Shown piece by piece: positions 1-64,000 of a stretch of 64,000 nucleotides of DNA (position 1 is the first letter of the stretch; the number at the start of each line of letters is the position of its first letter). Made by a program: the position numbers and the translations under genes. The notes beneath the pieces were generated by a model. It searched no databases, had not been told where the DNA came from, and saw only the letters and a program-made list of their open reading frames with translations. Origin of the DNA: Oerskovia jenensis (lineage in GTDB: Bacteria; Actinomycetota; Actinomycetes; Actinomycetales; Cellulomonadaceae); NCBI RefSeq assembly GCF_016907235.1, contig NZ_JAFBBO010000001.1:2914001-2978000 (forward strand), in the 5' to 3' direction.

Positions 1-1
1 C

Positions 2-1219
2 GGTGTCGCGGTCGGCTACGCCAAGAAGGCCGACGGCTCGACGGGCCTGGCCGCAGTCATCGGCTATCTGGTCTTCAGCGGCGTGAGCAAGGCCCTCTCG
101 CCGTATGTGCTCGGCAAGCCCGACACCCCCGCAGAATGGCTGGCAGGCGCCAACCCGGACGCCGTTGCCGCGGCAGGGGACGGGAGCTTCCTCGACCTCG
201 TCACAGCGGCCATCACCGGGCCACCCAAGCAAGACCTCATCAACTACGGCGTCCTCGGCGGCATCGTCATCGGTCTCACCGCCGCGATCATGTTCCAGAA
301 GTACAGCCGCATCAAGCTGCCTCCCTACCTGGCCTTCTTCGGCGGCCGTCGCTTCGTGCCGATCGTCACCGCGGGGGCCGCGGTCCTCATCGCCGTGGTC
401 GGCGCACTCATCTACCCCTGGTTCGACGCGGGCTTCACTGCAATCGGAGAGTGGGTCACCGGTTCGGCGATCCTTGGCGGGTTCGTGTACGGCACGGCCA
501 ACCGACTGCTCGTCCCGATCGGCCTGCACCACCTGCTCAACTCGCTGCCCTGGTTCCAGTTCGGCGAGTACACCGATGCGAGCGGCGCTGTCTGGAACGG
601 TGACATCCCGCGCTTCCTGCACGGCGACCCCACGGCCGGGCTGTTCCAGACCGGTTTCTTCCCGATCTTCATGTTCGCGCTCCCGGCGGCCGCGCTCGCG
701 ATCATCCACACCGCGAAGCCCAAGAACCGCAAGCTCATCGGCGGCATCATGGGCTCGGCCGCGCTCGTCGCGTTCGTCACCGGCGTGACCGAGCCCCTCG
801 AGTTCGCGTTCGTGTACGTCGCCTACCCGCTCTACGCGATCCACGCGGTCCTCACGGGTACCTCTATCGCCCTGGTCAACGCCCTGGGGATCAAGTCTGG
901 CTTCGGGTTCTCGGCCGGCGCGATCGACTATCTCCTGAACTTCCGGATCGCGACGATGCCCCTGTGGATCATCGTGATCGGCCTCGGGTACGCGGTCATC
1001 TACTACTTCCTGTTCCGGTTCGTCATCACCAAGTGGAACCTGCGCACGCCGGGCCGCGAGGACGACGACGATGCCATCGCCGACCCGACCGCCGACCCGG
1101 TCCTGGTCGCCGAGGAGAAGAAGGCGGCCGAGGCCGACCTGTCTCCCGCGGAGCTCGATGCCCGAGGGGCAGATGCCCGAGGCTCCGGGGCGACGGCCGA
1201 CGGCGGAGGCGGCAGGTGA
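2..1219 (+). CDS. nagE: PTS EIIC permease, N-acetylglucosamine type (5' end outside window)
   Basis: Membrane subunit of the phosphotransferase system that moves a sugar inward while it is phosphorylated. The frame is open from base 2, so the N terminus is missing; about 405 residues remain. It has many hydrophobic segments and the family motifs GLHHLLNSLPWFQFGEYT, GDIPRFLHGDPTAG and GVTEPLEF. These match the N-acetylglucosamine branch (E. coli NagE) as I know it. After LRTPGRED, where NagE continues into EIIB, this protein instead ends in an acidic, Ala-rich tail, so EIIB and EIIA must be separate proteins. Its stop overlaps the ptsI start (GTGA). The sugar specificity is inferred from motifs; the dre operator by ptsH supports it. 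Confidence 0.88.
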   Translation, partial: GVAVGYAKKADGSTGLAAVIGYLVFSGVSKALSPYVLGKPDTPAEWLAGANPDAVAAAGDGSFLDLVTAAITGPPKQDLINYGVLGGIVIGLTAAIMFQKYSRIKLPPYLAFFGGRRFVPIVTAGAAVLIAVVGALIYPWFDAGFTAIGEWVTGSAILGGFVYGTANRLLVPIGLHHLLNSLPWFQFGEYTDASGAVWNGDIPRFLHGDPTAGLFQTGFFPIFMFALPAAALAIIHTAKPKNRKLIGGIMGSAALVAFVTGVTEPLEFAFVYVAYPLYAIHAVLTGTSIALVNALGIKSGFGFSAGAIDYLLNFRIATMPLWIIVIGLGYAVIYYFLFRFVITKWNLRTPGREDDDDAIADPTADPVLVAEEKKAAEADLSPAELDARGADARGSGATADGGGGR

Positions 1220-2889
1220 CCTCCGTCCTCGACGGTGTGGGCGTCAGCCCGGGACGGGGGGCCGGCGTCGTCGTGACGATGCCGGCCCCCGTGCCCGAGC
1301 CCGCCGCGGCGACGCTCGGGCCGGACGCGGACGTCGAGGCGGCGGTCGCCGCGATCGACGACGCGGTCCGCAGCGTCCAGGCTGACCTCGCGGCACGCGC
1401 CGCGAGGGCGACCGGTACCGCCGTCGAGGTCCTCACGGTCACGGCCGCCATGGCGGCCGACACCACGCTGTCCAAGGAGTCCGCGCGCAAGGTCCGCGAC
1501 GAGCGGACCACCCCCGAGCGTGCGGTGTGGGAGGCGGCCGGCGACCTCGCGGCCCGCCTCGAGTCGCTCGGCGGCATGATGGCCGAGCGTGCGCACGACG
1601 TCCGCGACGTGCGCGAGCGCATCGTCGCGGCCCTCACGGGCCGTCGGGCGCCGGGGGTCCCGGACCTCGATCACCCGTTCGTGCTCGTCGCGACCGACCT
1701 CGCGCCGGCCGACACCGCGACGCTCGACCCCGCGCGGGTCCTCGCGATCGTCACGAGCGGGGGAGGCCCGACGTCGCACACCGCGATCCTGGCCCGCTCG
1801 CTCGGGATCCCCGCGGTCGTCGCGACCCCCCGGGCCACCGAGCTCGCGGACGGCGAGACCGTCCTGGTCGACGGTTCGCAGGGCACGGTCGAGCGTGACC
1901 CGTCGCCCGAGGACGTCGCCCGTGTGCTCGACCGCCCGCGCGGTCCGCGCGCGTTCGACGGTCAGGGCAGGACGGCCGACGGCGTGCGGGTCCAGCTCCT
2001 CGCCAACGTCGCGGACCCGGCCGGGGCCGAGGCTGCGGTGGCCGCAGGGGCGGAAGGAGTCGGTCTGTTCCGGACCGAGTTCTGCTTCCTGGGGCGTACC
2101 GAGGAGCCCGGGATCGACGAGCAGGTCGCGGCCTACCGCGCCGTGCTGAGCGCGTTCGGGGGCCGCAAGGTCGTCGTCCGCACGCTCGACGCGGGCGCCG
2201 ACAAGCCCCTGCCGTTCGTCACGGCCGAGGACGAGCCCAACCCGGCGCTCGGCGTCCGTGGGCTGCGCACCGCAGTACGCCACCCCGAGGTCCTGGCGCG
2301 CCAGCTCGACGCGATCGCCCAGGCCGCTGCGGCCGAGGAGGCCGACGTGTGGGTCATGGCCCCCATGGTCGCGACCCCGGACGAGGCCCAGGAGTTCGCG
2401 GCAGCCTGCCGTGAGCGGGGCCTGGCGACCGCGGGCGTCATGATCGAGGTCCCCGCCGCGGCGATCCAGTCGCGCTGGGTCCTGGAGCAGGTCGACTTCG
2501 CGAGCATCGGCACGAACGACCTGACCCAGTACACGATGGCCGCGGACCGGGAGACGGCGGACCTCGCCGCGCTCTCGACGCCGTGGCAGCCCGCGGTGCT
2601 CTCCCTCGTGGGTGCCGCGTGCGCGGGCGGGGCCGAGCACGGCCGTCCGGTCGGCGTCTGCGGGGAGGCTGCGGCCGACCCGGCCCTGGCGCCGGTCCTC
2701 GTGGGCCTCGGGGTCACGTCGTTGTCGATGACGCCGCGCGCGCTCGGCGACGTCGCGGCCGTCCTGGCGGCGACGACGTCCGAGCAGTGCGCCGAGCTCG
2801 CGAGGGTCGCGGTGGCCTCGCCGACCGCTGCCGCCGCGCGAGACGCGGTCCGTGCGCGGCTGCCCGTGCTGGAGGAGCTGGGCCTCTAG
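1216..2889 (+). CDS. ptsI: PTS enzyme I (phosphoenolpyruvate-protein phosphotransferase)
   Basis: Cytoplasmic enzyme that takes phosphate from phosphoenolpyruvate and passes it to HPr, the first step of all PTS sugar uptake. The 557 residues are close to the family length (about 575). Visible motifs are GGGPTSHTAILARS with the phospho-accepting His near residue 188, LFRTEFCFLGR, VRTLDAGADKPLPF, GVRGLR, MIEVPAAA, SIGTNDLTQYTMAADR and VCGEAAADP. The GTG start at 1216 is preferred because GGAGG lies just upstream and it overlaps the EIIC stop by four bases, which implies translational coupling. In-frame extension upstream only shadows the EIIC gene. A strong hairpin follows. Confidence 0.95.
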   Translation: MTSVLDGVGVSPGRGAGVVVTMPAPVPEPAAATLGPDADVEAAVAAIDDAVRSVQADLAARAARATGTAVEVLTVTAAMAADTTLSKESARKVRDERTTPERAVWEAAGDLAARLESLGGMMAERAHDVRDVRERIVAALTGRRAPGVPDLDHPFVLVATDLAPADTATLDPARVLAIVTSGGGPTSHTAILARSLGIPAVVATPRATELADGETVLVDGSQGTVERDPSPEDVARVLDRPRGPRAFDGQGRTADGVRVQLLANVADPAGAEAAVAAGAEGVGLFRTEFCFLGRTEEPGIDEQVAAYRAVLSAFGGRKVVVRTLDAGADKPLPFVTAEDEPNPALGVRGLRTAVRHPEVLARQLDAIAQAAAAEEADVWVMAPMVATPDEAQEFAAACRERGLATAGVMIEVPAAAIQSRWVLEQVDFASIGTNDLTQYTMAADRETADLAALSTPWQPAVLSLVGAACAGGAEHGRPVGVCGEAAADPALAPVLVGLGVTSLSMTPRALGDVAAVLAATTSEQCAELARVAVASPTAAAARDAVRARLPVLEELGL

Positions 2890-2922
2890 CCCCGCGGCGG
2901 TGCTGCCGCACCGCCCCCCACG

Positions 2923-2970
2923 CAGCACCGAGCCCGTGCCTCTCGTCCGAGGGGCACGGGCTCGGTGCTG
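2923..2970. terminator. Bidirectional terminator hairpin between ptsI and ptsH
   Basis: A perfect 18-bp inverted repeat (2923-2940 with 2953-2970) with a 12-base loop lies between the convergent ptsI and ptsH genes. There is no T-run, as is usual in such GC-rich genomes. Its position suggests it ends transcription from both sides. Confidence 0.8.
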
Positions 2971-3096
2971 TCGTGCGCGCGTCCCGCGTCTCCCGCGTCT
3001 CCCGCGACGCCGGGCTGCCGCGGGTGACGTCCGGGTCGCGGGATCCGTCACCGGACGGCCCGGACGTCACACCCCGACGGTGCCGGGGCGAGAGGG

Positions 3097-3363
3097 TCAG
3101 ACCGTCTCGCGCCCGAGGAACTCGGCGAGCGCGTCGAGGGCGGCTTCGGCCTCGGCGCCGTCCGTCTCCGTCGCGAGCACGACCTGGTCGCCGGCGGCCG
3201 CGCCGAGCGTCATGACCCCGAGGATGCTCGCGGCGTCCACGGTCTCGGCGCCTTCCTTGGTGAGGGTCACGGCGACGGGCTGCTTGCCCGCCTCGGCCAC
3301 GAACAGCGCCGCGGGGCGCGCGTGGAGTCCCTCGGCGATGGCGACGGTGACGGTTCGTTCCAT
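3097..3363 (-). CDS. ptsH: PTS phosphocarrier protein HPr
   Basis: Small cytoplasmic phosphocarrier (88 aa) that receives phosphate from enzyme I on a histidine and hands it to sugar-specific EIIA domains. The active-site motif GLHARPA places the histidine at residue 14; the regulatory-serine region follows at AASILGVMTLGAAAGDQV. Length is normal for the family. The ATG is preceded by AGGAG at good spacing. It is convergent with ptsI. A dre-like GntR operator sits 19-34 bases upstream of the start, so expression probably follows a DasR/NagR-type amino-sugar regulator. Confidence 0.96.
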   Translation of the reverse strand: MERTVTVAIAEGLHARPAALFVAEAGKQPVAVTLTKEGAETVDAASILGVMTLGAAAGDQVVLATETDGAEAEAALDALAEFLGRETV

Positions 3364-3381
3364 GACAGGCTCCTACCTGGA

Positions 3382-3397
3382 AGTGGTATAGACCAGT
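3382..3397. promoter_or_regulatory. dre-like operator (DasR/NagR GntR-family site) upstream of ptsH
   Basis: AGTGGTATAGACCAGT matches 14 of 16 positions of the palindromic dre consensus ACTGGTCTAGACCAGT used by DasR in actinobacteria. It lies just upstream of the ptsH ribosome-binding site, where bound repressor would block transcription. In streptomycetes DasR represses PTS and chitin-use genes and is released by glucosamine-6-phosphate; extension to this organism is inference. Confidence 0.75.
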
Positions 3398-3575
3398 CCA
3401 CTGTAGCGGAGGTGGGAGCCGACGGCGGACCGGGGCGGGCGGGCCGGCACGCCCCCGGGACGGGGAGGGTCGGGGGCCTCGACGACCCGCGCACGAGGTG
3501 AGGCTCCGGACGCGGACGGGAGCGGCGCCGTCGGGCAGGAAGGGCCCCTCGACAGGGGCTGGGCCGCGGCCGCTC

Positions 3576-3734
3576 TCAGGCCGAGTCCTGCTCCAGGTAC
3601 GCCACGAGCGACTCCAGGGCCGCGAGCGCCTGGGCGTCGTCGGTCTCGGTCGAGAGGACGACGTCGTCGCCCGGGCCGAACCCCGGACGCGCCGTGCCGA
3701 CGGTCGAGGGAGAGACGGCGTCGGGACGATCCAT
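3576..3734 (-). CDS. HPr-like C-terminal minigene (52 aa)
   Basis: Short frame on the same strand as ptsH and about 210 bp upstream of it. Its last 35 residues (GPGDDVVLSTETDD... to the end) align with the C-terminal half of HPr in this window (AAGDQVVLATETDG...), with roughly half the positions identical. The N-terminal half with the phospho-accepting histidine is absent and replaced by about 17 unrelated residues. The ATG at 3734 has a good AGGAG ribosome site. It looks like the remnant of a ptsH duplication or a histidine-less HPr mimic. Whether it is expressed is unknown. Confidence 0.5.
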   Translation of the reverse strand: MDRPDAVSPSTVGTARPGFGPGDDVVLSTETDDAQALAALESLVAYLEQDSA

Positions 3735-3845
3735 GCGCACTCCTGTGCTCCGGGCGGTTCGGTCGAGCAGCATCCTGCCAGAGTTCATGGGGCCTTCAGG
3801 ACGCCCTGTGAACGACGCTCACCCGACGGCGCTAGGGTGTCGGAC

Positions 3846-4766
3846 ATGCGTGAAGCGACGACGCCCGACGCCCAGCCGCCCGTCCAGGGCGAGGCCCGAG
3901 GGGGTGAAGCAGGCACGGGCGAGGAGCCCCGGATCAAGGTCACGCTGTCGAGCGCCAGCGTCTACCCGCGCAAGGCGCCGTTCGCCTTCGAGGCCGCAGC
4001 CCACCTGGGCTACGACGGCATGGAGGTCATGGTCTGGTCGGACACGGCCACGCAGGACGCGAAGGCCCTGGGCAAGCTCTCGGCGGACGTCGGCGTCCCC
4101 ATCCGCAGCGTGCACGCCCCGACGCTCCTCGTGAGCCAGCGTGTGTGGGGACGGCTGCCCGGCCCCAAGCTCGAACGGACCGTCGACCTCGCGCTCGAGC
4201 TGGGCGCGGCCACCGTGGTCGTGCACCCGCCGTTCCGCTGGCAGGGGCTGTACGCGCGCGGCTTCGCCGACCACGTGCGCGAGCTCAACGCCGCGACCGG
4301 CGTGACCATCGCCGTCGAGAACATGTACCCGTGGCGTGGTCGCAAGCGCGAGGTGCAGGCCTACCTCCCCGGCTGGGACCCCACCGACCACCCGTACGAC
4401 AAGGTGACGCTCGACCTCTCGCACGCGGCCGTCGCACGCCAGAACAGCCTCGACCTGCTCGACGTGTTCGGTGACCGGCTCGCGCACGTCCACCTCGCCG
4501 ACGGCACGGACTCGATGTCGGACGAGCACCTCGTCCCCGGGCGCGGCACGCAACCGTGCGACAAGGTGCTGGGGGAGCTCGTGCGCCGAGGCTGGGAGGG
4601 GGACGTCGTCGTCGAGATCGCGACGCGACGTGCCCGCACGGCCGCCGAGCGCTACGAGGACCTCGCCGCCTCGCTCGCGTTCGCGCGCACCTACCTCCAG
4701 CCCGAGCCGCACGCCGAGTACGAGCCGCCGCCCGGCCACGAGCACCGCCACCTGGACGCCTGGTAG
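3846..4766 (+). CDS. Sugar phosphate isomerase/epimerase, xylose-isomerase-like TIM barrel
   Basis: Predicted cytoplasmic metal-dependent sugar isomerase or epimerase of the AP-endonuclease-2-like TIM-barrel superfamily (306 aa). After a 28-residue disordered leader the barrel begins at IKVTLSSASVYP. Likely metal-ligand strands are IAVENMYPWRG, LDLSHAAVAR, HVHLADGTD and VVVEIATR. The substrate cannot be told from sequence. The start at 3846 follows a TAGGGT hexamer by seven bases with no Shine-Dalgarno, suggesting a leaderless transcript. The frame is open further upstream but overlaps the HPr-like minigene. It ends just before a palindrome shared with a convergent gene. Confidence 0.8.
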   Translation: MREATTPDAQPPVQGEARGGEAGTGEEPRIKVTLSSASVYPRKAPFAFEAAAHLGYDGMEVMVWSDTATQDAKALGKLSADVGVPIRSVHAPTLLVSQRVWGRLPGPKLERTVDLALELGAATVVVHPPFRWQGLYARGFADHVRELNAATGVTIAVENMYPWRGRKREVQAYLPGWDPTDHPYDKVTLDLSHAAVARQNSLDLLDVFGDRLAHVHLADGTDSMSDEHLVPGRGTQPCDKVLGELVRRGWEGDVVVEIATRRARTAAERYEDLAASLAFARTYLQPEPHAEYEPPPGHEHRHLDAW

Positions 4767-4785
4767 CGGGCGCGGCCCGCGGTGC

Positions 4786-4840
4786 CGAGAACGGGGTCGA
4801 GGTCGTCATCGGCGACGGGACGACCTCAACCCCGTTCTCG
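4786..4840. repeat. Palindrome family A, copy 1
   Basis: Inverted repeat of 21-bp arms (4786-4806 with 4820-4840, one mismatch, 13-base loop) lying between two convergent genes. The arm carries GAGAACGGGG and GAGGTCGT. The same arm recurs at 5631-5651 and 61266-61320. Position and stability suggest a bidirectional terminator that has been dispersed in the genome. Confidence 0.8.
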
Positions 4841-4860
4841 ACCGCTGGGCCGGCTGGCCG

Positions 4861-5457
4861 TCAGCCTGCCAGCGCCGCCTTGGCGTCCTTCGCCGCCGTG
4901 CTCTGCGCGAACGCGGCCACCAGGATCACGACCCCGGTGACCACGAGGTACAGCCCCAGCAGCACCGTGATGGTCTGCAGCCCGGTCACGGGGCTCACGA
5001 GCACCAGGACGCCGAACACGACCCACAGCGCGGCCGTCGCGAGCTCCCAGTCCCACCCGGGCTCGCGCGTGCGGCGGGCACGCAGCGCGCCGACCAGGCC
5101 GATGACCCCCGCGACCAGCGCCCAGATGCCGACGAGCCGCAGCACGAGGGTCACGCTCGCCGAGGGCCAGAACGCGAGGACGAGACCCACGACGATGCTC
5201 AGGCCGCCCACGACCCAGCGCCAGACCGCGCCCTCGCCGTCCTTGCGCTGCCGCGCGGCCTCGACCAGGAAGAGGATCCCCTGGAGGACGGCCATCGCCG
5301 CGACGAGCCACGTGAGCCACTGGATGCCGCGGTCCGGCGCGACGAACAGCACGACGCCGATCACGAGGAACAGGGCGCCGCGCAGGTAGGCCAGGCCCCA
5401 CAGGCGCCGGGCGATCTTGGTGGTGCGTCCGGTGAGGGAGTCGTCCTGCTCGGGCAT
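4861..5457 (-). CDS. HdeD/DUF308 family integral membrane protein
   Basis: Small membrane protein (about 198 aa) with six regularly spaced hydrophobic segments arranged as repeated two-helix units, typical of the HdeD/DUF308 family. In enterobacteria HdeD is linked to acid resistance; in actinobacteria the role is unknown. I chose ATG at 5457, which has an AGGA about 11 bases upstream. A GTG at 5466 is possible, but its GAGG would be only about three bases away. It converges with the isomerase gene across palindrome A1. Confidence 0.82.
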   Translation of the reverse strand: MPEQDDSLTGRTTKIARRLWGLAYLRGALFLVIGVVLFVAPDRGIQWLTWLVAAMAVLQGILFLVEAARQRKDGEGAVWRWVVGGLSIVVGLVLAFWPSASVTLVLRLVGIWALVAGVIGLVGALRARRTREPGWDWELATAALWVVFGVLVLVSPVTGLQTITVLLGLYLVVTGVVILVAAFAQSTAAKDAKAALAG

Positions 5458-5596
5458 GGGATCCACCGTCCTCGCGGGGCCCGCCCCACGGCGGGTCCGT
5501 GGGGCGGCGCAGGGCCTCGTCCTCGGAAGGTAGCGCGCGGGGGCGGCGGGCGCGCGGCGGACCGGTTGCCTCGCCGAGCCCGAGGTTCCCCGCGGT

Positions 5597-5651
5597 CGAG
5601 AACGGGACAGGGGCCGCTACGGGCGCCAGAACGACCTCAACCCCGTTCTCG
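5597..5651. repeat. Palindrome family A, degenerate copy 2
   Basis: The right arm at 5631-5651 is identical to that of the copy at 4820-4840. The left arm is reduced to CGAGAACGGG at 5597-5606. It lies downstream of the TetR gene on the minus strand, so it may act as its terminator. The half-lost arm shows the element decays like a dispersed repeat. Confidence 0.7.
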
Positions 5652-5660
5652 GCACCCGGG

Positions 5661-6515
5661 TCAGGCCCGGTCGATCGTCATCTCGACGCCGTCGAGCAGC
5701 CGGTCGAGCGACGCGTCGAACGGGTCGCTCGGCGCGTGGAAACCGCCCGCCTCCCAGATGCGCGTCATGACGGGGTAGCGCTCGACGTCGAACCAGTCGG
5801 CCCAGAAGCTGCTCATCGACGTCCAGTACTCGTCGCTGCTCATGCCGCTCGCGTCGTTCTCGACGGACTCGGCGACGGCGGCGCGCGCGAGCCCGCGCAC
5901 GAACGCGTCGACCAGACCCAGGATCTCGACGACGCGCTCGGCGGACAGCCCGGTGTCGACGAGCGTCCGCAGCCCGGCCTCCTGGGCGTCGAGCACGTGC
6001 GGCGCGAGGGGCAGGCGCCACATGTTGGTCTGGAGGATCCAGGGGTGGCGCTGGTAGAGGTGCCAGACCTCGCGCGCATACCGCGAGAGCCCGTCGCGCC
6101 AGGGGGCGTCGGCCGGGGGCAGGTCGAGCTCGGCGAACGCGCGGTCGATCATGAGGTCGACGAGCTCGGTGCGACCAGGGACGTAGGTGTAGAGCGACAT
6201 GGCGCCCATGCCCAGGCGGGCTGCCACGCGGCGCATCGAGAGCGCGTCGAGCCCGACCTCCTGCGCGACGGCGATCCCGGCGGTCACGACCTCGTCGAGC
6301 GTCAGGCGCGCCTTGCGACCGCGGGTCGGCGGGGCGGGCGGGTCCCACAGGAGCGCGAGGCGCCGGGTCACCTCGGGGGGGCGGGGGACCTGGTCGGTCG
6401 GGTCCGGGGCGCCGTCGCCGTCGGCCGCCGTGACGGGGGTGCCGACCGATGAGTCCGAGGTCCGGGCGGAGTCCACCCCGTCGGAGGGGACCGGGGCGAC
6501 GGTGTTGCTGGCCAT
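5661..6515 (-). CDS. TetR/AcrR family transcriptional regulator
   Basis: Probable repressor of the divergently transcribed drug-type ABC transporter (284 aa). An unusually long disordered N terminus (about 75 residues) precedes the helix-turn-helix LSMRRVAARLGMGAMSLYTY, followed by the ligand-binding domain in the TetR_C style (PWRDGLSRYAREVWHLYQRH). ATG at 6515 is preferred, with GGGAGG about 10 bases upstream; an in-frame GTG at 6533 would bury that site. Two copies of GTACACCGTA in the intergenic region are the likely operators. Confidence 0.85.
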   Translation of the reverse strand: MASNTVAPVPSDGVDSARTSDSSVGTPVTAADGDGAPDPTDQVPRPPEVTRRLALLWDPPAPPTRGRKARLTLDEVVTAGIAVAQEVGLDALSMRRVAARLGMGAMSLYTYVPGRTELVDLMIDRAFAELDLPPADAPWRDGLSRYAREVWHLYQRHPWILQTNMWRLPLAPHVLDAQEAGLRTLVDTGLSAERVVEILGLVDAFVRGLARAAVAESVENDASGMSSDEYWTSMSSFWADWFDVERYPVMTRIWEAGGFHAPSDPFDASLDRLLDGVEMTIDRA

Positions 6516-6566
6516 GGTGCCTGATCCTCCCACTTCCGCGCTGTACCGGGAGACCCTTCATTTCCC

Positions 6567-6609
6567 GTACACCGTATGCTAGCGTGAAAACCTATTCCAG
6601 TACACCGTA
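6567..6609. promoter_or_regulatory. Direct-repeat operator in TetR/ABC divergent promoter
   Basis: Two identical copies of GTACACCGTA (6567-6576 and 6600-6609), 33 bp apart, lie between the divergent TetR and ABC genes. A TAGCGT -10-like hexamer sits between them at 6579-6584. Each copy has GTA/TAC symmetry. The placement suggests binding sites for the adjacent TetR protein. Confidence 0.55.
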
Positions 6610-6626
6610 CGCGAGAGGCGTGAGCC

Positions 6627-7640
6627 ATGATCCACACCGAAGGGCTGACCAAGACCTTCCATCGCAAGAAGGAAGTGGTCGAGGCGGTCAAGGGCATCGA
6701 CGTCGACGTCCGTGAGGGTGAGCTCGTCGCGTTCCTCGGCCCCAACGGCGCCGGCAAGTCCACGACCCTGCGCATGCTCACGAGCCTCCTCGAACCCACG
6801 TCGGGCCGGGCCGAGGTCGCCGGCTTCGACGTCCGCACCCAGCCCGCCGAGGTCCGGTCACGCATCGGGTACATCGGCCAGGGCAACGGGGGAGGGTTCT
6901 CGTACCGCGTCGCCGACGAGCTCCACAACCAGGGCCGCTTCTACGGCATGGCGGCCTCCGAGTACCAGCGCCGGGCCGCGGACCTCCTCGAGGCCCTCGA
7001 GCTCGACGGCCTCGGCAAGCGCACGGTCCAGAGCCTGTCGGGCGGACAGCGCCGCCGCCTCGACGTGGCGCTGGGCCTCATGAACCACCCGCCGCTGCTG
7101 TTCCTCGACGAGCCCACCACGGGCCTCGACCCGCACAGCCGCGCGAACCTCTGGGAGCACATCGGGGCGTTGCGCGAGCGGTACGGCATGACGATCGTGC
7201 TCACCACGCACTACCTCGACGAGGCCGACTCCATGGCCGAGCGCGTCGTCGTGATCGACCACGGCACGATCGTCGCCGACGCCCCGCCCGCCGCGCTCAA
7301 GCGCGACCACGCGGACGACGTCGTGACGCTCGTCGTCAGCGGGACGTCCGCGTCCCAGGGACAGGTGCCCGACGACGTCACGCGCGTCCGCGCAGCTCTC
7401 GCCCCGGTCGTGGGCTCGGTGGGCGAGGCCGACGACGGGAGGCTGCAGGCGACCGTCGGCGCCGGGGGAGACGTCACGGTGACCCTGTCCACGGCGCACG
7501 GCACCGACCGCCTGCCCGAGGCGATCGAGTCCCTGCGCGTCGCGGGGCTCTCGGTCCGGTCGGCCGGGCTCAAGCAGGCGAGCCTCGACGACGTGTTCCT
7601 CAACCTGACCGGTCGGAGCCTGCGCGAGGAGGCGGCGTGA
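6627..7640 (+). CDS. ABC transporter ATP-binding protein, daunorubicin-resistance (DrrA) type
   Basis: ATPase of a drug-efflux-type ABC exporter (337 aa). Walker A GPNGAGKST, signature LSGGQRRRLDVALG, Walker B LLFLDEPTTGLD and the switch histidine in LTTHYLDEAD are all present. The extended C terminus ending in ASLDDVFLNLTGRSLRE is characteristic of the DrrA family. GAGAGG lies before the ATG. It overlaps the permease gene by one base and is divergent from a TetR gene, so inducible efflux is likely. The substrate is unknown. Confidence 0.92.
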   Translation: MIHTEGLTKTFHRKKEVVEAVKGIDVDVREGELVAFLGPNGAGKSTTLRMLTSLLEPTSGRAEVAGFDVRTQPAEVRSRIGYIGQGNGGGFSYRVADELHNQGRFYGMAASEYQRRAADLLEALELDGLGKRTVQSLSGGQRRRLDVALGLMNHPPLLFLDEPTTGLDPHSRANLWEHIGALRERYGMTIVLTTHYLDEADSMAERVVVIDHGTIVADAPPAALKRDHADDVVTLVVSGTSASQGQVPDDVTRVRAALAPVVGSVGEADDGRLQATVGAGGDVTVTLSTAHGTDRLPEAIESLRVAGLSVRSAGLKQASLDDVFLNLTGRSLREEAA

Positions 7641-8575
7641 TGGACGAGCAGACGAACCCGAGCCAGGGGGTCGAGCCCGAGGTCGGGCAGGCGACGGGGG
7701 ACCGGCGAGAGGCGAACCTCGGGCTCGACACCCGGACCGCACCACAGGCCGCGGCGAGGCAGGCGACCGACCGGCGCTCCGACGTCGGGCGCTCGGGGGC
7801 CGCGAAGTTCCTCGGCGACACCTGGGCCGTCTTCACGCGCGAGATCCTCCTGGTCCTGCGCGACCCCTTCACCCTGATCTTCTCGCTGCTCCAGCCGCTG
7901 ATCTTCCTGGGACTGTTCGGGCCGCTGCTGACCGGCGCCGTGGGCGGCGGCATGGGCGGGCCCGGCGGGTCCACCGCCGCGACCCTCCAGTGGTTCGTGC
8001 CCGGCGTGATCGTCATGATCTCCCTGTTCGGGACCTCCATGACCGGCTCCAACCTGCTCTACGAGATGATGACGGGCTCCTACGAGCGAGTCCTCGCGAC
8101 CCCGCTGTCCCGGTCCGCGATCCTCGTGGGACGCGCGCTCAAGGAGTTCGCGCCGCTCGTGGTCCAGGGCCTGCTCATCGCGCTCGTGTGCATCCCGTTC
8201 GGGTTCACGTTCTACCCGCTGCACGCGCTCGCGGGGCTCGCCCTCCTGGGCCTGTTCGGGGTCGGCGTCGGGGCGCTTTCCTGCGCGCTCGCGCTCGCCG
8301 CGAAGAACCGCGAGTGGCTGTTCTGGGGTGTCCAGCAGTCGCTGCTGTTCCCGCTGCTCATCCTGTCGGGCATGATGCTGCCGCTCGAGGCCGGGCCGTC
8401 GTGGATGCAGACCGCGTCGAAGTTCAACCCCCTGACCTACATGGTCGACGCCGAGCGCGCCCTGTTCGGCGGGACGTTCGCGAGCACGACCGTCCTGTGG
8501 GGCGTCGTGGCCGCCGCGGTCACGTGCGCGGTCGGCCTGTGGGTCGGCATCCGTCGGACCAGGAAGTCGGTGTGA
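7640..8575 (+). CDS. ABC-2 type permease, DrrB-like
   Basis: Membrane partner of the preceding ATPase (311 aa). A long hydrophilic N terminus (about 55 residues) precedes an ABC-2 core with six hydrophobic segments; PLEAGPSWMQTASKFNPLTYMVDAER is split by a helix break typical of the family. ATG at 7640 overlaps the upstream TGA, with GAGGAGG in front. Together the two genes should form a half-size exporter that dimerises. Confidence 0.9.
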   Translation: MDEQTNPSQGVEPEVGQATGDRREANLGLDTRTAPQAAARQATDRRSDVGRSGAAKFLGDTWAVFTREILLVLRDPFTLIFSLLQPLIFLGLFGPLLTGAVGGGMGGPGGSTAATLQWFVPGVIVMISLFGTSMTGSNLLYEMMTGSYERVLATPLSRSAILVGRALKEFAPLVVQGLLIALVCIPFGFTFYPLHALAGLALLGLFGVGVGALSCALALAAKNREWLFWGVQQSLLFPLLILSGMMLPLEAGPSWMQTASKFNPLTYMVDAERALFGGTFASTTVLWGVVAAAVTCAVGLWVGIRRTRKSV

Positions 8576-9189
8576 GCGCCGTGGGCAGGGTCACGTTCGA
8601 CGTCGGGCTGTCCCTCGACGGGTTCGTCGCGGGACCGCACCAGTCCCTCGAGAACCCGCTCGGCGAGGGCGGCGAGCAGCTCCACCGGTGGATGTTCGAG
8701 GAACCCGAGGTCAACACGGCCGCGCTCGAGTCCGTCGCGGCCCCCACCGCGTTCGTCATGGGACGCAACATGTTCGCCCCCGGGCGCGGACCGTGGGACG
8801 CGGCCTGGCGAGGCTGGTGGGGCGACGAACCGCCGTACCACGCACCCGTGTTCGTGCTCACGCACCACCCGCGCGACCCCCTCGTCATGGAGGGCGGGAC
8901 GACGTTCTTCTTCGTGACCGACGGGATCGAGTCCGCGCTGTCGCAGGCGCTCGCGGCGTCGCGGGACGGGCACGTCGGGATCGCGGGCGGCGCCTCGACC
9001 ATGCGGGCATACCTCGCCGCGGGGCTCGTCGACGAGTTCGGGCTGCACGTCGCGCCCGTGCTCCTCGGGGCGGGTGAACGGCTGCTCGACGGGCTCGGCG
9101 GTCTGCGCGTCGAGCCCGGGCCCGTGAGCAGCAACCACCTCGTCACGCACCTGTCGTACCGCGTGGTGCGGGGGCTCGTCGGGGAGTGA
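8572..9189 (+). CDS. Dihydrofolate reductase/RibD C-terminal-like protein
   Basis: Predicted cytoplasmic NADPH-dependent reductase of the RibD C-terminal superfamily (205 aa). Motifs include FDVGLSLDGFVAGP near the N terminus, FVMGRNMF, and the C-terminal GIAGGASTMRAYLAAGLVDE followed by APVLLGAGERLL. These standalone proteins have no assigned substrate. GTG at 8572 overlaps the permease stop (GTGA) and has AGGA seven bases upstream, so it is probably the last gene of the ABC operon. Confidence 0.82.
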   Translation: MSAVGRVTFDVGLSLDGFVAGPHQSLENPLGEGGEQLHRWMFEEPEVNTAALESVAAPTAFVMGRNMFAPGRGPWDAAWRGWWGDEPPYHAPVFVLTHHPRDPLVMEGGTTFFFVTDGIESALSQALAASRDGHVGIAGGASTMRAYLAAGLVDEFGLHVAPVLLGAGERLLDGLGGLRVEPGPVSSNHLVTHLSYRVVRGLVGE

Positions 9190-9196
9190 CGCGTGC

Positions 9197-9610
9197 TTGA
9201 CTGACGCGATGACCACCGCGACGCCGCGCACCCCGCCCGAGCCCGCGCCGTCGGGCCTGACGCTGCCCGCGCTCACCGAGCGCGTCGAGGCCGTGTCCGC
9301 GCTCTACGCGCGGAAGTTCGGGATCGAGCGCGACCCCGATTGGTTCGTGCTCAAGCTCGCCGAGGAGATGGGCGAGCTCACGCAGGCGTACCTCATGGCC
9401 ACGGGTCGCACGCGGCCGCGCGCCGCGTCGGAGGGCGAGGTGCCCGACGGCGGACGGGCGGCGCTCGCGGCCGAGGTCGCCGACGTCCTCGCGCACCTGC
9501 TGCTGCTCGCGCGGGCCCAGGGGATCGACGTCGAACGCGCCGTGGCGGAGAAGTGGCTCGTGTGGGAGAGCGAGGTCGGCGCGGCCGGGACAGCCGGGGC
9601 GCCGAGATAG
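9197..9610 (+). CDS. MazG-like nucleotide pyrophosphohydrolase
   Basis: Small all-alpha NTP pyrophosphohydrolase-like protein (137 aa). The metal-binding pattern EEMGELTQAY and, after a loop, AAEVADVLAHLLLLA fits the MazG/dUTPase-like superfamily, which hydrolyses non-canonical or excess nucleoside triphosphates. TTG at 9197 has GGGGAG ten bases upstream; ATG at 9209 is the alternative. The stop codon TAG lies inside the first bases of a family B palindrome (GAGATAG). Confidence 0.72.
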   Translation: MTDAMTTATPRTPPEPAPSGLTLPALTERVEAVSALYARKFGIERDPDWFVLKLAEEMGELTQAYLMATGRTRPRAASEGEVPDGGRAALAAEVADVLAHLLLLARAQGIDVERAVAEKWLVWESEVGAAGTAGAPR

Positions 9611-9671
9611 AGGGCTGGCGTCGAGACAGAGGCTTGCAGCCCTCTCCCTCGACGGAAGGCCTCTACGTCGG
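9603..9671. repeat. Palindrome family B, copy 1
   Basis: Compound inverted repeat of about 69 bp, shared with 10059-10129 and 11829-11897. It starts CGAGATAGAGGGCTGGCG, contains an AGAGGGCT/AGCCCTCT pair and a CGTCGAG/CTCGACG pair, and ends CTCTACGTCGG. The first TAG is the stop codon of the MazG-like gene. Confidence 0.75.
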
Positions 9672-9758
9672 CGGCCGGCGGCCGGTGACCGGTGGGCGGT
9701 GGCCGGCGGCCGGCGCGGGGCGTTGCGACCGCGCGGCAGCCGCGCCAGGATGTCCGGC

Positions 9759-10067
9759 ATGACCCAGCCCGCACCTGCTCCCCGTCCTCGTCCGCGCAGC
9801 CGTGGCGCCGTGCTCGGGCTCGTGGCCGGGGTGCTCCTCGTGGGTGTGGGGGCGTGGCTCGCGTCGCGGTCTTCCTGGTGGACCTCGTTCGGGTGGTTCG
9901 CCTACGCGCCGCTGTCGGGCGAGACGTTCGCGCCGCCGAGGCCATGGGCGCACACCGTGGGGCTGGCTGCGGTCGGTGCCGGGCTGCTGGTCCTCGGCTT
10001 CGTCGCCGGGTGGGTGCTCGCGAGGCGCGGCGGTGGTCGGGCGCAACCGAGCGACCCGCCGAGATAG
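9759..10067 (+). CDS. Small two-helix membrane protein
   Basis: Hypothetical protein of 102 aa with a basic N terminus, a first hydrophobic helix (GAVLGLVAGVLLVGVGAW), a Trp/Ser-rich outside loop, and a second helix (VGLAAVGAGLLVLGFVAGWV) followed by an Arg-rich end. I do not recognise a named family. The ATG at 9759 has AGGA about nine bases upstream; ATG at 9750 is possible. Its last codons and TAG stop lie in a family B palindrome, as with the MazG-like gene before it. Confidence 0.6.
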   Translation: MTQPAPAPRPRPRSRGAVLGLVAGVLLVGVGAWLASRSSWWTSFGWFAYAPLSGETFAPPRPWAHTVGLAAVGAGLLVLGFVAGWVLARRGGGRAQPSDPPR

Positions 10068-10129
10068 AAGGCTGGCGTCGAGAGAGAGGCTTGCAGCCCT
10101 CTACCTCGACGGAAGGGCTCTACCTCGGG
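10059..10129. repeat. Palindrome family B, copy 2
   Basis: About 71 bp nearly identical to the copy at 9603-9671, with CGAGATAGAAGGCTGGCG at the left and CTCTACCTCGG at the right. The left TAG (10065-10067) stops the small membrane protein gene. Confidence 0.75.
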
Positions 10130-10169
10130 GGCCGGTGGCCGGCCCGCGGCACGCGGGAGAATCGATCCC

Positions 10170-10850
10170 GTGACCACTGCGCCCCCTCCCTACCGACTGG
10201 CCCTCCTCGACCTCGACGGCACCCTGACCGACTCGGCCCCCGGCATCCTGTCCTCGGTCCGCCACGCCTACGCGACCCTGGGGATCGAGCCGCCGACCGA
10301 CGATGCCCTGCAGCGCTTCGTCGGCCCCCCGCTCGCCGAGTCGTTCGCGCGGCACGGCGTCCCGGCCGACCGGGTCCCCGAGGCGGTCGCGGCCTACCGC
10401 GACGTCTACGCCGCCGGACGCATGATGGAGAACTCGCTCTACCCCGGCATCCTCGAGTGCCTGACGGCGGCACGCGACGCAGGCGTCCGGCTCGCGGTCG
10501 CCACGTCCAAGCCCGAGGTCTACGCGCGCCGCATCACCGCTCACTTCGGGATCGACACGCACGTCGAGGGCGTCTACGGCGCGACCCTCGACGGTTCGCG
10601 CGGCACCAAGGCCGACGTGATCGAGCACGCGCTCACCTCCCTCGCGGCATCGCCGGGCGGGCTCCCCTCGTGGGAGGAGATCGTCATGGTCGGCGACCGG
10701 GAGCACGACGTGCTCGGCGCCGCCGTGCACCACATCACGTGCCTCGGGGTCGCCTGGGGATACGCCGTGCCGGGCGAGCTCGAGGCGGCGGGCGCCCTCC
10801 GGGTCGTGGCGACCACGGACGAGCTCGCGCGGGTGCTGCGAGGGGAGTGA
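10170..10850 (+). CDS. HAD hydrolase, phosphoglycolate phosphatase-like
   Basis: Cytoplasmic haloacid-dehalogenase-type phosphatase (226 aa). Motif I is LLDLDGTLTDSAPGI with the nucleophilic Asp, motif II is AVATSKPEV, the lysine is in RGTKADVI, and motif IV is VMVGDREHDVLGA. The cap domain lies between motifs I and II (residues about 20-85). The closest described family is phosphoglycolate phosphatase/5'-nucleotidase-like; the true substrate is not evident. GTG at 10170 has GGGAGA ten bases upstream. Confidence 0.85.
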   Translation: MTTAPPPYRLALLDLDGTLTDSAPGILSSVRHAYATLGIEPPTDDALQRFVGPPLAESFARHGVPADRVPEAVAAYRDVYAAGRMMENSLYPGILECLTAARDAGVRLAVATSKPEVYARRITAHFGIDTHVEGVYGATLDGSRGTKADVIEHALTSLAASPGGLPSWEEIVMVGDREHDVLGAAVHHITCLGVAWGYAVPGELEAAGALRVVATTDELARVLRGE

Positions 10851-10936
10851 CGCCGTCGGGCAGCGGGAGGACGGGAGCGCGCGGGTGCGCCCGGACGCTC
10901 AGTCCGTGCGGCCGTGCGGCCGGTCGAGAATCCGTG

Positions 10937-10967
10937 TTGACCTTGACGTAACGTCAACTTCTAGGGT
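10937..10967 (+). promoter_or_regulatory. MerR-type promoter with operator in a 19-bp spacer
   Basis: TTGACC (10937-10942) and TAGGGT (10962-10967) are separated by 19 bp. Within the spacer is the palindrome TTGACGT-A-ACGTCAA (10943-10957). An over-long spacer with a palindrome between -35 and -10 is the hallmark of MerR-activated promoters, so the downstream MerR gene probably controls itself. Confidence 0.8.
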
Positions 10968-11020
10968 CGATCGTGCTGCCTCACCCGAGGCGTCCAGCAC
11001 CCAGGAAAGGAGGAGAGCGC

Positions 11021-11818
11021 ATGACCGCACGCACACCGGGGACCGCGACCGACTGGTCCATCCAGGAGATCGCCCGCCTCGCCGGGACCACGAGCCGCAC
11101 GCTGCGTCACTACGACGACGTCGGGCTGCTCGCGCCCAGTAGGGTCGGGCACAACGGCTACCGGTACTACGACGGACCTGCGCTCGTCCGCCTCCAGCGG
11201 ATCCTCCTCCTGCGGGACCTCGGCGTGGGCCTCCCGGCCATCGCAGAGATCCTGGAGCGTGACGGCGAGGCGAGCCCCGCCGTGCAGGCGCGGGCTCTGC
11301 GGACCCACCTGGACGCCCTCCGGGCCGAGGAGCTGCGGCTGGCGCGACAGATCGCGTCGGTCGAGCACACCATCACGACCATGGAAGGAGGTGGGCGACT
11401 CATGGCGGACGAGATGTTCGACGGGTTCGACCACACGAAGCACGAGGCGGAGGTCACCGAGCGGTGGGGTGCCGAGGCCTACCGGACGGGCGACACCTGG
11501 TGGCGTGGGCTGTCCGCGCAGGACAAGGCGGCCTACCAGGAGCGGACCCGGCAGCTCGGGGCGGACTGGACCGCCGCCGCGGCGGAGGGCGTCACCCCGG
11601 ACAGCGACGAGGCGCAGGCGCTCGCGCGGCGGCACGTCGAGTGGCTGAGCGGCATCCCGGGCACTCCGGGGCACGGTGGGGCGCCGGTCAAGGAGTACGT
11701 CGTCGGGCTCGGTGAGATGTACGTGGCCGACGAGCGGTTCGCGGCGAACTACGGCGGCGTCGAGGGTGCGCGCCTGGTCCGCGACGCCCTGGCGGCGTAC
11801 GCGGAGCGGAACCTGTAG
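11021..11818 (+). CDS. MerR regulator with TipAS-like ligand domain
   Basis: Transcription activator of the TipA type (265 aa). The N-terminal MerR domain reads WSIQEIARLAGTTSRTLRHY, then GLLAPSRVGHNGYRYYD, followed by a dimerisation coiled coil (about residues 80-125). The C-terminal half (residues about 130-265) matches the TipAS antibiotic-recognition fold, with MADEMFDGFDH and VEWLSGIPG. In Streptomyces TipA binds thiopeptides. The ATG has a strong AAAGGAGGA site. No target transporter follows; an autoregulated promoter with a 19-bp spacer precedes it. Confidence 0.88.
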   Translation: MTARTPGTATDWSIQEIARLAGTTSRTLRHYDDVGLLAPSRVGHNGYRYYDGPALVRLQRILLLRDLGVGLPAIAEILERDGEASPAVQARALRTHLDALRAEELRLARQIASVEHTITTMEGGGRLMADEMFDGFDHTKHEAEVTERWGAEAYRTGDTWWRGLSAQDKAAYQERTRQLGADWTAAAAEGVTPDSDEAQALARRHVEWLSGIPGTPGHGGAPVKEYVVGLGEMYVADERFAANYGGVEGARLVRDALAAYAERNL

Positions 11819-11828
11819 GAGGGCCCGC

Positions 11829-11897
11829 GAGATAGAGGGTCGTCGTCGAGGTAGAGGGCCACAGCCCTCTACCTCGACGGCAGCCCTCTACCTCGGC
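11829..11897. repeat. Palindrome family B, copy 3
   Basis: About 69 bp between the convergent MerR and hmuV genes. It carries GAGATAGAGGG at the left, a central CGAGGTAGAGGGCC/CCCTCTACCTCG pair, and CTCTACCTCGGCGG at the right. The right-hand CTA (11888-11890) is the minus-strand TAG stop of hmuV. Confidence 0.75.
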
Positions 11898-12799
11898 GGA
11901 GCCGCCAGGGAACGCGCCGGCAGGATGATCGGCGCACCGCCGTCGGGGTGCTCGACCACCTCGACCGGGTAGTCGTACACCTCGCTCAGCAGCCCGGCCG
12001 TCAGGACCTCGCGAGGAGAACCGTCGGCCACGACCCGACCGCCCGACAGGAGCGTGACCTGGTCCGCGTACGCCGACGCCAGGCCGAGGTCGTGCACGAC
12101 GACGACCACGGCGCCCCCGGCCTCCGCGTGGCGACGCGCGATCTGGAGCACGAGCTCCTGGTGCTTGAGGTCGAGCGCGGCGGTCGGCTCGTCGAGCATG
12201 AGCAACCCGGTCCGCTGCGCGAGGACACGGGCGAGCGCGACACGCGCCTTCTCGCCCCCGGACAGCGACGGGAAGTGGCGGGCCGCGAGGTGCGTCACGT
12301 CGGTCGCGGCGAGAGACTCGGCCACGACCTCGTCGTCGATCTCCTCCGACGGTGTCCCGCGCCAGGGCGCGCGACCCATCTGGACGACGTCGAGCGACGT
12401 GAACGGGAAGCTGAGGTGGATCTGCTGCATGAGCACGGCCCGGCGCATCGCGAGCTCGGTCGGTGTCCAGGACCGCAGGGGCGCACCGTCGACCAGGACG
12501 GCCCCGCCGTCGAGCGGCAGGTCGCCCGTGAGCGCCCCGAGCAGCGAGGACTTGCCCGCACCGTTGGGGCCGAGCAGCGCGCGGACCTCGCCCGCCCGCA
12601 CCTGGACGGACACGTCGCGCAGCACGGGCGTCCCGTCGAGCGAGAGCGTCGCGTCGCGCGCCTCGGTCACGACGTCGCCGGCCGCCGCGACAGAGGGCAG
12701 CCGTGACGCCCGGCGCCGCCCCGTGACCGCGGTCCGCAGGGACGACAAGAAGCTGCTGCCCTCGTGCCGAGAGTCGAGCTCGACCAGTGTGCGGCTCAT
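11888..12799 (-). CDS. hmuV: Heme ABC importer ATP-binding protein HmuV
   Basis: ATPase of the heme importer (303 aa). Walker A is GPNGAGKSS, the signature is SLSGGEKARVALAR, Walker B is LLMLDEPTAALD, and the switch histidine is in VVVVHDLGLA. About 45 residues precede the usual start of the domain. The ATG at 12799 overlaps the hmuU stop (ATGA), so it is translated with the permease. It is last in hmuT-hmuU-hmuV, and its stop codon is provided by a family B palindrome. Confidence 0.9.
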   Translation of the reverse strand: MSRTLVELDSRHEGSSFLSSLRTAVTGRRRASRLPSVAAAGDVVTEARDATLSLDGTPVLRDVSVQVRAGEVRALLGPNGAGKSSLLGALTGDLPLDGGAVLVDGAPLRSWTPTELAMRRAVLMQQIHLSFPFTSLDVVQMGRAPWRGTPSEEIDDEVVAESLAATDVTHLAARHFPSLSGGEKARVALARVLAQRTGLLMLDEPTAALDLKHQELVLQIARRHAEAGGAVVVVVHDLGLASAYADQVTLLSGGRVVADGSPREVLTAGLLSEVYDYPVEVVEHPDGGAPIILPARSLAAPPR

Positions 12800-14037
12800 G
12801 CCCAGCCTCCTTGCCGCGAGCGCGTGCGGCGCAGCAGGTAGAAGAAGAACGGCCCACCCACGAGCGAGGTGATCATGCCGAGCGGGAGCTCGACGTTCGC
12901 GACGAGGGTGCGCGAGACCAGGTCCGCGAGGAGCAGCACCACGGCGCCGCCGAGCGTCGAGGCCGGGATGAGCCAGCGGTGGCTCGGCCCGCAGACCATG
13001 CGGACCAGGTGCGGCACCACGAGCCCGACGAACGCGATGATCCCCGTGAACGCCACGCCCGCGGAGACGAGCAGCGCCACGAGGACGATGACGATCTGGC
13101 GCAGCCGCTCGACGTCGACGCCCAGGTGGTGCGCGGCGCGCTCGCCGAGGGACAGCAGGTCCATCTGGCGGCGCAGCAGCATCGCGCCGGTCACGCCGAC
13201 GATCGCGATGGGCGCGACGACCGCGACCGACCCCCACGTGGCCCCGCCGAGGGATCCGAGCTGCCAGAACACGATCTGCTCGCGTGCGGCGGGGTCGGCG
13301 ACGAACGTGAAGAACGCGAGCAGCCCGCCCGCGAACGCGTTGACCGCGATGCCCGTGAGCACGAGCGTCACGACCTCGGTCCGGCCTCCCGAGCGCGAGA
13401 GCGCGTACACGAGGAACGTCGTGATCAGTCCGCCGAGGAAGGCCGCGGCGGCGACCCAGGTCCCCGACACGAGCGAGCCCGCGGTGACGATGACGGCGCA
13501 CGCGCCCACGGCCGCGCCGGCCGAGACCCCGATCACGCCGGGCTCCGCGAGCGGGTTGCCGAACACGCCCTGCATGAGCGCGCCCGAGCACGCGAGCGCC
13601 GCCCCGACCAGGATCGCGAGGACCACGCGCGGGAAGCGCACGACCCACAGCGTGTTCTCGCCCTGCGGGTGCGAGGGCATGGGGCCGATGTTCAGGCCCA
13701 GGTGGTGCATGAGCGAGCCGAGGACCTCCGACGGCGACACGGGCACCTGCCCGGTCATGCCGGACAGCACCGTGAGCACGACCAGCGCGACGCCCAGCCC
13801 GATCATGAGCCAGGTCGCGGCGCGTCGCCGTGACCTCCCGACGCCGGGGAGGGCGTCCTGCGCACCGGGACCGCTGGGAGAACCGCCGGCAGCACCCGGC
13901 CCGACGGCGCCGCGCACCGGTCCGTCCGGCGCGCCGCCGGTGGTGCTCGTCGCGCGCGGGGTGCGCTGCTCGGTGGTGAGGGAGCCCGCGGTGGTGCGCG
14001 ACGTCGTCGGGCCGGCGGGGCGTGAGGTGGGCGTCAC
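12796..14037 (-). CDS. hmuU: Heme/iron ABC importer permease HmuU (FecCD family)
   Basis: Integral membrane permease (413 aa). A disordered Thr/Pro/Gly-rich N terminus of about 85 residues precedes a FecCD core with about ten helices. Family landmarks are FPRVVLAILVGAALACSGALMQGVFGNPLAEPGVIG (quoted here only in its parts FPRVV, NPLAEP, GVSAGAA), GERAAHHLGVDV and IAFVGLVVPHLVRM. The GTG start at 14037 overlaps the hmuT stop (GTGA). The long N terminus is unusual for the family, and a later start is possible. Confidence 0.88.
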   Translation of the reverse strand: MTPTSRPAGPTTSRTTAGSLTTEQRTPRATSTTGGAPDGPVRGAVGPGAAGGSPSGPGAQDALPGVGRSRRRAATWLMIGLGVALVVLTVLSGMTGQVPVSPSEVLGSLMHHLGLNIGPMPSHPQGENTLWVVRFPRVVLAILVGAALACSGALMQGVFGNPLAEPGVIGVSAGAAVGACAVIVTAGSLVSGTWVAAAAFLGGLITTFLVYALSRSGGRTEVVTLVLTGIAVNAFAGGLLAFFTFVADPAAREQIVFWQLGSLGGATWGSVAVVAPIAIVGVTGAMLLRRQMDLLSLGERAAHHLGVDVERLRQIVIVLVALLVSAGVAFTGIIAFVGLVVPHLVRMVCGPSHRWLIPASTLGGAVVLLLADLVSRTLVANVELPLGMITSLVGGPFFFYLLRRTRSRQGGWA

Positions 14038-15281
14038 GGTGCGGTCGACCCTGCGTCCGCCGAGGCGTCGACCGAGCCGACCGTGCTCAGGTCCGGCGCG
14101 GGGACGCCGTAGAACGCCTCGACGAGCGACGCGATGGTCTCGCCCGTGCGGGGGCCGAACGTCAGGAGGCGGCTGCCGTCCATGTCGACCACGCGCTGGT
14201 TCTGGCCCGCGGGGGTCTGGGCGAGGCCCGGGATCGCCATCATGGCGTCGAGGCCGCCGCTCGACTCGAGGCCGTCGGTCATGACGAGGTACGCCGCCGG
14301 GGCCGCGGCGATGATGGCCTCGCTCGTGACGGGCGCGTACTGCTGCGTGAGGCCGATCGCGGTGCCGGCGTCCTGGCCGCCGATCTCGCGGATCAGGTCG
14401 TCGGCGCCCGAGCCGGGACCGAACAGCATCTTGATGTTGGAACCGCGCAGGTACAGGAACGCGACGAGCGGGTTGCCCGTGTCCGCGGGGACGCCCGCGA
14501 GGGCCGCGCAGACCTGCTGGTCGGTGCGCGCGACGAGGGCCGCGCCGACCTCGGGGACGCCGAGCGTGGTCGCGACCGCGGTGATGCGGTCGTCGATGCC
14601 GTCGAGCGTGCGGGCCTCGTCGAAGTACACGACGGGGATCCCCGAGGACTCGAGCTGCGAGCGGGCCGTGTCCGTGAGGAGCGTCGCGTCCGTGAGGATG
14701 ACGCTCGGGTTCAGGCCCAGGATGGTCTCGATGTTGAGGGCGTGGCCCGCGCCCGTGACCACGGGGACGTCGGCGGCCTCGGGGAAGCCCGTCGGCAGGT
14801 CCCGGCCCACGACGTTCGCGCCCAGGCCCAGGCTGTAGACGATCTCGCCGAGCGTGCCGTAGAGGTCGACCGCGATGATCCGGGAGGCGTCGGCGACGGT
14901 CACCTGGCGGCCGTCGTGCGACTGGACCGTCACGGGCAGGGCCGGGGCGGGGGACGTCGTGATCGGGTCGATCACGTTGTCGGCGAACGTCGCGGTCGTG
15001 GGACCCGTCGGGAAGGTCGCGGGGTCCACGGCGGGGCGCTCGCCCGACTCCAGGGCCGCGCACGCGTCCAGGGTGACGGCCTCGGCCTCGGCCGGCACGG
15101 GCGCGGAGTCCGTGGTGGGTGCGGACGTCGGCTCCGGCGGCTCGTACGGGAGGGGCGCGCAGCCTGCCGCCAGCAGGACCGCTGCGAGCGTCGCGAGACC
15201 GGCGACGGACGAGCGCCGCAGGCGGTGCGTCAGGGGACCACGACGCTGCTCGTGGGACGGGACACGGGCAGGGTGCGACAT
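14034..15281 (-). CDS. hmuT: Heme-binding lipoprotein HmuT
   Basis: Surface lipoprotein that captures heme and passes it to HmuUV (415 aa). A signal peptide ends in the lipobox LLAAGC, after which a Pro/Thr-rich spacer leads to the two-lobed substrate-binding domain (RIIAVDLYGTLGEIVYSLG, VVGRDLPTGFPE, LNPSVILTD, RVVDMDGSRLLTFGPR). ATG at 15281 has GGAG eight bases upstream. The gene opens the operon, and an iron box lies about 52-70 bases upstream, implying derepression under iron starvation by a DtxR/IdeR regulator. Confidence 0.9.
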   Translation of the reverse strand: MSHPARVPSHEQRRGPLTHRLRRSSVAGLATLAAVLLAAGCAPLPYEPPEPTSAPTTDSAPVPAEAEAVTLDACAALESGERPAVDPATFPTGPTTATFADNVIDPITTSPAPALPVTVQSHDGRQVTVADASRIIAVDLYGTLGEIVYSLGLGANVVGRDLPTGFPEAADVPVVTGAGHALNIETILGLNPSVILTDATLLTDTARSQLESSGIPVVYFDEARTLDGIDDRITAVATTLGVPEVGAALVARTDQQVCAALAGVPADTGNPLVAFLYLRGSNIKMLFGPGSGADDLIREIGGQDAGTAIGLTQQYAPVTSEAIIAAAPAAYLVMTDGLESSGGLDAMMAIPGLAQTPAGQNQRVVDMDGSRLLTFGPRTGETIASLVEAFYGVPAPDLSTVGSVDASADAGSTAP

Positions 15282-15332
15282 CACAGGGGCTCCAGCAGGG
15301 GTCGGCCGCCCACGCGAGAGGGCGGCTTCGGG

Positions 15333-15351
15333 TAAGTTGAGGCTAACCTAC
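15333..15351. promoter_or_regulatory. DtxR/IdeR-type iron box upstream of hmuT
   Basis: The 19-bp site matches the iron-box consensus TTAGGTTAGGCTAACCTAA at about 15-16 positions, with one perfect half (AGGCTAACCTA). It lies 52-70 bases upstream of the hmuT start, within the likely promoter. Confidence 0.75.
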
Positions 15352-15429
15352 GCAGCCCGTCAGAAGGCATGCCGGTCCCCAGGATCTTCTGTGATCTTGG
15401 AGACGTCGGGCGCGGCCGGCCCCCGGTGC

Positions 15430-15509
15430 CGAGCATGCGGTGGACGTCGAGAATCCTTGGATCTGCGACGCCCACCGCATGTTCGACGGACGCCCACCGC
15501 ATGTTCGGC
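15430..15509. repeat. Palindrome family D, copy 1 (three half-sites)
   Basis: CGAGCATGCGGTGGACGTCG (15430-15449) is inverted as CGACGCCCACCGCATG... (15467-15486, two mismatches), and a third copy of the right arm follows at 15490-15509. It lies at the 3' side of hmuO. It is the only conspicuous structure besides the iron box in the 303-bp gap between hmuT and hmuO. The family recurs at 58462-58517. Confidence 0.7.
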
Positions 15510-15584
15510 AACCGCGAGGGCCGAGGGGGCCGGGGGCGAAGCGGGAGCAGCGCCCGGTGGTGCCCGGTGCTGCTCAGCGAGCAG

Positions 15585-16250
15585 TCAGCAGTGGACCGCG
15601 CCGAGCTCGGCGAACAGGGCGCTGTTGAGGCGGAACGCGCGCTTGGCCTCGGCGACCGTCTCGGCGATCTGCTCGTCCGTGAGGTCCAGGGAGTCGAGGC
15701 GCTCGCGGTAGACGTCCTTGAAGGGCTTGGCCTTGGGGATCTCGTCGAACGTGTAGAACGCCAGGCCGTCGGGGCCGAGGCCGTAGTGGCGCTCCATCAT
15801 GCGCTTGATGATCTGGCCGCCCGACAGGTCGCCGAGGTAGCGCGTATAGGCGTGCGCGGCGTAGGCGGACAGCGACGTGCCGACCTCGAGCAGACGGGCC
15901 ACGTAGGCCTCGGTCGCGGGCAGGATGCGGATCTGGGTGGCCCAGTCGGGGCCGACGAGGAACGCGAGGTCCTTCTCGATCGAGGGCGTGCGGGTCAGCT
16001 CGTCGAACACGAGGGTCGCGCCCTGGGTGTCGTCGCGGATCTGGGCGCTGGCCTGCTCGAGCGCGCCGTAGATCGCGTACTGCTGCGCGGCGAGGTCGGT
16101 GTAGGCGGCGACGTCGAGCTCGCCGCCCATGAGCTTCTCGACGAAGCCCGTGGTCTCGGCCTGCTCGTGCTCGGGGCGGGTGCCCTCGCGCAGGCGCAGC
16201 GACAGGGATGCGGGTGCGGCATCCACGGGGGGAAGGGTCTCGGCGGTCAT
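15585..16250 (-). CDS. hmuO: Heme oxygenase
   Basis: Cytoplasmic enzyme that opens heme to biliverdin, carbon monoxide and free iron (221 aa). The proximal histidine is in GTRPEHEQAE (residue 28), and the distal helix has the conserved RYLGDLSGGQII with the flexible glycines. FVEKLMGG and EAKRAFRLNSALF are also typical. Length matches bacterial HmuO. It is transcribed in the same direction as the hmuTUV importer, from its own promoter region with an iron-box candidate, and supplies the intracellular step after import. Confidence 0.95.
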   Translation of the reverse strand: MTAETLPPVDAAPASLSLRLREGTRPEHEQAETTGFVEKLMGGELDVAAYTDLAAQQYAIYGALEQASAQIRDDTQGATLVFDELTRTPSIEKDLAFLVGPDWATQIRILPATEAYVARLLEVGTSLSAYAAHAYTRYLGDLSGGQIIKRMMERHYGLGPDGLAFYTFDEIPKAKPFKDVYRERLDSLDLTDEQIAETVAEAKRAFRLNSALFAELGAVHC

Positions 16251-16270
16251 CTCAGCGGGCTCCTGCGGTT

Positions 16271-16396
16271 CGTCGTGTCACGTGCACGACGTCGGCACGT
16301 GCGCCGGGTGGTCGGCGCCGGGTCCGCGGTGTGTCGTGACACATCGTCATGACGTCGCGTCAGGAACGATACAACAGTGAGGTGAGGTTTACCTAT
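16271..16396 (-). promoter_or_regulatory. hmuO upstream region: iron-box candidate and two palindromes
   Basis: At 16378-16396 a site agrees with the 19-bp DtxR/IdeR consensus at about 14 positions (TGAGGTGAGGTTTACCTAT). Closer to the gene are the perfect palindrome GTGTCGTGACAC (16331-16342) and the inverted repeat CGTCGTG/CACGACG with a 7-bp spacer (16271-16291). The latter two could be sites for another regulator, since heme-oxygenase genes in related bacteria are also heme-controlled; that is inference. Confidence 0.5.
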
Positions 16397-16440
16397 GCTC
16401 TGTGGGGGAGATCTCAGGGGGTGGGCGCGGAGGCGCGACG

Positions 16441-17793
16441 TCACCTGGTGGGCAGCGCGTGCTCCGCGACGTCCTCGGGGTTCGGCAGACCGTGCAGGAA
16501 CCGGTAGCCCACCGCCGCGACGACGACCGTGAGCCCGCCCGCGACGAGCAGCGGCGTGGTGAGGTCGATCCGGGCGAGCAGCCCTCCCAGCAGCGACCCG
16601 AGCGGCATGGTCCCCCACAGCAGCGTGCGCCACGTCCCGTGGACCCGGCCCAGCAGGTGCCCGGGGATCGCGGCCTGGCGCAGCGACATGACCAGGACGT
16701 TCCACACCGACGTCGAGCCGAACGACACCGCGAAGCACACGACCGCGACGGGGACCGTCGGGAAGAACCCCATGACCACCAGGGCGACCGGCCCGACGAA
16801 GTTCGCCGCGGCCATGACCGGGCCCGCCCCGAAGCGGACCTTGAGCGGGCTCACGACCACGGCCCCGACGATCCCGCCGAAGGCCCCCGACAGCATGAAC
16901 ACCCCGAACCACTGCTCGGGCACGTCGAGCCGTTCGAGCACGAACAGCACGTCGGTCGCGATGGCCGCCGCGAAGAAGAGCGCGATCAGGATGCTCAGGA
17001 ACCACAGCGGGCGCAGCATGGGGTGGCTCATGATGAAGCGGAAGCCGTCGGTGAGCTGGCGGGCGAAGGTCGTACGGACGAGGGCGGGCGCCGGAGGCTC
17101 GCCGGCCTCGTCGGCGCGGCGCAGCCGGTTCCGGTGCGTCCGGTGCGCCCCTGCCGCCGCGGCGGGCAGGAAGAACGCGAGCACCCCCGCGACCGCGTAG
17201 GACAGCGCGCCGATCCCGAGCGGGATCACGACGGCCACCGCGAACAGCGCCGACGTCAGGGGCACGGCGAGGAAGTTCTGCACCACGAGCTCGCCGGCCT
17301 CGATGCGGGAGTTGGCGCGCGGCAGGTCGGGTCGGCGCACGATCGCGGGGACGACGGCCCGGATCGCGCCGTCGTACAGCGTCTCGAGCGCGCCGTACGC
17401 GAAGATCACGACGTACAGCCACCAGATGGTCAGCGTGCCGGTCGCGAAGAGCGTCAGGAGCAGGGCCGCGAGCAGGGTCCGGGCGCCGTTGGCGATCGCC
17501 ATGGCGTGGCGGCGGTCGATGCGGTCGAGCAGCACCCCGGACGGGATCGCGAAGAACAGCCAGGGGAGCATCGCGACGGCTGCGATGCCTGCGATGAGCA
17601 GCGGGTCGTCGGTGAGGCGGGCGGCGAGGAGCGGCGCGGCGACGCGCGCGATCCCGTCGGCCAGGCTCGAGCTGATGTTCGCGGTGAAGACGTTGGTGAA
17701 GGACCGGCCGAGACCGCGGCGGACGGGGTCCTCGGGGGTCCCGGGTGGCGTCGAGGCGTCGTCAGGGGGGAGCGGGGGGAGGGCTGGGGGCAC
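16441..17793 (-). CDS. MFS exporter (MFS_3/EntS-like)
   Basis: Major-facilitator permease of 450 aa with about 12 hydrophobic segments, a long central cytoplasmic loop (AAGAHRTHRNRLRRADEAGE) and the post-helix-2 motif GVLLDRIDRRHAMAIAN. The pattern resembles the MFS_3 group, which includes enterobactin exporters and macrolide pumps. Substrate unknown; proximity to heme genes may be coincidental. The GTG start at 17793 has only a weak ribosome site; GTG codons a little downstream are possible. Confidence 0.82.
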   Translation of the reverse strand: MPPALPPLPPDDASTPPGTPEDPVRRGLGRSFTNVFTANISSSLADGIARVAAPLLAARLTDDPLLIAGIAAVAMLPWLFFAIPSGVLLDRIDRRHAMAIANGARTLLAALLLTLFATGTLTIWWLYVVIFAYGALETLYDGAIRAVVPAIVRRPDLPRANSRIEAGELVVQNFLAVPLTSALFAVAVVIPLGIGALSYAVAGVLAFFLPAAAAGAHRTHRNRLRRADEAGEPPAPALVRTTFARQLTDGFRFIMSHPMLRPLWFLSILIALFFAAAIATDVLFVLERLDVPEQWFGVFMLSGAFGGIVGAVVVSPLKVRFGAGPVMAAANFVGPVALVVMGFFPTVPVAVVCFAVSFGSTSVWNVLVMSLRQAAIPGHLLGRVHGTWRTLLWGTMPLGSLLGGLLARIDLTTPLLVAGGLTVVVAAVGYRFLHGLPNPEDVAEHALPTR

Positions 17794-18136
17794 CGGAAGA
17801 CTCTAGGCGCCCGTCGGCGCGAGCCCGCGACGGCCCGACGGCGGAGCGCCGGCCGGTCTGTCGGGTGCGGTCCTGCCGCGCCACGGCAGCGGATCCTGAC
17901 GGCTTCGGGAGGGTTCGTCTACTGCGGAGCCGCAACAATTGTTGCGGCTTCGCAGAACCACACCCCTGGGGGAGGGCCGTGTGGCGAGAGACGACGGTGA
18001 GCACCGGTGAGACAGGCCGAAAGCGGTCGGGACGGCGACGAGGGCGCTGGCTCGCTCGGAGCGGTGAGCCGACGGCGGGAGGCACGCTCCGTCGTCGGGC
18101 CGGGACACCACGGCCCGCTCGCGCCGGGCGTGCGAC
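17794..18136. other. 343-bp intergenic stretch with a 34-bp palindrome
   Basis: No convincing gene on either strand. It holds a CCCGACGGC word (17834-17842) and an unusual loop-free palindrome at 17922-17955 with 17-bp arms, one mismatch, and an AT-rich centre CAACAATTGTTG. As both flanking genes run leftward, the palindrome may be the terminator of the CPBP gene or an operator for the MFS gene. Confidence 0.55.
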
Positions 18137-18946
18137 CTAGGCCGCGACGTCCTGCGTCCGGCGTGCCACGAGCGCGCTCCTGCCGCGCTTGCGCTGGGCC
18201 GCAGCGAACATCGCCATGAACACGGCTGTGGTCACGAGCGCGGCGATCGCGTTCGCGACCGTGCCGGCGGGAGTCGAGTGGCGGTCGCCGAGCGTCACGA
18301 GCAGCGCGAGGTTCACCAGCCAGTGCACGAGGGTCGCGAGCGCGACCCGCTGCCGCACGGTCCCGCGGCCGAAGTGGCCCATGAGCACCGACAGTGCGAC
18401 GGTCGCGAGCAGGAAGCCCACGATCACGACGGGCCCGGCCGTGAAGATCTGCACGTGCCACACGCCCCACACGAGGCCCGTCACGATGCTCGCGACCAGG
18501 AGCGAGAACCGGTTCTCGAGCAGCGGCTGGAGCATGCCGCGCCACCCGATCTCCTCGCCGGCCGCACCCACGAGGTACGTGAGCGTCAGCACGACGAACG
18601 GCACGCCCGCGACGCCGTGCGCGCCGTCGAGGGGCTCACCCTGCACCAGGAGCACGGCCACGAGCACGCCCCAGTAGAGCAGGCACGCGGCGAACGCCAG
18701 GACCAGGTGAGCGACGACCTGACGGCGCGGGACGGCGTCGGGCAGGAGGGGCGCGAGGCGGCTGCGGAAGATCGCGACCGTGGCCCCGGCCCCGACCGCG
18801 GGGCCGAGCTGGACGAGCGCGAGCACCGACGGGTCGATCCCCGAGGCCGGCTGGAGGAGGAGCAGCGCGCCCGACGCCACGAACGTCGCCAGGACGAACG
18901 TGAGGGTCGGGGCGAGGAAGGCGCGGGCCGGGGCGGTCGAGGTCAC
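18137..18946 (-). CDS. CPBP family intramembrane metalloprotease
   Basis: Membrane protein of 269 aa with about eight hydrophobic segments and the CAAX-protease/bacteriocin-processing motifs AAGEEIGWRGML (double Glu and Arg), VWGVWHVQ (His) and LVHWLVN (His). In bacteria such enzymes are linked to bacteriocin immunity and membrane-peptide processing, though many have no known substrate. GTG at 18946 has GGGAG nine bases upstream. It follows a TetR gene by 38 bp on the same strand, so co-transcription is likely. Confidence 0.87.
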   Translation of the reverse strand: MTSTAPARAFLAPTLTFVLATFVASGALLLLQPASGIDPSVLALVQLGPAVGAGATVAIFRSRLAPLLPDAVPRRQVVAHLVLAFAACLLYWGVLVAVLLVQGEPLDGAHGVAGVPFVVLTLTYLVGAAGEEIGWRGMLQPLLENRFSLLVASIVTGLVWGVWHVQIFTAGPVVIVGFLLATVALSVLMGHFGRGTVRQRVALATLVHWLVNLALLVTLGDRHSTPAGTVANAIAALVTTAVFMAMFAAAQRKRGRSALVARRTQDVAA

Positions 18947-18984
18947 GCCGCAGGCTCCCAGCCTGTCGCGCAGGGTGTCAAACC

Positions 18985-19590
18985 TCAGCCGGCGACGAGC
19001 TCCTGCGCGCCCACGGCCCGCAGGACGAACGCCTCGGTCGCCTCGATCGCGCGCTCGCGCTGGGCGGGGTCCTCGGGGATGAGGCGCCCGGAGAGGCACG
19101 CGTTGACGAGCTGGACCGTGGTGCCGAGGTCCTGCTCGGGGAACTCGCCGCACGCGATGCCCGCGGTCAGGATGCGGCGCAGCGTGTCCTCGACGATCAC
19201 GGCGTGCTCGCGCAGGCGCTGCTGGGTGCCGCGCGAGAGCACGGTGCGCAGGTCCGGTCCGGGGGCCAGGTGGAAGACGCGCTTGAGCTGGGCCTGCTGG
19301 CGGATGTACGTGCGGAGCTGCTCGACCGGGTCGTCGACGCCCTCCAGTGCGCGCTCCAGGGTCCCGACGTACTGCTCGGTCTCGTGCGTGATGAAGCCCA
19401 GGAGCAGCGACTCCTTGTCGGGGAAGTGGTTGTACACCGCGGTGCGTCCCACGCCCGCCGCAGCGGCGATGTCCGCGAGGGAGATCGCGTCGAAGCCGCG
19501 GTCCATCATGAGGTTCGAGAGCGCCGCGAAGAGCTTCTGACGGGTCTGTGCGCGGTGCTCGTGGAGCGAACCGCCGATGATCTTCGGCAT
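18985..19590 (-). CDS. TetR/AcrR family regulator (leaderless)
   Basis: Repressor-type regulator of 201 aa. The N-terminal HTH is SLADIAAAAGVGRTAVYNHF and the rest is a helical ligand domain. ATG at 19590 has no Shine-Dalgarno; a complete promoter (TTAGCA, 17 bp, TATGAT) ends six bases before the ATG, so the mRNA is predicted to be leaderless. An inverted TGACA/TGTCA pair overlaps that promoter and could be its own operator. It probably controls itself and the CPBP gene downstream. Confidence 0.87.
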   Translation of the reverse strand: MPKIIGGSLHEHRAQTRQKLFAALSNLMMDRGFDAISLADIAAAAGVGRTAVYNHFPDKESLLLGFITHETEQYVGTLERALEGVDDPVEQLRTYIRQQAQLKRVFHLAPGPDLRTVLSRGTQQRLREHAVIVEDTLRRILTAGIACGEFPEQDLGTTVQLVNACLSGRLIPEDPAQRERAIEATEAFVLRAVGAQELVAG

Positions 19591-19593
19591 GAT

Positions 19594-19625
19594 GACATCA
19601 TAGGCACTCTTTGTCAGATTGCTAA
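19594..19625 (-). promoter_or_regulatory. Promoter and operator of the leaderless TetR gene
   Basis: On the minus strand, -35 TTAGCA (19620-19625), a 17-bp spacer and -10 TATGAT (19597-19602) are followed by six bases and the ATG. TGACA/TGTCA arms (19594-19598 and 19612-19616, 13 bp apart) overlap the -10 and spacer, where a repressor would block RNA polymerase. Confidence 0.65.
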
Positions 19626-19798
19626 TTCGCGTCGTTCTGCGGGTCCGGGGCGCTCGCCCGGCCCGCCGGGCGCACACCGGGCGCACGCGCTGCGCGCGCA
19701 CCCTGGACGCGGGAGCGGTCCCAGGACGCCGCGCGTCGTGCCACCTACACTGGCCCCAGGACCGGCAGGACTCGACGAGGGCGTCGAAGGAGGCGATC

Positions 19799-21175
19799 AT
19801 GACCGACCGTCCCGAGACCCACGACGCCTCGCCGAGCGCGCGTCACACCGCACCGGTCGGCACCGCGCCCGGCGCGTTCGCCGTGAGTGCCGCGCACCAG
19901 ACCTTCCTCAGCACGGGAGCCCTCCCGCCCGGCGTCCGCCCGCTCGTCGCCGCCTCGTGGCGCCGCAGCGCCCGCAGCGGTGTCGACCCCGACGTCCCCC
20001 ACCCCGACGTGTCGATGTCCGACGCCGACCTCGGCTCCTACCGGGCGCACCACCCGCTCGCGCGTGCCATGCCGATCGTGCGGGACCTCCTGGTCGCCGG
20101 GCTCGCGGGGGAGAGCGCGGTCGTCGCGATGACCGACGACGCCGGCCGCCTCCTGTGGGTCGAGGGCAGCGCGAGCGTGCGCGACGACGTCGGGCGCATC
20201 GGCTTCGTCGAGGGCGCGGTGTGGCGCGAGGAGCGCGTCGGGACCAACGCCCCCGGCACTGCCCTCGCGACGGGGCGCCCGGTCCAGGTCCTGGGGGCAG
20301 AGCACTTCACGCGCCCCGTCCAGTCGTTCAACTGCGCGGCGGCCCCGGTCCGCGACCTGCGCACAGGGCGCATCCTCGGGGTCCTCGACGTCACGGGCGG
20401 CCAGGTCGCGGCGTCGGGCCTCGTGCTGTCCCTCGTGCGCGCCTCGGTCGCCGCGGTCGAGCGCGAGCTCGCCGAACGGTCCGAGCGGTTCGAGCAGAGC
20501 GCCACCGGCTCGCCGGTCGGCGCCTTTGCGCCGCGCCTCGACGTCCTCGGGGTGTCCTCCGGCGTGCTCCGCGCCGCGCCGGGAGCAGCGGCCGGGTGGC
20601 CCGGCCCGGGCACCTACGCGACCGTGCCCGACGGCGGCACGCACGCTGCGCCGTCGGGCCGGCTGAGCCTTCGCCACAGCGAGATCCTGCTGCTGCTCGC
20701 CGCGTCCCCCCGGGGGCTCGGCGCGGACGAGCTGGCCGTGCTGCTGCATCCCGGCGAGCTGTCCGACGTGACGGTCCGCGCGGAGGTGTCGCGGCTGCGG
20801 CGCGCGGTCGGGCCGCTGCTGGGGGGCTCGCGGCCCTATCGGCTCGGGGCGCCCCTGCGCACCGACCTCGACACCGTGCGAGACCTTCTCGCCGCCGGCG
20901 ACGTGCACGCCGCGCTCACCGCGTACCCGGGGCCGGTCCTGCCGCGGTCGGTCGCGCCGGGCGTCGAGCGGCTGCGCGACGAGCTGTCGGCCGAGGTGCG
21001 CGGGGCGGTCCTCGCGTCGGGCGACGTCGGGGTGCTGGGGCGCTGGCTCGCGAGCGACGAGGGCGCCGACGACCACGCGGCGTGGCGCCGGCTCGCGGCG
21101 CTCGCCGCCCCCGGGACCCCTGCCGCAGCCCGGGCCCGCGCGCGCCTCGCGCTCCTCGACCGCTCGCTGCGCTGA
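19799..21175 (+). CDS. GAF-sensor regulator with SARP-like winged-helix/BTAD-like C terminus
   Basis: Probable activator of the downstream aldehyde dehydrogenase (458 aa). Residues about 80-225 form an AcoR-like GAF sensor (GESAVVAMTDDAGRLLWVEG, RVGTNAPGTAL, FNCAAAPVRDLRTGRILGV). The AAA+ and Fis domains of true AcoR are missing. Instead, residues about 288-345 look like an OmpR-type winged helix (LSLRHSEILLLLAASPRG, VRAEVSRLRRAVG), followed by a helical segment resembling a bacterial transcriptional activation domain (DVHAALTAYPGPVLPRS, PGVERLRDELSAEVR). That architecture resembles SARP regulators. ATG has GAAGGAGG upstream. Confidence 0.75.
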   Translation: MTDRPETHDASPSARHTAPVGTAPGAFAVSAAHQTFLSTGALPPGVRPLVAASWRRSARSGVDPDVPHPDVSMSDADLGSYRAHHPLARAMPIVRDLLVAGLAGESAVVAMTDDAGRLLWVEGSASVRDDVGRIGFVEGAVWREERVGTNAPGTALATGRPVQVLGAEHFTRPVQSFNCAAAPVRDLRTGRILGVLDVTGGQVAASGLVLSLVRASVAAVERELAERSERFEQSATGSPVGAFAPRLDVLGVSSGVLRAAPGAAAGWPGPGTYATVPDGGTHAAPSGRLSLRHSEILLLLAASPRGLGADELAVLLHPGELSDVTVRAEVSRLRRAVGPLLGGSRPYRLGAPLRTDLDTVRDLLAAGDVHAALTAYPGPVLPRSVAPGVERLRDELSAEVRGAVLASGDVGVLGRWLASDEGADDHAAWRRLAALAAPGTPAAARARARLALLDRSLR

Positions 21176-21191
21176 GGGCTCCGGGCGCACC

Positions 21192-21233
21192 TGTCAGAAC
21201 CAGCGTGCCCCGGGGACCTCGCTCGTTCTGACA
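21192..21233. repeat. Palindrome family C, copy 1
   Basis: TGTCAGAACCAGCG (21192-21205) is inverted as CGCTCGTTCTGACA (21220-21233) with one mismatch and a 14-base loop. It lies just after the regulator stop, where it may terminate transcription. Four more copies are in the window. Confidence 0.8.
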
Positions 21234-21239
21234 ACGTGA

Positions 21240-21274
21240 CTGCAACCCTTCTGCAACCCTGCGCTGCGTAACGT
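21240..21274 (+). promoter_or_regulatory. Two 11-bp-period direct repeats upstream of a -10 element (SARP-like site)
   Basis: CTGCAACCCT occurs at 21240-21249 and again at 21251-21260, a period of exactly 11 bp (one helical turn). A TAACGT -10-like hexamer starts at 21269, eight bases after the second repeat. SARP activators bind direct repeats with an 11-bp period whose last copy is about eight bases from the -10. The site precedes the aldehyde dehydrogenase gene. Confidence 0.6.
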
Positions 21275-21388
21275 CCGGAGCACCCGGGCGCAACGGTGCG
21301 CCCCGGGATGTGGACCGCGCCGGACGGCGGGCAGACGGCAGGCGGCGGGCCACGCACGGCACAGAGCACTGCAAGGAGGCAGACGCAC

Positions 21389-22912
<1,524 letters not shown>

Positions 22913-22924
22913 GTCTCGACCGCT

Positions 22925-22963
22925 GCCGTGGGCGGGGCCCTGCTCCTGGGTCCCGCCCACGGC
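22925..22963 (+). terminator. Terminator hairpin after aldehyde dehydrogenase
   Basis: A perfect 12-bp inverted repeat (GCCGTGGGCGGG at 22925-22936, its complement at 22952-22963) with a 15-base loop begins 13 bases after the stop codon. It would reduce read-through into the DUF779 gene. Confidence 0.7.
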
Positions 22964-23033
22964 TTCCGTCGGTCGGCTGGCGGTCGTTCGTCTGTCGGCC
23001 GCCGGTCCCGTCCGTCACGAGGGGAGAACGATC

Positions 23034-23660
23034 ATGTCCGACGACGTCACGCCCGCACCGCAGGTCGCCGCACCGGGGGCGGTGGTCGCCGCGCCCGGCA
23101 CCGAGCCGGCGGGCGGTGCAGTGCCGCCCGGAGCGGTGCTGCCCGAGCGGGTGGCTCTCACGGAAGGCGCGGCCGACCTGCTCGCGCGCCTGCGCGTCCA
23201 GTACGGCGACCTCATGTTCCACCAGTCCGGCGGGTGCTGCGACGGGTCGTCGCCCATGTGCTACCCGCAGGGGGAGTTCCTCACGTCGGACGCGGACGTC
23301 CACCTCGGTGACCTCGTGGTCGCCGACTCGTTCTCGGAGCTGTTGGAGCCCGAGCTCGCGGACGTCGCGCTGACCGGACCTGCGGGACCGCTGGGGCTCG
23401 GGTCCGCCCTGCGGGGGGACGAGGAGGTCGCGGAGGGTGCCGGGCACGTGGTCGAACCTGCGCGGGTGACCTTCACCGTGCCGTTCTGGATGAGCCGCAA
23501 CCAGTTCGAGTACTGGAGCCACACGCACCTGACGGTCGACGTGGTGCCGGGGCGCGGTTCGGGGTTCAGCGTCGAGGCTCCCGAGGGCGTGCGGTTCATC
23601 ATCCGGTCGCGGCTCTTCTCGGACGAGGAGTCGGCGGCGCTCGCGGGCCAGGTGCTGTGA
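23034..23660 (+). CDS. DUF779 family protein with an inserted loop
   Basis: Uncharacterised protein regularly found beside this class of aldehyde dehydrogenase (208 aa). The conserved cysteine motif MFHQSGGCCDGSSPMCYP and the downstream SRNQFEYWSHTHLTVDVVPG and GVRFIIRSR identify DUF779. It is longer than the usual family member (about 110-130 aa) through a low-complexity N terminus of about 40 residues and an insertion of about 45 residues after DSFSELLEPE. The cysteines suggest metal or redox chemistry, but no function is proven. GAGGGGAG precedes the ATG. Confidence 0.83.
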   Translation: MSDDVTPAPQVAAPGAVVAAPGTEPAGGAVPPGAVLPERVALTEGAADLLARLRVQYGDLMFHQSGGCCDGSSPMCYPQGEFLTSDADVHLGDLVVADSFSELLEPELADVALTGPAGPLGLGSALRGDEEVAEGAGHVVEPARVTFTVPFWMSRNQFEYWSHTHLTVDVVPGRGSGFSVEAPEGVRFIIRSRLFSDEESAALAGQVL

Positions 23661-23665
23661 GGAGT

Positions 23666-23769
23666 TGTCAGAACGAGCGTGGTCTCGGGTGCTCGCTGGT
23701 TCTGACACCCGGGCGGGCCCCGAGGGTTGTCAGAACGAGCGTGGCCTCGGGTGCTCGCTGGTTCTGACA
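23666..23769. repeat. Palindrome family C, tandem copies 2 and 3
   Basis: Two complete palindromes in a row: arms 23666-23679/23694-23707 and 23728-23741/23756-23769. Both carry TGTCAGAACGAGCG and CGCTGGTTCTGACA, and the loops are almost identical. They begin six bases after the DUF779 stop codon and look like a duplicated terminator. Confidence 0.82.
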
Positions 23770-23849
23770 CACCTGCGGGCACCCGCCACGTGTGACCGGG
23801 GCGAGGATCACCCGCCGAGGACTGCGCCCGGGCCGCGACCCATGACAGT

Positions 23850-23871
23850 GTTCGGACCATGACCACCGAAC
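23850..23871. promoter_or_regulatory. Inverted repeat at the sugar-porter promoter
   Basis: GTTCGG (23850-23855) and CCGAAC (23866-23871) are perfect inverted arms with a 10-base spacer, ending 10 bases before the start codon of the sugar porter. Part of it (ACCATGACCA) is repeated at the start codon itself. A repressor site is possible; no regulator gene is adjacent. Confidence 0.4.
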
Positions 23872-23881
23872 GGTTCCGACC

Positions 23882-25312
23882 ATGACCAGCGACGCGCAGC
23901 CGCGACCCCGCGTGCCCCGCAAGGTCGTCCTCGCGTGCCTCGCCGCGGCCCTCGGTGGTCTGCTGTTCGGGTTCGACACGTCGGTCGTGAACTCCGCGGT
24001 CGGCGCCCTCAGCGAGCACTTCGCGCTGGGCGCGAGCCTGCGCGGCATCGTTGCCTCGCTCTCGCTCCTCGGGTGCGCGGTGGGTGCCTGGTTCGCCGGG
24101 GCGGTGTCCGAGCGTCTCGGGCGAGTGCGCGTCATGCTGCTCTCGGCGCTGCTGTTCGGCCTCTGCGCGGTGGCCGCGGCCTTCACCCCGTCCGTCGAGG
24201 TCCTGCTGCCCGTGCGGTTCCTCGCGGGCATCGGGATCGGCGCGGCCTCGGTCATGGCGCCCGCGTACATCGCGGAGATCGCGCCGCCGCGTTCGCGTGG
24301 TCGCCTGGGCGGTCTGCAGCAGCTCTTCATCACCATCGGGATCTTCGTGGCCCTGGCCGTGGGCCTCGCGATGTCGCGCGCGGCCGGGGGCGCGGCGAAC
24401 GACCTCTGGGCGGGGTTCCCCGCGTGGCGCTGGATGTTCCTGGCCGAGCTCGTCCCCGCCGCGCTCTACGGGCTCGCCGCCCTGCGCCTGCCCGAGTCCC
24501 CTCGCTACCTGGTGGCTCAGGGGCGCGAGACCGAGGCCCAGCGGGTCCTGCAGGGGTTCACCGGCCTCGGCGACCGGGAGGTCGACGACGAGGTGGGCCG
24601 CCTCCGCACCTCGATCGGCGCGCACGCCACGAGCTCGCTCCGGGACCTGCGCGGGCACGCCCTGGGGCTCCGGCCGATCGTGTGGATCGGGCTCGGTGTC
24701 GCGGCCCTCATCCAGCTCAGCGGCATCAACGCCGTGTTCGTCTACTCGACGTCGCTGTGGGAGTCGGTCGGCTTCACCGAGTCCGAGGCGTTGACCATGT
24801 CGCTCGTGACGGCCGGGGTCAACATCGCCGTCACGGTCGTGGCGATCCTTCTCGCCGACCGGTTCGGGCGCCGTCCCATGCTCGCGGCCGGCTCCGTGGG
24901 CATGGCGGTGTCCCTCGCGGTCACGGCCTTCGCGTTCGGTCAGGCGACGACGTCGGCCTCGGGAGAGCTGGTCTTCCCCCTGGCCTGGGCCATGACGGCG
25001 CTCGTCGCGGTCAACCTCATGGTCGTCTCGTTCGGGCTCACGTGGGGGCCCCTCGGCTGGGTGCTGCTCGGGGAGATGTTCCCGCCCGCGATCCGGGCGA
25101 CGGCGCTCGCGGTCGCGACGGCCGTGCAGTGGCTCGTGAACTACGCCGTGACGCGGTCGTTCCCCGTGGTCAGCGAGGCGTGGGGGCTGCCCGCCACCTA
25201 CGGGACCTTCGCCGCCGTCTCGGCGTTCGCGGTGTTCTTCGTGCTGCGGTTCCTCCCGGAGACCAAGGGACGGTCCCTCGACCAGATGGGCGACGGGGCC
25301 CGGGCGGCATGA
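23882..25312 (+). CDS. MFS sugar porter family transporter
   Basis: Proton-coupled sugar symporter of the XylE/GalP type (476 aa, 12 helices). Signature residues are LGGLLFGFDTSVVNSAVG, VSERLGRVRVM, PRSRGRLGGLQQ, LPESPRYLVAQGR, IQLSGINAVFVYS, LADRFGRRPML and the C-terminal PETKGRSLDQM. The substrate is probably a hexose, pentose or polyol. No clear ribosome site is seen before the ATG at 23882, and an inverted repeat is immediately upstream. Confidence 0.92.
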   Translation: MTSDAQPRPRVPRKVVLACLAAALGGLLFGFDTSVVNSAVGALSEHFALGASLRGIVASLSLLGCAVGAWFAGAVSERLGRVRVMLLSALLFGLCAVAAAFTPSVEVLLPVRFLAGIGIGAASVMAPAYIAEIAPPRSRGRLGGLQQLFITIGIFVALAVGLAMSRAAGGAANDLWAGFPAWRWMFLAELVPAALYGLAALRLPESPRYLVAQGRETEAQRVLQGFTGLGDREVDDEVGRLRTSIGAHATSSLRDLRGHALGLRPIVWIGLGVAALIQLSGINAVFVYSTSLWESVGFTESEALTMSLVTAGVNIAVTVVAILLADRFGRRPMLAAGSVGMAVSLAVTAFAFGQATTSASGELVFPLAWAMTALVAVNLMVVSFGLTWGPLGWVLLGEMFPPAIRATALAVATAVQWLVNYAVTRSFPVVSEAWGLPATYGTFAAVSAFAVFFVLRFLPETKGRSLDQMGDGARAA

Positions 25313-25393
25313 CGTCCAGGACATCACCCTGTCGTACTCTTCCCAGGGGTCGCCAGCGGCTCGTAGCGTTGAAGCCGAGACCGGGGAGGACCG

Positions 25394-25696
25394 ATGTTCA
25401 CGCAGGTCGTCGTGCACCGTCCGCGCCCCGAGTTCCGCGACGTGACGCTCGCCTACCTCCAGCAGGCTGCCCTCGTCACGCGGTCGATCACCGGGCTCGT
25501 GCAGGCAGCGGTGTGGTCCGAGGGCGACGAGGAGCGCCTGGTCCTCACGACGACCTGGGAGTCGTCGGAAGCCTTCACCGCGGGCGAGGACGCCCTGTTC
25601 GACCTGTTCCGGAGCGTGCCGTTCGAGGAGTGGATGCTCGAGCCGCTCGACGTCCTCCTGCTCGACGAGATCCCGCCGCCCGCCCCGCAGGAGTGA
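25394..25696 (+). CDS. Small dimeric alpha-beta barrel (ABM-like) protein
   Basis: Hypothetical protein of 100 aa. The pattern of a starting beta strand (FTQVVVHRP), a helix (FRDVTLAYLQQAALV), paired strands (GLVQAAVWSEG, RLVLTTTWESSEAF) and a final helix suggests the antibiotic-biosynthesis-monooxygenase ferredoxin-like fold. No catalytic residues can be assigned. The ATG has GGGGAGGA upstream, and a TAGCGT -10-like hexamer lies about 30 bases before that. Confidence 0.6.
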   Translation: MFTQVVVHRPRPEFRDVTLAYLQQAALVTRSITGLVQAAVWSEGDEERLVLTTTWESSEAFTAGEDALFDLFRSVPFEEWMLEPLDVLLLDEIPPPAPQE

Positions 25697-25752
25697 GGCC
25701 ACGGGATGGACCGGGGGTTCCGCGCCGCGCGACGGGGCCCTAGCATCCGGGC

Positions 25753-26316
25753 ATGACGACGCCTTCGCAGCCCGCCCCGGCCGACCCCTCCGGCATCACC
25801 CCTGACACCAAGGACTGGACCTGGGTCCTCGACCATCCGTGCCCCGAGTGCGGGTTCGAGTCGGGGACGGTCGACCCGGACCAGGTGGGGCCCGCGGTCC
25901 GGGCGACGATCCCGCGCTGGCAGGACGTCCTCGCCCGCCCGGACGCCGCGGTGCGCCCCGACGAGCACACGTGGTCCCCGCTCGAGTACGCGGCGCACGT
26001 CCGCGACGTGTTCGCCATCTTCGACGTGCGTCTCGCGTCGATGGTCGAGGGGGACGACCCGTTGTTCGCGAACTGGGACCAGGACGCGGCGGCGCTCGCG
26101 GGCGACTACGAGCACCAGGACCCGCAGCTCCTCGCCCGGGAGATCGCGATCGCGGGTGATCGGGTCGCGGGGCGGTTCGACGCCGTCGGGCCCGACGACT
26201 GGGAGCGGCCCGGCCGCCGGTCGAACGGCTCGGTCTTCACGGTGCGCACGCTGGGCCAGTACTTCCTGCACGACGTCGTCCACCACCTGCACGACGTCGG
26301 CGCCCCGACCGCCTGA
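25753..26316 (+). CDS. DinB-like metal-dependent thiol transferase family protein
   Basis: Four-helix DinB/maleylpyruvate-isomerase-type protein (187 aa). Histidines expected to hold a metal are in WSPLEYAAHVRDVF and FLHDVVHHLHDVG, with PDDWERPGRRSNG between. The N-terminal PCPECGFESG, commonly seen in the actinobacterial subgroup, is present. Members often use mycothiol as cofactor, which actinobacteria make; the reaction here is unknown. The ATG has no ribosome site but follows a TAGCAT hexamer by six bases, implying a leaderless mRNA. Confidence 0.82.
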   Translation: MTTPSQPAPADPSGITPDTKDWTWVLDHPCPECGFESGTVDPDQVGPAVRATIPRWQDVLARPDAAVRPDEHTWSPLEYAAHVRDVFAIFDVRLASMVEGDDPLFANWDQDAAALAGDYEHQDPQLLAREIAIAGDRVAGRFDAVGPDDWERPGRRSNGSVFTVRTLGQYFLHDVVHHLHDVGAPTA

Positions 26317-26398
26317 CCCGAGCCCGGCGCCCGCACCCGACCCACGCCCGTAACCTCCCGGCATTCTGGGCGGTCGTCGGCGCGCCTAGCGTCACGTC

Positions 26399-27397
26399 AT
26401 GACGCTTCCTCCGACGGGGTGGGTCCCCGACCTGTACCGCAGTGACCACCTGCTCGCGCTGCCGCGTTCGCGCGGTGTCGCGCGTCCGGGGATCGAGGTG
26501 CTCGCGCGGGCCTGGTTCCCGGAGGCGGGTTGGGTGAGCGAGCCGACGAGCGGCCCGGCGGAGCGACCCATGGCGGGCGCACGCTTCCGCGGCGTGGTGC
26601 CCGACGACATCCGTCGCCCCGGGGTGCTCCGGCTCACCGAGGGCGTCGAGGTCGTGGGGCCGTTCGTGGCTCTGGCTCCCGGGGTCCAGGGCCTGGGGGT
26701 GGGGTCCTCGACCGCGGAGGTGTGGGCCGTGCGGGTCGCGCACTCGTCGCGGGGCCGGGCGCCGTTCTCCCTGGAGGACCGTGACGGGCTCGGCCGGGTC
26801 TTCGCCGCGGGGCTGCCCGAGGACATCGAGCTCCGCGCCGTGCGGTGGGCCGTCGCCGCGGCGAGGAAGGTCGGGGGGAGCGTGGCGGTCGACGGGGCGC
26901 AGGTGCTGACGCCGGACCCGGCGCGCGGTGTGGACCTGACGGTGTACAGCGCGCACGCGCTCACACCGGAGTCCGCGCTGGGGGTGCTGCGGACCTTCGT
27001 CCCCGGGGCGCGGGTGACGGAGGTCGAGGAGCGGGCGGACCGCCTGGTCGACTTCGCGCTGGCGGGCGAGACGCCGTACGACGGCGCGGTGCAGCTCGTG
27101 GTGCAGAAGGTGGGCAGGGTGCCCGCGTCCCTGGGGGCGCTCGACTGGCGCGAGTACGGACCGTTCGCGTACCGGCTGGTGTGGGTTCCCACCGATCCGT
27201 ACGAGACGGAGGTCGAGGAGCCGTCGGGACTGCACCTCATCGCACGGGCCCGTATGCGGGCGTCGCTCGCCCGGCTCGCGGCGGTGCTGCAGGGCAGGGT
27301 CCAGGGCGTCCTGGTCGACGACGACGGGTTCGCGGTGTCGGCGACGGAGGTCGAGGAGCGCATCGCAGCGGAGAGCACGGCGCGCTTCTGGGTGTGA
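26399..27397 (+). CDS. Conserved-looking hypothetical protein
   Basis: Soluble protein of 332 aa that I cannot assign. It has a hydrophilic N terminus with GWVPDLYRSDHLLALPRSRG, a middle that alternates short strands and helices, and an Asp/Glu-rich C terminus. There is no signal peptide or membrane segment. Third-position GC bias is typical of genes in this window, so it is likely real. The ATG follows a TAGCGT hexamer by exactly six bases with no Shine-Dalgarno, predicting a leaderless transcript. Its stop is 13 bp before a DnaA-box cluster. Confidence 0.6.
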   Translation: MTLPPTGWVPDLYRSDHLLALPRSRGVARPGIEVLARAWFPEAGWVSEPTSGPAERPMAGARFRGVVPDDIRRPGVLRLTEGVEVVGPFVALAPGVQGLGVGSSTAEVWAVRVAHSSRGRAPFSLEDRDGLGRVFAAGLPEDIELRAVRWAVAAARKVGGSVAVDGAQVLTPDPARGVDLTVYSAHALTPESALGVLRTFVPGARVTEVEERADRLVDFALAGETPYDGAVQLVVQKVGRVPASLGALDWREYGPFAYRLVWVPTDPYETEVEEPSGLHLIARARMRASLARLAAVLQGRVQGVLVDDDGFAVSATEVEERIAAESTARFWV

Positions 27398-27410
27398 CCC
27401 GACCCGAGAG

Positions 27411-27489
27411 TTATCCACAGATTCTGTGCACAAGCCTGTGGGCAACCACGTGAGGACGGTGATCTCGTTGTGGACGAACCTGTGGTGAA
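27411..27489. promoter_or_regulatory. Cluster of five DnaA-box-like sites
   Basis: Within 79 bp are TTATCCACA (27411, plus strand) and, on the minus strand, TTGTGCACA (27425-27433), TTGCCCACA (27437-27445), TCGTCCACA (27469-27477) and TTCACCACA (27481-27489). The first four differ from the actinobacterial consensus TTGTCCACA by one base each, the last by two. Spacings are 14, 12, 32 and 12. No dnaA, dnaN or origin-associated gene is nearby, so a titration, regulatory or accessory role is more likely than oriC. Confidence 0.6.
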
Positions 27490-27544
27490 CGCGATCGTCG
27501 AAAAAGGGTCCGTCGACCTCTTGCCGGGGTGGCCCGTGCAGGAC

Positions 27545-27914
27545 TAGAAACGTCACTATCGGCTTCGACGGGTACGGCGGCAGCAGCCCCAACGACGCCC
27601 TCCCGTACGGGAGGACGGACCGGCAAGGACGCTGGAACCACAACCCCCGAGAGCCCCAGGCTGACCGGAGAACGGTGGGACGTCCCGCGGGTGCCAACGC
27701 CCCGGGCTGCGGGTGACGACGCAGGTCTCGACCGGAACCGGAAGGCCGATCGTGAGAGGCGCCTTCCAGGAGAACAGGACGAGCACCCGCTCGTCGTGGG
27801 GAGGGCGTCGAGCCGCGACGTCGACGCGGAGCCCGGCCGGACCCTCCAGGTCCGGCCGCCTCAGGGCACACGGTCAGTCAGCGAGGCTCCCGGCCCCCGC
27901 CGGGGGCCTCGCTG
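27545..27914 (+). ncRNA. Candidate structured noncoding RNA
   Basis: About 370 bases of a 616-bp gene-free stretch contain several perfect stems in series: CCTCCCGTACGGGAGG (27599-27614), GGGACGTCCC (27677-27686), GACGAGC/GCTCGTC around a four-base loop (27778-27795), and a 10-bp stem (27834-27858) with a five-base loop. A strong terminator hairpin closes the stretch. A weak promoter-like pair TTGCCG and TAGAAA (18 bp apart, 27521-27550) precedes it. I do not recognise tmRNA, RNase P RNA, SRP RNA, 6S or a known riboswitch. Open frames here show poor codon bias. Confidence 0.4.
27879..27914 (+). terminator. Strong terminator hairpin
   Basis: A 16-bp stem with a single G-T pair (27879-27894 with 27899-27914) around a CCCC loop. 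No coding gene ends nearby on either strand, which is why it argues for a separate transcript ending here. Confidence 0.7.
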
Positions 27915-28013
27915 TGTCTCGGCGGTCGGTCGCCAACGGTTCCCCGCCGTCCGGCTCGTCGGCTCGGTCCGCAGCGGCGGGCCCCACGCCGGAGGTGAGC
28001 CTAGGCTCGTCCC

Positions 28014-29132
28014 ATGAGCAACCTCGAGACCCGGCCCCGCGAAGAGGTGTGCGCCGCGGGGAGCCATGCTCCGTCGTCGGGCGCGCAGGACGTCCCGGGC
28101 GCAGGATCGCCCGTCGAGATCCTCGACCACCGCCAGGTCCCGCTCGGCGGTACCCGCGCCATGGACGTGCGCCGCACGCTGCCGCAGCGCGTGCGCTCGC
28201 TCGTGGGCGCGTGGTGCTTCCTGGACCACTACGGGCCCGACGACGTCTCGACGTCCGACGGCATGCAGGTCCCGCCGCACCCGCACACCGGCCTCCAGAC
28301 CGTGAGCTGGCTGTTCGCGGGCGAGATCCTGCACCGCGACTCGGTCGGCTCGTTGCAGACCGTGCGGCCGGGCGAGCTCAACCTCATGACGGCCGGACGC
28401 GGCATCTCGCACTCGGAGGAGTCGCCCGCGGGCGTGCGCCCGCCCCTGCTGCACGGCGTGCAGCTCTGGGTCGCGCTGCCGGCGGACCGGCTCGGTGACG
28501 AGCCCTTCTTCGAGCACCACGGCGACCTGCCCGCGTGGAGCGGGCCTGGGGGCGAGCGGGTCCAGGTGCTCGTGGGGGCGCTGAGCTTGGGCGGCGCCGA
28601 GCTGCGGTCGGCCGCGACGGTCTTCACGCCCCTGGTCGGGGCGCAGGTGGACCTGCCCGCGGGGGCGTCGGTCGAGCTCGCGGTGGACCCGGGCTTCGAG
28701 CACGCGCTGCTCGTCGATGCGGGCGACGCGTCGTTCGAGGGCGTGCCCGTGCCGGTCGCATCGCTCGGCTACGTCGAGCCAGGGCGTTCGGTGCTGACCG
28801 TCTCGGCGGGGGAGCGAGCCGTGCGGGCCGTGCTGATCGGCGGCGAGCCGTTCGCCGAGGAGATCGTCATGTGGTGGAACTTCGTGGGCCGCTCGCACGA
28901 CGACGTCGCGGCCGCGCGTGCGGACTGGATGGCGCAGGTCGAGGTCAGCCCGGATGTCCTGGGGGACGAGACGGCCGCGGCGCAGGTCTCCGTGCCCGGG
29001 GACGGCGGCACGCGCTACGCCGCAGGGGCGTCGGGCCGAAGGTTCGGTGAGGTCGCCGGCTACGACGGCGGGCCGCTGCCCGCTCCGGTGCTGCCGGACG
29101 TGCGCCTGAAGCCGCGCCGCCGCCCGTCCTGA
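28014..29132 (+). CDS. Pirin family protein
   Basis: Bicupin protein of the pirin family (372 aa). The N-terminal cupin has the metal-binding signature PPHPHTGLQT followed by GELNLMTAGRGISHSEES; the usual pirin Pirin_C region starts near residue 205 and ends around EEIVMWWNFVGRSHDD. Bacterial pirins include quercetinase-like enzymes and pyruvate-dehydrogenase modulators; this role is unknown. About 65 residues at the C terminus exceed the usual length. The ATG follows TAGGCT by six bases (leaderless candidate). Confidence 0.9.
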   Translation: MSNLETRPREEVCAAGSHAPSSGAQDVPGAGSPVEILDHRQVPLGGTRAMDVRRTLPQRVRSLVGAWCFLDHYGPDDVSTSDGMQVPPHPHTGLQTVSWLFAGEILHRDSVGSLQTVRPGELNLMTAGRGISHSEESPAGVRPPLLHGVQLWVALPADRLGDEPFFEHHGDLPAWSGPGGERVQVLVGALSLGGAELRSAATVFTPLVGAQVDLPAGASVELAVDPGFEHALLVDAGDASFEGVPVPVASLGYVEPGRSVLTVSAGERAVRAVLIGGEPFAEEIVMWWNFVGRSHDDVAAARADWMAQVEVSPDVLGDETAAAQVSVPGDGGTRYAAGASGRRFGEVAGYDGGPLPAPVLPDVRLKPRRRPS

Positions 29133-29151
29133 GGTCTCGCCGGAGCGTTGT

Positions 29152-29203
29152 GGGCGGAGATGTGGCCGCCATCTCTCGCGAGATGGCGGCCACATCTCCG
29201 CCC
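29152..29203. terminator. Perfect 24-bp-arm palindrome between convergent genes
   Basis: Arms 29152-29175 and 29180-29203 are perfectly complementary with a TCGC loop. The arm begins GGGCGGAGATGTGG. It sits between the convergent pirin and FtsX-type permease genes and is probably a bidirectional terminator. I saw no second copy in the window. Confidence 0.8.
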
Positions 29204-29222
29204 TCATCCAGATCGTGGGTTG

Positions 29223-30476
29223 TCAGGGGACGCGCAGGATCCGGACCGGATCTCGGTGCGCGGCGGCCAGGGCGGGCGGTACTGCCCCTGCGAGGGCGAT
29301 GAGGACCGCGAGGGTCGCGACGCCGGTCGTGAACGTGGGGTCGGGCAGGGTGCCCGTCAGCTGGTGCACGACGGCGAGCCCGCCCCCGACGCCGAGCGCG
29401 ATCCCGGCCAGGGCAGCGACCCCGGTCTGGACCAGGACGAGGGTGATGATCGCGGTGCGCGTGGCACCGAGTGCGCGACGCCGCCCGAAGTCCCGGCGCC
29501 TGCCCGCAACGGCCCCGAGCATGGTGATGGTGATGAGCGCGAGTCCGACCCCCAGGACGACGGCCATGAGCTGTCTGGACGACGCCCCGAGCTCCCCGGC
29601 GACGACCTCGCGCAGCGCGAGCGCGCCGTCGGGGGTCTCGACCGTGATCTGCCGGGACTCGGCTGCGGGCATGACGGCCGGGATGGCTGCGGCGAGTTCG
29701 TCGACCGTGGTGACGTCGGTCGCCATGGCGTACACGTAGCGTGCCTCGACGGGCGGGGGCGTGTCCCCGGACGTACCGGGGCCGCTCGGGGCGAGCGGCG
29801 TCGTCGGGCTGGAGACGAGGATGCTGGTGCTGAGCGACGCGAGCGGACCCGTGGCCTCGTAGACCCCGACCACGGGCCACGAGCGTGGGCCGTCGGTCAC
29901 GGTTCCGACGCCGTCGACCATCCCGAGCGTGCGCGCCGCGTCGACCCCCATGACTGCCTCGCCCTCGCGCGGGGTTCGGCCAGTGACGATCTGGAGCGCG
30001 GGGGGCAGGCCGCCGTACAGGGGACGCAGGGCAACCCCGGCGGACAGCCCGCCCGTGTCGGCGTTACGGACATCGGTCACCGATCCCAGCGCGAACGCCC
30101 AGCTCACGGAGTCCAGGCGCGCGACGTCCTCGACGCCGCGCGCGTGCATGTGTGCGTTGCCCGACTGGTCGAACGCCGTGACGAGCCGTGTGCCGACCCC
30201 GTCGATCCGGTCCATCACCGCGCGCTCTGCGGCGGCGGACTGCCCGGTGGTGGCAAACACCACGAGGCACACGATCGCGATGACGAGCGCTGCGGTCGCT
30301 GTCGCGACGGGCTGGGCGAACGCGGACTTCACGCCGTCGGCGAGGAGTCGCGCGGGACGCGGCGACCCGGGCCAGGTCTCTCTCCTGCCCGACGGCGGGC
30401 CATCAGCGGGGAGCTCGGGTGCGGCGGTGCGCGGGTCGGGTGCGGGGGGCGAGAGCTGCTGCTCGGGCGCGCTCAT
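29223..30476 (-). CDS. FtsX/MacB-type ABC transporter permease
   Basis: Membrane subunit of a MacB-like exporter (417 aa). After a Pro-rich cytoplasmic leader come one helix (TATAALVIAIVCLVVFATTG), a large extracytoplasmic domain of about 200 residues, and three C-terminal helices with the FtsX-domain pattern MAVVLGVGLALITITMLGAV, GRRRALGATRTAIITLVLVQ. The end HRDPVRILRVP is typical. It overlaps the ATPase gene by four bases (ATGA). Permeases of this type work with an adaptor to move peptides or lipids outward rather than through a channel. Confidence 0.87.
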   Translation of the reverse strand: MSAPEQQLSPPAPDPRTAAPELPADGPPSGRRETWPGSPRPARLLADGVKSAFAQPVATATAALVIAIVCLVVFATTGQSAAAERAVMDRIDGVGTRLVTAFDQSGNAHMHARGVEDVARLDSVSWAFALGSVTDVRNADTGGLSAGVALRPLYGGLPPALQIVTGRTPREGEAVMGVDAARTLGMVDGVGTVTDGPRSWPVVGVYEATGPLASLSTSILVSSPTTPLAPSGPGTSGDTPPPVEARYVYAMATDVTTVDELAAAIPAVMPAAESRQITVETPDGALALREVVAGELGASSRQLMAVVLGVGLALITITMLGAVAGRRRDFGRRRALGATRTAIITLVLVQTGVAALAGIALGVGGGLAVVHQLTGTLPDPTFTTGVATLAVLIALAGAVPPALAAAHRDPVRILRVP

Positions 30477-31114
30477 GCCAGGACCAGCCGGTGGTCGGCC
30501 TCGGCGGCGAGCTGCTCGTCGTGCGTCGCGATGACGACGGTCGCGCCGCTTCGAGCGTGGTCGCGCAGCGCGTCCCACACGATGCGGGCGGAGGCGTGGT
30601 CGAGGTTGCCCGTTGGCTCGTCGCCGAACACCACGCGCGGCGAGGTCAGCAGCGCGCGGCACAGGGCCACGCGCTGGGCCTGACCACCTGAGATCTCACC
30701 GGGACGGTGCGTCGCCCGGTGCCCCACGCCGAACCGGTCGAGCAGGTCGGCGGCGCGGGTGCGCGCGACGCGGGCGGGCATGCCCGCGAACAGGGCGCCC
30801 TCGCAGACGTTGTCGGTGATGGTGCGGGCCGGGTCGAGCATCGCGTCCTGGAAGACGAAGCCGACGTCCGCGGCCCGCAGGCGCGAGCGCTCGGCGTCGG
30901 GCAGCGACGCGACGGGCCGGCCGTCCCACAGGACCTCGCCCGAGGTCGTGCGCAGCATGAGCGCCAGGATGTAGAGCAGCGTCGACTTGCCCGACCCGGA
31001 GGGGCCCGTGACCGTGGTCAGCGCGCCGGGCGCGAAGGCCGTGGTCAGCCCCTCGATGACCGGGGGAGCACCCTTGCGGTAGGCGAACGTCAGGTCGCTC
31101 GTCGCGAGGGTCAC
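30473..31114 (-). CDS. MacB/LolD-type ABC transporter ATP-binding protein
   Basis: ATPase of the same exporter (213 aa). It has Walker A GPSGSGKST, Q-loop VGFVFQDAMLDP, signature EISGGQAQRVALCR, Walker B VVFGDEPTGNLD and switch THDEQLAAEADH. The GDEPTGNLD form is characteristic of the MacB/LolD/FtsE branch. GTG start overlaps the adaptor stop (GTGA), so adaptor, ATPase and permease are translationally coupled. Confidence 0.93.
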   Translation of the reverse strand: MTLATSDLTFAYRKGAPPVIEGLTTAFAPGALTTVTGPSGSGKSTLLYILALMLRTTSGEVLWDGRPVASLPDAERSRLRAADVGFVFQDAMLDPARTITDNVCEGALFAGMPARVARTRAADLLDRFGVGHRATHRPGEISGGQAQRVALCRALLTSPRVVFGDEPTGNLDHASARIVWDALRDHARSGATVVIATHDEQLAAEADHRLVLA

Positions 31115-32265
31115 GGCGTGGTCCCGCCTGTGCCGCCTCCGGTCTCAGCCGTACCGGCGTCCGACCCGTCACCCTTGCCTCCGGTCGTACCCCCGCTGGC
31201 CCCTGGGTCCTTCTCGCCGAACAGCCGCACGACGTCGCCCACCGCGATGCCGTCGACGACGGCCCGACCGTTGCCCTGAGACAGGATCGTGACGGGGACC
31301 TGCTCGCCGTCCTCGGTGACGACGAACGCCTCCCCACCGGCTCGCGTGCCGATCGCTGCTGCCGGGACGGCAGGGCCTGTCGCATCCTCGACGGTGATGA
31401 TGTTCCCGGTGAACAGCGCGTCCTTCTCGGCGACGGGGACGCTGCTGCACGCCACGCCGCACAGCGAGCCGCCGTCGGGGGCCGTGAGCGTGAGGAGGAG
31501 GAGGCCGTTGTCGGTGGTGGTGGCGGAGGCGATGATGCCGTCCCAGGTCGCGTCGGCCCCGGTCACCGAGACCGGGCCGGACGTGGGGACGAGCCCCGCC
31601 TGGTCGGCGGACAGCTCCATGACGAACGTCGGCGTCAGACCGAGCGAGGACACCACGGCCGTACCGGGAGTCAGCTGAGCACCGAGGAAGACCTCGGGGT
31701 CGAGGACGACCCTCGCTGGCAGCGTGCCGACGAAGACGACGTCCCCCGCGCGGACGACCCCGTCCTCGGTGACCTTGGCGGTCTTCTGCCACTTCTTGAC
31801 CGCCGCAGTCGTGGCCTCGGAGAACTTCCCGTCCGGGGTGCGGACCTTGAGATAGCCCGCGTCGCGCAGGAACTCCTGGAGCTGGCGGACGTCCGCCCCC
31901 TCGCTGCCCTCGGAGAGGTCACGGAATGAGGGAACCGCGCCGGACGCGATGACGACTGGCCGCAGGTCCACGGTGTACAGGATGTCGCCCGCCGCGACCG
32001 TGTCGCCCTCGACGACCTCGAGGGACGTCACTGTCCCCGTGGCGGCCCCGGTTCCGAGCGGCGTCTTGTCCCATCGGGCCGCGACCGGGAAGGACATCGA
32101 GTTCCCGACCGTCTCCTCGCGGACCGTGTAGAGCGGCACCGTCGACTCAGCCACCGGAGCGGCGGGCGGGGCGAACGTCGCCCGCCCCGCCCACAATCCA
32201 CCGGCCGCTGCGAGCAGCACCACCAGAACCCAGGCCGCTCGGGCCCCCCACCTGCGTGTCATCAT
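31111..32265 (-). CDS. HlyD-like membrane-fusion adaptor with peptidoglycan-binding domain
   Basis: Adaptor of the exporter (384 aa). An N-terminal anchor helix (AAWVLVVLLAAAGGLWAG) precedes an extracytoplasmic region with a lipoyl/barrel-sandwich half (GTVTSLEVVEGDTVAAGDIL), then a PG-binding_1 domain at about residues 120-170 (GADVRQLQEFLRDAGYLK, TTAAVKKWQKTAKV), the second lipoyl half and a beta-barrel. A Gly/Thr-rich tail ends it. Such adaptors in Gram-positive bacteria couple MacB-type ABC exporters to the cell wall. Two adjacent ATGs (32265 and 32262) are possible starts; the ribosome site is weak. Confidence 0.85.
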   Translation of the reverse strand: MMTRRWGARAAWVLVVLLAAAGGLWAGRATFAPPAAPVAESTVPLYTVREETVGNSMSFPVAARWDKTPLGTGAATGTVTSLEVVEGDTVAAGDILYTVDLRPVVIASGAVPSFRDLSEGSEGADVRQLQEFLRDAGYLKVRTPDGKFSEATTAAVKKWQKTAKVTEDGVVRAGDVVFVGTLPARVVLDPEVFLGAQLTPGTAVVSSLGLTPTFVMELSADQAGLVPTSGPVSVTGADATWDGIIASATTTDNGLLLLTLTAPDGGSLCGVACSSVPVAEKDALFTGNIITVEDATGPAVPAAAIGTRAGGEAFVVTEDGEQVPVTILSQGNGRAVVDGIAVGDVVRLFGEKDPGASGGTTGGKGDGSDAGTAETGGGTGGTTP

Positions 32266-32518
32266 CTTCCGTTCATAGTCGTGCGATTCGAGCGGCGGTC
32301 GTGCCGGGTGCGCTTGAGCCGGCCCGGCTGCAACGCATCGCGTCCAGTGGCCGCGATGCGGGGTTGCGGCCCTTCCTGGTCGAGGCGAAAACGCCCGACA
32401 CCGGTTCTTTGCCGTTCTCTGCGTACCTGCTGACCGTGAACGTATTACCGGGGCGCAGTCAGGATCGAGAAGCAGGGGATTCCCGACCCCGGGACTCTGT
32501 GGTCCGATCCGGAGATGG
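32266..32518. other. Intergenic region upstream of the adaptor gene
   Basis: Gap of 253 bp without a convincing gene. An inverted repeat GCATCGCG/CGCGATGC (32335-32342 and 32352-32359, 9-base spacer) could be an operator for the adaptor-ABC operon or a terminator of the lipoprotein gene; both run leftward. Confidence 0.35.
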
Positions 32519-33127
32519 TCACTCGCTGGTCACGTCTTCAGCAAAGTCGGTCGTGTAGACGACGCCGTCTTCGACGCAGATCGACTTGAGCCGGTACCAC
32601 TCGTCCTTGGAGATCTCCGGCTCGGCCTCGAGGAGTGCGGCGTACGGCGACCAGACGTTGACAGTGTCGGCCCCGTTGAAGGTATCGATCCACGTCTCAC
32701 GACTCGGTGGGTCGGCTAGGGTATACCCTTCGGCGAGAAGGCAGGCGTGCGTGTCGACGACGCGGTCGTAGAAATCGCTCGCTGCGGGGACCTCCTGCTC
32801 TCCCAGCTGCCCGATGGCCTTGTTGTAGCACGCATTCATGACTGTATCGAAGGCTTTCTGCTGTTCAAGTGGTGCGCCGGACAGATCGAGCGAGATTCCT
32901 CCGTCGATCTCGGTCGTCACCGTGTACCCCTTCTCGCGGGCGCAGGCTTCTTGAAAGGCGGTGAAGGCCTCTGTGGTTTGTAGCTGCTCGGCCATCCATG
33001 CGGGCGGAGTATAGCGGGCCTCCGGAGCTTCCCGTGTCGGAGCGGAAGTGCAGGCCGCGCATGCGAGGAGTAGTGCGGATAGCAGGATCGAGCCGCCGAG
33101 TGGTGCGGCGGGACGTAGAGTGCTCAT
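32519..33127 (-). CDS. Hypothetical surface lipoprotein
   Basis: Secreted lipoprotein of 202 aa with signal peptide and lipobox LLACAAC. The mature part has a Pro-rich start, several cysteines that could form disulfides (FQEACAREKG, VMNACYNKA, DTHACLLAEG, LKSICVEDG), and no family I recognise. GGAG lies seven bases before the ATG. Base composition is visibly less GC-rich than the surroundings, with AT-ending codons, suggesting horizontal transfer. It lies between a small secreted protein gene and an exporter operon, so it may serve as receptor, immunity or accessory protein; that is inference. Confidence 0.6.
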   Translation of the reverse strand: MSTLRPAAPLGGSILLSALLLACAACTSAPTREAPEARYTPPAWMAEQLQTTEAFTAFQEACAREKGYTVTTEIDGGISLDLSGAPLEQQKAFDTVMNACYNKAIGQLGEQEVPAASDFYDRVVDTHACLLAEGYTLADPPSRETWIDTFNGADTVNVWSPYAALLEAEPEISKDEWYRLKSICVEDGVVYTTDFAEDVTSE

Positions 33128-33236
33128 CGGAAGTCTCCGTCGTGAATGATGCAGACCAAACCGCAGCGTGACTGGGCTGGAGAGTGTTGTAATTTTTGGG
33201 TGATCGAAACTCGCGCTTCGGATCGCAGCGAAGAAC

Positions 33237-33280
33237 GGTGGGGATGGCGCCGCGGTTCGTCGAGGAAAGCCATCCCCACC
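33237..33280 (-). terminator. Hairpin just after the small secreted protein gene
   Basis: GGTGGGGATGGC (33237-33248) and its exact complement (33269-33280) form a 12-bp stem with a 20-base loop, 9 bases after the stop codon of the gene at 33290. It probably ends or attenuates the small transcript before the lipoprotein gene. Confidence 0.6.
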
Positions 33281-33289
33281 GGTGATTTG

Positions 33290-33637
33290 CTACACGCTGC
33301 AGGTATAGGACCAGCCCGGAACGACGTTCTGCGTGTTCGACACGCTCCAGTAGACAGCCCCGGAAATGGCGCTACGAGCCTTCGCGGTTGCAACGCTCCC
33401 GTTCGACGTGGAACCAGTCCTGTAGGTTCCGCCAGAGTTCACGCTTACCCAGGACTTGGAGGTGCCGGTCGTCACCTGATAGCGACCGCCGGGGCAGTCG
33501 CCCGTGTCGTCGATCTTGATCGCGCTTGCGCTGCTTGCCGGAACGAAGATCAGAGCAGCGGCCAAGAGCAGGCCGATCGCCCCCCTGCTGACTTGCGATG
33601 CATCGATGCACCCTTCTGTCGGGGTCGCGCACGACAT
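33290..33637 (-). CDS. Small secreted two-cysteine protein
   Basis: Exported protein of 115 aa. A Sec signal (GAIGLLLAAALIFVPASSASA) is predicted to be cut after SASA, leaving about 76 residues rich in Ser, Thr and Gly, with one Cys near the start (DTGDCPGG) and one near the end (WSYTCSV), which suggests a single disulfide. I recognise no family; size and composition recall secreted bacteriocin-like proteins. It has its own sigma-70-type promoter, AAGGG ten bases before the ATG, and a following hairpin. Codon use is less GC-biased than the chromosome. Alternative starts within the first 17 codons are possible. Confidence 0.6.
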   Translation of the reverse strand: MSCATPTEGCIDASQVSRGAIGLLLAAALIFVPASSASAIKIDDTGDCPGGRYQVTTGTSKSWVSVNSGGTYRTGSTSNGSVATAKARSAISGAVYWSVSNTQNVVPGWSYTCSV

Positions 33638-33670
33638 TGCGCAGCGACCCTTACTTACTGGACGTGAATG

Positions 33671-33700
33671 AGAATAGCGACCTGCAGAGGGGGTTGTCTA
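33671..33700 (-). promoter_or_regulatory. Promoter of the small secreted protein gene
   Basis: On the minus strand, TAGACA (33695-33700) and TATTCT (33671-33676) are separated by 18 bp. The start codon lies 34 bases beyond the -10, leaving room for a short leader with the AAGGG ribosome site. Confidence 0.6.
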
Positions 33701-33729
33701 CTGGCGGTTCGAGAGACGCCCTGGCATCA

Positions 33730-33800
33730 CCGACCGTCCGGTCGGGAATTGTGCTGAAGTTATCGCAGGATGCCCTAAGGGGAGGGGTTTCTGCCCCTCC
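33730..33800 (-). terminator. Hairpins downstream of narI
   Basis: Two stems follow the narI stop on the minus strand: GGAGGGG/CCCCTCC with a six-base loop (33781-33800) and CCGACC/GGTCGG with a four-base loop (33730-33745). They probably end the nar transcript before the promoter of the next gene. Confidence 0.5.
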
Positions 33801-33882
33801 GGGCGGTATGGCGGCCCGATTCGCTCACAACATCGGATGTGCTTCCGGCTGCAGCACACCGGGCCAGATGCGGCGGGTTTGA

Positions 33883-34638
33883 CTACACCTTTGGCCCTGC
33901 TCCCGGGTCCCACCCCGGCCGCGGCTCGCGGGACGCCACGGATGCGTCGCGCGAGCGGTACACGATGTAGGGCCGGAAGATGTACGGCACGGGCGCCGAG
34001 AACGCGTGCACGAGCCGCGTGAAGGGCCACAGGATGAACAGCAGGTTCGCGGCGACGATGTGGAGCTGGAACGCCGCGGGTACGCCTTCCATGAGCGCGG
34101 GCTGGGGCTGGAAGTACCAGAGGGACCGGAACCAGGGGGAGATGGTCTCGCGGTAGTTGTACCCGTGGTTCTCGGCGAGGAGCTGGGTCTGGACGGTCGC
34201 CCACGCGCCGAGCAGGATCGACGCGGCGAGGAACACGTACATGACCTTGTCCATGCGCGTGGTCGCGAGGAACACGGGCCCGGTGGTCCGCCGCCGGTAG
34301 ACGAGGATGAGCAGCCCGGCGACGAGAGCGAGAGCCGCGAGCGACCCCATGTAGGTGGCCACGAAGTGGTACGCGCCCTCGTCGATCCCGACGGCCTCGG
34401 TCCAGGTCTCGGGGATCACGAGCCCCAGGACGTGCCCGAGGATCACGAACAGCAGCCCGAAGTGGAACAGCGGCGAGCCGAGCCGCAGGAGCTTCTTCTC
34501 GTAGAGCTCGCTCGAGCGTGTGGTCCACCCGAACTTGTCGTAGCGGTACCGCCACACGGACCCGACGACGAACACCGCGAAGGTCACGTAGGGGAAGACG
34601 ACCCACAGCAGGACGTCTCCCGTGCTCGCTCCGGTCAT
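33883..34638 (-). CDS. narI: Respiratory nitrate reductase gamma subunit NarI
   Basis: Membrane cytochrome b subunit that takes electrons from menaquinol (251 aa). Five hydrophobic helices and paired histidines in SPLFHFGLLFVILGHVLG and AAFQLHIVAANLLF should bind the two hemes; WRYRYDKFGWTTRSSELYEK is a typical cytoplasmic loop. The ATG at 34638 overlaps the narJ stop. It is the last gene of narGHJI. Confidence 0.96.
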   Translation of the reverse strand: MTGASTGDVLLWVVFPYVTFAVFVVGSVWRYRYDKFGWTTRSSELYEKKLLRLGSPLFHFGLLFVILGHVLGLVIPETWTEAVGIDEGAYHFVATYMGSLAALALVAGLLILVYRRRTTGPVFLATTRMDKVMYVFLAASILLGAWATVQTQLLAENHGYNYRETISPWFRSLWYFQPQPALMEGVPAAFQLHIVAANLLFILWPFTRLVHAFSAPVPYIFRPYIVYRSRDASVASREPRPGWDPGAGPKV

Positions 34639-35384
34639 CGTCGTACCTCCTCGGGCGGCGCCCCTGCGGGGGCGAACGGTTCGAGCGGCCCCATGGCCGA
34701 CAGCCCGACCATCTCGGTCGGCGGGCCCGACGTCACGAGCTCGAGGTACCGCCGCTCGGTCTCGGCGTCGAGCGGGGGCAGGGTCAGGCACACGGCCTCG
34801 ACCACGAGCGCGTACGGGCTGGCCATCGCGGCGAGGGCCGAGCGCAGCACCTCGATGCCCTGGCGGTGCGAGCCGAGCAGCCCCGCGGCGATGCGTTCCT
34901 CGTCGCGGGTCCTGGCCCGCGCGGAGAACTCGAGGGCCATGGGCAGGTAGTCGGGCAGCTCCTCGCCGTCGACCTCCCACCCGGCGGCCCGGTAGGCCTG
35001 CACGAACCGCACGAGGGCCATGCCGCGCTTCCGGGTATCCCCGGCGGCGTAGTACGACAGGTACATCGAGCACTTGCGCTTGAGGTCGAACGTCGCGACG
35101 TAGCGCGCCTCGAGCGCGGCGGGCTCGCCGGTCTCCAGGTCGTCGAGGAACGCGCCGAGCCGCGCCTGCACGGCGCCCGGAAGCTGCCCGACGACGCCGC
35201 GCACCTCGCGCGCGGCGGTGAGCGTCCCGGCGTCGGGGTAGTCGAGCAGGAGCGAGGCGGCCATGTGCGTGGTGCGTCGCTGCGCGGGCGTGGTCCGTAC
35301 GGGGGCGAGGGGCTCCAGGAGGGGCGTGCGCGCCGTCGGGCGGGGCAGGAGGGTCGTCGCCGGGGACTTCGTGAACAGGCCCAT
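34635..35384 (-). CDS. narJ: Nitrate reductase molybdenum-cofactor assembly chaperone NarJ
   Basis: Cytoplasmic chaperone of the TorD/NarJ type (249 aa) that holds apo-NarGH until the molybdenum cofactor is inserted. The helical core starts at HMAASLLLDYPD and contains the conserved YVATFDLKRKCSMYLSYY and LPDYLPMALEF. A 40-residue N-terminal leader is longer than usual. The ATG overlaps the narH TGA by one base, and the gene overlaps narI by four bases. Confidence 0.95.
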   Translation of the reverse strand: MGLFTKSPATTLLPRPTARTPLLEPLAPVRTTPAQRRTTHMAASLLLDYPDAGTLTAAREVRGVVGQLPGAVQARLGAFLDDLETGEPAALEARYVATFDLKRKCSMYLSYYAAGDTRKRGMALVRFVQAYRAAGWEVDGEELPDYLPMALEFSARARTRDEERIAAGLLGSHRQGIEVLRSALAAMASPYALVVEAVCLTLPPLDAETERRYLELVTSGPPTEMVGLSAMGPLEPFAPAGAPPEEVRR

Positions 35385-37090
35385 CAGCGGGCCGCCGCGT
35401 CGTCGCCGGACGTGTCCGGCCCGGGGCCGTCCGAGCCACCGGGAGACCCCGGCGGGAACAGGCCCGGGGGCCGGCCGTTGCCGTCCCAGTTGAGCAGGTT
35501 GACGCGCCCGGGTGTCGACGGCCCGTTGGGGGAGTCGGCCGTCTGACGGGCCTGGAGCACGTGGAAGTTCTCGACCGCGACCGGGGTCGGCGTCCCGCTC
35601 GACGAGCCGAACGGCCCGGCGCCGCCCATGCCGCCCATCCCGGGGCCGCCGTCGAAGTCGAGCGAGCAGCTGATCTCCTCGAGCTCGCGCGCGATCTCCT
35701 GGTGGGCGGTCGGGATGACGTAGCGGTCCTCGTACTTGGCGATCGCGAGCAGGCGGTACATCTCCTGGACCTCGGTGCCCGTCATGCCGACCGCGCGGGC
35801 GATGGCCTCGTTGGGCTCCTCGCCCAGGTTGATGTCGCGCATGTAGGTGCGCATCGCGGCCAGACGGCGCAGCGTGCGCTCCACGGGCACGGTGTCGCCC
35901 GCCGTGAACAGGCCCGCGAGGTACTCGAGCGGGATGCGGAGCTTGGAGATCGCCGCGAACAGGGTGCGCGGGTCCTCGCCGTCGTTGCCCGACGAGCCGA
36001 CCACGTCGACCACGGGCGACAGCGGCGGGATGTACCAGACCATGGGCATGGTCCGGTACTCGGGGTGCAGCGGCAGCGCCACGCGGTACTTCTGGATGAG
36101 GGCCCAGATCGGGGAGGCCTGCGCGGCCGCGATCCAGTCCTCGGGGATGCCCTCGGCGCGCGCGGCCTCGACGACCGCCGGGTCGTGCGGGTCGAGGAAG
36201 ACCGAGCGCTGCGACTCCAGGAGGTCGTGCTCGTCCTCGACCGACGCGGCCTCGGTCACGCGGTCGGCGTCGTACAGGACCAGGCCCAGGTAGCGCAGGC
36301 GCCCCACGCACGTCTCGGAGCAGACCGTGGGCAGGCCGACCTCGAGGCGCGGGTAGCACAGCGTGCACTTCTCGGCCTTGCCGGTCTTGTGGTTGAAGTA
36401 GACCTTCTTGTACGGGCAGCCCGTGACGCACATGCGCCACCCGCGGCACTGGTCCTGGTCCACCAGGACGATCCCGTCCTCGGCCCGCTTGTACATGGCC
36501 CCCGACGGGCACGAGGCGACGCACGCGGGGTTGAGGCAGTGCTCGCAGATGCGTGGCAGGTAGAACATGAACGTCTGCTCGAACTCCGAGGCCACGTGCT
36601 CGCTCATGTGCTGCAGGATGGGGTCGTCCTGCATGGTCTCCTTGGACCCGCCCAGGTCGTCGTCCCAGTTGGCCGACCACTCGATCTTCATGTCCTCGCC
36701 CGTGAGCAGGGACTTCGGCTTGGCGACGGGGGTGTGCGGGCCCTGCGGGGCCGAGAGCAGCATGTCGTACTCGTACGTCCACGGCTCGTAGTACTCGTGG
36801 ATCGAGGGGAGCTTGGGGTTGGAGAAGATCGTCGCGAGCTTCTTGGCCCGCCCGCCCGCGCGGAGCTTGAGCTTCCCGCGCCTGGTCCGGACCCAGCCGC
36901 CCTGCCACTTCTCCTGGTCCTGGTAGGTCCGGGGGTAGCCGAGGCCGGGCCGCGTCTCGACGTTGTTGAACCACACGTACTCGACGCCCGTGCGGTTCGT
37001 CCACGCCTGCTTGCACGTCACCGAGCACGTGTGGCACCCGATGCACTTGTCGAGGTTCATGACCATCGACATCTGAGCCATCACACGCAT
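35384..37090 (-). CDS. narH: Respiratory nitrate reductase beta subunit NarH
   Basis: Iron-sulfur electron-transfer subunit (568 aa). Four Cys clusters are visible: CIGCHTCSVTC, CEHCLNPACVASC, CRGWRMCVTGC and CTLCYPRL with VCSETCVGR. The Trp replacing a Cys in the third cluster is the known mark of a [3Fe-4S] centre in NarH. The C-terminal 60 residues are Gly/Pro-rich and exceed the usual length. The ATG at 37090 has GGAGGTGA ten bases upstream and overlaps the narG stop. Confidence 0.97.
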   Translation of the reverse strand: MRVMAQMSMVMNLDKCIGCHTCSVTCKQAWTNRTGVEYVWFNNVETRPGLGYPRTYQDQEKWQGGWVRTRRGKLKLRAGGRAKKLATIFSNPKLPSIHEYYEPWTYEYDMLLSAPQGPHTPVAKPKSLLTGEDMKIEWSANWDDDLGGSKETMQDDPILQHMSEHVASEFEQTFMFYLPRICEHCLNPACVASCPSGAMYKRAEDGIVLVDQDQCRGWRMCVTGCPYKKVYFNHKTGKAEKCTLCYPRLEVGLPTVCSETCVGRLRYLGLVLYDADRVTEAASVEDEHDLLESQRSVFLDPHDPAVVEAARAEGIPEDWIAAAQASPIWALIQKYRVALPLHPEYRTMPMVWYIPPLSPVVDVVGSSGNDGEDPRTLFAAISKLRIPLEYLAGLFTAGDTVPVERTLRRLAAMRTYMRDINLGEEPNEAIARAVGMTGTEVQEMYRLLAIAKYEDRYVIPTAHQEIARELEEISCSLDFDGGPGMGGMGGAGPFGSSSGTPTPVAVENFHVLQARQTADSPNGPSTPGRVNLLNWDGNGRPPGLFPPGSPGGSDGPGPDTSGDDAAAR

Positions 37091-40000
37091 CAGTACGTCA
37101 CCTCCTGCGAGCGGCGGCGGATCGTCGTGACCTCGTCGCGCTGGTTGCCGGTGGGCCCCAGGTAGTTGAACGCGAACGCGAGCTGCGCGTAGCCCCCGAC
37201 GAGGTGGCTCGGTTTGAGCAGCACCCGCGTCAACGAGTTGTGGATGCCGCCGCGCAGCCCGGACGTCTCGGCGAGCGGGACGTCGATCGTGCGGTCGGTG
37301 GCGTGGTGCATGTAGACCGTGCCCTCGGGCATGCGGTGCGAGACCACGGCCCGGGCCACGACCACGCCATTGCGGTTGTACGCCTCGATCCACTCGTTGT
37401 CGCGCACCCCGATCTTGTCGGCGTCGCGCGGCGACATCCAGATGTTCGGCCCGCCGCGCGAGAGCGAGAGCATGAACAGGTTGTCCTGGTACTCCGAGTG
37501 GATGGACCACTTGGAGTGCGGGGTCAGGTACCGCACCGCGACCTCGGCCTGGCCCTCCGAGCCCGGGTAGCCGCTCGGGGAGCGGTCGCCCAGGGGCGGG
37601 GAGTCGGGGAACAGGCGATGCATGTCGAGCGGCGGCCGGAACACGGGCAGCTGCTCCCCGAGCTCGGTCATCCAGTCGTGGTCGAGGAAGAAATGCTGGC
37701 GCCCCGTGAGGGTGTGCCACGGCTTGAGGCGTTCGACGTTGATCGCGAACGCGGTGTACCGGCGGCCCCCGTGCTCCGAGCCGGACCACTCGGGAGAGGT
37801 GATGACCGTCGTCGGGCGGGACTGGACGTCCGGGAACGTGACGCGCTTGCCCTGCTCGTCGCGCGCCAGGTCGGCGAGCTCGACGCCCGTGCGCTTCTCG
37901 ACGTGCTCGAAGCCCTGGACCGCGAGGCGGCCGTTCGTCGTGCCCGACAGCGCGAGGATCATCTCGCACGCGTGCGTGTCCTTGTCGAGCCGCGGGCGCC
38001 CGGCCGCGGGGCCCGAGGGGACGAGCCCGTTCTTCTGCCCCAGGACCCGCACCTCCTCGCCCGGCGAGAACTGCACGCCCTTGGTGACCATGCCGAGCTT
38101 CTCGGTGAGCGGTCCGAGCGAGGCCATGCGGTCCGCGAACGCCGGGTAGTCGCGCTCGACCACGACCAGCTTGGGCATGGTCACGCCCGGGACCAGGGGA
38201 CGGGACGCGGACCCCGCGCCCGAGTCGACGATCGTGCCGTGCGGCACGGACATGGCGTCCGGGGTGTCGTGCAGCAGGGGAGCGGCCACGAGGTCCTTGC
38301 GCACGCCCAGGTGCTCGACCGAGTACTCGCTGATCTTCCGCGCGATCGTGTGGAAGATGTCGAAGTCCGTGCGGGTCTGCCACGGCGGGCTGATGGCCGG
38401 GTTGAACGAGTGCACGAACGGGTGCATGTCCGTCGTGGACAGGTCGTGCTTCTCGTACCAGGTGGCCGCGGGCAGCACGACGTCGGAGAACAGCGTGGTG
38501 CTCGTCATGCGGAAGTCGAGCGTCGTGAGCAGGTCGAGCTTGCCGCGCGCACCCTCCTCGGCCCACTCGATCGACTGCGGGCGCCGCCCCGGCGCCGACT
38601 CGTCCGCGAGCACCGCGGAGTCCGTCCCGAGCAGGTGCTTGAGGAAGTACTCGTTGCCCTTGCCCGACGACCCCAGGATGTTGGCCCGCCACACCGTGAC
38701 GCAGCGCGGGAAGTTCTCGGGGGCGTCGGGGGCCTCGACCGCGAACCGGAGCGCGCCGCTGCGCAGCTCGGAGACCACGTAGTCCGCAGGGGCGACCCCG
38801 GCCGCCTCGGCCTGGTCCACGAGGTCGAGCGGGTTGCGGTCGAACGTGGGGTAGCTCGGCATCCAGCCGCGCTGTGCCGACTCGACCAGGCAGTCGGCCG
38901 TGGTCCGGCCCGCGAACAGGCCCGAGCCCAGCGGTGTCGCGAGCGCGTCCGCGGGCAGCCCGTCGTAGCGCCACTGGTCCGTGGCGACGTACCAGAACGC
39001 CGTGCCGATCATCTGGCGCGGGGGCCGCGACCAGTCCAGGCCGCCCGCGTACTGCGCCCATCCGGTGACGGGCCGGCACTTCTCCTGCCCGACGTAGTGC
39101 GCCCAGCCGCCGCCGTTGACGCCCTGGCAACCCGTCATGGTCGTCAGCGCGAGCATGGCCCGGTAGATCGTGTCGGCGTGGAACCAGTGGTTCGCCCCCG
39201 CGCCCATGATGATCATCGAGCGCCCGCCCGACCTCTCGGCGTTGTCCGCGAACTCGCGACCGATCCGTGCGGCCGCCGCGGCCGGGACCCCCGTGAACTG
39301 CTCCTGCCACGCCGGGGTGCCGGGCGAGTCCGCGTCGTCGTAGCCCGCTGGCCACTCACCCGGCAGGTCCAGGTCCTCGCGGTTCACTCCGTAGCGGGCG
39401 AGCAGCAGGTCGAACACCGTGGTCACCAGGTGCCCGCCCACGCGCCGGACCGGCACGCCGCGCGTGACCGAGCCCGCGCCGCCAGTGTGCCTCCCGGTCT
39501 CGCCCTGGTCGGGGTCGGGGGACAGGTCGAAGCGCGGCAGGTCGACGCGGACAGCGGTGTGGTGGGACGCGCCGTGCGTCTCGTGCGCGGCCCCCGGGAT
39601 CCCCGGAGCGCCCGCCACGCCGTCCGCGACGGACAGCAGCGGCACCACGCCCTCCAGGTCGAGGTTCCACTTCCCTTCGTCGGCCTCGCCGAACCGGTGC
39701 CCGAGCGTGCCGTTGGGGATGACGACGCCCCCGTCGGCGTCGAGCAGGACGGGCTTGAAGGCCGCGTTGGCGGCGCTCGCGGCTCCTGGCAGCACGTCGT
39801 CGCCCAGGTCGGCCGCGGTGAGGAACTTGTCCGGGACGTAGGTGATGTGTCCCGCGGGGTGGGCTCCGCCGTCGGGCCCCGAGGAAGCCGACGCCGGGCT
39901 CGGCGTGAGCGTGACCAGGAACGGCGAGTCCGTGTACGTCCTCAGGTAGTCCACGAACGGCGCCGTGCGACGTTCCACGTGAAACTCCCGCAGGATCACG

Positions 40001-41016
40001 TGCCCCATCGCGAGCGCCAGCGCGCCGTCCGTGCCGGGGTGCACCGCGAGCCACTCGTCGGCGAACTTGGTGTTGTCGGCGTAGTCGGGCGAGACCACGA
40101 TCACCTTCTGGCCGCGGTAGCGCGCCTCGGCCATGAAGTGCGCGTCCGGGGTCCGGGTCACCGGGATGTTCGAGCCCCACATGATGCAGTACGACGAGTT
40201 CCACCAGTCGGCCGACTCGGGGACGTCGGTCTGGTCACCGAACACCTGCGGGGACGCGACCGGCAGGTCCGCGTACCAGTCGTAGAACGACAGCATCGCG
40301 CCGCCCAGCATCGAGATGAACCGGGCGCCCACGCCGTGCGAGACCATCGACATCGCCGGGATGGGGGAGAAGCCCGCGATGCGGTCCGGGCCGTAGGTCT
40401 TGATCGTGTGGACGTGGGCCGCCGCGACGATCTCCGCGGCCTCCTCCCACGACGCGCGCACCAGGCCGCCCTTGCCGCGCGCCTGCTTGTACGCGCGCGC
40501 CGTCTCCGGGTTTCCCGTGACCTCGGCCCACGCGAGCACGGGATCGCCCGTGCGCGCCTTCGCGTCGCGGAAGGCCCGCAGCAGCACTCCCCGCACGTAC
40601 GGGTAGCGGACCCGCGTCGGGGAGTACGTGTACCAGCTGAACGCCGCGCCGCGCGGACAGCCGCGCGGCTCGTACTCGGGCGAGTCCGGGCCGACCGACG
40701 GGTAGTCCGTCTGCTGCGTCTCCCACGTGATGATGCCGTCCTTGACGTACACCTTCCACGAGCACGACCCGGTGCAGTTCACGCCGTGCGTCGAGCGCAC
40801 GACCTTGTCGTGCGACCACCGGTCCCGGTAGAAGACGTCACCCTCGCGGCCCCCCTGGAGGAACAGCTGGCGCAGGTCCGGCGAGACCTCGCCGCGGCGC
40901 AGGTGCTTGCCGAGCCGCAGCAGGGCGTCCTCGCCGCTGCCGCCCGGGGACTCAGGGCGTGGGGCGTCCGCGGCACGGGCGTCGGTGCCCGGGCCGGGGA
41001 CGGTGGACTGCGACAT
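37090..41016 (-). CDS. narG: Respiratory nitrate reductase alpha subunit NarG
   Basis: Catalytic subunit that reduces nitrate to nitrite at a molybdenum bis-MGD centre on the cytoplasmic face (1308 aa, slightly longer than the usual 1230-1250). The N-terminal FS0 cluster region reads THGVNCTGSCSWKVYVKDG, then TQQTDYPSVG, and the Mo-ligand region is NSSYCIMWGSNIPVTRTPDA. There is no twin-arginine signal, as expected for NarG. The ATG at 41016 has AGGAGG. It leads narGHJI and is divergent from moaB. Confidence 0.98.
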   Translation of the reverse strand: MSQSTVPGPGTDARAADAPRPESPGGSGEDALLRLGKHLRRGEVSPDLRQLFLQGGREGDVFYRDRWSHDKVVRSTHGVNCTGSCSWKVYVKDGIITWETQQTDYPSVGPDSPEYEPRGCPRGAAFSWYTYSPTRVRYPYVRGVLLRAFRDAKARTGDPVLAWAEVTGNPETARAYKQARGKGGLVRASWEEAAEIVAAAHVHTIKTYGPDRIAGFSPIPAMSMVSHGVGARFISMLGGAMLSFYDWYADLPVASPQVFGDQTDVPESADWWNSSYCIMWGSNIPVTRTPDAHFMAEARYRGQKVIVVSPDYADNTKFADEWLAVHPGTDGALALAMGHVILREFHVERRTAPFVDYLRTYTDSPFLVTLTPSPASASSGPDGGAHPAGHITYVPDKFLTAADLGDDVLPGAASAANAAFKPVLLDADGGVVIPNGTLGHRFGEADEGKWNLDLEGVVPLLSVADGVAGAPGIPGAAHETHGASHHTAVRVDLPRFDLSPDPDQGETGRHTGGAGSVTRGVPVRRVGGHLVTTVFDLLLARYGVNREDLDLPGEWPAGYDDADSPGTPAWQEQFTGVPAAAAARIGREFADNAERSGGRSMIIMGAGANHWFHADTIYRAMLALTTMTGCQGVNGGGWAHYVGQEKCRPVTGWAQYAGGLDWSRPPRQMIGTAFWYVATDQWRYDGLPADALATPLGSGLFAGRTTADCLVESAQRGWMPSYPTFDRNPLDLVDQAEAAGVAPADYVVSELRSGALRFAVEAPDAPENFPRCVTVWRANILGSSGKGNEYFLKHLLGTDSAVLADESAPGRRPQSIEWAEEGARGKLDLLTTLDFRMTSTTLFSDVVLPAATWYEKHDLSTTDMHPFVHSFNPAISPPWQTRTDFDIFHTIARKISEYSVEHLGVRKDLVAAPLLHDTPDAMSVPHGTIVDSGAGSASRPLVPGVTMPKLVVVERDYPAFADRMASLGPLTEKLGMVTKGVQFSPGEEVRVLGQKNGLVPSGPAAGRPRLDKDTHACEMILALSGTTNGRLAVQGFEHVEKRTGVELADLARDEQGKRVTFPDVQSRPTTVITSPEWSGSEHGGRRYTAFAINVERLKPWHTLTGRQHFFLDHDWMTELGEQLPVFRPPLDMHRLFPDSPPLGDRSPSGYPGSEGQAEVAVRYLTPHSKWSIHSEYQDNLFMLSLSRGGPNIWMSPRDADKIGVRDNEWIEAYNRNGVVVARAVVSHRMPEGTVYMHHATDRTIDVPLAETSGLRGGIHNSLTRVLLKPSHLVGGYAQLAFAFNYLGPTGNQRDEVTTIRRRSQEVTY

Positions 41017-41147
41017 GCGACCTCCTGGGGCGAGCAGGACCGTGCGTGTTCGTTCGTCTGCCTCGCAGTATGCCCACGTCCCGCAGGGTTCTGCCCGGGG
41101 AGCAGGGCCACGTCGCCCGGTGCGCCCTGATTGTCTACGGTGCTCCC

Positions 41148-41678
41148 ATGACCACGTTCGACGGGCCCCACGCCACCTTCCCCCTCGCCCACCTGCCCGT
41201 CACGGTCGTCACGGTCTCCGACCGCGGCTCGCGCGGCGAGTACGTCGACCGTTCGGGGCCGCTCCTGGTCTCGCTCCTGGAGACGGGCGGCTTCGAGCGG
41301 GTCACGTCGCGTCTGGTGCCCGACGGCGTCAGCTCGGTCCGCGACGCGCTCACCTCCGCGCTGGTCGAGGGGGCGCGGCTCGTGATCACCACGGGCGGGA
41401 CGGGCATCGGCCCGCGCGACCACACGCCCGAGGGGACGGCCGAGGTCGTCGACCAGGAGCTGCCGGGCGTGGCCGAGGCGATCCGGCGGCGCGGCGCGAC
41501 CGTCGTGCCGAGCGCGGTGCTGTCACGGGGGATCGTGGGGACCGCCCCGGGGGCCCGTGGGCTGCGGGCGTTCGTGGTCAACCTGCCGGGTTCGCCGGGC
41601 GGTGTGCGCGACGGCTGGTCGGTGCTCGAACCGCTGCTGCCGCACGTGTTCTCGCAGCTTGCGGGCGGGGACCACTGA
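41148..41678 (+). CDS. moaB: MoaB/Mog family molybdopterin adenylyltransferase
   Basis: Molybdenum-cofactor protein that adenylates molybdopterin before metal insertion (176 aa). Motifs are VVTVSDRGSRGEYVDRSG, TTGGTGIGPRDHTPEG and NLPGSPGGVRDGW. MoaB and Mog are hard to separate by sequence; Mog-type activity is likely. The ATG has no ribosome site and stands six bases after TACGGT, predicting a leaderless mRNA. It is divergent from narG and convergent with moaD, between the nar and moe operons. Confidence 0.9.
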   Translation: MTTFDGPHATFPLAHLPVTVVTVSDRGSRGEYVDRSGPLLVSLLETGGFERVTSRLVPDGVSSVRDALTSALVEGARLVITTGGTGIGPRDHTPEGTAEVVDQELPGVAEAIRRRGATVVPSAVLSRGIVGTAPGARGLRAFVVNLPGSPGGVRDGWSVLEPLLPHVFSQLAGGDH

Positions 41679-41692
41679 GGGGAAGACGTGTT

Positions 41693-41753
41693 GCTGAGTG
41701 CGGAGTAGTTGTCGTCGATCGGCTCTCCGGACGACAACTACTCCGCACTCAGC
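41693..41753. terminator. Perfect 24-bp-arm palindrome between moaB and moaD
   Basis: Arms 41693-41716 and 41730-41753 are perfectly complementary with a 13-base loop; the arm begins GCTGAGTGCGGAGTAG. It lies between convergent genes and should terminate both transcripts. Confidence 0.82.
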
Positions 41754-41768
41754 GGAAGGTGGGGACAG

Positions 41769-42005
41769 TCAGCCGCCCGCGAAAGGGGGCAGGACGTCGA
41801 CCTGCTGGTCGGGCGCCAGCGCCACGCCGTGGTCGGCGGTCCGGATGCCACCCACGAGCACCGAGCAGCGCGGCAGCACGTCGGCGAGCGCGGGGTGGCG
41901 GGCGGTCATGGCCGTGAAGAGCTCCCCGACCGAGGCCCCCGGGAGGGACTCGGCCTCGAGCCCGGCGGCCTCGGCCGCACCGGCGAAGTAGCGGACCCGC
42001 GGCAC
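41769..42005 (-). CDS. moaD: MoaD/ThiS family molybdopterin synthase small subunit
   Basis: Ubiquitin-like sulfur carrier (78 aa) that donates sulfur for molybdopterin. The beta-grasp fold starts at VRYFAGAAEAAG and ends in the essential Gly-Gly tail (VDVLPPFAGG). The GTG at 42005 has GAGGG seven bases upstream and lies one base after the DUF6457 stop. No moaE large subunit is in the window. Last gene of the moeA operon. Confidence 0.9.
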   Translation of the reverse strand: MPRVRYFAGAAEAAGLEAESLPGASVGELFTAMTARHPALADVLPRCSVLVGGIRTADHGVALAPDQQVDVLPPFAGG

Positions 42006-42006
42006 G

Positions 42007-42336
42007 TCACGCCCTCTCGGGGGCTGCGGGCTCCACAGGGTTGTCGGCGTCCGCAGCACCGTCGACGACGACCTCGTCGAGCGTCGGCTCGACCTCCCAC
42101 GCGAGCGCGAGCTCGGTGGCCCGCTCCATGGCGTCCAGGCCCGGGTGGTCGGCGCCCTCCCCGGCGGACAGCCCGGCGACATAGCCCGCGATGAAGGTGG
42201 TCAGCGGGGCCGCGGGCCGCTCGACCCGGTGCGCGGCGTCGCGCGCCAGGTCCAGGATGGCCCCGATGTCCACCGCCTCGCGGTCGAGGTCGAACTCGTC
42301 GACGAGGGTGTCCACCCAGCGTTCGAGGTTGCTCAT
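42007..42336 (-). CDS. DUF6457 domain protein in molybdenum-cofactor operon
   Basis: Small soluble helical protein (109 aa) starting MSNLERWVDTLVDEFDLD, with an acidic C terminus. The family, DUF6457, is known to me only as an uncharacterised actinobacterial domain near mobA. The ATG overlaps the mobA stop (ATGA) and has GGGAGG upstream; the stop is one base before moaD. This tight packing between mobA and moaD suggests a role in cofactor synthesis or delivery. Confidence 0.78.
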   Translation of the reverse strand: MSNLERWVDTLVDEFDLDREAVDIGAILDLARDAAHRVERPAAPLTTFIAGYVAGLSAGEGADHPGLDAMERATELALAWEVEPTLDEVVVDGAADADNPVEPAAPERA

Positions 42337-42980
42337 GCCGTGCCTCCCGATGGTCCGTGCGGGTCGCCAGTGCCGAACCGCGCGCGCCGCAGCGTGTACG
42401 TCTCCGCATCCTGCCACGTGTCCACGTCGGCGCTCAGACCGTCCACGTCCTCGACACGGGTGAGTTGCATCCCCGAGACGAGTCGGCGCACAGGAGCACC
42501 CGCGAGGCCGCCCTGCGCGGGGTCGCCCTCGAGCCGGGCCACGGCGTCGTCCAGCGCCTCGCGCCGGTACAGCCCGACGAGCCACTGGTCCCGCCCGTCG
42601 TGCGCGAGGTGCACGCCGTCCGCCCCGTCGGCCGTGCCCGCGGCCGCCGCTCTCACGAGCAGCGGCACCGCCTCCGCGGCCCGCGGGACGTCGCAGGCGA
42701 GGAGCAGGACCCAGGGGGCTGCGCCGTCGGGCAGGGCGGCGAGGCCCGCCGCGGTCCCCGCGACCGGACCACCGAACGGCGGGTCCTCACGCGTGAGGAC
42801 GTACGCCTCGGAGGCCAGCTCGTCCGGCCCGACGACGACCGTCGCCCGGGCGTCGCGGGTCGCGGTCAGCACGTGGTCGAGCAGACGGGCGCCCGCGACG
42901 ACGAGCTGCGGCTTGGACGTGCCGAGCCGCAGCGCGCGCCCGCCCGCGAGCACGATCGCGTCGAACAGGGGCCCGCTCAC
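42333..42980 (-). CDS. mobA: Molybdenum cofactor guanylyltransferase MobA-like
   Basis: Nucleotidyltransferase that adds GMP to molybdopterin to make the MGD form used by NarG (215 aa). The N-terminal nucleotide-binding signature is AIVLAGGRALRLGTSKPQL, followed by VVVGPDELA, PPFGGPVAG and LLLACDVPRAAEAVP. The GTG at 42980 overlaps the moaC stop (GTGA). In-frame extension further upstream only mirrors moaC. Confidence 0.9.
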   Translation of the reverse strand: MSGPLFDAIVLAGGRALRLGTSKPQLVVAGARLLDHVLTATRDARATVVVGPDELASEAYVLTREDPPFGGPVAGTAAGLAALPDGAAPWVLLLACDVPRAAEAVPLLVRAAAAGTADGADGVHLAHDGRDQWLVGLYRREALDDAVARLEGDPAQGGLAGAPVRRLVSGMQLTRVEDVDGLSADVDTWQDAETYTLRRARFGTGDPHGPSGGTA

Positions 42981-43450
42981 ACCGGGCGCACCCACTCGCC
43001 CGACTTGCCGCCCGTCTTGGACTGCAGGCGGACGTCGGTGAGCTCGACCGACTTGTCGAGGCCCTTGACCATGTCGACGACCGCGAGCCCCGCGATCGCG
43101 ACGGCCGTGAGCGCCTCCATCTCGACGCCCGTCCGGTCCGCGGTGCGCACGGTCGCGCTGATCTCGACGCCGTGGTCCTGGACGTCGAGGTCCACGCTCG
43201 CGCCGTGCACCCCGATGATGTGGGCGAGCGGCAGCAGCTCGGCCGTCTTCTTGGCGCCCTGGATGCCCGCGATGCGCGCGACCGCGAGCACGTCGCCCTT
43301 GGGGACCTCGCCCGACCGCAGGGCCGCGACGATGTGCGGGCCGCACCGGACGACGCCCGTCGCGGTCGCGGAACGGACGGTCGGCTGCTTGAGGGTGACG
43401 TCGACCATGCGGGCGTGGCCGCGCTCGTCGAGGTGGGTGAACTCGCTCAT
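42977..43450 (-). CDS. moaC: Cyclic pyranopterin monophosphate synthase MoaC
   Basis: Second enzyme of molybdopterin synthesis (157 aa), converting the MoaA product to cyclic pyranopterin monophosphate. Conserved stretches are MVDVTLKQPTVRSATATG, IQGAKKTAELLPLAH, GVEMEALTAVAIAGL and VDMVKGLDKS. Its partner MoaA is not in the window. It overlaps moeA (ATGA) upstream and mobA downstream. Confidence 0.97.
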   Translation of the reverse strand: MSEFTHLDERGHARMVDVTLKQPTVRSATATGVVRCGPHIVAALRSGEVPKGDVLAVARIAGIQGAKKTAELLPLAHIIGVHGASVDLDVQDHGVEISATVRTADRTGVEMEALTAVAIAGLAVVDMVKGLDKSVELTDVRLQSKTGGKSGEWVRPV

Positions 43451-44847
43451 GCGATCACCATGACACGCACGACCTCGCCCGTCCCAACCGCCTCGACCTC
43501 GGGTGGCACGACCGCGATCGCGTCGGCCCGCGTGAGCGCCGACACGTGGTGCGCGCCGGGCCCGACCGGTGCGACGCCGTCGGCCCCGACGAAGCGCACC
43601 GGGAGGAACTGCTGACGCCCCGCCGGGGAGCGCCAGCCCTCGACGGCGACGCGCTCGACGAGCGGCTCGACAGGCTCCGGGTGGCCCCCGAGCCGGCGGA
43701 CCGCCGGGCGCACGAACGCCCGGAACGACACGTACGCGCTGACCGGGTTGCCGGGCACGCCGAGCAGGGGGGTGCCGCGCCAGCGGGCGGCTGCCTGCGG
43801 CTTGCCGGGCTGCATCCCGACCGCGACGAGCCGCACCTCGGAAGCGCCGTGATCCTCGCCGTGCGGGCCGGACAGGATCTCCTTGACGACGTCGAACGCG
43901 CCCGCGCTGACCCCGCCCGAGGTGACGATCAGGTCGACGTGGGGGGCGACGTCGTCGAGCACCGCGCGCAGCGCCCCGGCCGTGTCCGGGACCGCGCCCA
44001 CGCGCACCGGCACGCCGCCCGCGTCGCGCACGCACGCCGCGAGCAGGAGCGAGTTGGAGTCGGGGATCTGGCCCGGGCCGGGGGCGGTGCCGAACGGCAC
44101 GAGCTCGCTGCCCGTCGAGAGGACCGCGACGCGCGGGACGCGGTGCACCGGCAGGGTCGCGTGCCCTGCCGAGGCTGCGGCCGAGACGAGTCGCGGGGTC
44201 GTCGGGGCGCCCGCTGCGGCGACGAGGTCGCCGACCGCGACGTCCTCGGCGCGGCGGCGGATGTTGGGCCTGGACGGCTCGTAGACCTCGATCCGCTCGT
44301 CGAGGGGCGCGCCGGGCACGAAGCGTCGCGTCGAGGTCCGCTCCACGGGCACGACGACGTCGCACCCGTTCGGCACGGGGGCGCCGGTCATGATGCGGAC
44401 GGCTTCGCCGGGGGCGCCGAGGCCGGACGACGGGCCACCGGGGGCGCCGCGCTCGGTGGGAGGAACGGCGGGGGCCGCCGCGATGTCGCCCACGACGCGC
44501 AGCGTGACGGGGGAGTCCTGGGTCGCGGCCGCGAGGTCCGCGCCGCGCAGCGCGTACCCGTCCATGGCCGAGGCGTCGAAGCGCGGGACGTCCAGGAGGG
44601 CCCGGACGTCCTCTGCCAGCACGCGCCGTGCCGGGGCGGCGGTCGCGAGCTCGTCGAGGGGAAGCCGCTCCGCGGGCAGCGGCGAGACCAGCCCGAGGAC
44701 GTGGTCGCGGTACTCGTCGACCGTCGTCCCGCCGGTGCGGACCGCCGCCGGGGTGTCCTCGCTCACCGGTGCCGATCCCTCGCCGGAACCCGACCGGTCC
44801 ACGGGACGGCGGCTCGTCGACGGCTCGTGGGTGGTGCGCGGGTCCAT
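43447..44847 (-). CDS. moeA: Molybdopterin molybdenumtransferase MoeA
   Basis: Inserts molybdate into adenylated molybdopterin (466 aa). Recognisable stretches are VPRFDASAMDGYALRG, IMTGAPVPNGCDVVVPVE, VLSTGSELVPFG, PDSNSLLLAA, TSGGVSAGAFDVVKE and GVPGNPVSAYVSF. About 45 residues precede the usual start. The ATG lacks a ribosome site and follows TACGGT by six bases, so the operon moeA-moaC-mobA-DUF6457-moaD should start with a leaderless mRNA, the same arrangement as moaB. Confidence 0.96.
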   Translation of the reverse strand: MDPRTTHEPSTSRRPVDRSGSGEGSAPVSEDTPAAVRTGGTTVDEYRDHVLGLVSPLPAERLPLDELATAAPARRVLAEDVRALLDVPRFDASAMDGYALRGADLAAATQDSPVTLRVVGDIAAAPAVPPTERGAPGGPSSGLGAPGEAVRIMTGAPVPNGCDVVVPVERTSTRRFVPGAPLDERIEVYEPSRPNIRRRAEDVAVGDLVAAAGAPTTPRLVSAAASAGHATLPVHRVPRVAVLSTGSELVPFGTAPGPGQIPDSNSLLLAACVRDAGGVPVRVGAVPDTAGALRAVLDDVAPHVDLIVTSGGVSAGAFDVVKEILSGPHGEDHGASEVRLVAVGMQPGKPQAAARWRGTPLLGVPGNPVSAYVSFRAFVRPAVRRLGGHPEPVEPLVERVAVEGWRSPAGRQQFLPVRFVGADGVAPVGPGAHHVSALTRADAIAVVPPEVEAVGTGEVVRVMVIA

Positions 44848-44853
44848 GAGGAC

Positions 44854-44859
44854 ACCGTA
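44854..44859 (-). promoter_or_regulatory. -10 element of the leaderless moeA operon
   Basis: TACGGT on the minus strand, six bases before the moeA ATG. The identical hexamer at the identical distance precedes moaB (41136-41141, plus strand), suggesting shared control of the two molybdenum-cofactor transcripts. Confidence 0.5.
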
Positions 44860-44972
44860 AGCCGCAGGGGTGACCGGGCGACCCGGCGCGGGCGCTGGGC
44901 GGACGAAGCCGTCCGAGGAGCGGGCCGACGAGGACCGCCGGTGCCCGGACGAGCACGGCCCCATGACCTCGT

Positions 44973-46229
44973 TCAGTCGCGCACGCCGCGCCGCACCGGC
45001 CCCAGCGTGAACAGCAGCGTCAGCAGGGCCGTCACCGAGAGGGCCGCGAAGCCCAGGCCGTAGTCCCCGTTGAGCTGGTAGACCGCGCCCATGATGAGCG
45101 GCGGGATGAACCCGCCCAGTCCGCCCGCGGCCCCCACGAGCCCTGTGACGGCGCCGACCTTGTCCTGCGGGGCGACCTTGGCCACGAGCTCGAACGTCGC
45201 GCCCGACGACGCCCCGAGCCCTACCGCGAGGCCCAGGAACGCGATGGTCCCGACGGGTACGAGGGCCGGCTGGAACGCGACGACCGCCGCGAGGACCGTG
45301 ACCAGCGCGAAGCAGACGACAGACACCGGGATCCCGCCGAACCGGTCCGAGAGCGTCCCGCCGATCGGGCGGCACGCGACCGCGAGCACCACGAACCCGG
45401 CCGTCCGTGCGGCGGCGTCGGCGGCCGTCAGGTCGTAGGCGTTCACCAGGAACGTCGGCAGGTACACGCTGAACGCCACGAAGCCGCCGAACCCCACGGC
45501 GTACAGCCACGAGAGCTGGAGCGTGGCCGGGAGCCTGAACGTCGCCCACGTGCGTGCCAGGAAGTGACCGTGCGCGGCGGGCGCCCGGCCCGGGGCGTCG
45601 CGCACGAGGAGCCACGACACGAGCGCGTACACCGCCAGGACGCACGCCACGAGCACGAACGGCGCGCTCTTGCCGTACGCGTCGGTGATCCGCACGGTCG
45701 TGAACGCCGAGATCGCGGTGCCGCCCATCCCGATCCCGAAGATCCCCAGCGCCGTCCCGCGCCGGGCCGGGGGGTACCAGGCGTTGACGAAGGGCACCCC
45801 GACGGCGAACGCCGTCCCGCCCAGCCCCAGGAAGAAGCCACCCAGGATGAGCAGCGGAAAACTGTCCGCGACGAAGCCGATGAACAGGACCGGGACGATC
45901 GTCGCGGCGCTGACCAGCGGGAACATGATCCGCGCCCCGAACCGGTCCGTGAGCGCGCCGACCGGGATGCGCCCCAGCGACCCGACGATGACCGGCACCG
46001 CGACGAGCACCGACTGCTGGACCGCCGACAGGCCGAGCGCCGCGCTGTACGCACCTCCGAGCGGGCTGATGAGGGCCCACGCCCAGAAGTTCACCGCGAA
46101 CCCGATCGTGGCGAGGACCAGCATGAGCGTCGCGGACCCGCCGGACGGCGCGCCGCCGGTCGAGGCGGCGGCCCCCTGCCCGGCGCCGGGAGCCGTCACC
46201 GCCGCGGCTGATTCGTCAGGATGCGTCAC
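44973..46229 (-). CDS. narK: Nitrate/nitrite MFS transporter NarK
   Basis: Membrane transporter of the NarK/NasA family (418 aa, 12 helices). It has the family start FAVNFWAWALISPLGG, the loop IPVGALTDRFGARIMFPL, and the nitrate-signature-like stretches GLGGTAFAVGVPFVNAWYPP and GLGASSGATFELVAKVAP. The GTG at 46229 has CGGGAG five bases upstream. It supplies nitrate to NarG or removes nitrite. It precedes moeA on the same strand by 125 bp. Confidence 0.93.
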   Translation of the reverse strand: MTHPDESAAAVTAPGAGQGAAASTGGAPSGGSATLMLVLATIGFAVNFWAWALISPLGGAYSAALGLSAVQQSVLVAVPVIVGSLGRIPVGALTDRFGARIMFPLVSAATIVPVLFIGFVADSFPLLILGGFFLGLGGTAFAVGVPFVNAWYPPARRGTALGIFGIGMGGTAISAFTTVRITDAYGKSAPFVLVACVLAVYALVSWLLVRDAPGRAPAAHGHFLARTWATFRLPATLQLSWLYAVGFGGFVAFSVYLPTFLVNAYDLTAADAAARTAGFVVLAVACRPIGGTLSDRFGGIPVSVVCFALVTVLAAVVAFQPALVPVGTIAFLGLAVGLGASSGATFELVAKVAPQDKVGAVTGLVGAAGGLGGFIPPLIMGAVYQLNGDYGLGFAALSVTALLTLLFTLGPVRRGVRD

Positions 46230-46401
46230 TGTGACTCCCGGGGGTCGGTCGCCCGTCCTCGGGCGAATCGGTGGAGCTCGAGATTCCCGCCCGACCCACG
46301 CTATCCGCGCAGGTGACGTGTCGCGCGGGCTGGCGAAGACGCCGTCGGGCCCTAGCGTGGTCCCCACGCCCCGCCCACGCCGCACCCCGAAAGCCCCACC
46401 C

Positions 46402-47106
46402 ATGACCCTGCTGTTCCTCGGCGTGATCCTCATCAACGTCTTCGCGTTCGCCCTGATCCTCCTGCGGGCGCCCCTGTTCCGCACCGAGGTCTACCGGCCG
46501 ATGCTGCTCAACGTCGGCCTGTCGGTGCTGCCCGTGCTCGTCCTGACGGTCCTGATCGTCGGGGACCTCGTGCTGGGCGCGGCCGGGGCGCCGCTGTGGC
46601 TCGTCGCGACCATCGCGGGCGCCGGGCTGGTGATCTGGCTGCTGCTGCTCCCCAACGCGGGCTACCTCGTGACCGAGCTCAACTTCAGCCACCGCACGGA
46701 CGACGAGGACGTGCCGCTCTGGTTCGACATCGTGGCGGTCCTGACCCTCGCGATGTCCGGCGTGCTCAACACCGTCGTCAACATCTTCCTGGTCCAGATG
46801 TTCTACGCCGTGCTGCGCTACCCCGACGACCTCCAGCCCTTCCTGCGCCCGGCGTCCTGGCTCGTGGTCGTCGTGATCCTCGTGCTCGTCTCGTTCGGCA
46901 TCTACCTGGGGCGCTACATCCGCTTCAACAGCTGGGACCTGATGCACCCGGTCGGTTTCCTCCAGAAGTTCTTCCGCTACTTCCGCGGACCCGGCAAGGT
47001 GCGCGACGCGCTCCTGTTCAGCGGCCTCTACACGGTGTTCTTCGCGCTCATCTACCTCGTCGTGATCGGGTCGTTCCTCGAGACCATCACCGCGGTCACG
47101 GGCTGA
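46402..47106 (+). CDS. DUF1361 membrane protein
   Basis: Integral membrane protein of 234 aa with six to seven hydrophobic segments. LLPNAGYLVTELNFSH, YLGRYIRFNSWDLMHP and the C-terminal FALIYLVVIGSF fit DUF1361, an uncharacterised family. The ATG is 35 bases after a TAGCGT hexamer, and no strong ribosome site is visible. It is divergent from narK. Confidence 0.85.
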   Translation: MTLLFLGVILINVFAFALILLRAPLFRTEVYRPMLLNVGLSVLPVLVLTVLIVGDLVLGAAGAPLWLVATIAGAGLVIWLLLLPNAGYLVTELNFSHRTDDEDVPLWFDIVAVLTLAMSGVLNTVVNIFLVQMFYAVLRYPDDLQPFLRPASWLVVVVILVLVSFGIYLGRYIRFNSWDLMHPVGFLQKFFRYFRGPGKVRDALLFSGLYTVFFALIYLVVIGSFLETITAVTG

Positions 47107-47155
47107 GGGGACGGACCTCTTCACGCGGTCGGCGTTCTGCCCTACGATCTGCGCT

Positions 47156-47656
47156 GTGACCGCACCCATCGCCGTGAACGCAGCCGAGTACCTCGACGCC
47201 ACCCGCCGACGCCTGACCGACGACGGCTGCGAGGTGGGCTGGGACCAGGTGGGCCCGGTGCAGGCACTGATCGGCTACCGCGCGAAGTTCGTCCCCGCCG
47301 CGATGTCCCGTGTCCACGTCGTCACCGCGGTCGCGCACTTCACGCCCACCGACCTGCAGGTGGACCTCTTCACGCGCGACGTCTCGGCCTTCGCCAAGCA
47401 GCGCAGCAACGCGCTGCGGGGCATGCAGTCCGGCATCGGCGCGTTCGCGGTCATCGTGGCCGACGGCGTGACGCCCGAGGTCGTCGCCGCCGCCACCGTG
47501 AAGCCGCGCCTGGAGTACGCCGTGATCGTCCAGCCCGTCGTCGTGGACCTCGCGGCGCGGGAGATCCACACGTTCCGCGGCCGCCGGTTCCTCGGCGCCG
47601 CGCTCAACGGCTTCCTGCGGCGCACGCTCGACACCCAGGTCCAGGTGCCCGCCTGA
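47156..47656 (+). CDS. Hypothetical protein (leaderless)
   Basis: Soluble protein of 166 aa that I cannot assign. The N-terminal half is helical and polar (EYLDATRRRLTDDGCEVG); the C-terminal half alternates strands (EYAVIVQPVVVDLAAREIHTF) and ends GRRFLGAALNGFLRRTLD. No signal peptide or membrane helix. GTG at 47156 lies seven bases after TACGAT with no ribosome site, predicting a leaderless mRNA. It follows the DUF1361 gene by 49 bp. Confidence 0.6.
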   Translation: MTAPIAVNAAEYLDATRRRLTDDGCEVGWDQVGPVQALIGYRAKFVPAAMSRVHVVTAVAHFTPTDLQVDLFTRDVSAFAKQRSNALRGMQSGIGAFAVIVADGVTPEVVAAATVKPRLEYAVIVQPVVVDLAAREIHTFRGRRFLGAALNGFLRRTLDTQVQVPA

Positions 47657-47691
47657 CCGGTTGAGGCTCGGGTGCGCGGCGGTCGCGCCGC

Positions 47692-48777
47692 TCAGCCCGA
47701 CGGCGGCGCGACCGAGCCGCGGATGACCAGGTGGAGGGGCAGGACCGTGCGGGCGGGCTCCACGTCGGCGTCGTCGGCCCCTGGTGTCCCGGCCCCCGGC
47801 GTCCCGGCCCCCGTCCCGCGACGGGCCATGGCTCGTTCGAGCGCGTCGACCGCCGCGAGGGCGAGGGCCGCGACGGGCTGCTCGAGGGTCGTGAGCTGGG
47901 GGCGGAGCCACTGGCCGATGCGGATGCCGTCGCAGCCCACGACCGACAGGTCCTCCGGGATGCGGATGCCGTGGAGCTCGGCCGCGCCGAGCATCCCGAC
48001 GGCCACGATGTCGCTGCCCACGAACACCGCGGTGGGCGCGTTCCCGGGGCGCGTCAGATAGGGGAACGTCGAGGCGCCGAACTGCTCGGTGTACGGGCCG
48101 TGGCGGATCAGCTCGGGGTCTGCGCCGAGCCCCGCGTCGCTCAGCGCGTCGAGGAAGCCGCGCTTGCGTTCCTGGGTCGTGGACAGCTCGGGCGGTCCGG
48201 CGACGTGCGCGATCCGGCGGTGCCCCTGCTGGATGAGGTACCTCGTGGCCTGGTAGGCGCCGCCGTAGTTGTCGACCGTCACGGTGTCGACCGCGAGGTC
48301 GAGGTCGATCTCCTCGTCGATCACGACGACGGGCAGCCCACCCTCGACGGCGCGGGCCAGGCGTTCGTCGGTGCGGCTCATGCCGAGGTAGATCAGGCCG
48401 CCCAGCACGTCGCTGCCCCCGATGAGCGGGCTCAGACCTCCGTCACGCTCGCCGTGCTTGCCGGAGACGGCGACGACGAGGGGGATCTGCCGTGAGGCCG
48501 CGAGGTCGGCGCACTCCTCGGCGAGGGTCGTGAAGAACGGGTTGGTGAAGTCGGGCACGACGAGAGCGACGACGCCCGGCGTCGCGTCGTTGCGCGACGG
48601 GGTGCCCGTGCCCAGCCGGGGGCCGCGGTTCACCACCGCCCCGCGGTAGTCGAGCGCGGCGACCGCGGCGTCGATCCGGGCCGCGGTCTCGGGCTGGACG
48701 TTGAGCTGGCCGCGCAGGTAGCGGGAGGCCGTGGACGTCGAGACACCTGCGTGTTGCGCAACTTGCGTCAGCGTCAT
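47692..48777 (-). CDS. LacI family transcriptional regulator
   Basis: Repressor (361 aa) of the divergent sugar-type operon. The LacI HTH TLTQVAQHAGVSTSTASRYL begins at residue 2, followed by the hinge and a periplasmic-binding-protein-like domain (GVVALVVPDFTNPFF, VVVIDEEIDLD, RRIAHVAGPPE, TAVFVGSDIVAVG, SVVGCDGIRIG). ATG at 48777 is preferred because the HTH starts there; upstream extension lacks sense. An operator-like GTTGCGCAAC lies inside its own codons 6-8 and two more at the divergent promoter. Confidence 0.92.
   Translation of the reverse strand: MTLTQVAQHAGVSTSTASRYLRGQLNVQPETAARIDAAVAALDYRGAVVNRGPRLGTGTPSRNDATPGVVALVVPDFTNPFFTTLAEECADLAASRQIPLVVAVSGKHGERDGGLSPLIGGSDVLGGLIYLGMSRTDERLARAVEGGLPVVVIDEEIDLDLAVDTVTVDNYGGAYQATRYLIQQGHRRIAHVAGPPELSTTQERKRGFLDALSDAGLGADPELIRHGPYTEQFGASTFPYLTRPGNAPTAVFVGSDIVAVGMLGAAELHGIRIPEDLSVVGCDGIRIGQWLRPQLTTLEQPVAALALAAVDALERAMARRGTGAGTPGAGTPGADDADVEPARTVLPLHLVIRGSVAPPSG
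48753..48762. promoter_or_regulatory. LacI operator-like palindrome inside the lacI-type gene
   Basis: GTTGCGCAAC, identical to the palindrome at 48962-48971 of the divergent promoter, lies in codons 6-8 of the regulator. The 209-bp separation, about 20 helical turns, would allow a DNA loop. Confidence 0.55.
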
Positions 48778-48932
48778 CGTCGCCGCCTCTCTGCTCGTGC
48801 CCTCGGCCGTCGGGGGCTCCCCGAGCCTATCGCTGTGCTGGTGGTGGGCGGGCCGCGAGCCCCGGAACGCCCGGCATCTCGCCGATTCCCGACGGGGTGG
48901 CGCGCGGTGGCACCGGCCTCCGGGGGCCTCGG

Positions 48933-48991
48933 TTGACACCAGGATGCCGCGCGCCTAGGTTGTTGCGCAACAGCAACACAACATTGCGCAA
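48933..48991 (+). promoter_or_regulatory. Promoter with two LacI operators for the catabolic operon
   Basis: TTGACA (48933-48938), a 17-bp spacer and TAGGTT (48956-48961) form a near-ideal promoter. The palindrome GTTGCGCAAC (48962-48971) abuts the -10, and TTGCGCAA recurs at 48984-48991. A repressor bound there would block the start site. Confidence 0.8.
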
Positions 48992-49037
48992 CGTCGCCGA
49001 TGTGCGGCGGAGCCCGAACCGTCTTGAGGAGAACCGC

Positions 49038-49781
49038 ATGAGCCGCGTGCTGCTAGCCGGAGAGTCGTGGATCAATGCCGCGACGGACTACAAGGGCTAC
49101 GACGCCTTCCCGCACGCCCAGCTGGAGATCGGCTGCGCCAAGCTGCTCGAGGCGCTCGCCGCCGAGGGCCACGACGTCACGCACCTCCCGTCGCACCTCG
49201 TCGCGACCGACTTCCCGTCGACCCTCGAGGAGCTCGACGCCTACGACGTCGTCCTCCTGTCGGACATCGGGGCGAACACCCTGCTGCTCCCGCCCGTCGT
49301 GTTCTCCGAGGGACGCCCCTTCCCGAACCGCCTCAAGCTCCTCGCCGAGTGGGTGCGTCGCGGCGGCGGCCTCATGATGGCCGGCGGCTACCTCAGCTTC
49401 CAGGGCTTCCAGGCCAAGGCGAACTACCACGGCACCGCGGTCGAGGCCGTCCTGCCCGTCGAGATCCTCCCGTACGACGACCGCGAGGAGACCCCCGAGG
49501 GCATCAGCGGCGAGCTGACCGACGTCGAGCACCCCGTGACCGCGGGCCTCGATGCCGAGTGGCCCATCCTGCTCGGCTACCAGAAGCTCACGGCCAAGGC
49601 CGACGCGACCGTCCTCGCGACCATCGAGGGACGCCCGCTCGTCGCTGTCCGCACCGAGGGCGAGGGCCGCACGCTGGCCTTCGCGTCCGACATCTCCCCG
49701 CACTGGGCCCCCCGCGAGTTCATGGAGTGGTCCGGCTACGGCAAGCTCTTCGGCCAGGCGATCACCTGGCTCGCAGGCTGA
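49038..49781 (+). CDS. Class I glutamine-amidotransferase-like (ThuA-related) protein
   Basis: Cytoplasmic protein of 247 aa with a flavodoxin/GATase-like start (MSRVLLAGESWINAATDYKG) and GGGLMMAGGYLSFQGFQAKA; the DISPHWAPREFMEW end is typical. It resembles the uncharacterised GATase-like family that includes Salmonella STM3548. The usual catalytic Cys of glutaminases is not evident (AGGYLSF in that place), so it is probably not an amidotransferase. GAGGAGAA precedes the ATG. First gene of the LacI-controlled operon; overlaps the kinase by one base. Confidence 0.75.
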   Translation: MSRVLLAGESWINAATDYKGYDAFPHAQLEIGCAKLLEALAAEGHDVTHLPSHLVATDFPSTLEELDAYDVVLLSDIGANTLLLPPVVFSEGRPFPNRLKLLAEWVRRGGGLMMAGGYLSFQGFQAKANYHGTAVEAVLPVEILPYDDREETPEGISGELTDVEHPVTAGLDAEWPILLGYQKLTAKADATVLATIEGRPLVAVRTEGEGRTLAFASDISPHWAPREFMEWSGYGKLFGQAITWLAG

Positions 49782-50764
49782 TGAGCGCCCACCCCGAGGG
49801 CGGGGTCACCCCCGCCCTCGCCCCGCAGGCCGCGGCCTCCCCGGAGGTGACCGTCGTCGGCAGCCTGAACATGGACATCCGGCTGACCGTCGACCGGATC
49901 CCGCGCTCGGGCGAGACCATCAGCGCGACCGGGCTCAAGCGCTCGCCCGGCGGCAAGGGGGCCAACCAGGCCGTCGCCGCCGCTCGCCTGGGCCGTCGCG
50001 TCGCGATGGTCGGGGCCGTCGGGGACGACGACGCGGGCCGCGCGATCACGACCCGTCTCGTGGCCGAGGGCCTCGACGTCGCGTCGGTCGCGATCTCCGA
50101 GCAGCCCACCGGCACCGCCGTGATCCTCTGGGAGCAGCCCGAGTCCACGATCGTCATCGAGGCGGGCGCGAACGGCGACGTCGACGAGGCGTTCGTCGAC
50201 GCGCGCGACGCCGCGGTCCGGGCGATCGCCGACGCACAGGTCGTCCTGTGCCAGTGCGAGACCCCTCTCGGTGCGCTCGCCGCCGTCACGCGCCTCGCGA
50301 CCGGGACGACGATCCTCAACCCGGCCCCCGCGGTCCCGGTCCCGGCCGAGATCCGCGACCGGTTCGACGTGCTGGTCCCCAACCGGTTCGAGCTCGCGAC
50401 CCTCGCGGGCGCGAACGAGGCCCCCGAGTCGCTCGCCGACGTCGTGGCCATGGTCCGCGGTCTCGCCTTCCCGGGCGACGTCGTCGTGACCCTCGGGGCC
50501 GACGGTTCGGTCGTGGTGCCCCGCGACGGCCTGCCGACCCCCGTCCCGGCCGTGCGCGTCGACGCGATCGACACGACCGCCGCGGGCGACAGCTTCTGCG
50601 CGGCCCTCGCCGACGGGCTGCTGCGCGGGGAGGACCTCGTCGGGGCCGCCCGCTGGGCTGCCCGCGTCGCGGCCGTCACGACCACTCGCGACGGGGCCAT
50701 CGAGTCCCTGCCGCTCGCCGACGAGGTGCCTGCCGTCCCGCAGGGCCTGACGCCGGAGCACTGA
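49781..50764 (+). CDS. rbsK: Ribokinase-like PfkB family sugar kinase
   Basis: Cytoplasmic ATP-dependent kinase (327 aa), most like ribokinase. The N-terminal signature is SPGGKGANQAVAAARLG, the C-terminal catalytic signature DTTAAGDSFCAALADG, with NPAPAVPVPAEI and VPNRFELATLAG between. About 20 disordered residues precede the fold. The real substrate may be another pentose or nucleoside, given the neighbours (GATase-like, DMT transporter, phosphotriesterase-like). ATG overlaps the previous stop. Confidence 0.88.
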   Translation: MSAHPEGGVTPALAPQAAASPEVTVVGSLNMDIRLTVDRIPRSGETISATGLKRSPGGKGANQAVAAARLGRRVAMVGAVGDDDAGRAITTRLVAEGLDVASVAISEQPTGTAVILWEQPESTIVIEAGANGDVDEAFVDARDAAVRAIADAQVVLCQCETPLGALAAVTRLATGTTILNPAPAVPVPAEIRDRFDVLVPNRFELATLAGANEAPESLADVVAMVRGLAFPGDVVVTLGADGSVVVPRDGLPTPVPAVRVDAIDTTAAGDSFCAALADGLLRGEDLVGAARWAARVAAVTTTRDGAIESLPLADEVPAVPQGLTPEH

Positions 50765-50812
50765 CCCGCACGACCCCCACCCCGCACGACCCCCACCCCG
50801 CACGACCCCCAC
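50765..50812. repeat. Three perfect tandem 16-bp repeats
   Basis: The unit CCCGCACGACCCCCAC occurs three times without mismatch directly after the kinase stop codon, with part of a fourth. It fills much of the 141-bp gap before the transporter gene. No function is evident. Confidence 0.85.
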
Positions 50813-50905
50813 CCAGCCCGACCACTCAGCGTCGACCCAGGGCTGACCGTTCGATCGGTCCTCCGATCCGACGTACCGTCGAAAGATGAAAGGCACGGCC
50901 AAGCA

Positions 50906-51997
50906 ATGAAGCACACCACGCCGGAGACCGCCTCCCGCTCGGGAGGCACCCAGTCGGTCGACACGTCGACCCAGCGCAGCACGGTCAAGACCACGGCGAC
51001 CGCTCTGCTCGTCCTTGCGACCGTCCTCGCCGGTGCCCTCGGCCCCATGCAGGCAGCGGTCAACGGTCAGCTCGGCAAGACGATCGGCGACGGTCACGCC
51101 GCCGCCCTCATCTCGTTCGGCACGGGCCTGGTCCTGATGTTCGTCATCGTGTTCGCACGGCCCGTGACGCGGCGCGAGGCGCTCGCGATCCCGAAGCTCA
51201 TCAAGGGCCGCACCATCCCGTGGTGGAACTTCCTCGCGGGCCTGTGCGGCGCGGTCATCGTCCTCTCGGAGGGCGTGACGGTCGGTGTCCTGGGCGTCGC
51301 GACGTTCCAGATCTCGCTCATCTCGGGTCTGGTCATCTCGGGCGTGATCTGCGACCGCCTGGGCGTCACGGCCTCGGTCAAGCAGCCGCTCACGTTCTTC
51401 CGCCTCGCTGGTGCGGTCCTCGCGATCGTCGCGACGGTCATCGTCATCTCGCCGAACTTCTCCACCCCGCACACGATCGCCCTCGCGATCATGCCGTTCG
51501 TCGGCGGTCTCCTCGCCGGCTGGCAGCCCGCGGGCAACGCCGCGGTCGCCGACGCCACGGGCTCGATGCTCGTCTCGATCGGCTGGAACTTCCTCGTCGG
51601 GTTCACGGCCCTCGGCATCGCCTACGGGATCCGTGCCATGACCTCGGGTGTCGACTTCCAGCTCCCCGGCTCGTGGTGGATGTACCTGGGTGGCCCCCTC
51701 GGCCTGCTCTCGATCGCCCTCATGGCCCTGCTCGTCCGCGGTCTGGGCCTGCTGCTCCTGGGCCTCGCCTCGACGGCCGGGCAGCTCGTCGGCTCGCTCC
51801 TGATCGACGCGGCGATCCCGTCGCTCGGTCACACGATCTACGCGGCCACGATCATCGGCACGGTGATCGCGCTGATCGCCGCGGTGATCGGCATGATCCC
51901 GTCGGGCAAGGCGGGAGCGTCGGCGGGAGCGGCTCCGGGTGACGCGGTGGCCGCCGCCGTCGGCGGTGGTGAAGCAGGAGAGGTGAGCCCGCGATGA
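50906..51997 (+). CDS. DMT superfamily transporter, YdcZ/DUF606 type
   Basis: Membrane protein of 363 aa with ten helices in two homologous halves; ALGPMQAAVNGQLGKTIGDG in the first half and LLAGWQPAGNAAVADATGSM in the second are the repeated DUF606 signature. It is expected to carry the substrate or product of the operon. AAAGG lies upstream of the ATG at some distance. Its stop overlaps the next gene's ATG (ATGA). Confidence 0.85.
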   Translation: MKHTTPETASRSGGTQSVDTSTQRSTVKTTATALLVLATVLAGALGPMQAAVNGQLGKTIGDGHAAALISFGTGLVLMFVIVFARPVTRREALAIPKLIKGRTIPWWNFLAGLCGAVIVLSEGVTVGVLGVATFQISLISGLVISGVICDRLGVTASVKQPLTFFRLAGAVLAIVATVIVISPNFSTPHTIALAIMPFVGGLLAGWQPAGNAAVADATGSMLVSIGWNFLVGFTALGIAYGIRAMTSGVDFQLPGSWWMYLGGPLGLLSIALMALLVRGLGLLLLGLASTAGQLVGSLLIDAAIPSLGHTIYAATIIGTVIALIAAVIGMIPSGKAGASAGAAPGDAVAAAVGGGEAGEVSPR

Positions 51998-53043
51998 ACG
52001 TCACGCCGGCCGGATTCGTCCAGACCGTCACGGGGCCCGTCGCGGCGTCGGACCTGGGGCTGACCCTGCCCCACGAGCACCTGTTCAACGACCTGTCCGG
52101 GGTGCTCGACGCGCCGAGCTACGAGTTCTCCCAGGCCGTGATCCGGGAGCCGGTGTCCGCGTCGGTCGCCTGGGCGCTGCGCCAGGACCCGTACTGCTGC
52201 GCCGACAACATCGCGGACAAGCCGGTCGCGGCCGTCGAGGCGGAGATCCGCAGCTTCGAGGCTCTCGGCGGGCGGACCGTCGTCGACGCGACGTCGAGCG
52301 AGTCGATCGGGCGCAACCCCGAGCGCCTGCTCGACGTGGCTCGCCGCACGGGCCTCAACGTCGTCATGGGGGCGGGCGCCTACCTCGAGAAGTTCGAGGG
52401 CGAGCGCATCACGGTCCAGTCCGTGGAGGCGCAGGCCGCGGCGATCTCGCGCGAGCTGTCCGACGGCGTCGGGGACACGGGCATCCGGCCCGGAGTCATC
52501 GGGGAGATCGGTGTCTCGCCGGACTTCACCGAGGGCGAGCGGGCGTCGCTGCGTGCCTCCGCGCTGGCCCAGCTCGAGCACCCGCACGTCGCGATGCAGA
52601 TCCACCTGCCGGGCTGGCAGCGACGTGCGCACGCGATCCTCGACCTCGTGCTCGACGAGGTGGGGGTCCGGCCGGAGAAGGTCGTGCTGTGCCACATGGA
52701 CCCGTCGGCCGAGGACCCCGAGTACCAGTGGTCGGTCGCGAAGCGGGGGGTCTGGCTCGAGTTCGACATGGTCGGCATGGACATCACCTACCCCAAGGAG
52801 GGCGTCTCGCCCGACCCGCAGACGACCGCGGGCGCGGTGCACCGGTTGATCGACCTGGGGTTCGCGGGGCAGGTGCTCCTGAGCCACGACGTGTTCCTCA
52901 AGCAGATGTGGGTGCAGAACGGCGGCAACGGGTTCGCGTACGTGCCCACGGTCTTCACCGAGATGCTCGCGAAGCGTGGGGTCGAGCGGGACGTGCTGCG
53001 TCGCCTGACGCACGAGAACCCGGCGGCGATGCTCACGGCGTGA
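51994..53043 (+). CDS. Phosphotriesterase-related metal-dependent hydrolase
   Basis: TIM-barrel amidohydrolase of the phosphotriesterase/lactonase group (349 aa). Metal ligands are expected in LPHEHLFND (HxH), GVIGEIGV, MQIHLPGW (His), VLCHMDPSA (His) and LSHDVFLKQ (Asp). Relatives hydrolyse lactones; true phosphotriester activity is usually incidental. In this operon it may open a sugar lactone or split a phosphorylated product. Starts inside the transporter stop. Confidence 0.87.
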   Translation: MNVTPAGFVQTVTGPVAASDLGLTLPHEHLFNDLSGVLDAPSYEFSQAVIREPVSASVAWALRQDPYCCADNIADKPVAAVEAEIRSFEALGGRTVVDATSSESIGRNPERLLDVARRTGLNVVMGAGAYLEKFEGERITVQSVEAQAAAISRELSDGVGDTGIRPGVIGEIGVSPDFTEGERASLRASALAQLEHPHVAMQIHLPGWQRRAHAILDLVLDEVGVRPEKVVLCHMDPSAEDPEYQWSVAKRGVWLEFDMVGMDITYPKEGVSPDPQTTAGAVHRLIDLGFAGQVLLSHDVFLKQMWVQNGGNGFAYVPTVFTEMLAKRGVERDVLRRLTHENPAAMLTA

Positions 53044-53070
53044 CCGTGTGACGGTGTGTGACCGCGAGTT

Positions 53071-53125
53071 AGAACGTGCTGCGCGAGGGAGTGCGCGGTG
53101 CGTTCTGCCTCGCGCAGCACGTTCT
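53071..53125. terminator. Perfect 17-bp-arm palindrome after the catabolic operon
   Basis: AGAACGTGCTGCGCGAG (53071-53087) is exactly inverted at 53109-53125 with a 21-base loop, 28 bases after the operon's last stop codon. It is probably the operon terminator. Confidence 0.75.
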
Positions 53126-53213
53126 GCCTCGGCCCCGTGCTCCGGCCCGACGGCGGGGCGACCGTCGAGCGGTCGGCGCGCCACGTCGTCGGGCCGGTGG
53201 AAGACTCGGGCCC

Positions 53214-53657
53214 ATGCGATTCCGGGCGACGATCCTCCAGAGCGGCAAGACGGCCACCGGCATCCCCGTACCCGACGACGTGGTCGCCGCGCTCGGTGCG
53301 GGCAAGCGCGTCCCGGTGAGGGTCACGCTCGGCGGTCACACCTACCGCAGCTCGGTCGCGCCCTACCGGGGGCAGTTCATGATCGCGCTCAGCGCGGAGA
53401 ACCGGGAAGCGGCCGGGGTGTCGGGCGGGGACGAGGTGGACGTCGAGATCGAGGTCGACGACGCCCCGCGCGAGGTCGCGGTGCCCGACGACCTCGCGGC
53501 GGCCCTCACGGCCGAGGCGCGCGCCGTGTTCGACGCCCTGTCGGTCAGCCGCCGGCGCGCGCTGGTCGAGCCCGTCGAGGCCGCGAGGACCGCCGAGACC
53601 CGGCAGAGGCGCATCGACAAGGCCGTCGCGGCACTGGTGCAGGAGCCGCCGAGGTAG
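53214..53657 (+). CDS. DUF1905/YdeI-like protein
   Basis: Soluble protein of 147 aa. The N-terminal DUF1905 beta-barrel reads MRFRATILQSGKTATGIPVP, VRVTLGGHTYRSSVAPY; the C-terminal helical part (LAAALTAEARAVFDALSVSR...RRIDKAVAAL) is the bacteriocin-protection (OmdA/YdeI) segment. Function in actinobacteria is unknown. ATG chosen by family start; no clear ribosome site. Confidence 0.82.
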   Translation: MRFRATILQSGKTATGIPVPDDVVAALGAGKRVPVRVTLGGHTYRSSVAPYRGQFMIALSAENREAAGVSGGDEVDVEIEVDDAPREVAVPDDLAAALTAEARAVFDALSVSRRRALVEPVEAARTAETRQRRIDKAVAALVQEPPR

Positions 53658-53717
53658 GGCGTGGTGCGCGAGGCGGAGGGTCCTGGCCCTCCGCCCCGCG
53701 CCAGGGCTCGGCGTCCG

Positions 53718-53987
53718 TCAGGACGCGCGGGCCACGAACCGCTTCACGACGCGCTTGGCCTCACGGCCCGCGAACCGCCGTGCGAACACGCTGGCCGCGG
53801 CGGCCGCGGCGGCGAACGTCACGGCGCTGATGACGCTGACCTCGGGGTCGTCCAGGTCCTTGGGTGCGTCGTGCCCCGTGGCCTTGGCCCACACCACGGT
53901 CACGACCTTCTGCGCGACCCAGCCCGCGGCCAGCGTCAGTGCGACGGTCGCGACCTTCTCGGTGAGGGTCTGCTCGTTCTCGGCCAT
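53718..53987 (-). CDS. DUF4235 membrane protein
   Basis: Small protein (89 aa) with two hydrophobic segments (VATVALTLAAGWVAQKVVTVVW is split by the helix turn; AVTFAAAAAAASVFARRF) and a basic C terminus. Matches the uncharacterised actinobacterial DUF4235. The ATG at 53987 has GGAGG about six bases upstream. A second, more divergent member lies at 58609. Confidence 0.8.
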   Translation of the reverse strand: MAENEQTLTEKVATVALTLAAGWVAQKVVTVVWAKATGHDAPKDLDDPEVSVISAVTFAAAAAAASVFARRFAGREAKRVVKRFVARAS

Positions 53988-54165
53988 GTGTTTTCCTCCG
54001 GTGAGGGTGAGGCGGGCGGGGCGGTGCCGCCGGCGTGCACGCAGGCCCGACGGCGGAGCTCACGTCCCACCGTAGCCGTCGCCCGGGGCGCGGCGCGCCC
54101 CGGGCGACGTCACACGCCGGAGCCCTGCCTGCGCCGTCGGGCCGCGGTGTAAAGTCGCAGGTGAA

Positions 54166-54274
54166 CGACAGGGGAGCGCCGTCCGCCCGGAGACAACGGG
54201 CGACGGGCGCTGAGAGTGCGGACCACCGCAGACCCTCGAACCTGATCCGGTTAGCACCGGTGGAGGAAGTCGGG
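54166..54274 (+). promoter_or_regulatory. TPP (thiamine pyrophosphate) riboswitch
   Basis: RNA sensor for thiamine pyrophosphate. The conserved core is complete: GGGGAGC, then GCTGAGAGTGCGG, ACCGCAGACCCTCGAACC, TGATCCGGTTAGCACCGG and GGAGGAAGTC. A -10-like TAAAGT lies just upstream (54150-54155). It precedes a thiamine ABC importer, so thiamine surplus should switch the importer off. Confidence 0.96.
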
Positions 54275-54283
54275 CTTCTCATA

Positions 54284-54337
54284 CCTCGCTCACGGGACCA
54301 TCCGTGCGCGAGGCCCCTCCTGTGACGTCCAAGGAGG
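54284..54337 (+). promoter_or_regulatory. Riboswitch expression platform: hairpin plus ribosome-site sequestering stem
   Basis: After the aptamer, CCTCGC-T-CACGG and CCGTG-C-GCGAGG (54284-54295 and 54302-54313) form an 11-bp stem with one mismatch. Next, CCTCC (54316-54320) can pair with GGAGG (54333-54337), the Shine-Dalgarno of the importer gene. This suggests control at translation initiation. Confidence 0.6.
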
Positions 54338-54341
54338 ACAC

Positions 54342-55433
54342 GTGAACACCATCAGTACCCGCCGCAGCCCCGCCCACAGGATCGGCCTCGGGCTCGTCGG
54401 CGGGATCGGCGTCCTGGCCCTCGCGGCGTGCGCCGGCACGACCGACAGCGGCTCGGGGGACGGCTCGTCGAGCGCCGCGAACGGCACCGTCACCCTCGTC
54501 ACGCACGACTCGTTCGCGGTGAGCGACGACGTGCTCGCGGCGTTCGAGAAGGAGTCGGGGCTGACCGTCGAGCAGGTCGCCCCCGGTGACGGCGGGGCCC
54601 TCGTCAACCAGCTCGTCCTGACCAAGGACGCGCCGCTGGGCGACGTCGTGTTCGGGATCGACAACTCGTTCGCGACACGCGCGATCGACGAGGGCGTGCT
54701 CGAGCCCTACACGCCCGCGGGCCTGGCCGACTCGGCCGCGCAGTACGCGATCGGCGACGGAGCGCTGACCCCCGTGGACCTGGGCGACGTGTGCGTCAAC
54801 GTCGACCACGCCTGGTTCGCCGACAAGGGCCTCGCCGAGCCCGTGACCCTCGACGACCTCACGAAGCCCGAGTACAAGGACCTGCTCGTCGTGACCAACC
54901 CCGCGACCTCCTCGCCCGGGCTGTCGTTCCTGCTCGCGACCGTCGGCGCCTACGGCGAGAACGGCTGGGAAGGCTACTGGGACGAGCTCAAGGACAACGG
55001 CGTCAAGGTCGTCGACGGCTGGTCCGACGCGTACTCGGTCGACTTCTCCGGCTCCGAGGGCAAGGGCCCGCGGCCCCTCGCGCTGTCCTACTCGACCTCC
55101 CCGGCGTTCACCGTCTCGGAGGACGGGACCTCGACCAGCACGGGCGCGCTGCTCGACACGTGCTTCCGCCAGGTCGAGTACGCAGGGGTGCTCGCCGGGG
55201 CCGAGAACCCCGAAGGCGCCAAGAAGCTCGTCGACTTCCTCGTGAGCGACGCGTTCCAGGCCGACATCGCCGACACCATGTACATGTACCCCGCGAACTC
55301 GGACGTCGCGCTGCCCGAGGGGTGGGCCGAGTTCGCACCGCTGTCCCCGGAGCCGTTCGAGGTCGCCCCCGCCGACATCACCGCGCACCGCGACGAGTGG
55401 ATCAAGGCGTGGACGTCGACGGTGATCGGCTGA
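54342..55433 (+). CDS. thiB: Thiamine ABC transporter substrate-binding lipoprotein ThiB
   Basis: Surface lipoprotein that binds thiamine or its phosphates (363 aa). Signal peptide with lipobox VLALAAC, then the ThiB-type fold: TVTLVTHDSFAVSDDVLAAF, DVVFGIDNSFATRA, VDLGDVCVNVDHAWF, LLVVTNPATSSPGLSFLLAT. GTG at 54342 has AAGGAGG. It is directly under the TPP riboswitch and opens thiBPQ. Confidence 0.94.
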   Translation: MNTISTRRSPAHRIGLGLVGGIGVLALAACAGTTDSGSGDGSSSAANGTVTLVTHDSFAVSDDVLAAFEKESGLTVEQVAPGDGGALVNQLVLTKDAPLGDVVFGIDNSFATRAIDEGVLEPYTPAGLADSAAQYAIGDGALTPVDLGDVCVNVDHAWFADKGLAEPVTLDDLTKPEYKDLLVVTNPATSSPGLSFLLATVGAYGENGWEGYWDELKDNGVKVVDGWSDAYSVDFSGSEGKGPRPLALSYSTSPAFTVSEDGTSTSTGALLDTCFRQVEYAGVLAGAENPEGAKKLVDFLVSDAFQADIADTMYMYPANSDVALPEGWAEFAPLSPEPFEVAPADITAHRDEWIKAWTSTVIG

Positions 55434-55435
55434 GC

Positions 55436-57136
55436 ATGACGCCCATGAGCCGGGACCTGGCACCCGGCGTACGGCGCGGCGGGCGGGTCCTCCTGTGGGG
55501 GCTCGCCGCCGGGCTGCCGCTGCTGTTCCTCGGGGTGTTCTTCGCGTGGCCCGTGGCGACGCTGATCGCGCGCGGGTTCGTGACCGATGGCTCCCTCGAC
55601 CTCTCCGGCTTCGCCGAGGTGTTCTCCGAGCCGCGGACCTGGCGCATCATCGGGCTCACGCTGTGGCAGGGCGTGCTCGGGACCGTGCTCTCGGTGCTGC
55701 TCGGCGTCCCCGGCGCGTACGTGCTGTACCGGTGCCGGTTCCGGGGGCGCACGTTCCTGCGGGCCTTCGTGACCGTGCCGTTCGTGCTGCCGACCGTCGT
55801 GGTCGGCGTCGCGTTCCGGTCGCTGCTCGTCGAGGGCGGGCTGCTCGGGTTCCTGCGGCTCGACGGCACGTTCGGGGCGATCGTGCTGGCGCTCGTGTTC
55901 TTCAACTACTCGGTCGTGGTCCGCACGGTCGGCGGGCTGTGGGAGCACCTCGACCCGCGCGCGGAGGAGGCGGCCCGCGCGCTCGGCGCCTCGCCGTGGC
56001 GCGCGTTCCGCTCGGTGACGCTGCCGTCCCTGGCCCCGGCCATCGCGTCCGCGGCGTCGATCGTGTTCCTGTTCTGCGCCACGGCGTTCGGGGTCGTGCT
56101 CGTCCTGGGCGGCATCCAGTACGGGACCATCGAGACCGAGATCTGGATCCAGACCACCCAGTTCCTCGACCTGCGCACCGCGGCCGTGCTGTCCGTGGTG
56201 CAGCTCGTGGTCGTCGTGATCGCGCTGAGCGTCGCGAACCGGACCCGCTCCCGGCGCGATCGCGCGCTCAACCTGTCCGCGGCGACGTCCGCCGCCCGAC
56301 CGTTGCGCCTGCGCGCGGACGCCGTCCCGCTCGTGGTGACCGCCGTCGTCGTGCTCGGCCTGATCGCCCTGCCGCTCGTCAACCTGCTCGTCCGGTCCTT
56401 CCAGACCCCCGCCGGGTGGAGCCTCGCGAACTACGCGAACCTCGGCACGACCGGCGGACGCAACGCCCTGACCGTGACCGTGTGGGAGGCGGCCGCCAAC
56501 TCGCTGCGGACCGCGGCGGTCGCGACGCTCATCGCGGTCGTGATCGGTGGGCTCGTGGCGCTCGTCGTCTCGCGGCGCCCGCGGTCCCGCACGGGGCGGC
56601 GCGCGATCGGCGCGCTCGACTCGGTCTTCATGCTCCCGCTCGGGGTCTCGGCCGTCACGGTCGGGTTCGGCTTCCTCATCACGCTCGACAAGCCGCTCGG
56701 CCTCGACGTGGACCTGCGGACCTCGGGCCTGCTCGTGCCGATCGCGCAGGCCGTCGTCGCGATCCCGCTCGTCGTGCGCACGGTGCTGCCCGTGCTGCGC
56801 GCGATCGACCCGCGTCTGCGCGAGGCCGCCGCGACCCTCGGCGCGTCGCCCGCGCGCGTGTTCGCCGCGGTCGACGGGCCCATCGCGGCCCGGTCGCTGG
56901 GCCTCGCGGTCGGGTTCGCGTTCGCGGTCTCGCTGGGGGAGTTCGGGGCGACGTCGTTCCTGGCCCGCCCCGACACCGCGACCCTCCCGGTCGTGATCTT
57001 CCGGCTCATCGGGCGGCCCGGCGCGGAGAACTACGGCATGGCGCTCGCCGCGAGCGTGGTCCTCGCGGTCCTGACAGCAACGGTCATGATGGTGGCGGAG
57101 CGCCTGCGCGGCGACCGCTCGGCAGGAGAGTTCTGA
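55436..57136 (+). CDS. thiP: Thiamine ABC transporter permease ThiP
   Basis: Fused two-domain permease (566 aa), each half with about six helices and an EAA loop: EEAARALGASPWRAFRSVTL in the first, REAAATLGASPARVFAAVDG in the second. Length and duplication are typical of ThiP. The ATG at 55436 is two bases after the thiB stop; a second ATG follows four codons later. Stop overlaps the ATPase start. Confidence 0.93.
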   Translation: MTPMSRDLAPGVRRGGRVLLWGLAAGLPLLFLGVFFAWPVATLIARGFVTDGSLDLSGFAEVFSEPRTWRIIGLTLWQGVLGTVLSVLLGVPGAYVLYRCRFRGRTFLRAFVTVPFVLPTVVVGVAFRSLLVEGGLLGFLRLDGTFGAIVLALVFFNYSVVVRTVGGLWEHLDPRAEEAARALGASPWRAFRSVTLPSLAPAIASAASIVFLFCATAFGVVLVLGGIQYGTIETEIWIQTTQFLDLRTAAVLSVVQLVVVVIALSVANRTRSRRDRALNLSAATSAARPLRLRADAVPLVVTAVVVLGLIALPLVNLLVRSFQTPAGWSLANYANLGTTGGRNALTVTVWEAAANSLRTAAVATLIAVVIGGLVALVVSRRPRSRTGRRAIGALDSVFMLPLGVSAVTVGFGFLITLDKPLGLDVDLRTSGLLVPIAQAVVAIPLVVRTVLPVLRAIDPRLREAAATLGASPARVFAAVDGPIAARSLGLAVGFAFAVSLGEFGATSFLARPDTATLPVVIFRLIGRPGAENYGMALAASVVLAVLTATVMMVAERLRGDRSAGEF

Positions 57137-58389
57137 TGGACGGAGCCCAGGTGGTGGAGCGAGCAGGAGCCCGTGGCGGTCGGCCCGGGCCGCGGGACGT
57201 GCCCGGTGCGCTCGGCCCTGCCGACGTGACGGTGGGCCGCGGGCTCGCGGTGCGCGACGTCGTCGTGCGCTATGCGGACCCCGCGTCCGGCAAGGGGCCC
57301 GGGACGACGGCCGTGTGCGGCGTGAGCCTCGACCTCGCCCCGGGCGAGGTGCTCGCGCTGCTCGGGCCCAGCGGCTGCGGCAAGTCGAGCCTGCTGCGCG
57401 CTGTCGCGGGGCTCGAGCCGGTGGCCGCCGGGTCCGTGTCCTGGGGCGGGCGCGATCTCGCGGGCGTGCCCGTGCACCGGCGCGGGTTCGGCCTCATGTT
57501 CCAGGAGGGGCAGCTCTTCCCGCACCGGGACGTCGCGGGGAACGTGGCCTTCGGGCTGCGGATGGCGGGGGTGCGCCGGACCGCGGCGAGCGACCGCGTG
57601 GCCGAGCTGCTCGAGCTCGTCGGGCTCGCAGGGTATGCGCAGCGGCCCGTCGCGACGCTCAGCGGCGGGGAGCGCCAGCGGGTCGCGCTCGCGCGTGCGC
57701 TCGCCCCGGAGCCGCAGCTCCTGCTGCTCGACGAGCCGCTCTCGGCGCTCGACCGCGGGCTGCGCGACCGCCTCGCGGGCGACCTGCGGGCCGCGCTCGT
57801 CACGACCGGGACCACCGCGCTGTTCGTCACGCACGACCACGACGAGGCGTTCACCGTGGCCGACCGCGTGGCCGTCATGGACGCCGGTCGGTTGCTCCAG
57901 GTCGCGGCCCCCGAGGACCTGTGGCGCGCGCCGGCCTCACGGCGGGTCGCGGAATTCCTGGGCTACCAGGCGTTCGTGCCGCTGCGTGCCGTCCCCGCCG
58001 AGCTGTCAGAACGAGCGAGGAGTGGAGTGCTCGCTGATTCTGACAACTCGGCGGGGGCGGGCGCACTGCTCGCGATCGGCCCGACGGGGCTCGTGCTCGC
58101 CGCCCACGTGTCAGAACCAGCGATGGGTGGAGTGCTCGCTGGTTCTGACAGGTCAGCGGGGTGGACGGGCACCGTCGTGCGCAGCGCCTTCCGGCGGGGA
58201 CGCACCGAGGTCACGGTCGACGTGGACCTCGGTGCGGGGACGCAGCGCGTCGTCGCGCTCGGCTCTCCGCCGGGCGGCGCCACGACTCCCACGCCCGACG
58301 GCGTCGCGCACCACCCGCTCGCACCCGCACCGGGAGAGCAGGTCCGGGTCGTGCTCGACCGTGCGGGCTGCGCGGTCGTCCCGGGCTGA
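57136..58389 (+). CDS. thiQ: Thiamine ABC transporter ATP-binding protein with palindromes in its C terminus
   Basis: ATPase of the thiamine importer (417 aa, longer than the usual 230-350). It has Walker A GPSGCGKSS, Q-loop LMFQEGQLFPHRD, signature TLSGGERQRVALARAL, Walker B LLLLDEPLSALD and switch THDHDEAF. After GYQAFVPLRAVPAE, the TOBE-like C-terminal part is interrupted twice by family C palindromes read in frame, giving LSERARSGVLADSDNSAG and VSEPAMGGVLAGSDRSAG. Both insertions keep the frame and encode no stop. The ATG overlaps the thiP stop. Confidence 0.9.
   Translation: MDGAQVVERAGARGGRPGPRDVPGALGPADVTVGRGLAVRDVVVRYADPASGKGPGTTAVCGVSLDLAPGEVLALLGPSGCGKSSLLRAVAGLEPVAAGSVSWGGRDLAGVPVHRRGFGLMFQEGQLFPHRDVAGNVAFGLRMAGVRRTAASDRVAELLELVGLAGYAQRPVATLSGGERQRVALARALAPEPQLLLLDEPLSALDRGLRDRLAGDLRAALVTTGTTALFVTHDHDEAFTVADRVAVMDAGRLLQVAAPEDLWRAPASRRVAEFLGYQAFVPLRAVPAELSERARSGVLADSDNSAGAGALLAIGPTGLVLAAHVSEPAMGGVLAGSDRSAGWTGTVVRSAFRRGRTEVTVDVDLGAGTQRVVALGSPPGGATTPTPDGVAHHPLAPAPGEQVRVVLDRAGCAVVPG
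58004..58045. repeat. Palindrome family C, copy 4, inside thiQ
   Basis: TGTCAGAACGAGCG (58004-58017) and CGCTGATTCTGACA (58032-58045), one mismatch, 14-base loop, the same loop length as the copies at 21192 and 23666. It is translated within the thiQ reading frame. Confidence 0.85.
58109..58150. repeat. Palindrome family C, copy 5, inside thiQ
   Basis: TGTCAGAACCAGCG (58109-58122) and CGCTGGTTCTGACA (58137-58150) pair perfectly, with a 14-base loop. It lies 105 bp (35 codons) after copy 4 and in the same reading phase. Confidence 0.85.
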
Positions 58390-58461
58390 GCCCGGGCGCC
58401 GTGGCCGAGAGGTGACCTGCGGACTCATGATCCGTCGGTCGGTCATGTGGTTGGCGTCGCT

Positions 58462-58517
58462 CGAGCATGCGGTGGGCGTTCGGAAGGACGCCCATACCGA
58501 CGTCGACCGCATGCTCG
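58462..58517. repeat. Palindrome family D, copy 2
   Basis: CGAGCATGCGGT (58462-58473) is exactly inverted at 58506-58517, and GGGCG/GTCG parts of the longer arm seen at 15430-15486 are recognisable. It lies after thiQ in a 219-bp gap that otherwise holds the promoter of the next gene. Confidence 0.65.
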
Positions 58518-58608
58518 CCGCCAGGAGGGAACCGAGGATGCCGTGGGTTCCCAGGGTGCCGGTGGTGCCCGCCCTGCGACCGACCGGCTCCCGCGTTAGC
58601 GTCGAACG

Positions 58609-58935
58609 ATGACGAAGACCACGAGCGACCACGTGTCCGAGCGCACCGAGGAGCACGGCGGCAAGGCCGCGAAGATCCTGTACCGGCCGTTCGGGCTGGC
58701 GAGCTCGATCATCGGTGGACTGATCGCCGGCCAGGTGTTCAAGCAGGTCTACAAGCGCGTCTCCCCGGGCCACCGCAAGGACGCCCCCACGCCGCTGCAG
58801 TCCGAGTACCCGCTGCGCGAGATCCTCATCGCCTCGCTCATCCAGGGAGCGGTGTTCTCCGGGGTCAAGGCGCTCATCGACCGCGGCGGGGCGCGTGTCT
58901 TCCAGAAGTGGACGGGGGAGTGGCCGGGCGACTGA
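58609..58935 (+). CDS. DUF4235 family protein
   Basis: Protein of 108 aa with YRPFGLASSIIGGLIAGQVFK and LIASLIQGAVFSGVKALIDR, two amphipathic-to-hydrophobic segments typical of DUF4235, and a polar N terminus. Function unknown. The ATG has no ribosome site and follows TAGCGT by exactly six bases (leaderless candidate). It is more divergent from the other DUF4235 protein in the window than simple recent duplication would give. Confidence 0.8.
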   Translation: MTKTTSDHVSERTEEHGGKAAKILYRPFGLASSIIGGLIAGQVFKQVYKRVSPGHRKDAPTPLQSEYPLREILIASLIQGAVFSGVKALIDRGGARVFQKWTGEWPGD

Positions 58936-59017
58936 TGTCTCGGGAGGGGCATGGCGGCGGTGGGCGAACCAGACAATCGGGTGGCGCTCGACGGCACCGG
59001 GCGCGGACACTGCACGG

Positions 59018-59644
59018 ATGATCACTCTGCGTCCCGTCCTCGAGGTCCCCCGTGACGAGGGGTTCTCTCTGTGGCCGGTCGCGGAGACCGGGTGGTTCCT
59101 GCCTCTCGACGGGTCGATCAGTCAGGCGGAGATCGGGTCGGCGGTGATGGCCGTCGCGAAGACGTGCTCGCCGCGGACCACGGAGGGCTCGCAGCCCCCG
59201 GCCGGAGACCAGGTCGAGACCTTTCTCCACGGCATGCTCACGGCCCAGCGGGTGTCGGCGTTCGGAGGCTTGAGCCTCGAGGATTCCGTGACAGGCGCGT
59301 CGGTGGATCCCGGCTGCTGCGTCGCGCTGGGCGAGTGGCGGGGCTGGTACGGACTGCTGGACGGGACGGGTGCCTACCTGGGGCACAGTCCTTCCCCCGG
59401 GAGCGAGCTCGTCGACGACGTCGTCCGGATGACGGCGGACACGGAGGAGGCCGACAGCCCCACGATCGAGGTTCCGGTGGCCGACCTCCGTCGCCTGCTG
59501 GCCGGCGTCGAGCGGGACCTGACCGACTTCGTGGGGGCGGTCTCCGACTGGGCCGCGCGCTGCGCGCCGAGCCGGGCGTCCGACCTCGCCACGGTGTTCG
59601 CCCGCGCCCTGGACGTGGGGGTCTCGGAGCCGCCCCCGTCCTGA
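59018..59644 (+). CDS. Hypothetical protein
   Basis: Soluble protein of 208 aa that I do not recognise. It begins MITLRPVLEVPRDEGFSLWP, has a central Gly/Trp-rich stretch (CVALGEWRGWYGLLDGTGAY) and a helical C terminus (LRRLLAGVERDLTDFVGAVSDW). No signal peptide. The start was chosen at the first ATG of the well-biased frame; an upstream GTG extension would overlap the DUF4235 gene. Composition resembles small immunity-type proteins, but this is only an impression. Confidence 0.55.
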   Translation: MITLRPVLEVPRDEGFSLWPVAETGWFLPLDGSISQAEIGSAVMAVAKTCSPRTTEGSQPPAGDQVETFLHGMLTAQRVSAFGGLSLEDSVTGASVDPGCCVALGEWRGWYGLLDGTGAYLGHSPSPGSELVDDVVRMTADTEEADSPTIEVPVADLRRLLAGVERDLTDFVGAVSDWAARCAPSRASDLATVFARALDVGVSEPPPS

Positions 59645-59786
59645 CCGCGCGCACGGCCCGACGGCGTCGCGCACCTGCGCGCGCCGCGAGCCCCGTCGCG
59701 TGCCACGGTGGGACCAGGGGACCGATGATTTCGCGGCCCGGTCCTGGTCCAACCGTCGTACCGGCAGACTCCCGAAGGGACCCATC

Positions 59787-60407
59787 ATGGCCAAGCTCGT
59801 CTCGACCCTGTTCATCTCGCTCGACGGCGTGGCCGAGATCGACCCGGCCTGGCACTTCCCCTACTTCGACGAGCACATGGGCGCCGCGGTCGACGAGGAC
59901 TACTCGGGCGTCGACACCCTGCTCCTGGGGCGCGTCACGTACGACAGCTTCGCGGGGGCCTGGCCCGGTCGCGAGGAGGCCGGCGAGGAGGACGCGGTGT
60001 TCGCGAAGCGGCTGGGCGACGTGCGCAAGGTCGTCGCGACCCGCGGCGACGCGGACCTCGGTTGGCGCAACACCGAGCGGATCGACGGGGACCTGGTCGA
60101 GGCCGTGACGACGCTCAAGGAGACCCCGGGGATCGCGAAGGTCCTCGTCGCGGGGTCTCTCTCGGTGGTCCGGCAGCTCCTCGCCGCCGGGCTCGTGGAC
60201 GAGCTGAGCCTCCTGGTCCACCCCGTCGCGGCCCGCAAGGGCGAGCGGCTCTTCGACGAGGGCGAACCGGTCTACCCCTTGCACCTGCTGCGCTCCGAGG
60301 TGTTCCCCACGGGGGTCGTGCACCTGGTCTACGGGCCGAGCGAACTGCCCGGGAGCGAGGACTACGAGGACGTGAAGGACAAGGTACCGGGCGGCGCCGA
60401 GGGCTGA
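59787..60407 (+). CDS. Dihydrofolate reductase/RibD C-terminal-like protein
   Basis: Second member of the RibD C-terminal superfamily in the window (206 aa). It has LVSTLFISLDGVAEIDPAW, LLLGRVTYDSFAGAWPG, VLVAGSLSVVRQLLAAGLVD and the end RLFDEGEPVYPLHLLRSE. GAAGGGA lies seven bases before the ATG. Substrate unknown. It differs clearly from the one at 8572. Confidence 0.83.
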   Translation: MAKLVSTLFISLDGVAEIDPAWHFPYFDEHMGAAVDEDYSGVDTLLLGRVTYDSFAGAWPGREEAGEEDAVFAKRLGDVRKVVATRGDADLGWRNTERIDGDLVEAVTTLKETPGIAKVLVAGSLSVVRQLLAAGLVDELSLLVHPVAARKGERLFDEGEPVYPLHLLRSEVFPTGVVHLVYGPSELPGSEDYEDVKDKVPGGAEG

Positions 60408-60544
60408 CCGCGGGGGTGGCCGTGGTGGCCGGGCTGAGGGCCCTCCCGGGGTGCGGCGGCTCCGGCAACGTGTGAGGTGTCCGGGCCTCGCTCGCGGCCG
60501 CGTCCCGACCGGACAACTCCCGACCGTATGGTTGGATTTGACCG

Positions 60545-61225
60545 GTGAACTCGTTGCGGAGGCATGTCCTCTCTGTTGTCCTGCCCGGTGTGCTCGGTGC
60601 GACCCTTCTGACGGGGTGCGCGTCACCCACGGACGCCGGTGGCGACGGCCCTGCGGCCGACGCTCCCGCCCCGGCTGCGGCCACGGAGAGCTCGTCGGCG
60701 TCGGGAGCGTGCGACCTGATCGGTGCCGACCAGGTGACCGCACTGGCCGGCCAGTCTCTCGACGGCCCGTTCGAGACGACGGTCGCGGGCAGCGTCGAGT
60801 TCCCTGCCTGCGTGTGGGGCGACCCGGCGGGCGCCACGGTCCAGGTCTCGCGCATCCCGGCCGCGGACTGGGCACAGCAGCTGCCCGAGATGCTCCAGCA
60901 GCTCGAGGCGACGGGACTCGTCGACGACGCGGAGAACACCCGCAAGATCCGCGAGGCGTCGGCGCTCGTCGGCACGGGCGAGAAGCTCGACGCGGTGCAG
61001 GCGTGCGAGATCTTCTCGACGACGATCGAGATCGCGGGCGGCGAGCCGGGCCGCACCGAGACCGTCAACATCGTGCCCTCGCTCGAGGACCCGCAGGCGC
61101 TCACGGGCCAGTCGTGCCGCGACGGGATCTTCTCGTCCGTGCTCGTCATGAGGGACGGGATCACGGGCGCCCCCGAGGAGGTCGCGACGGTCGAGCAGGC
61201 CCTCGCGGCGGTGGCGGCCCACTAG
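60545..61225 (+). CDS. Secreted lipoprotein, DUF3558-like
   Basis: Surface lipoprotein of 226 aa with lipobox LLTGCASP. The mature domain has the pattern GACDLIGADQVTALAGQ, EFPACVWGDPAG and QSCRDGIFSSVLV, with four cysteines likely in disulfides, reminiscent of the actinobacterial DUF3558 lipoproteins, although I am not certain of the family. GTG at 60545 follows a TATGGT hexamer by 12 bases; the ribosome site is weak. Convergent with pgi across palindrome A3. Confidence 0.7.
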   Translation: MNSLRRHVLSVVLPGVLGATLLTGCASPTDAGGDGPAADAPAPAAATESSSASGACDLIGADQVTALAGQSLDGPFETTVAGSVEFPACVWGDPAGATVQVSRIPAADWAQQLPEMLQQLEATGLVDDAENTRKIREASALVGTGEKLDAVQACEIFSTTIEIAGGEPGRTETVNIVPSLEDPQALTGQSCRDGIFSSVLVMRDGITGAPEEVATVEQALAAVAAH

Positions 61226-61265
61226 CCCTGCCCCCCAGCCCCCCAGCCCCCTGCCCCCCCGGCGT

Positions 61266-61320
61266 CGAGAACGGGGTTGAGGTCGTCCCGGACGACAGGA
61301 CGACCTCAACCCCGTTCTCG
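61266..61320. repeat. Palindrome family A, copy 3
   Basis: Perfect 21-bp arms (61266-61286 and 61300-61320) with a 13-base loop, essentially the same element as at 4786-4840 more than 56 kb away. It sits between convergent lipoprotein and pgi genes and probably terminates both. Confidence 0.85.
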
Positions 61321-61326
61321 GCAGCA

Positions 61327-61370
61327 GGCTGGCCGGCTGGCCGGCTGGCCGGCCAGCCGGCCGGCTAGCC
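61327..61370. repeat. GGCTGGCC tandem and inverted simple repeat
   Basis: GGCTGGCC is repeated three times in tandem and then continues as its inverted complement (GGCCAGCC, GGCTAGCC), immediately before the pgi stop codon. Such a run is slippage-prone and can form a hairpin. Confidence 0.8.
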
Positions 61371-61372
61371 AG

Positions 61373-63079
61373 TCAGCTCCGCTGGTTCAGGTACCAGCCG
61401 ATGAGCGCCTGCGTCGACGGGTCCTGCTCGGCGAGCGCGGCCGCGTCACCGGCGACGGCCGGGGCGATCTCGTTGGCGAGCTTCTTGCCGAGCTCGACGC
61501 CCCACTGGTCGAACGAGTCGATGCCCCACACGACGCCCTGGACGAACGTGATGTGCTCGTAGAGCGCGATGAGCTGGCCCAGGACCGAGGGCGTGAGCGC
61601 GGGCGCGAGGATCGACGTCGTGGGGCGGTTGCCCGAGAACACGCGGGCGCTCACGAGGTCCTCGGCCGTGCCCTCGGCGCGGACCTCGTCGGCCGTCTTG
61701 CCGAACGCGAGGGCCTTGGTCTGCGCGAAGAAGTTCGCGAGGAACAGGGAGTGCACGTCGACATCGCCTGCCGAGGAGTCCACCAGCGGGTGCGCCGGGT
61801 TCGCCACGGCGATGAAGTCCGCGGGGATCAGGCGCGTGCCCTGGTGGATGAGCTGGTAGAACGCGTGCTGGCCGTTGGTGCCGGGTTCGCCCCAGAAGAC
61901 CTCGCCGGTCTCGGTCGTGACGGGGGAACCGTCCCAGCGCACGGACTTGCCGTTGGACTCCATGGTGAGCTGCTGCAGGTACGCGGGGAAGCGGTGCAGG
62001 TACTGCGCGTAGGGCAGCACGGCGTGCGTGTGCGCGCCGAGGAAGTTGACGTTCCACACGTTGAGCAGGCCCATGAGCGCGGGCACGTTCTGCTCGATCG
62101 GGGTGGTGCGGAAGTGCTCGTCGATCGCGTGGAAGCCCGCGAGGAACTCCTCGAAGCGGGCCGGGCCGATCGCGATCGCGAGCGACGTGCCGATCGCGGA
62201 GTCGACCGAGTAACGGCCGCCGACCCAGTCCCAGAAGCCGAACGCGTTGGCGGGGTCGATCCCGAACGCCGCGACCTTGTCGAGGGCCGTGGAGACCGCG
62301 ACGAAGTGCTTGCCGACGGCCTCGGCACGGGCTGCGTCGTCCGCGTCCGCTGCGAGGGCCCCGACGGCAGTGAGCTCGGTCCACAGCCAGTCGCGTGCGA
62401 GGCGCGCGTTGGTCAGGGTCTCGAGCGTGCCGAACGTCTTGGACGCGACGATGAACAGCGTGGTGCGCGGGTCGAGGCCCGCGGTCTTCTCGGCGACGTC
62501 GGTCGGGTCGATGTTGGACACGAACCGGACGTCGAGGTCCTCGGCCTTGTAGGGCAGGAGGGCCTCGTAGGCCATGACGGGGCCGAGGTCCGACCCGCCG
62601 ATCCCGATGTTCACGACCGTGCGCACGCGCTCACCCGTGACGCCCTTCCACTCGCCCGAGCGCACCTTGTCGGCGAACGCGTAGACCTTGGCGAGCTCGG
62701 CGTGCACGTCGTGGTCCACGTCCTGGCCGTCGACGACCAGCCCCGGGGTCGCCCCGGACGGGCGGCGCAGCGCGGTGTGCAGCACGGCGCGGTCCTCGGT
62801 CACGTTGATGTGGTCGCCGCGGAACATGGCGTCGCGGCGCCCGACCAGGTCGACGTCGTCCGCGAGGCGCACGAGCAGCGCGAGCGTCTCGTCGGTCACG
62901 AGGTTCTTCGACAGGTCGACGTGGAGGTCGGCGGCGTCGAACGTGAGGCGGTCGGCGCGGCCCGGGTCCTGGGCGAACCAGGTGCGCAGGTCGGGGGACA
63001 GCGCGGCCTCGTGGGCCGTGAGGTCGGCCCAGGCGGGAGTGGTGGTGGCGTCGATCGGCGGTGTGCTCGCAGTGCTCAC
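61373..63079 (-). CDS. pgi: Glucose-6-phosphate isomerase
   Basis: Cytoplasmic glycolytic enzyme interconverting glucose-6-phosphate and fructose-6-phosphate (568 aa). Signatures are [54 protein letters not shown], the catalytic region [20 protein letters not shown] and [23 protein letters not shown] at 63079 fits the family start; GGGAG lies about 12 bases upstream. A TACGGT hexamer is at 63146-63151. Confidence 0.97.
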
Positions 63080-63221
63080 GATGGTCTCGCTGCTCCCTGG
63101 TCGGTGGGGGTCGTGGGTGTCGCGGGGTCTTGGCCGGACCCGACCACCGTAGGCCGCGACCTGCGCGGTTGTCCTGGCGGCTCACGGTGCGAGCGGTTGT
63201 GAGGTGCGCTGCCGGACAACC

Positions 63222-63259
63222 GTGCACGCCCGACGGCGGAGCGTCCGTCGGGCGTGCAC
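63222..63259 (-). terminator. Terminator hairpin after the GNAT gene
   Basis: GTGCACGCCCGACGG (63222-63236) is perfectly inverted at 63245-63259 with an eight-base loop. It follows the GNAT stop by 34 bases and contains the overrepresented word CCCGACGGC. Confidence 0.7.
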
Positions 63260-63293
63260 CTCACCGTGCGGTGCGGGCGCCGAGGAGAGTTGG

Positions 63294-64000
63294 TCAGGTG
63301 AGCTTCTTCTGCCACACCGCCGCGACGCCCACGGGCTCGAACCCGAGTGCGACGTTGATCGCGAGCATGTGCTCGTTCTCCTGGGCGTTCCACGTGTTGA
63401 TGCGGCGTTCGCCGGGACGTCGCTCGGCGTAGGCGCGCAGGTTGGCGACCTTGACGAGCATCCCGAGCCGGTGTCCGCGGTGCTCGCGCAGCACGAGCGT
63501 GTCCTCCTGGAAGGCGAACAGGACGTCCGACACGGGGATCTGGAGCACCGAGAACGCGGTGAGCGTCCCGGTGGGCACGTGCTCGGCGACCGTGACGAGC
63601 ACGTGCTGGTGGCGCCCAGCCATGTCGGCGAGGTAGGAGCGGACGCGGGCCGCGTCCCACGGGCTCTCCTCGACGTCCAGGTCCGCGGAGGGGACGTCGG
63701 TGCTCATGCGGGTCCACAGGATCGCGACCTGGTCCTGCCATGCGGCCGGCACCTCGTCCCACCAGGTGTGCAGGCGGTAGTCGTCGCCCGCGGCCCGCGT
63801 CGCCTCGCGTTCCAGGGTGTCGAGCCTCTCGGGGGCGACCGGCAGTCTCAGGACGGAGGCACGCTCGACCTGTTCGAGCGCGTAGCCGTGCCCCAGGGCG
63901 AAGCGCGCTCCCCGGGAGGCTGCGGGCACGCGGCCTGCGCCCGTGGGGGCGTCGAGCGCGCCGGGGCCGGGCGGGGGCTCGGGGGAGTGGTTGCTCGGCA
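63294..64000 (-). CDS. GNAT acetyltransferase, C-terminal part (5' end outside window)
   Basis: The frame stays open to the right edge, so the N terminus is missing; about 235 residues are visible. A Pro-rich linker (SNHSPEPPPGPGALDAPTGA) leads into a GNAT domain with acetyl-CoA motif EHRGHRLGMLVKVANLRAY and NTWNAQENEHMLAINVALGF. A linker before a complete domain suggests a tandem-GNAT protein whose first domain is outside. In-frame GTG at 63929 is unlikely to be the start. Substrate unknown. Confidence 0.82.
   Translation of the reverse strand, partial: PSNHSPEPPPGPGALDAPTGAGRVPAASRGARFALGHGYALEQVERASVLRLPVAPERLDTLEREATRAAGDDYRLHTWWDEVPAAWQDQVAILWTRMSTDVPSADLDVEESPWDAARVRSYLADMAGRHQHVLVTVAEHVPTGTLTAFSVLQIPVSDVLFAFQEDTLVLREHRGHRLGMLVKVANLRAYAERRPGERRINTWNAQENEHMLAINVALGFEPVGVAAVWQKKLT

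Follow-up and report, generated by a model that had tools for sequence, protein, structure and literature searches.

What might a small secreted protein be doing at the head of a gene row that continues with a lipoprotein and an ABC machine in the soil bacterium Oerskovia jenensis? In the 64,000-nucleotide stretch of DNA analysed here as a whole (the window), five genes follow one another on the minus strand: SEC, encoding a small Sec-secreted protein (33290..33637, with an uncertain start of the reading frame); LIP, encoding a lipoprotein with a lipobox and four further cysteines, probably an immunity lipoprotein (32519..33127); a membrane-fusion-type adaptor, MFP (31111..32265), with a PG_binding_1 domain (5e-12); a MacB/LolD-type ABC ATPase (30473..31114; ABC_tran, 4e-29); and an FtsX-type permease (29223..30476; FtsX domain, 1.6e-10). 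Open reading frames and domain matches bore out the location and order given in a preliminary description of this DNA, and its four-base overlaps of adaptor with ATPase (31111-31114) and of ATPase with FtsX (30473-30476) are real. By their domain matches, the last three genes form a set of adaptor, MacB-like ATPase and FtsX permease. The ATPase matched LolD at 1.8e-49 and L_ocin_972_ABC (TIGR03608) at 9.8e-42, both below the curated cut-offs, and the domain search gave no sign of a modification enzyme in the cassette. Our preferred answer, to which we give a probability of about 0.6, is that the cassette is a unit for the production of a bacteriocin-like protein and for self-protection, in which LIP and the ABC genes would be dedicated immunity and not an exporter.

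The cassette was gained at one site. The inserted block (29133..33882), which lies between a pirin-like gene (28014-29132) and narI (from 33883 onwards), is missing as a whole in three other Oerskovia (G003, G004, G006), where narI stands beside the pirin gene; two further congeners carry different inserts at this site, and one congener has a different small secreted protein gene there. These empty and differently filled sites agree with the earlier proposal of an acquired cassette. The lower GC content claimed for the first two genes was found as well, SEC (0.629) and LIP (0.624) being about 10 points below the mean of 45 genes (0.728 +/- 0.023) in a reference made up of genes of the window only, and the ABC genes range from 0.717 to 0.745. 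Plasmid carriage was rejected, PLSDB containing no LIP homologue. Between two Oerskovia, dN/dS decreases from SEC (0.46) through LIP (0.36), the adaptor (0.23) and FtsX (0.16) to the ATPase (0.09), a gradient such as one would predict if a toxin and the protein that binds it were combined with a conserved engine.

The start of SEC needs some caution. An open reading frame of 115 aa exists as previously described, but its start codon at 33637 is not kept (it is ACG in the O. enterophila alignment) and sits in the loop of a conserved 5' leader hairpin (minus strand, approximate limits 33616..33652). The stem of this hairpin reads GGGTCGC...GCGACCC here and GGGCCGC...GCGGCCC in O. enterophila, a difference of one compensatory base-pair exchange; the folding z is -2.5 and -2.2 in just these two sequences, and a known RNA element was rejected on a search of Rfam that gave no match. 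Comparison with O. enterophila and a pattern match point to a conserved ancestral start region (ATGCATCGCAAGTCAGCAGG, 33584..33603, minus strand), where the ATG at 33603 and its ribosome site are conserved. In this genome GGGGGAG reads GGGGGG, which shifts the ATG by one base from the frame of the SEC body, and therefore both the length of 115 aa and the start (or integrity) of SEC are uncertain. The disturbed start was counted against the bacteriocin reading, as was the unrelatedness of SEC to lactococcin 972.

As for signals around SEC, the promoter attributed to it corresponds to one promoter-like site, TAGACA-18-TATTCT (33671..33700, read from 33700 to 33671 on the minus strand), a consensus match only, where 0.1 would be expected. 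The hairpin reported after SEC is strong (GGTGGGGATGGC...GCCATCCCCACC, minus strand, approximate limits 33226..33285; -32.7 kcal/mol, z -4.95) and is kept in O. enterophila (-31.9, z -3.15). It has no T-tail, hence it was not scored as a classical terminator; it is probably a partial terminator or a processing stem.

SEC had no match in Pfam or NCBIfam, in line with the initial impression that it belongs to no family. We found 43 further SECs, at 9-31% identity except for one orthologue, and these, like SEC itself, combine a Sec signal peptide with a short mature protein. Two cysteines are invariant across all of them, the rest of the sequence being hypervariable. In O. jenensis the invariant pair lies in the predicted mature part of 76 aa (33520-33293, minus strand), so the two cysteines described earlier hold for the mature part, but the precursor has four. 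SECs are found next to LIPs with a lipobox and four cysteines, nearly always together with adaptor-ATPase-FtsX genes, and their hosts are Actinobacteria, with a few Chloroflexi MAGs in addition; SEC-like open reading frames are 34 times denser beside LIP (39 in 111 kb) than elsewhere in the same loci (8 in 773 kb). This is a recurring cassette, spread through the actinobacteria, its small protein differing greatly from one case to the next. A weak second SEC match in this genome (2372293) falls within a gene for an ABC-F type ATPase, read in a different frame, as do its counterparts in congeners, and all of these were dismissed as noise. The AlphaFold2 model of SEC, of moderate confidence (pLDDT 74.8, pTM 0.60), is an all-beta sandwich whose best PDB match (Z 6.7) reflects no more than a generic beta-sandwich; a sequence search of solved structures with SEC returned one chance antibody match.

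The model of LIP is confident (pLDDT 92.2, pTM 0.82). Its predicted fold had no PDB match, the best Z of 4.5 over 59 residues being meaningless, and the sequence search of solved structures, Pfam and NCBIfam likewise returned nothing. Tandem or surplus LIPs occur in three loci (L097, L103, L146), and one genome (G140) has seven LIP matches; as this is also the case with immunity genes, we took it in support of the immunity reading. SEC distances track LIP distances corrected for FtsX (partial rho 0.147, permutation p 0.012), a weak correlation, and do not track FtsX distances.

Do these genes form one unit, as was suggested? The answer is mixed. SECs nearly always stand beside the ABC genes, but there are SEC-LIP pairs with no adjacent ABC genes (L089, L090, L094) and LIP-ABC sets with no SEC, including two operons of this very genome; 19 of 58 LIP loci lacked SEC under the filters used, and a relaxed look recovered a few. 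LIP-adaptor-ATPase-FtsX operons, with a homologous four-cysteine lipoprotein and ABC set, also occur in Actinobacteria, in this genome (L241) and in L248-L251, but there a histidine kinase and a response regulator are found instead of SEC. Since SEC-less LIP-ABC operons are common and some of them stand beside a two-component system, the role of the module is a broader one.

The bacteriocin-like logic proposed at the outset is supported by what else may occupy the place of SEC. In Cellulosimicrobium and relatives, true lactococcin-972 bacteriocins (PF09683) hold this position, and in L203-L209 the PF09683 gene is followed by a homologous four-cysteine lipoprotein, an adaptor and an ATPase; lipoproteins of both kinds of loci match in profile-profile comparison (E 1.5e-5, probability 79%) with their cysteines aligned. 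SEC as a homologue of lactococcin 972 was rejected, as neither SEC nor any of 38 SECs matched PF09683 at E<=0.1 (positive controls L203, L206 and L209 matched at 1e-9 to 1e-11), and the probability of the SEC profile against the Lcn972 profile was 0.2%. At its moderate confidence the SEC model matched generic sandwiches, and the Lcn972 entry was not among the matches listed. The lactococcin-972 family is present in 20 of the 222 genomes of the taxonomic family; a search of the window's own genome gave none, and control genomes gave none either.

The SEC cassette resembles lactococcin 972 loci (PF09683/IPR006540; Lcn972, streptococcin B; PMC11796350, PMC9964109) in a Sec-exported product of about 60-80 residues, in a MacB-type ATPase and permease adjoining the structural gene and, for some actinobacterial loci, in a homologous lipoprotein-adaptor-ATPase context. 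For SEC a beta-sandwich is predicted, and Lcn972, which binds lipid II, is reported to have this fold (PMC9964109). However, SEC shows no sequence or profile similarity to PF09683 and has its two invariant cysteines, and the lipoprotein and peptidoglycan-binding adaptor replace the classical large membrane protein of Lcn972-type clusters; this bacteriocin-associated multi-TM protein is absent from the window cassette, and in L217 a 686-aa open reading frame of this type comes after the PF09683 gene. Immunity in the lactococcin-972 class is without experimental proof (PMC11796350), and in the open-access literature we found no description of lactococcin 972 combined with a lipoprotein/MacB/peptidoglycan-binding arrangement.

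How could such a unit work? SEC would leave by the general Sec pathway and be trimmed to about 76 residues, a small beta-sandwich whose first and last strands may be joined by one disulfide, and it would act on closely related bacteria at their envelope. Lipid-anchored at the membrane's outer face, LIP would bind the producer's own SEC, and the ATP-driven adaptor-ATPase-FtsX machine, tied to peptidoglycan by its adaptor, might pull bound SEC or a SEC-target complex off the membrane into the wall. Immunity would then consist of a lipoprotein and ABC extrusion, as NisI and NisFEG provide for nisin (PMC4828448). In LanI/LanFEG systems, too, a dedicated lipoprotein and ABC transporter are encoded with a secreted antibacterial; here the ABC is MacB-type with an adaptor and modification enzymes are lacking. 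The likeness is a functional analogy from gene anatomy only. MacAB-type tripartite systems and Gram-positive operons with peptidoglycan-binding adaptor, MacB and FtsX share the three components and overlapping genes, but here they are regularly joined by a four-cysteine lipoprotein, whose predicted fold is unmatched, and often by SEC.

The preliminary description took the ABC genes for an exporter of the small protein, which the analysis does not support. SEC, having a Sec signal of its own, needs no ABC for this purpose, and immunity is the likelier role. A two-step variant, in which Sec translocation is followed by export, release or positioning of SEC across the thick wall through the LIP-ABC complex, seems quite improbable to us: the MacB-like adaptor and permease, the peptidoglycan-binding domain in all 40 cassette adaptors scanned and the co-localisation of the genes agree with it, but a protein with a signal peptide requires no further export step in a monoderm cell, and the SEC-LIP loci with no adjacent ABC genes, like the LIP-ABC loci with no SEC, speak against it. 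We consider it unlikely that SEC serves as a secreted signal, or as a cue the cell makes for itself, with LIP-ABC as a sensor of the BceAB type and SEC as its ligand. The related clade linked to two-component genes (response regulator, histidine kinase) and the correlated SEC and LIP distances would fit, but the 39 SEC-bearing loci showed no response regulator nearby, signals are usually short peptides, unlike hypervariable sets of 80-residue domains, and true bacteriocins occupy the place of SEC. This last exchange also weighs against the idea that SEC is an envelope protein for protection or adhesion that has diversified under phage or host pressure, LIP-ABC then dealing with damage to the envelope. 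That quite unlikely alternative pictures SEC as a small carbohydrate-binding or inhibitor domain and draws on weak matches of the SEC model to carbohydrate-binding modules and the lysozyme inhibitor PliG (Z 5 to 6.7), along with the different secreted protein gene of the congener; such Z values are, however, at the generic beta-sandwich level.

We may tentatively, at somewhat less than even odds, be looking at a large undescribed actinobacterial class in which hypervariable disulfide-closed beta-sandwiches and, independently, lactococcin-972 proteins share one common defence engine. In it, a new-fold four-cysteine lipoprotein would feed a peptidoglycan-anchored MacB pump, and the engine may be derived from, or ancestral to, the two-component-linked envelope defence module. 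The fold of LIP, predicted with confidence, is one for which the PDB gave no match, and LIP together with the peptidoglycan-binding adaptor provides a search handle by which dozens of candidate antibacterial proteins, so far undescribed, can be reached. One type of lipoprotein-ABC partner operon is common to several actinobacterial lactococcin-972 genes and to a new, very diverse secreted family, and the question of lactococcin-972 immunity therefore becomes testable.

The five genes of the cassette are flanked by narI and a pirin-like gene and all lie on the minus strand (the window covers positions 2914001-2978000 of a 4.45 Mb contig of an Oerskovia genome), and their coordinates and Pfam domains agree with the transcription order given in the preliminary description: SEC, the small secreted two-cysteine protein (33637-33290), LIP, a lipoprotein (33127-32519), and the three ABC genes, namely adaptor (32265-31111, PG_binding_1), ATPase (31114-30473, ABC_tran) and FtsX permease (30476-29223, FtsX). 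The first two genes are indeed of lower GC content, 0.63 and 0.62 against 0.728 +/- 0.023 in 45 other window genes, with 0.72-0.75 for the ABC genes. Neither SEC nor LIP of the window has a Pfam or NCBIfam match, which places the small product outside known families, as had been proposed.

The cassette, whose closest named relative is in O. enterophila, has been gained or lost as a whole at a site whose content varies. When seven Oerskovia genomes were compared by tblastn with narI and the pirin gene (the latter found in 7/7), the two matches ended about 50 bases apart in G004 and G006 and about 160 bases apart in G003, with the cassette absent; it is present at this site in G002, and other genes were found there in G005 (among them a sigma-factor-like gene and one for a small secreted protein) and G001 (an AAA-ATPase-like gene), in line with the earlier claim of acquisition. 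Counted by species, the variable site (window 29133-33882; L226 1970-4600; L227 4834-6191) is empty in three, carries the cassette in two, a set of sigma-factor, small-secreted-protein and lipoprotein genes in one, and the AAA-ATPase-like gene in another.

Searches with tblastn and HMMs showed that the set recurs across the taxonomic family, and scanning species genomes with an FtsX alignment gave 80 named loci, in Cellulomonadaceae and relatives, Microbacteriaceae, Micrococcaceae, Propionibacteriaceae, Demequina and Blastococcus, as well as in Acidimicrobiia MAGs and three MAGs labelled Chloroflexi (MAG organism labels may be wrong). A LIP homologue is present in 58 of 73 non-duplicate loci, many of the remainder being on short contigs; PG_binding_1 occurs in 40/40 adaptors scanned, and of 66 LIPs in which a lipobox can be recognised, 64 contain exactly four cysteines beyond it. 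From these loci, chosen by FtsX similarity, our filters drew 43 SEC-like proteins, mostly adjoining LIP, with a signal peptide followed by a Gly-, Ser-, Thr-, Tyr- and Trp-rich mature part of about 70-90 residues, in which two cysteines are invariant, one about ten residues in and one at the extreme C-terminus. Their identity to the window SEC is 9-31%, except for the O. enterophila orthologue (74%). SEC-like ORFs number 0.35 per kb adjoining LIP versus 0.010 per kb in the rest of the loci (39 versus 8; binomial p 8e-28), a contrast that is optimistic as the filter was shaped on near cases; 4/8 of the far ORFs, however, belong to the family and are not far from a cassette. Under these filters 19 LIP loci lacked SEC, and a relaxed look added a few SECs. 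At L093 (genome G128) tandem SEC-like genes (6841-7245 and 7427-7771) were seen with no LIP homologue detected nearby.

It had been suggested that the system is bacteriocin-like. Lactococcin-972 genes, found in 20/222 genomes of the taxonomic family, occur in two contexts: beside the classical large membrane protein and ATPase (L217), or directly followed by a lipoprotein, then adaptor and ATPase (L203-L209), with a permease-like ORF next where that stretch was read. The latter lipoprotein gave weak single matches to LIP (1e-4 to 2e-3); by profile-profile comparison (E 1.5e-5, probability 79%) and with all four cysteines in the same order, the two are homologous, so that a known bacteriocin family takes the place of SEC in an operon homologous to the cassette. 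The genes of L203, L206 and L209 match PF09683, the lactococcin-972 family, at 1e-9 to 1e-11, whereas SEC showed no relation to it by Pfam or profile comparison. Thus, the idea that SEC works like a bacteriocin is supported, but its membership of the lactococcin-972 family is not supported. AlphaFold2 modelled mature SEC (44-sequence alignment) with seven strands (pLDDT 74.8, pTM 0.60), and structural searches returned generic beta-sandwich domains only (best Z 6.7); lactococcin 972, a lipid II binder, has a beta-sandwich fold (PMC9964109).

In lactococcin-972 loci, the partner genes encode predicted immunity and transport proteins of unverified function (PMC11796350). The ABC genes had been described as an exporter; export of the small protein is their less likely role, since SEC carries a Sec signal, through which it would be exported with no ABC required. 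SEC and LIP change fast, the adaptor at an intermediate rate and the ATPase slowest; SEC-LIP covariation is weak but significant (partial rho 0.147, p 0.012), and SEC-FtsX covariation was absent in the same analysis. Some loci carry tandem LIPs, and in NisI and NisFEG, likewise a lipoprotein plus an ABC transporter beside an antibacterial, each confers just part of immunity (PMC4828448). Together, these point to a putative role of LIP in specificity, with the ABC serving as a general engine to remove bound SEC, the functions of all cassette parts being those we infer. LIP is modelled with high confidence (pLDDT 92.2, pTM 0.82) as mainly helical, and no PDB entry matched it in fold or sequence, nor did 60 LIPs convincingly match any Pfam or NCBIfam model.

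Upstream of SEC lies a promoter-like site (33700-33671), and its 5' leader holds a hairpin (33616-33652) whose pairing is kept in O. enterophila via a compensatory base-pair change; it has no Rfam match and is possibly a regulatory element. A second, much stronger hairpin between SEC and LIP, present in both, would allow excess of SEC over the downstream gene products. In O. enterophila the start codon of SEC is an ATG (MHRKSAGGAIGLL...), and a ribosome-binding sequence lies about 8 bases upstream. The same ATG is kept in the window at 33603; however, the following G-run is short by one base (GGGGGAG to GGGGGG), and the ATG is therefore out of frame. The frame of the preliminary description opens at 33637, inside the leader-hairpin loop, where O. 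enterophila has ACG, and stays open through a one-base insertion 5' of the conserved ATG. A new start may be used, the gene may be switched off, or the run may be a homopolymer assembly error. Since the two species diverged, the gene body has remained under constraint (dN/dS 0.46).

On the other hand, the LIP-ABC part might detect SEC as a signal or cue. A more distant LIP-adaptor-ATPase-FtsX clade without SEC (L241, L242, L248-L251) has a response regulator and histidine kinase alongside in most cases examined, and this link of homologous operons to two-component systems would fit sensing, but no response regulator was detected near SEC-bearing cassettes. The window's own genome holds two such SEC-less operons (3858000-3869000, L241; 3381500-3392000, L242), one of which adjoins a two-component system. 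At L250, a further gene for a small secreted two-cysteine protein (11949-12344), followed by a lipoprotein-like ORF, lies several kb away from the two-component-linked LIP operon. We read the SEC cassette and the two-component-linked operon as two uses of one envelope-defence module, which keeps the sensing explanation alive beside that of a bacteriocin-like protein with dedicated immunity.
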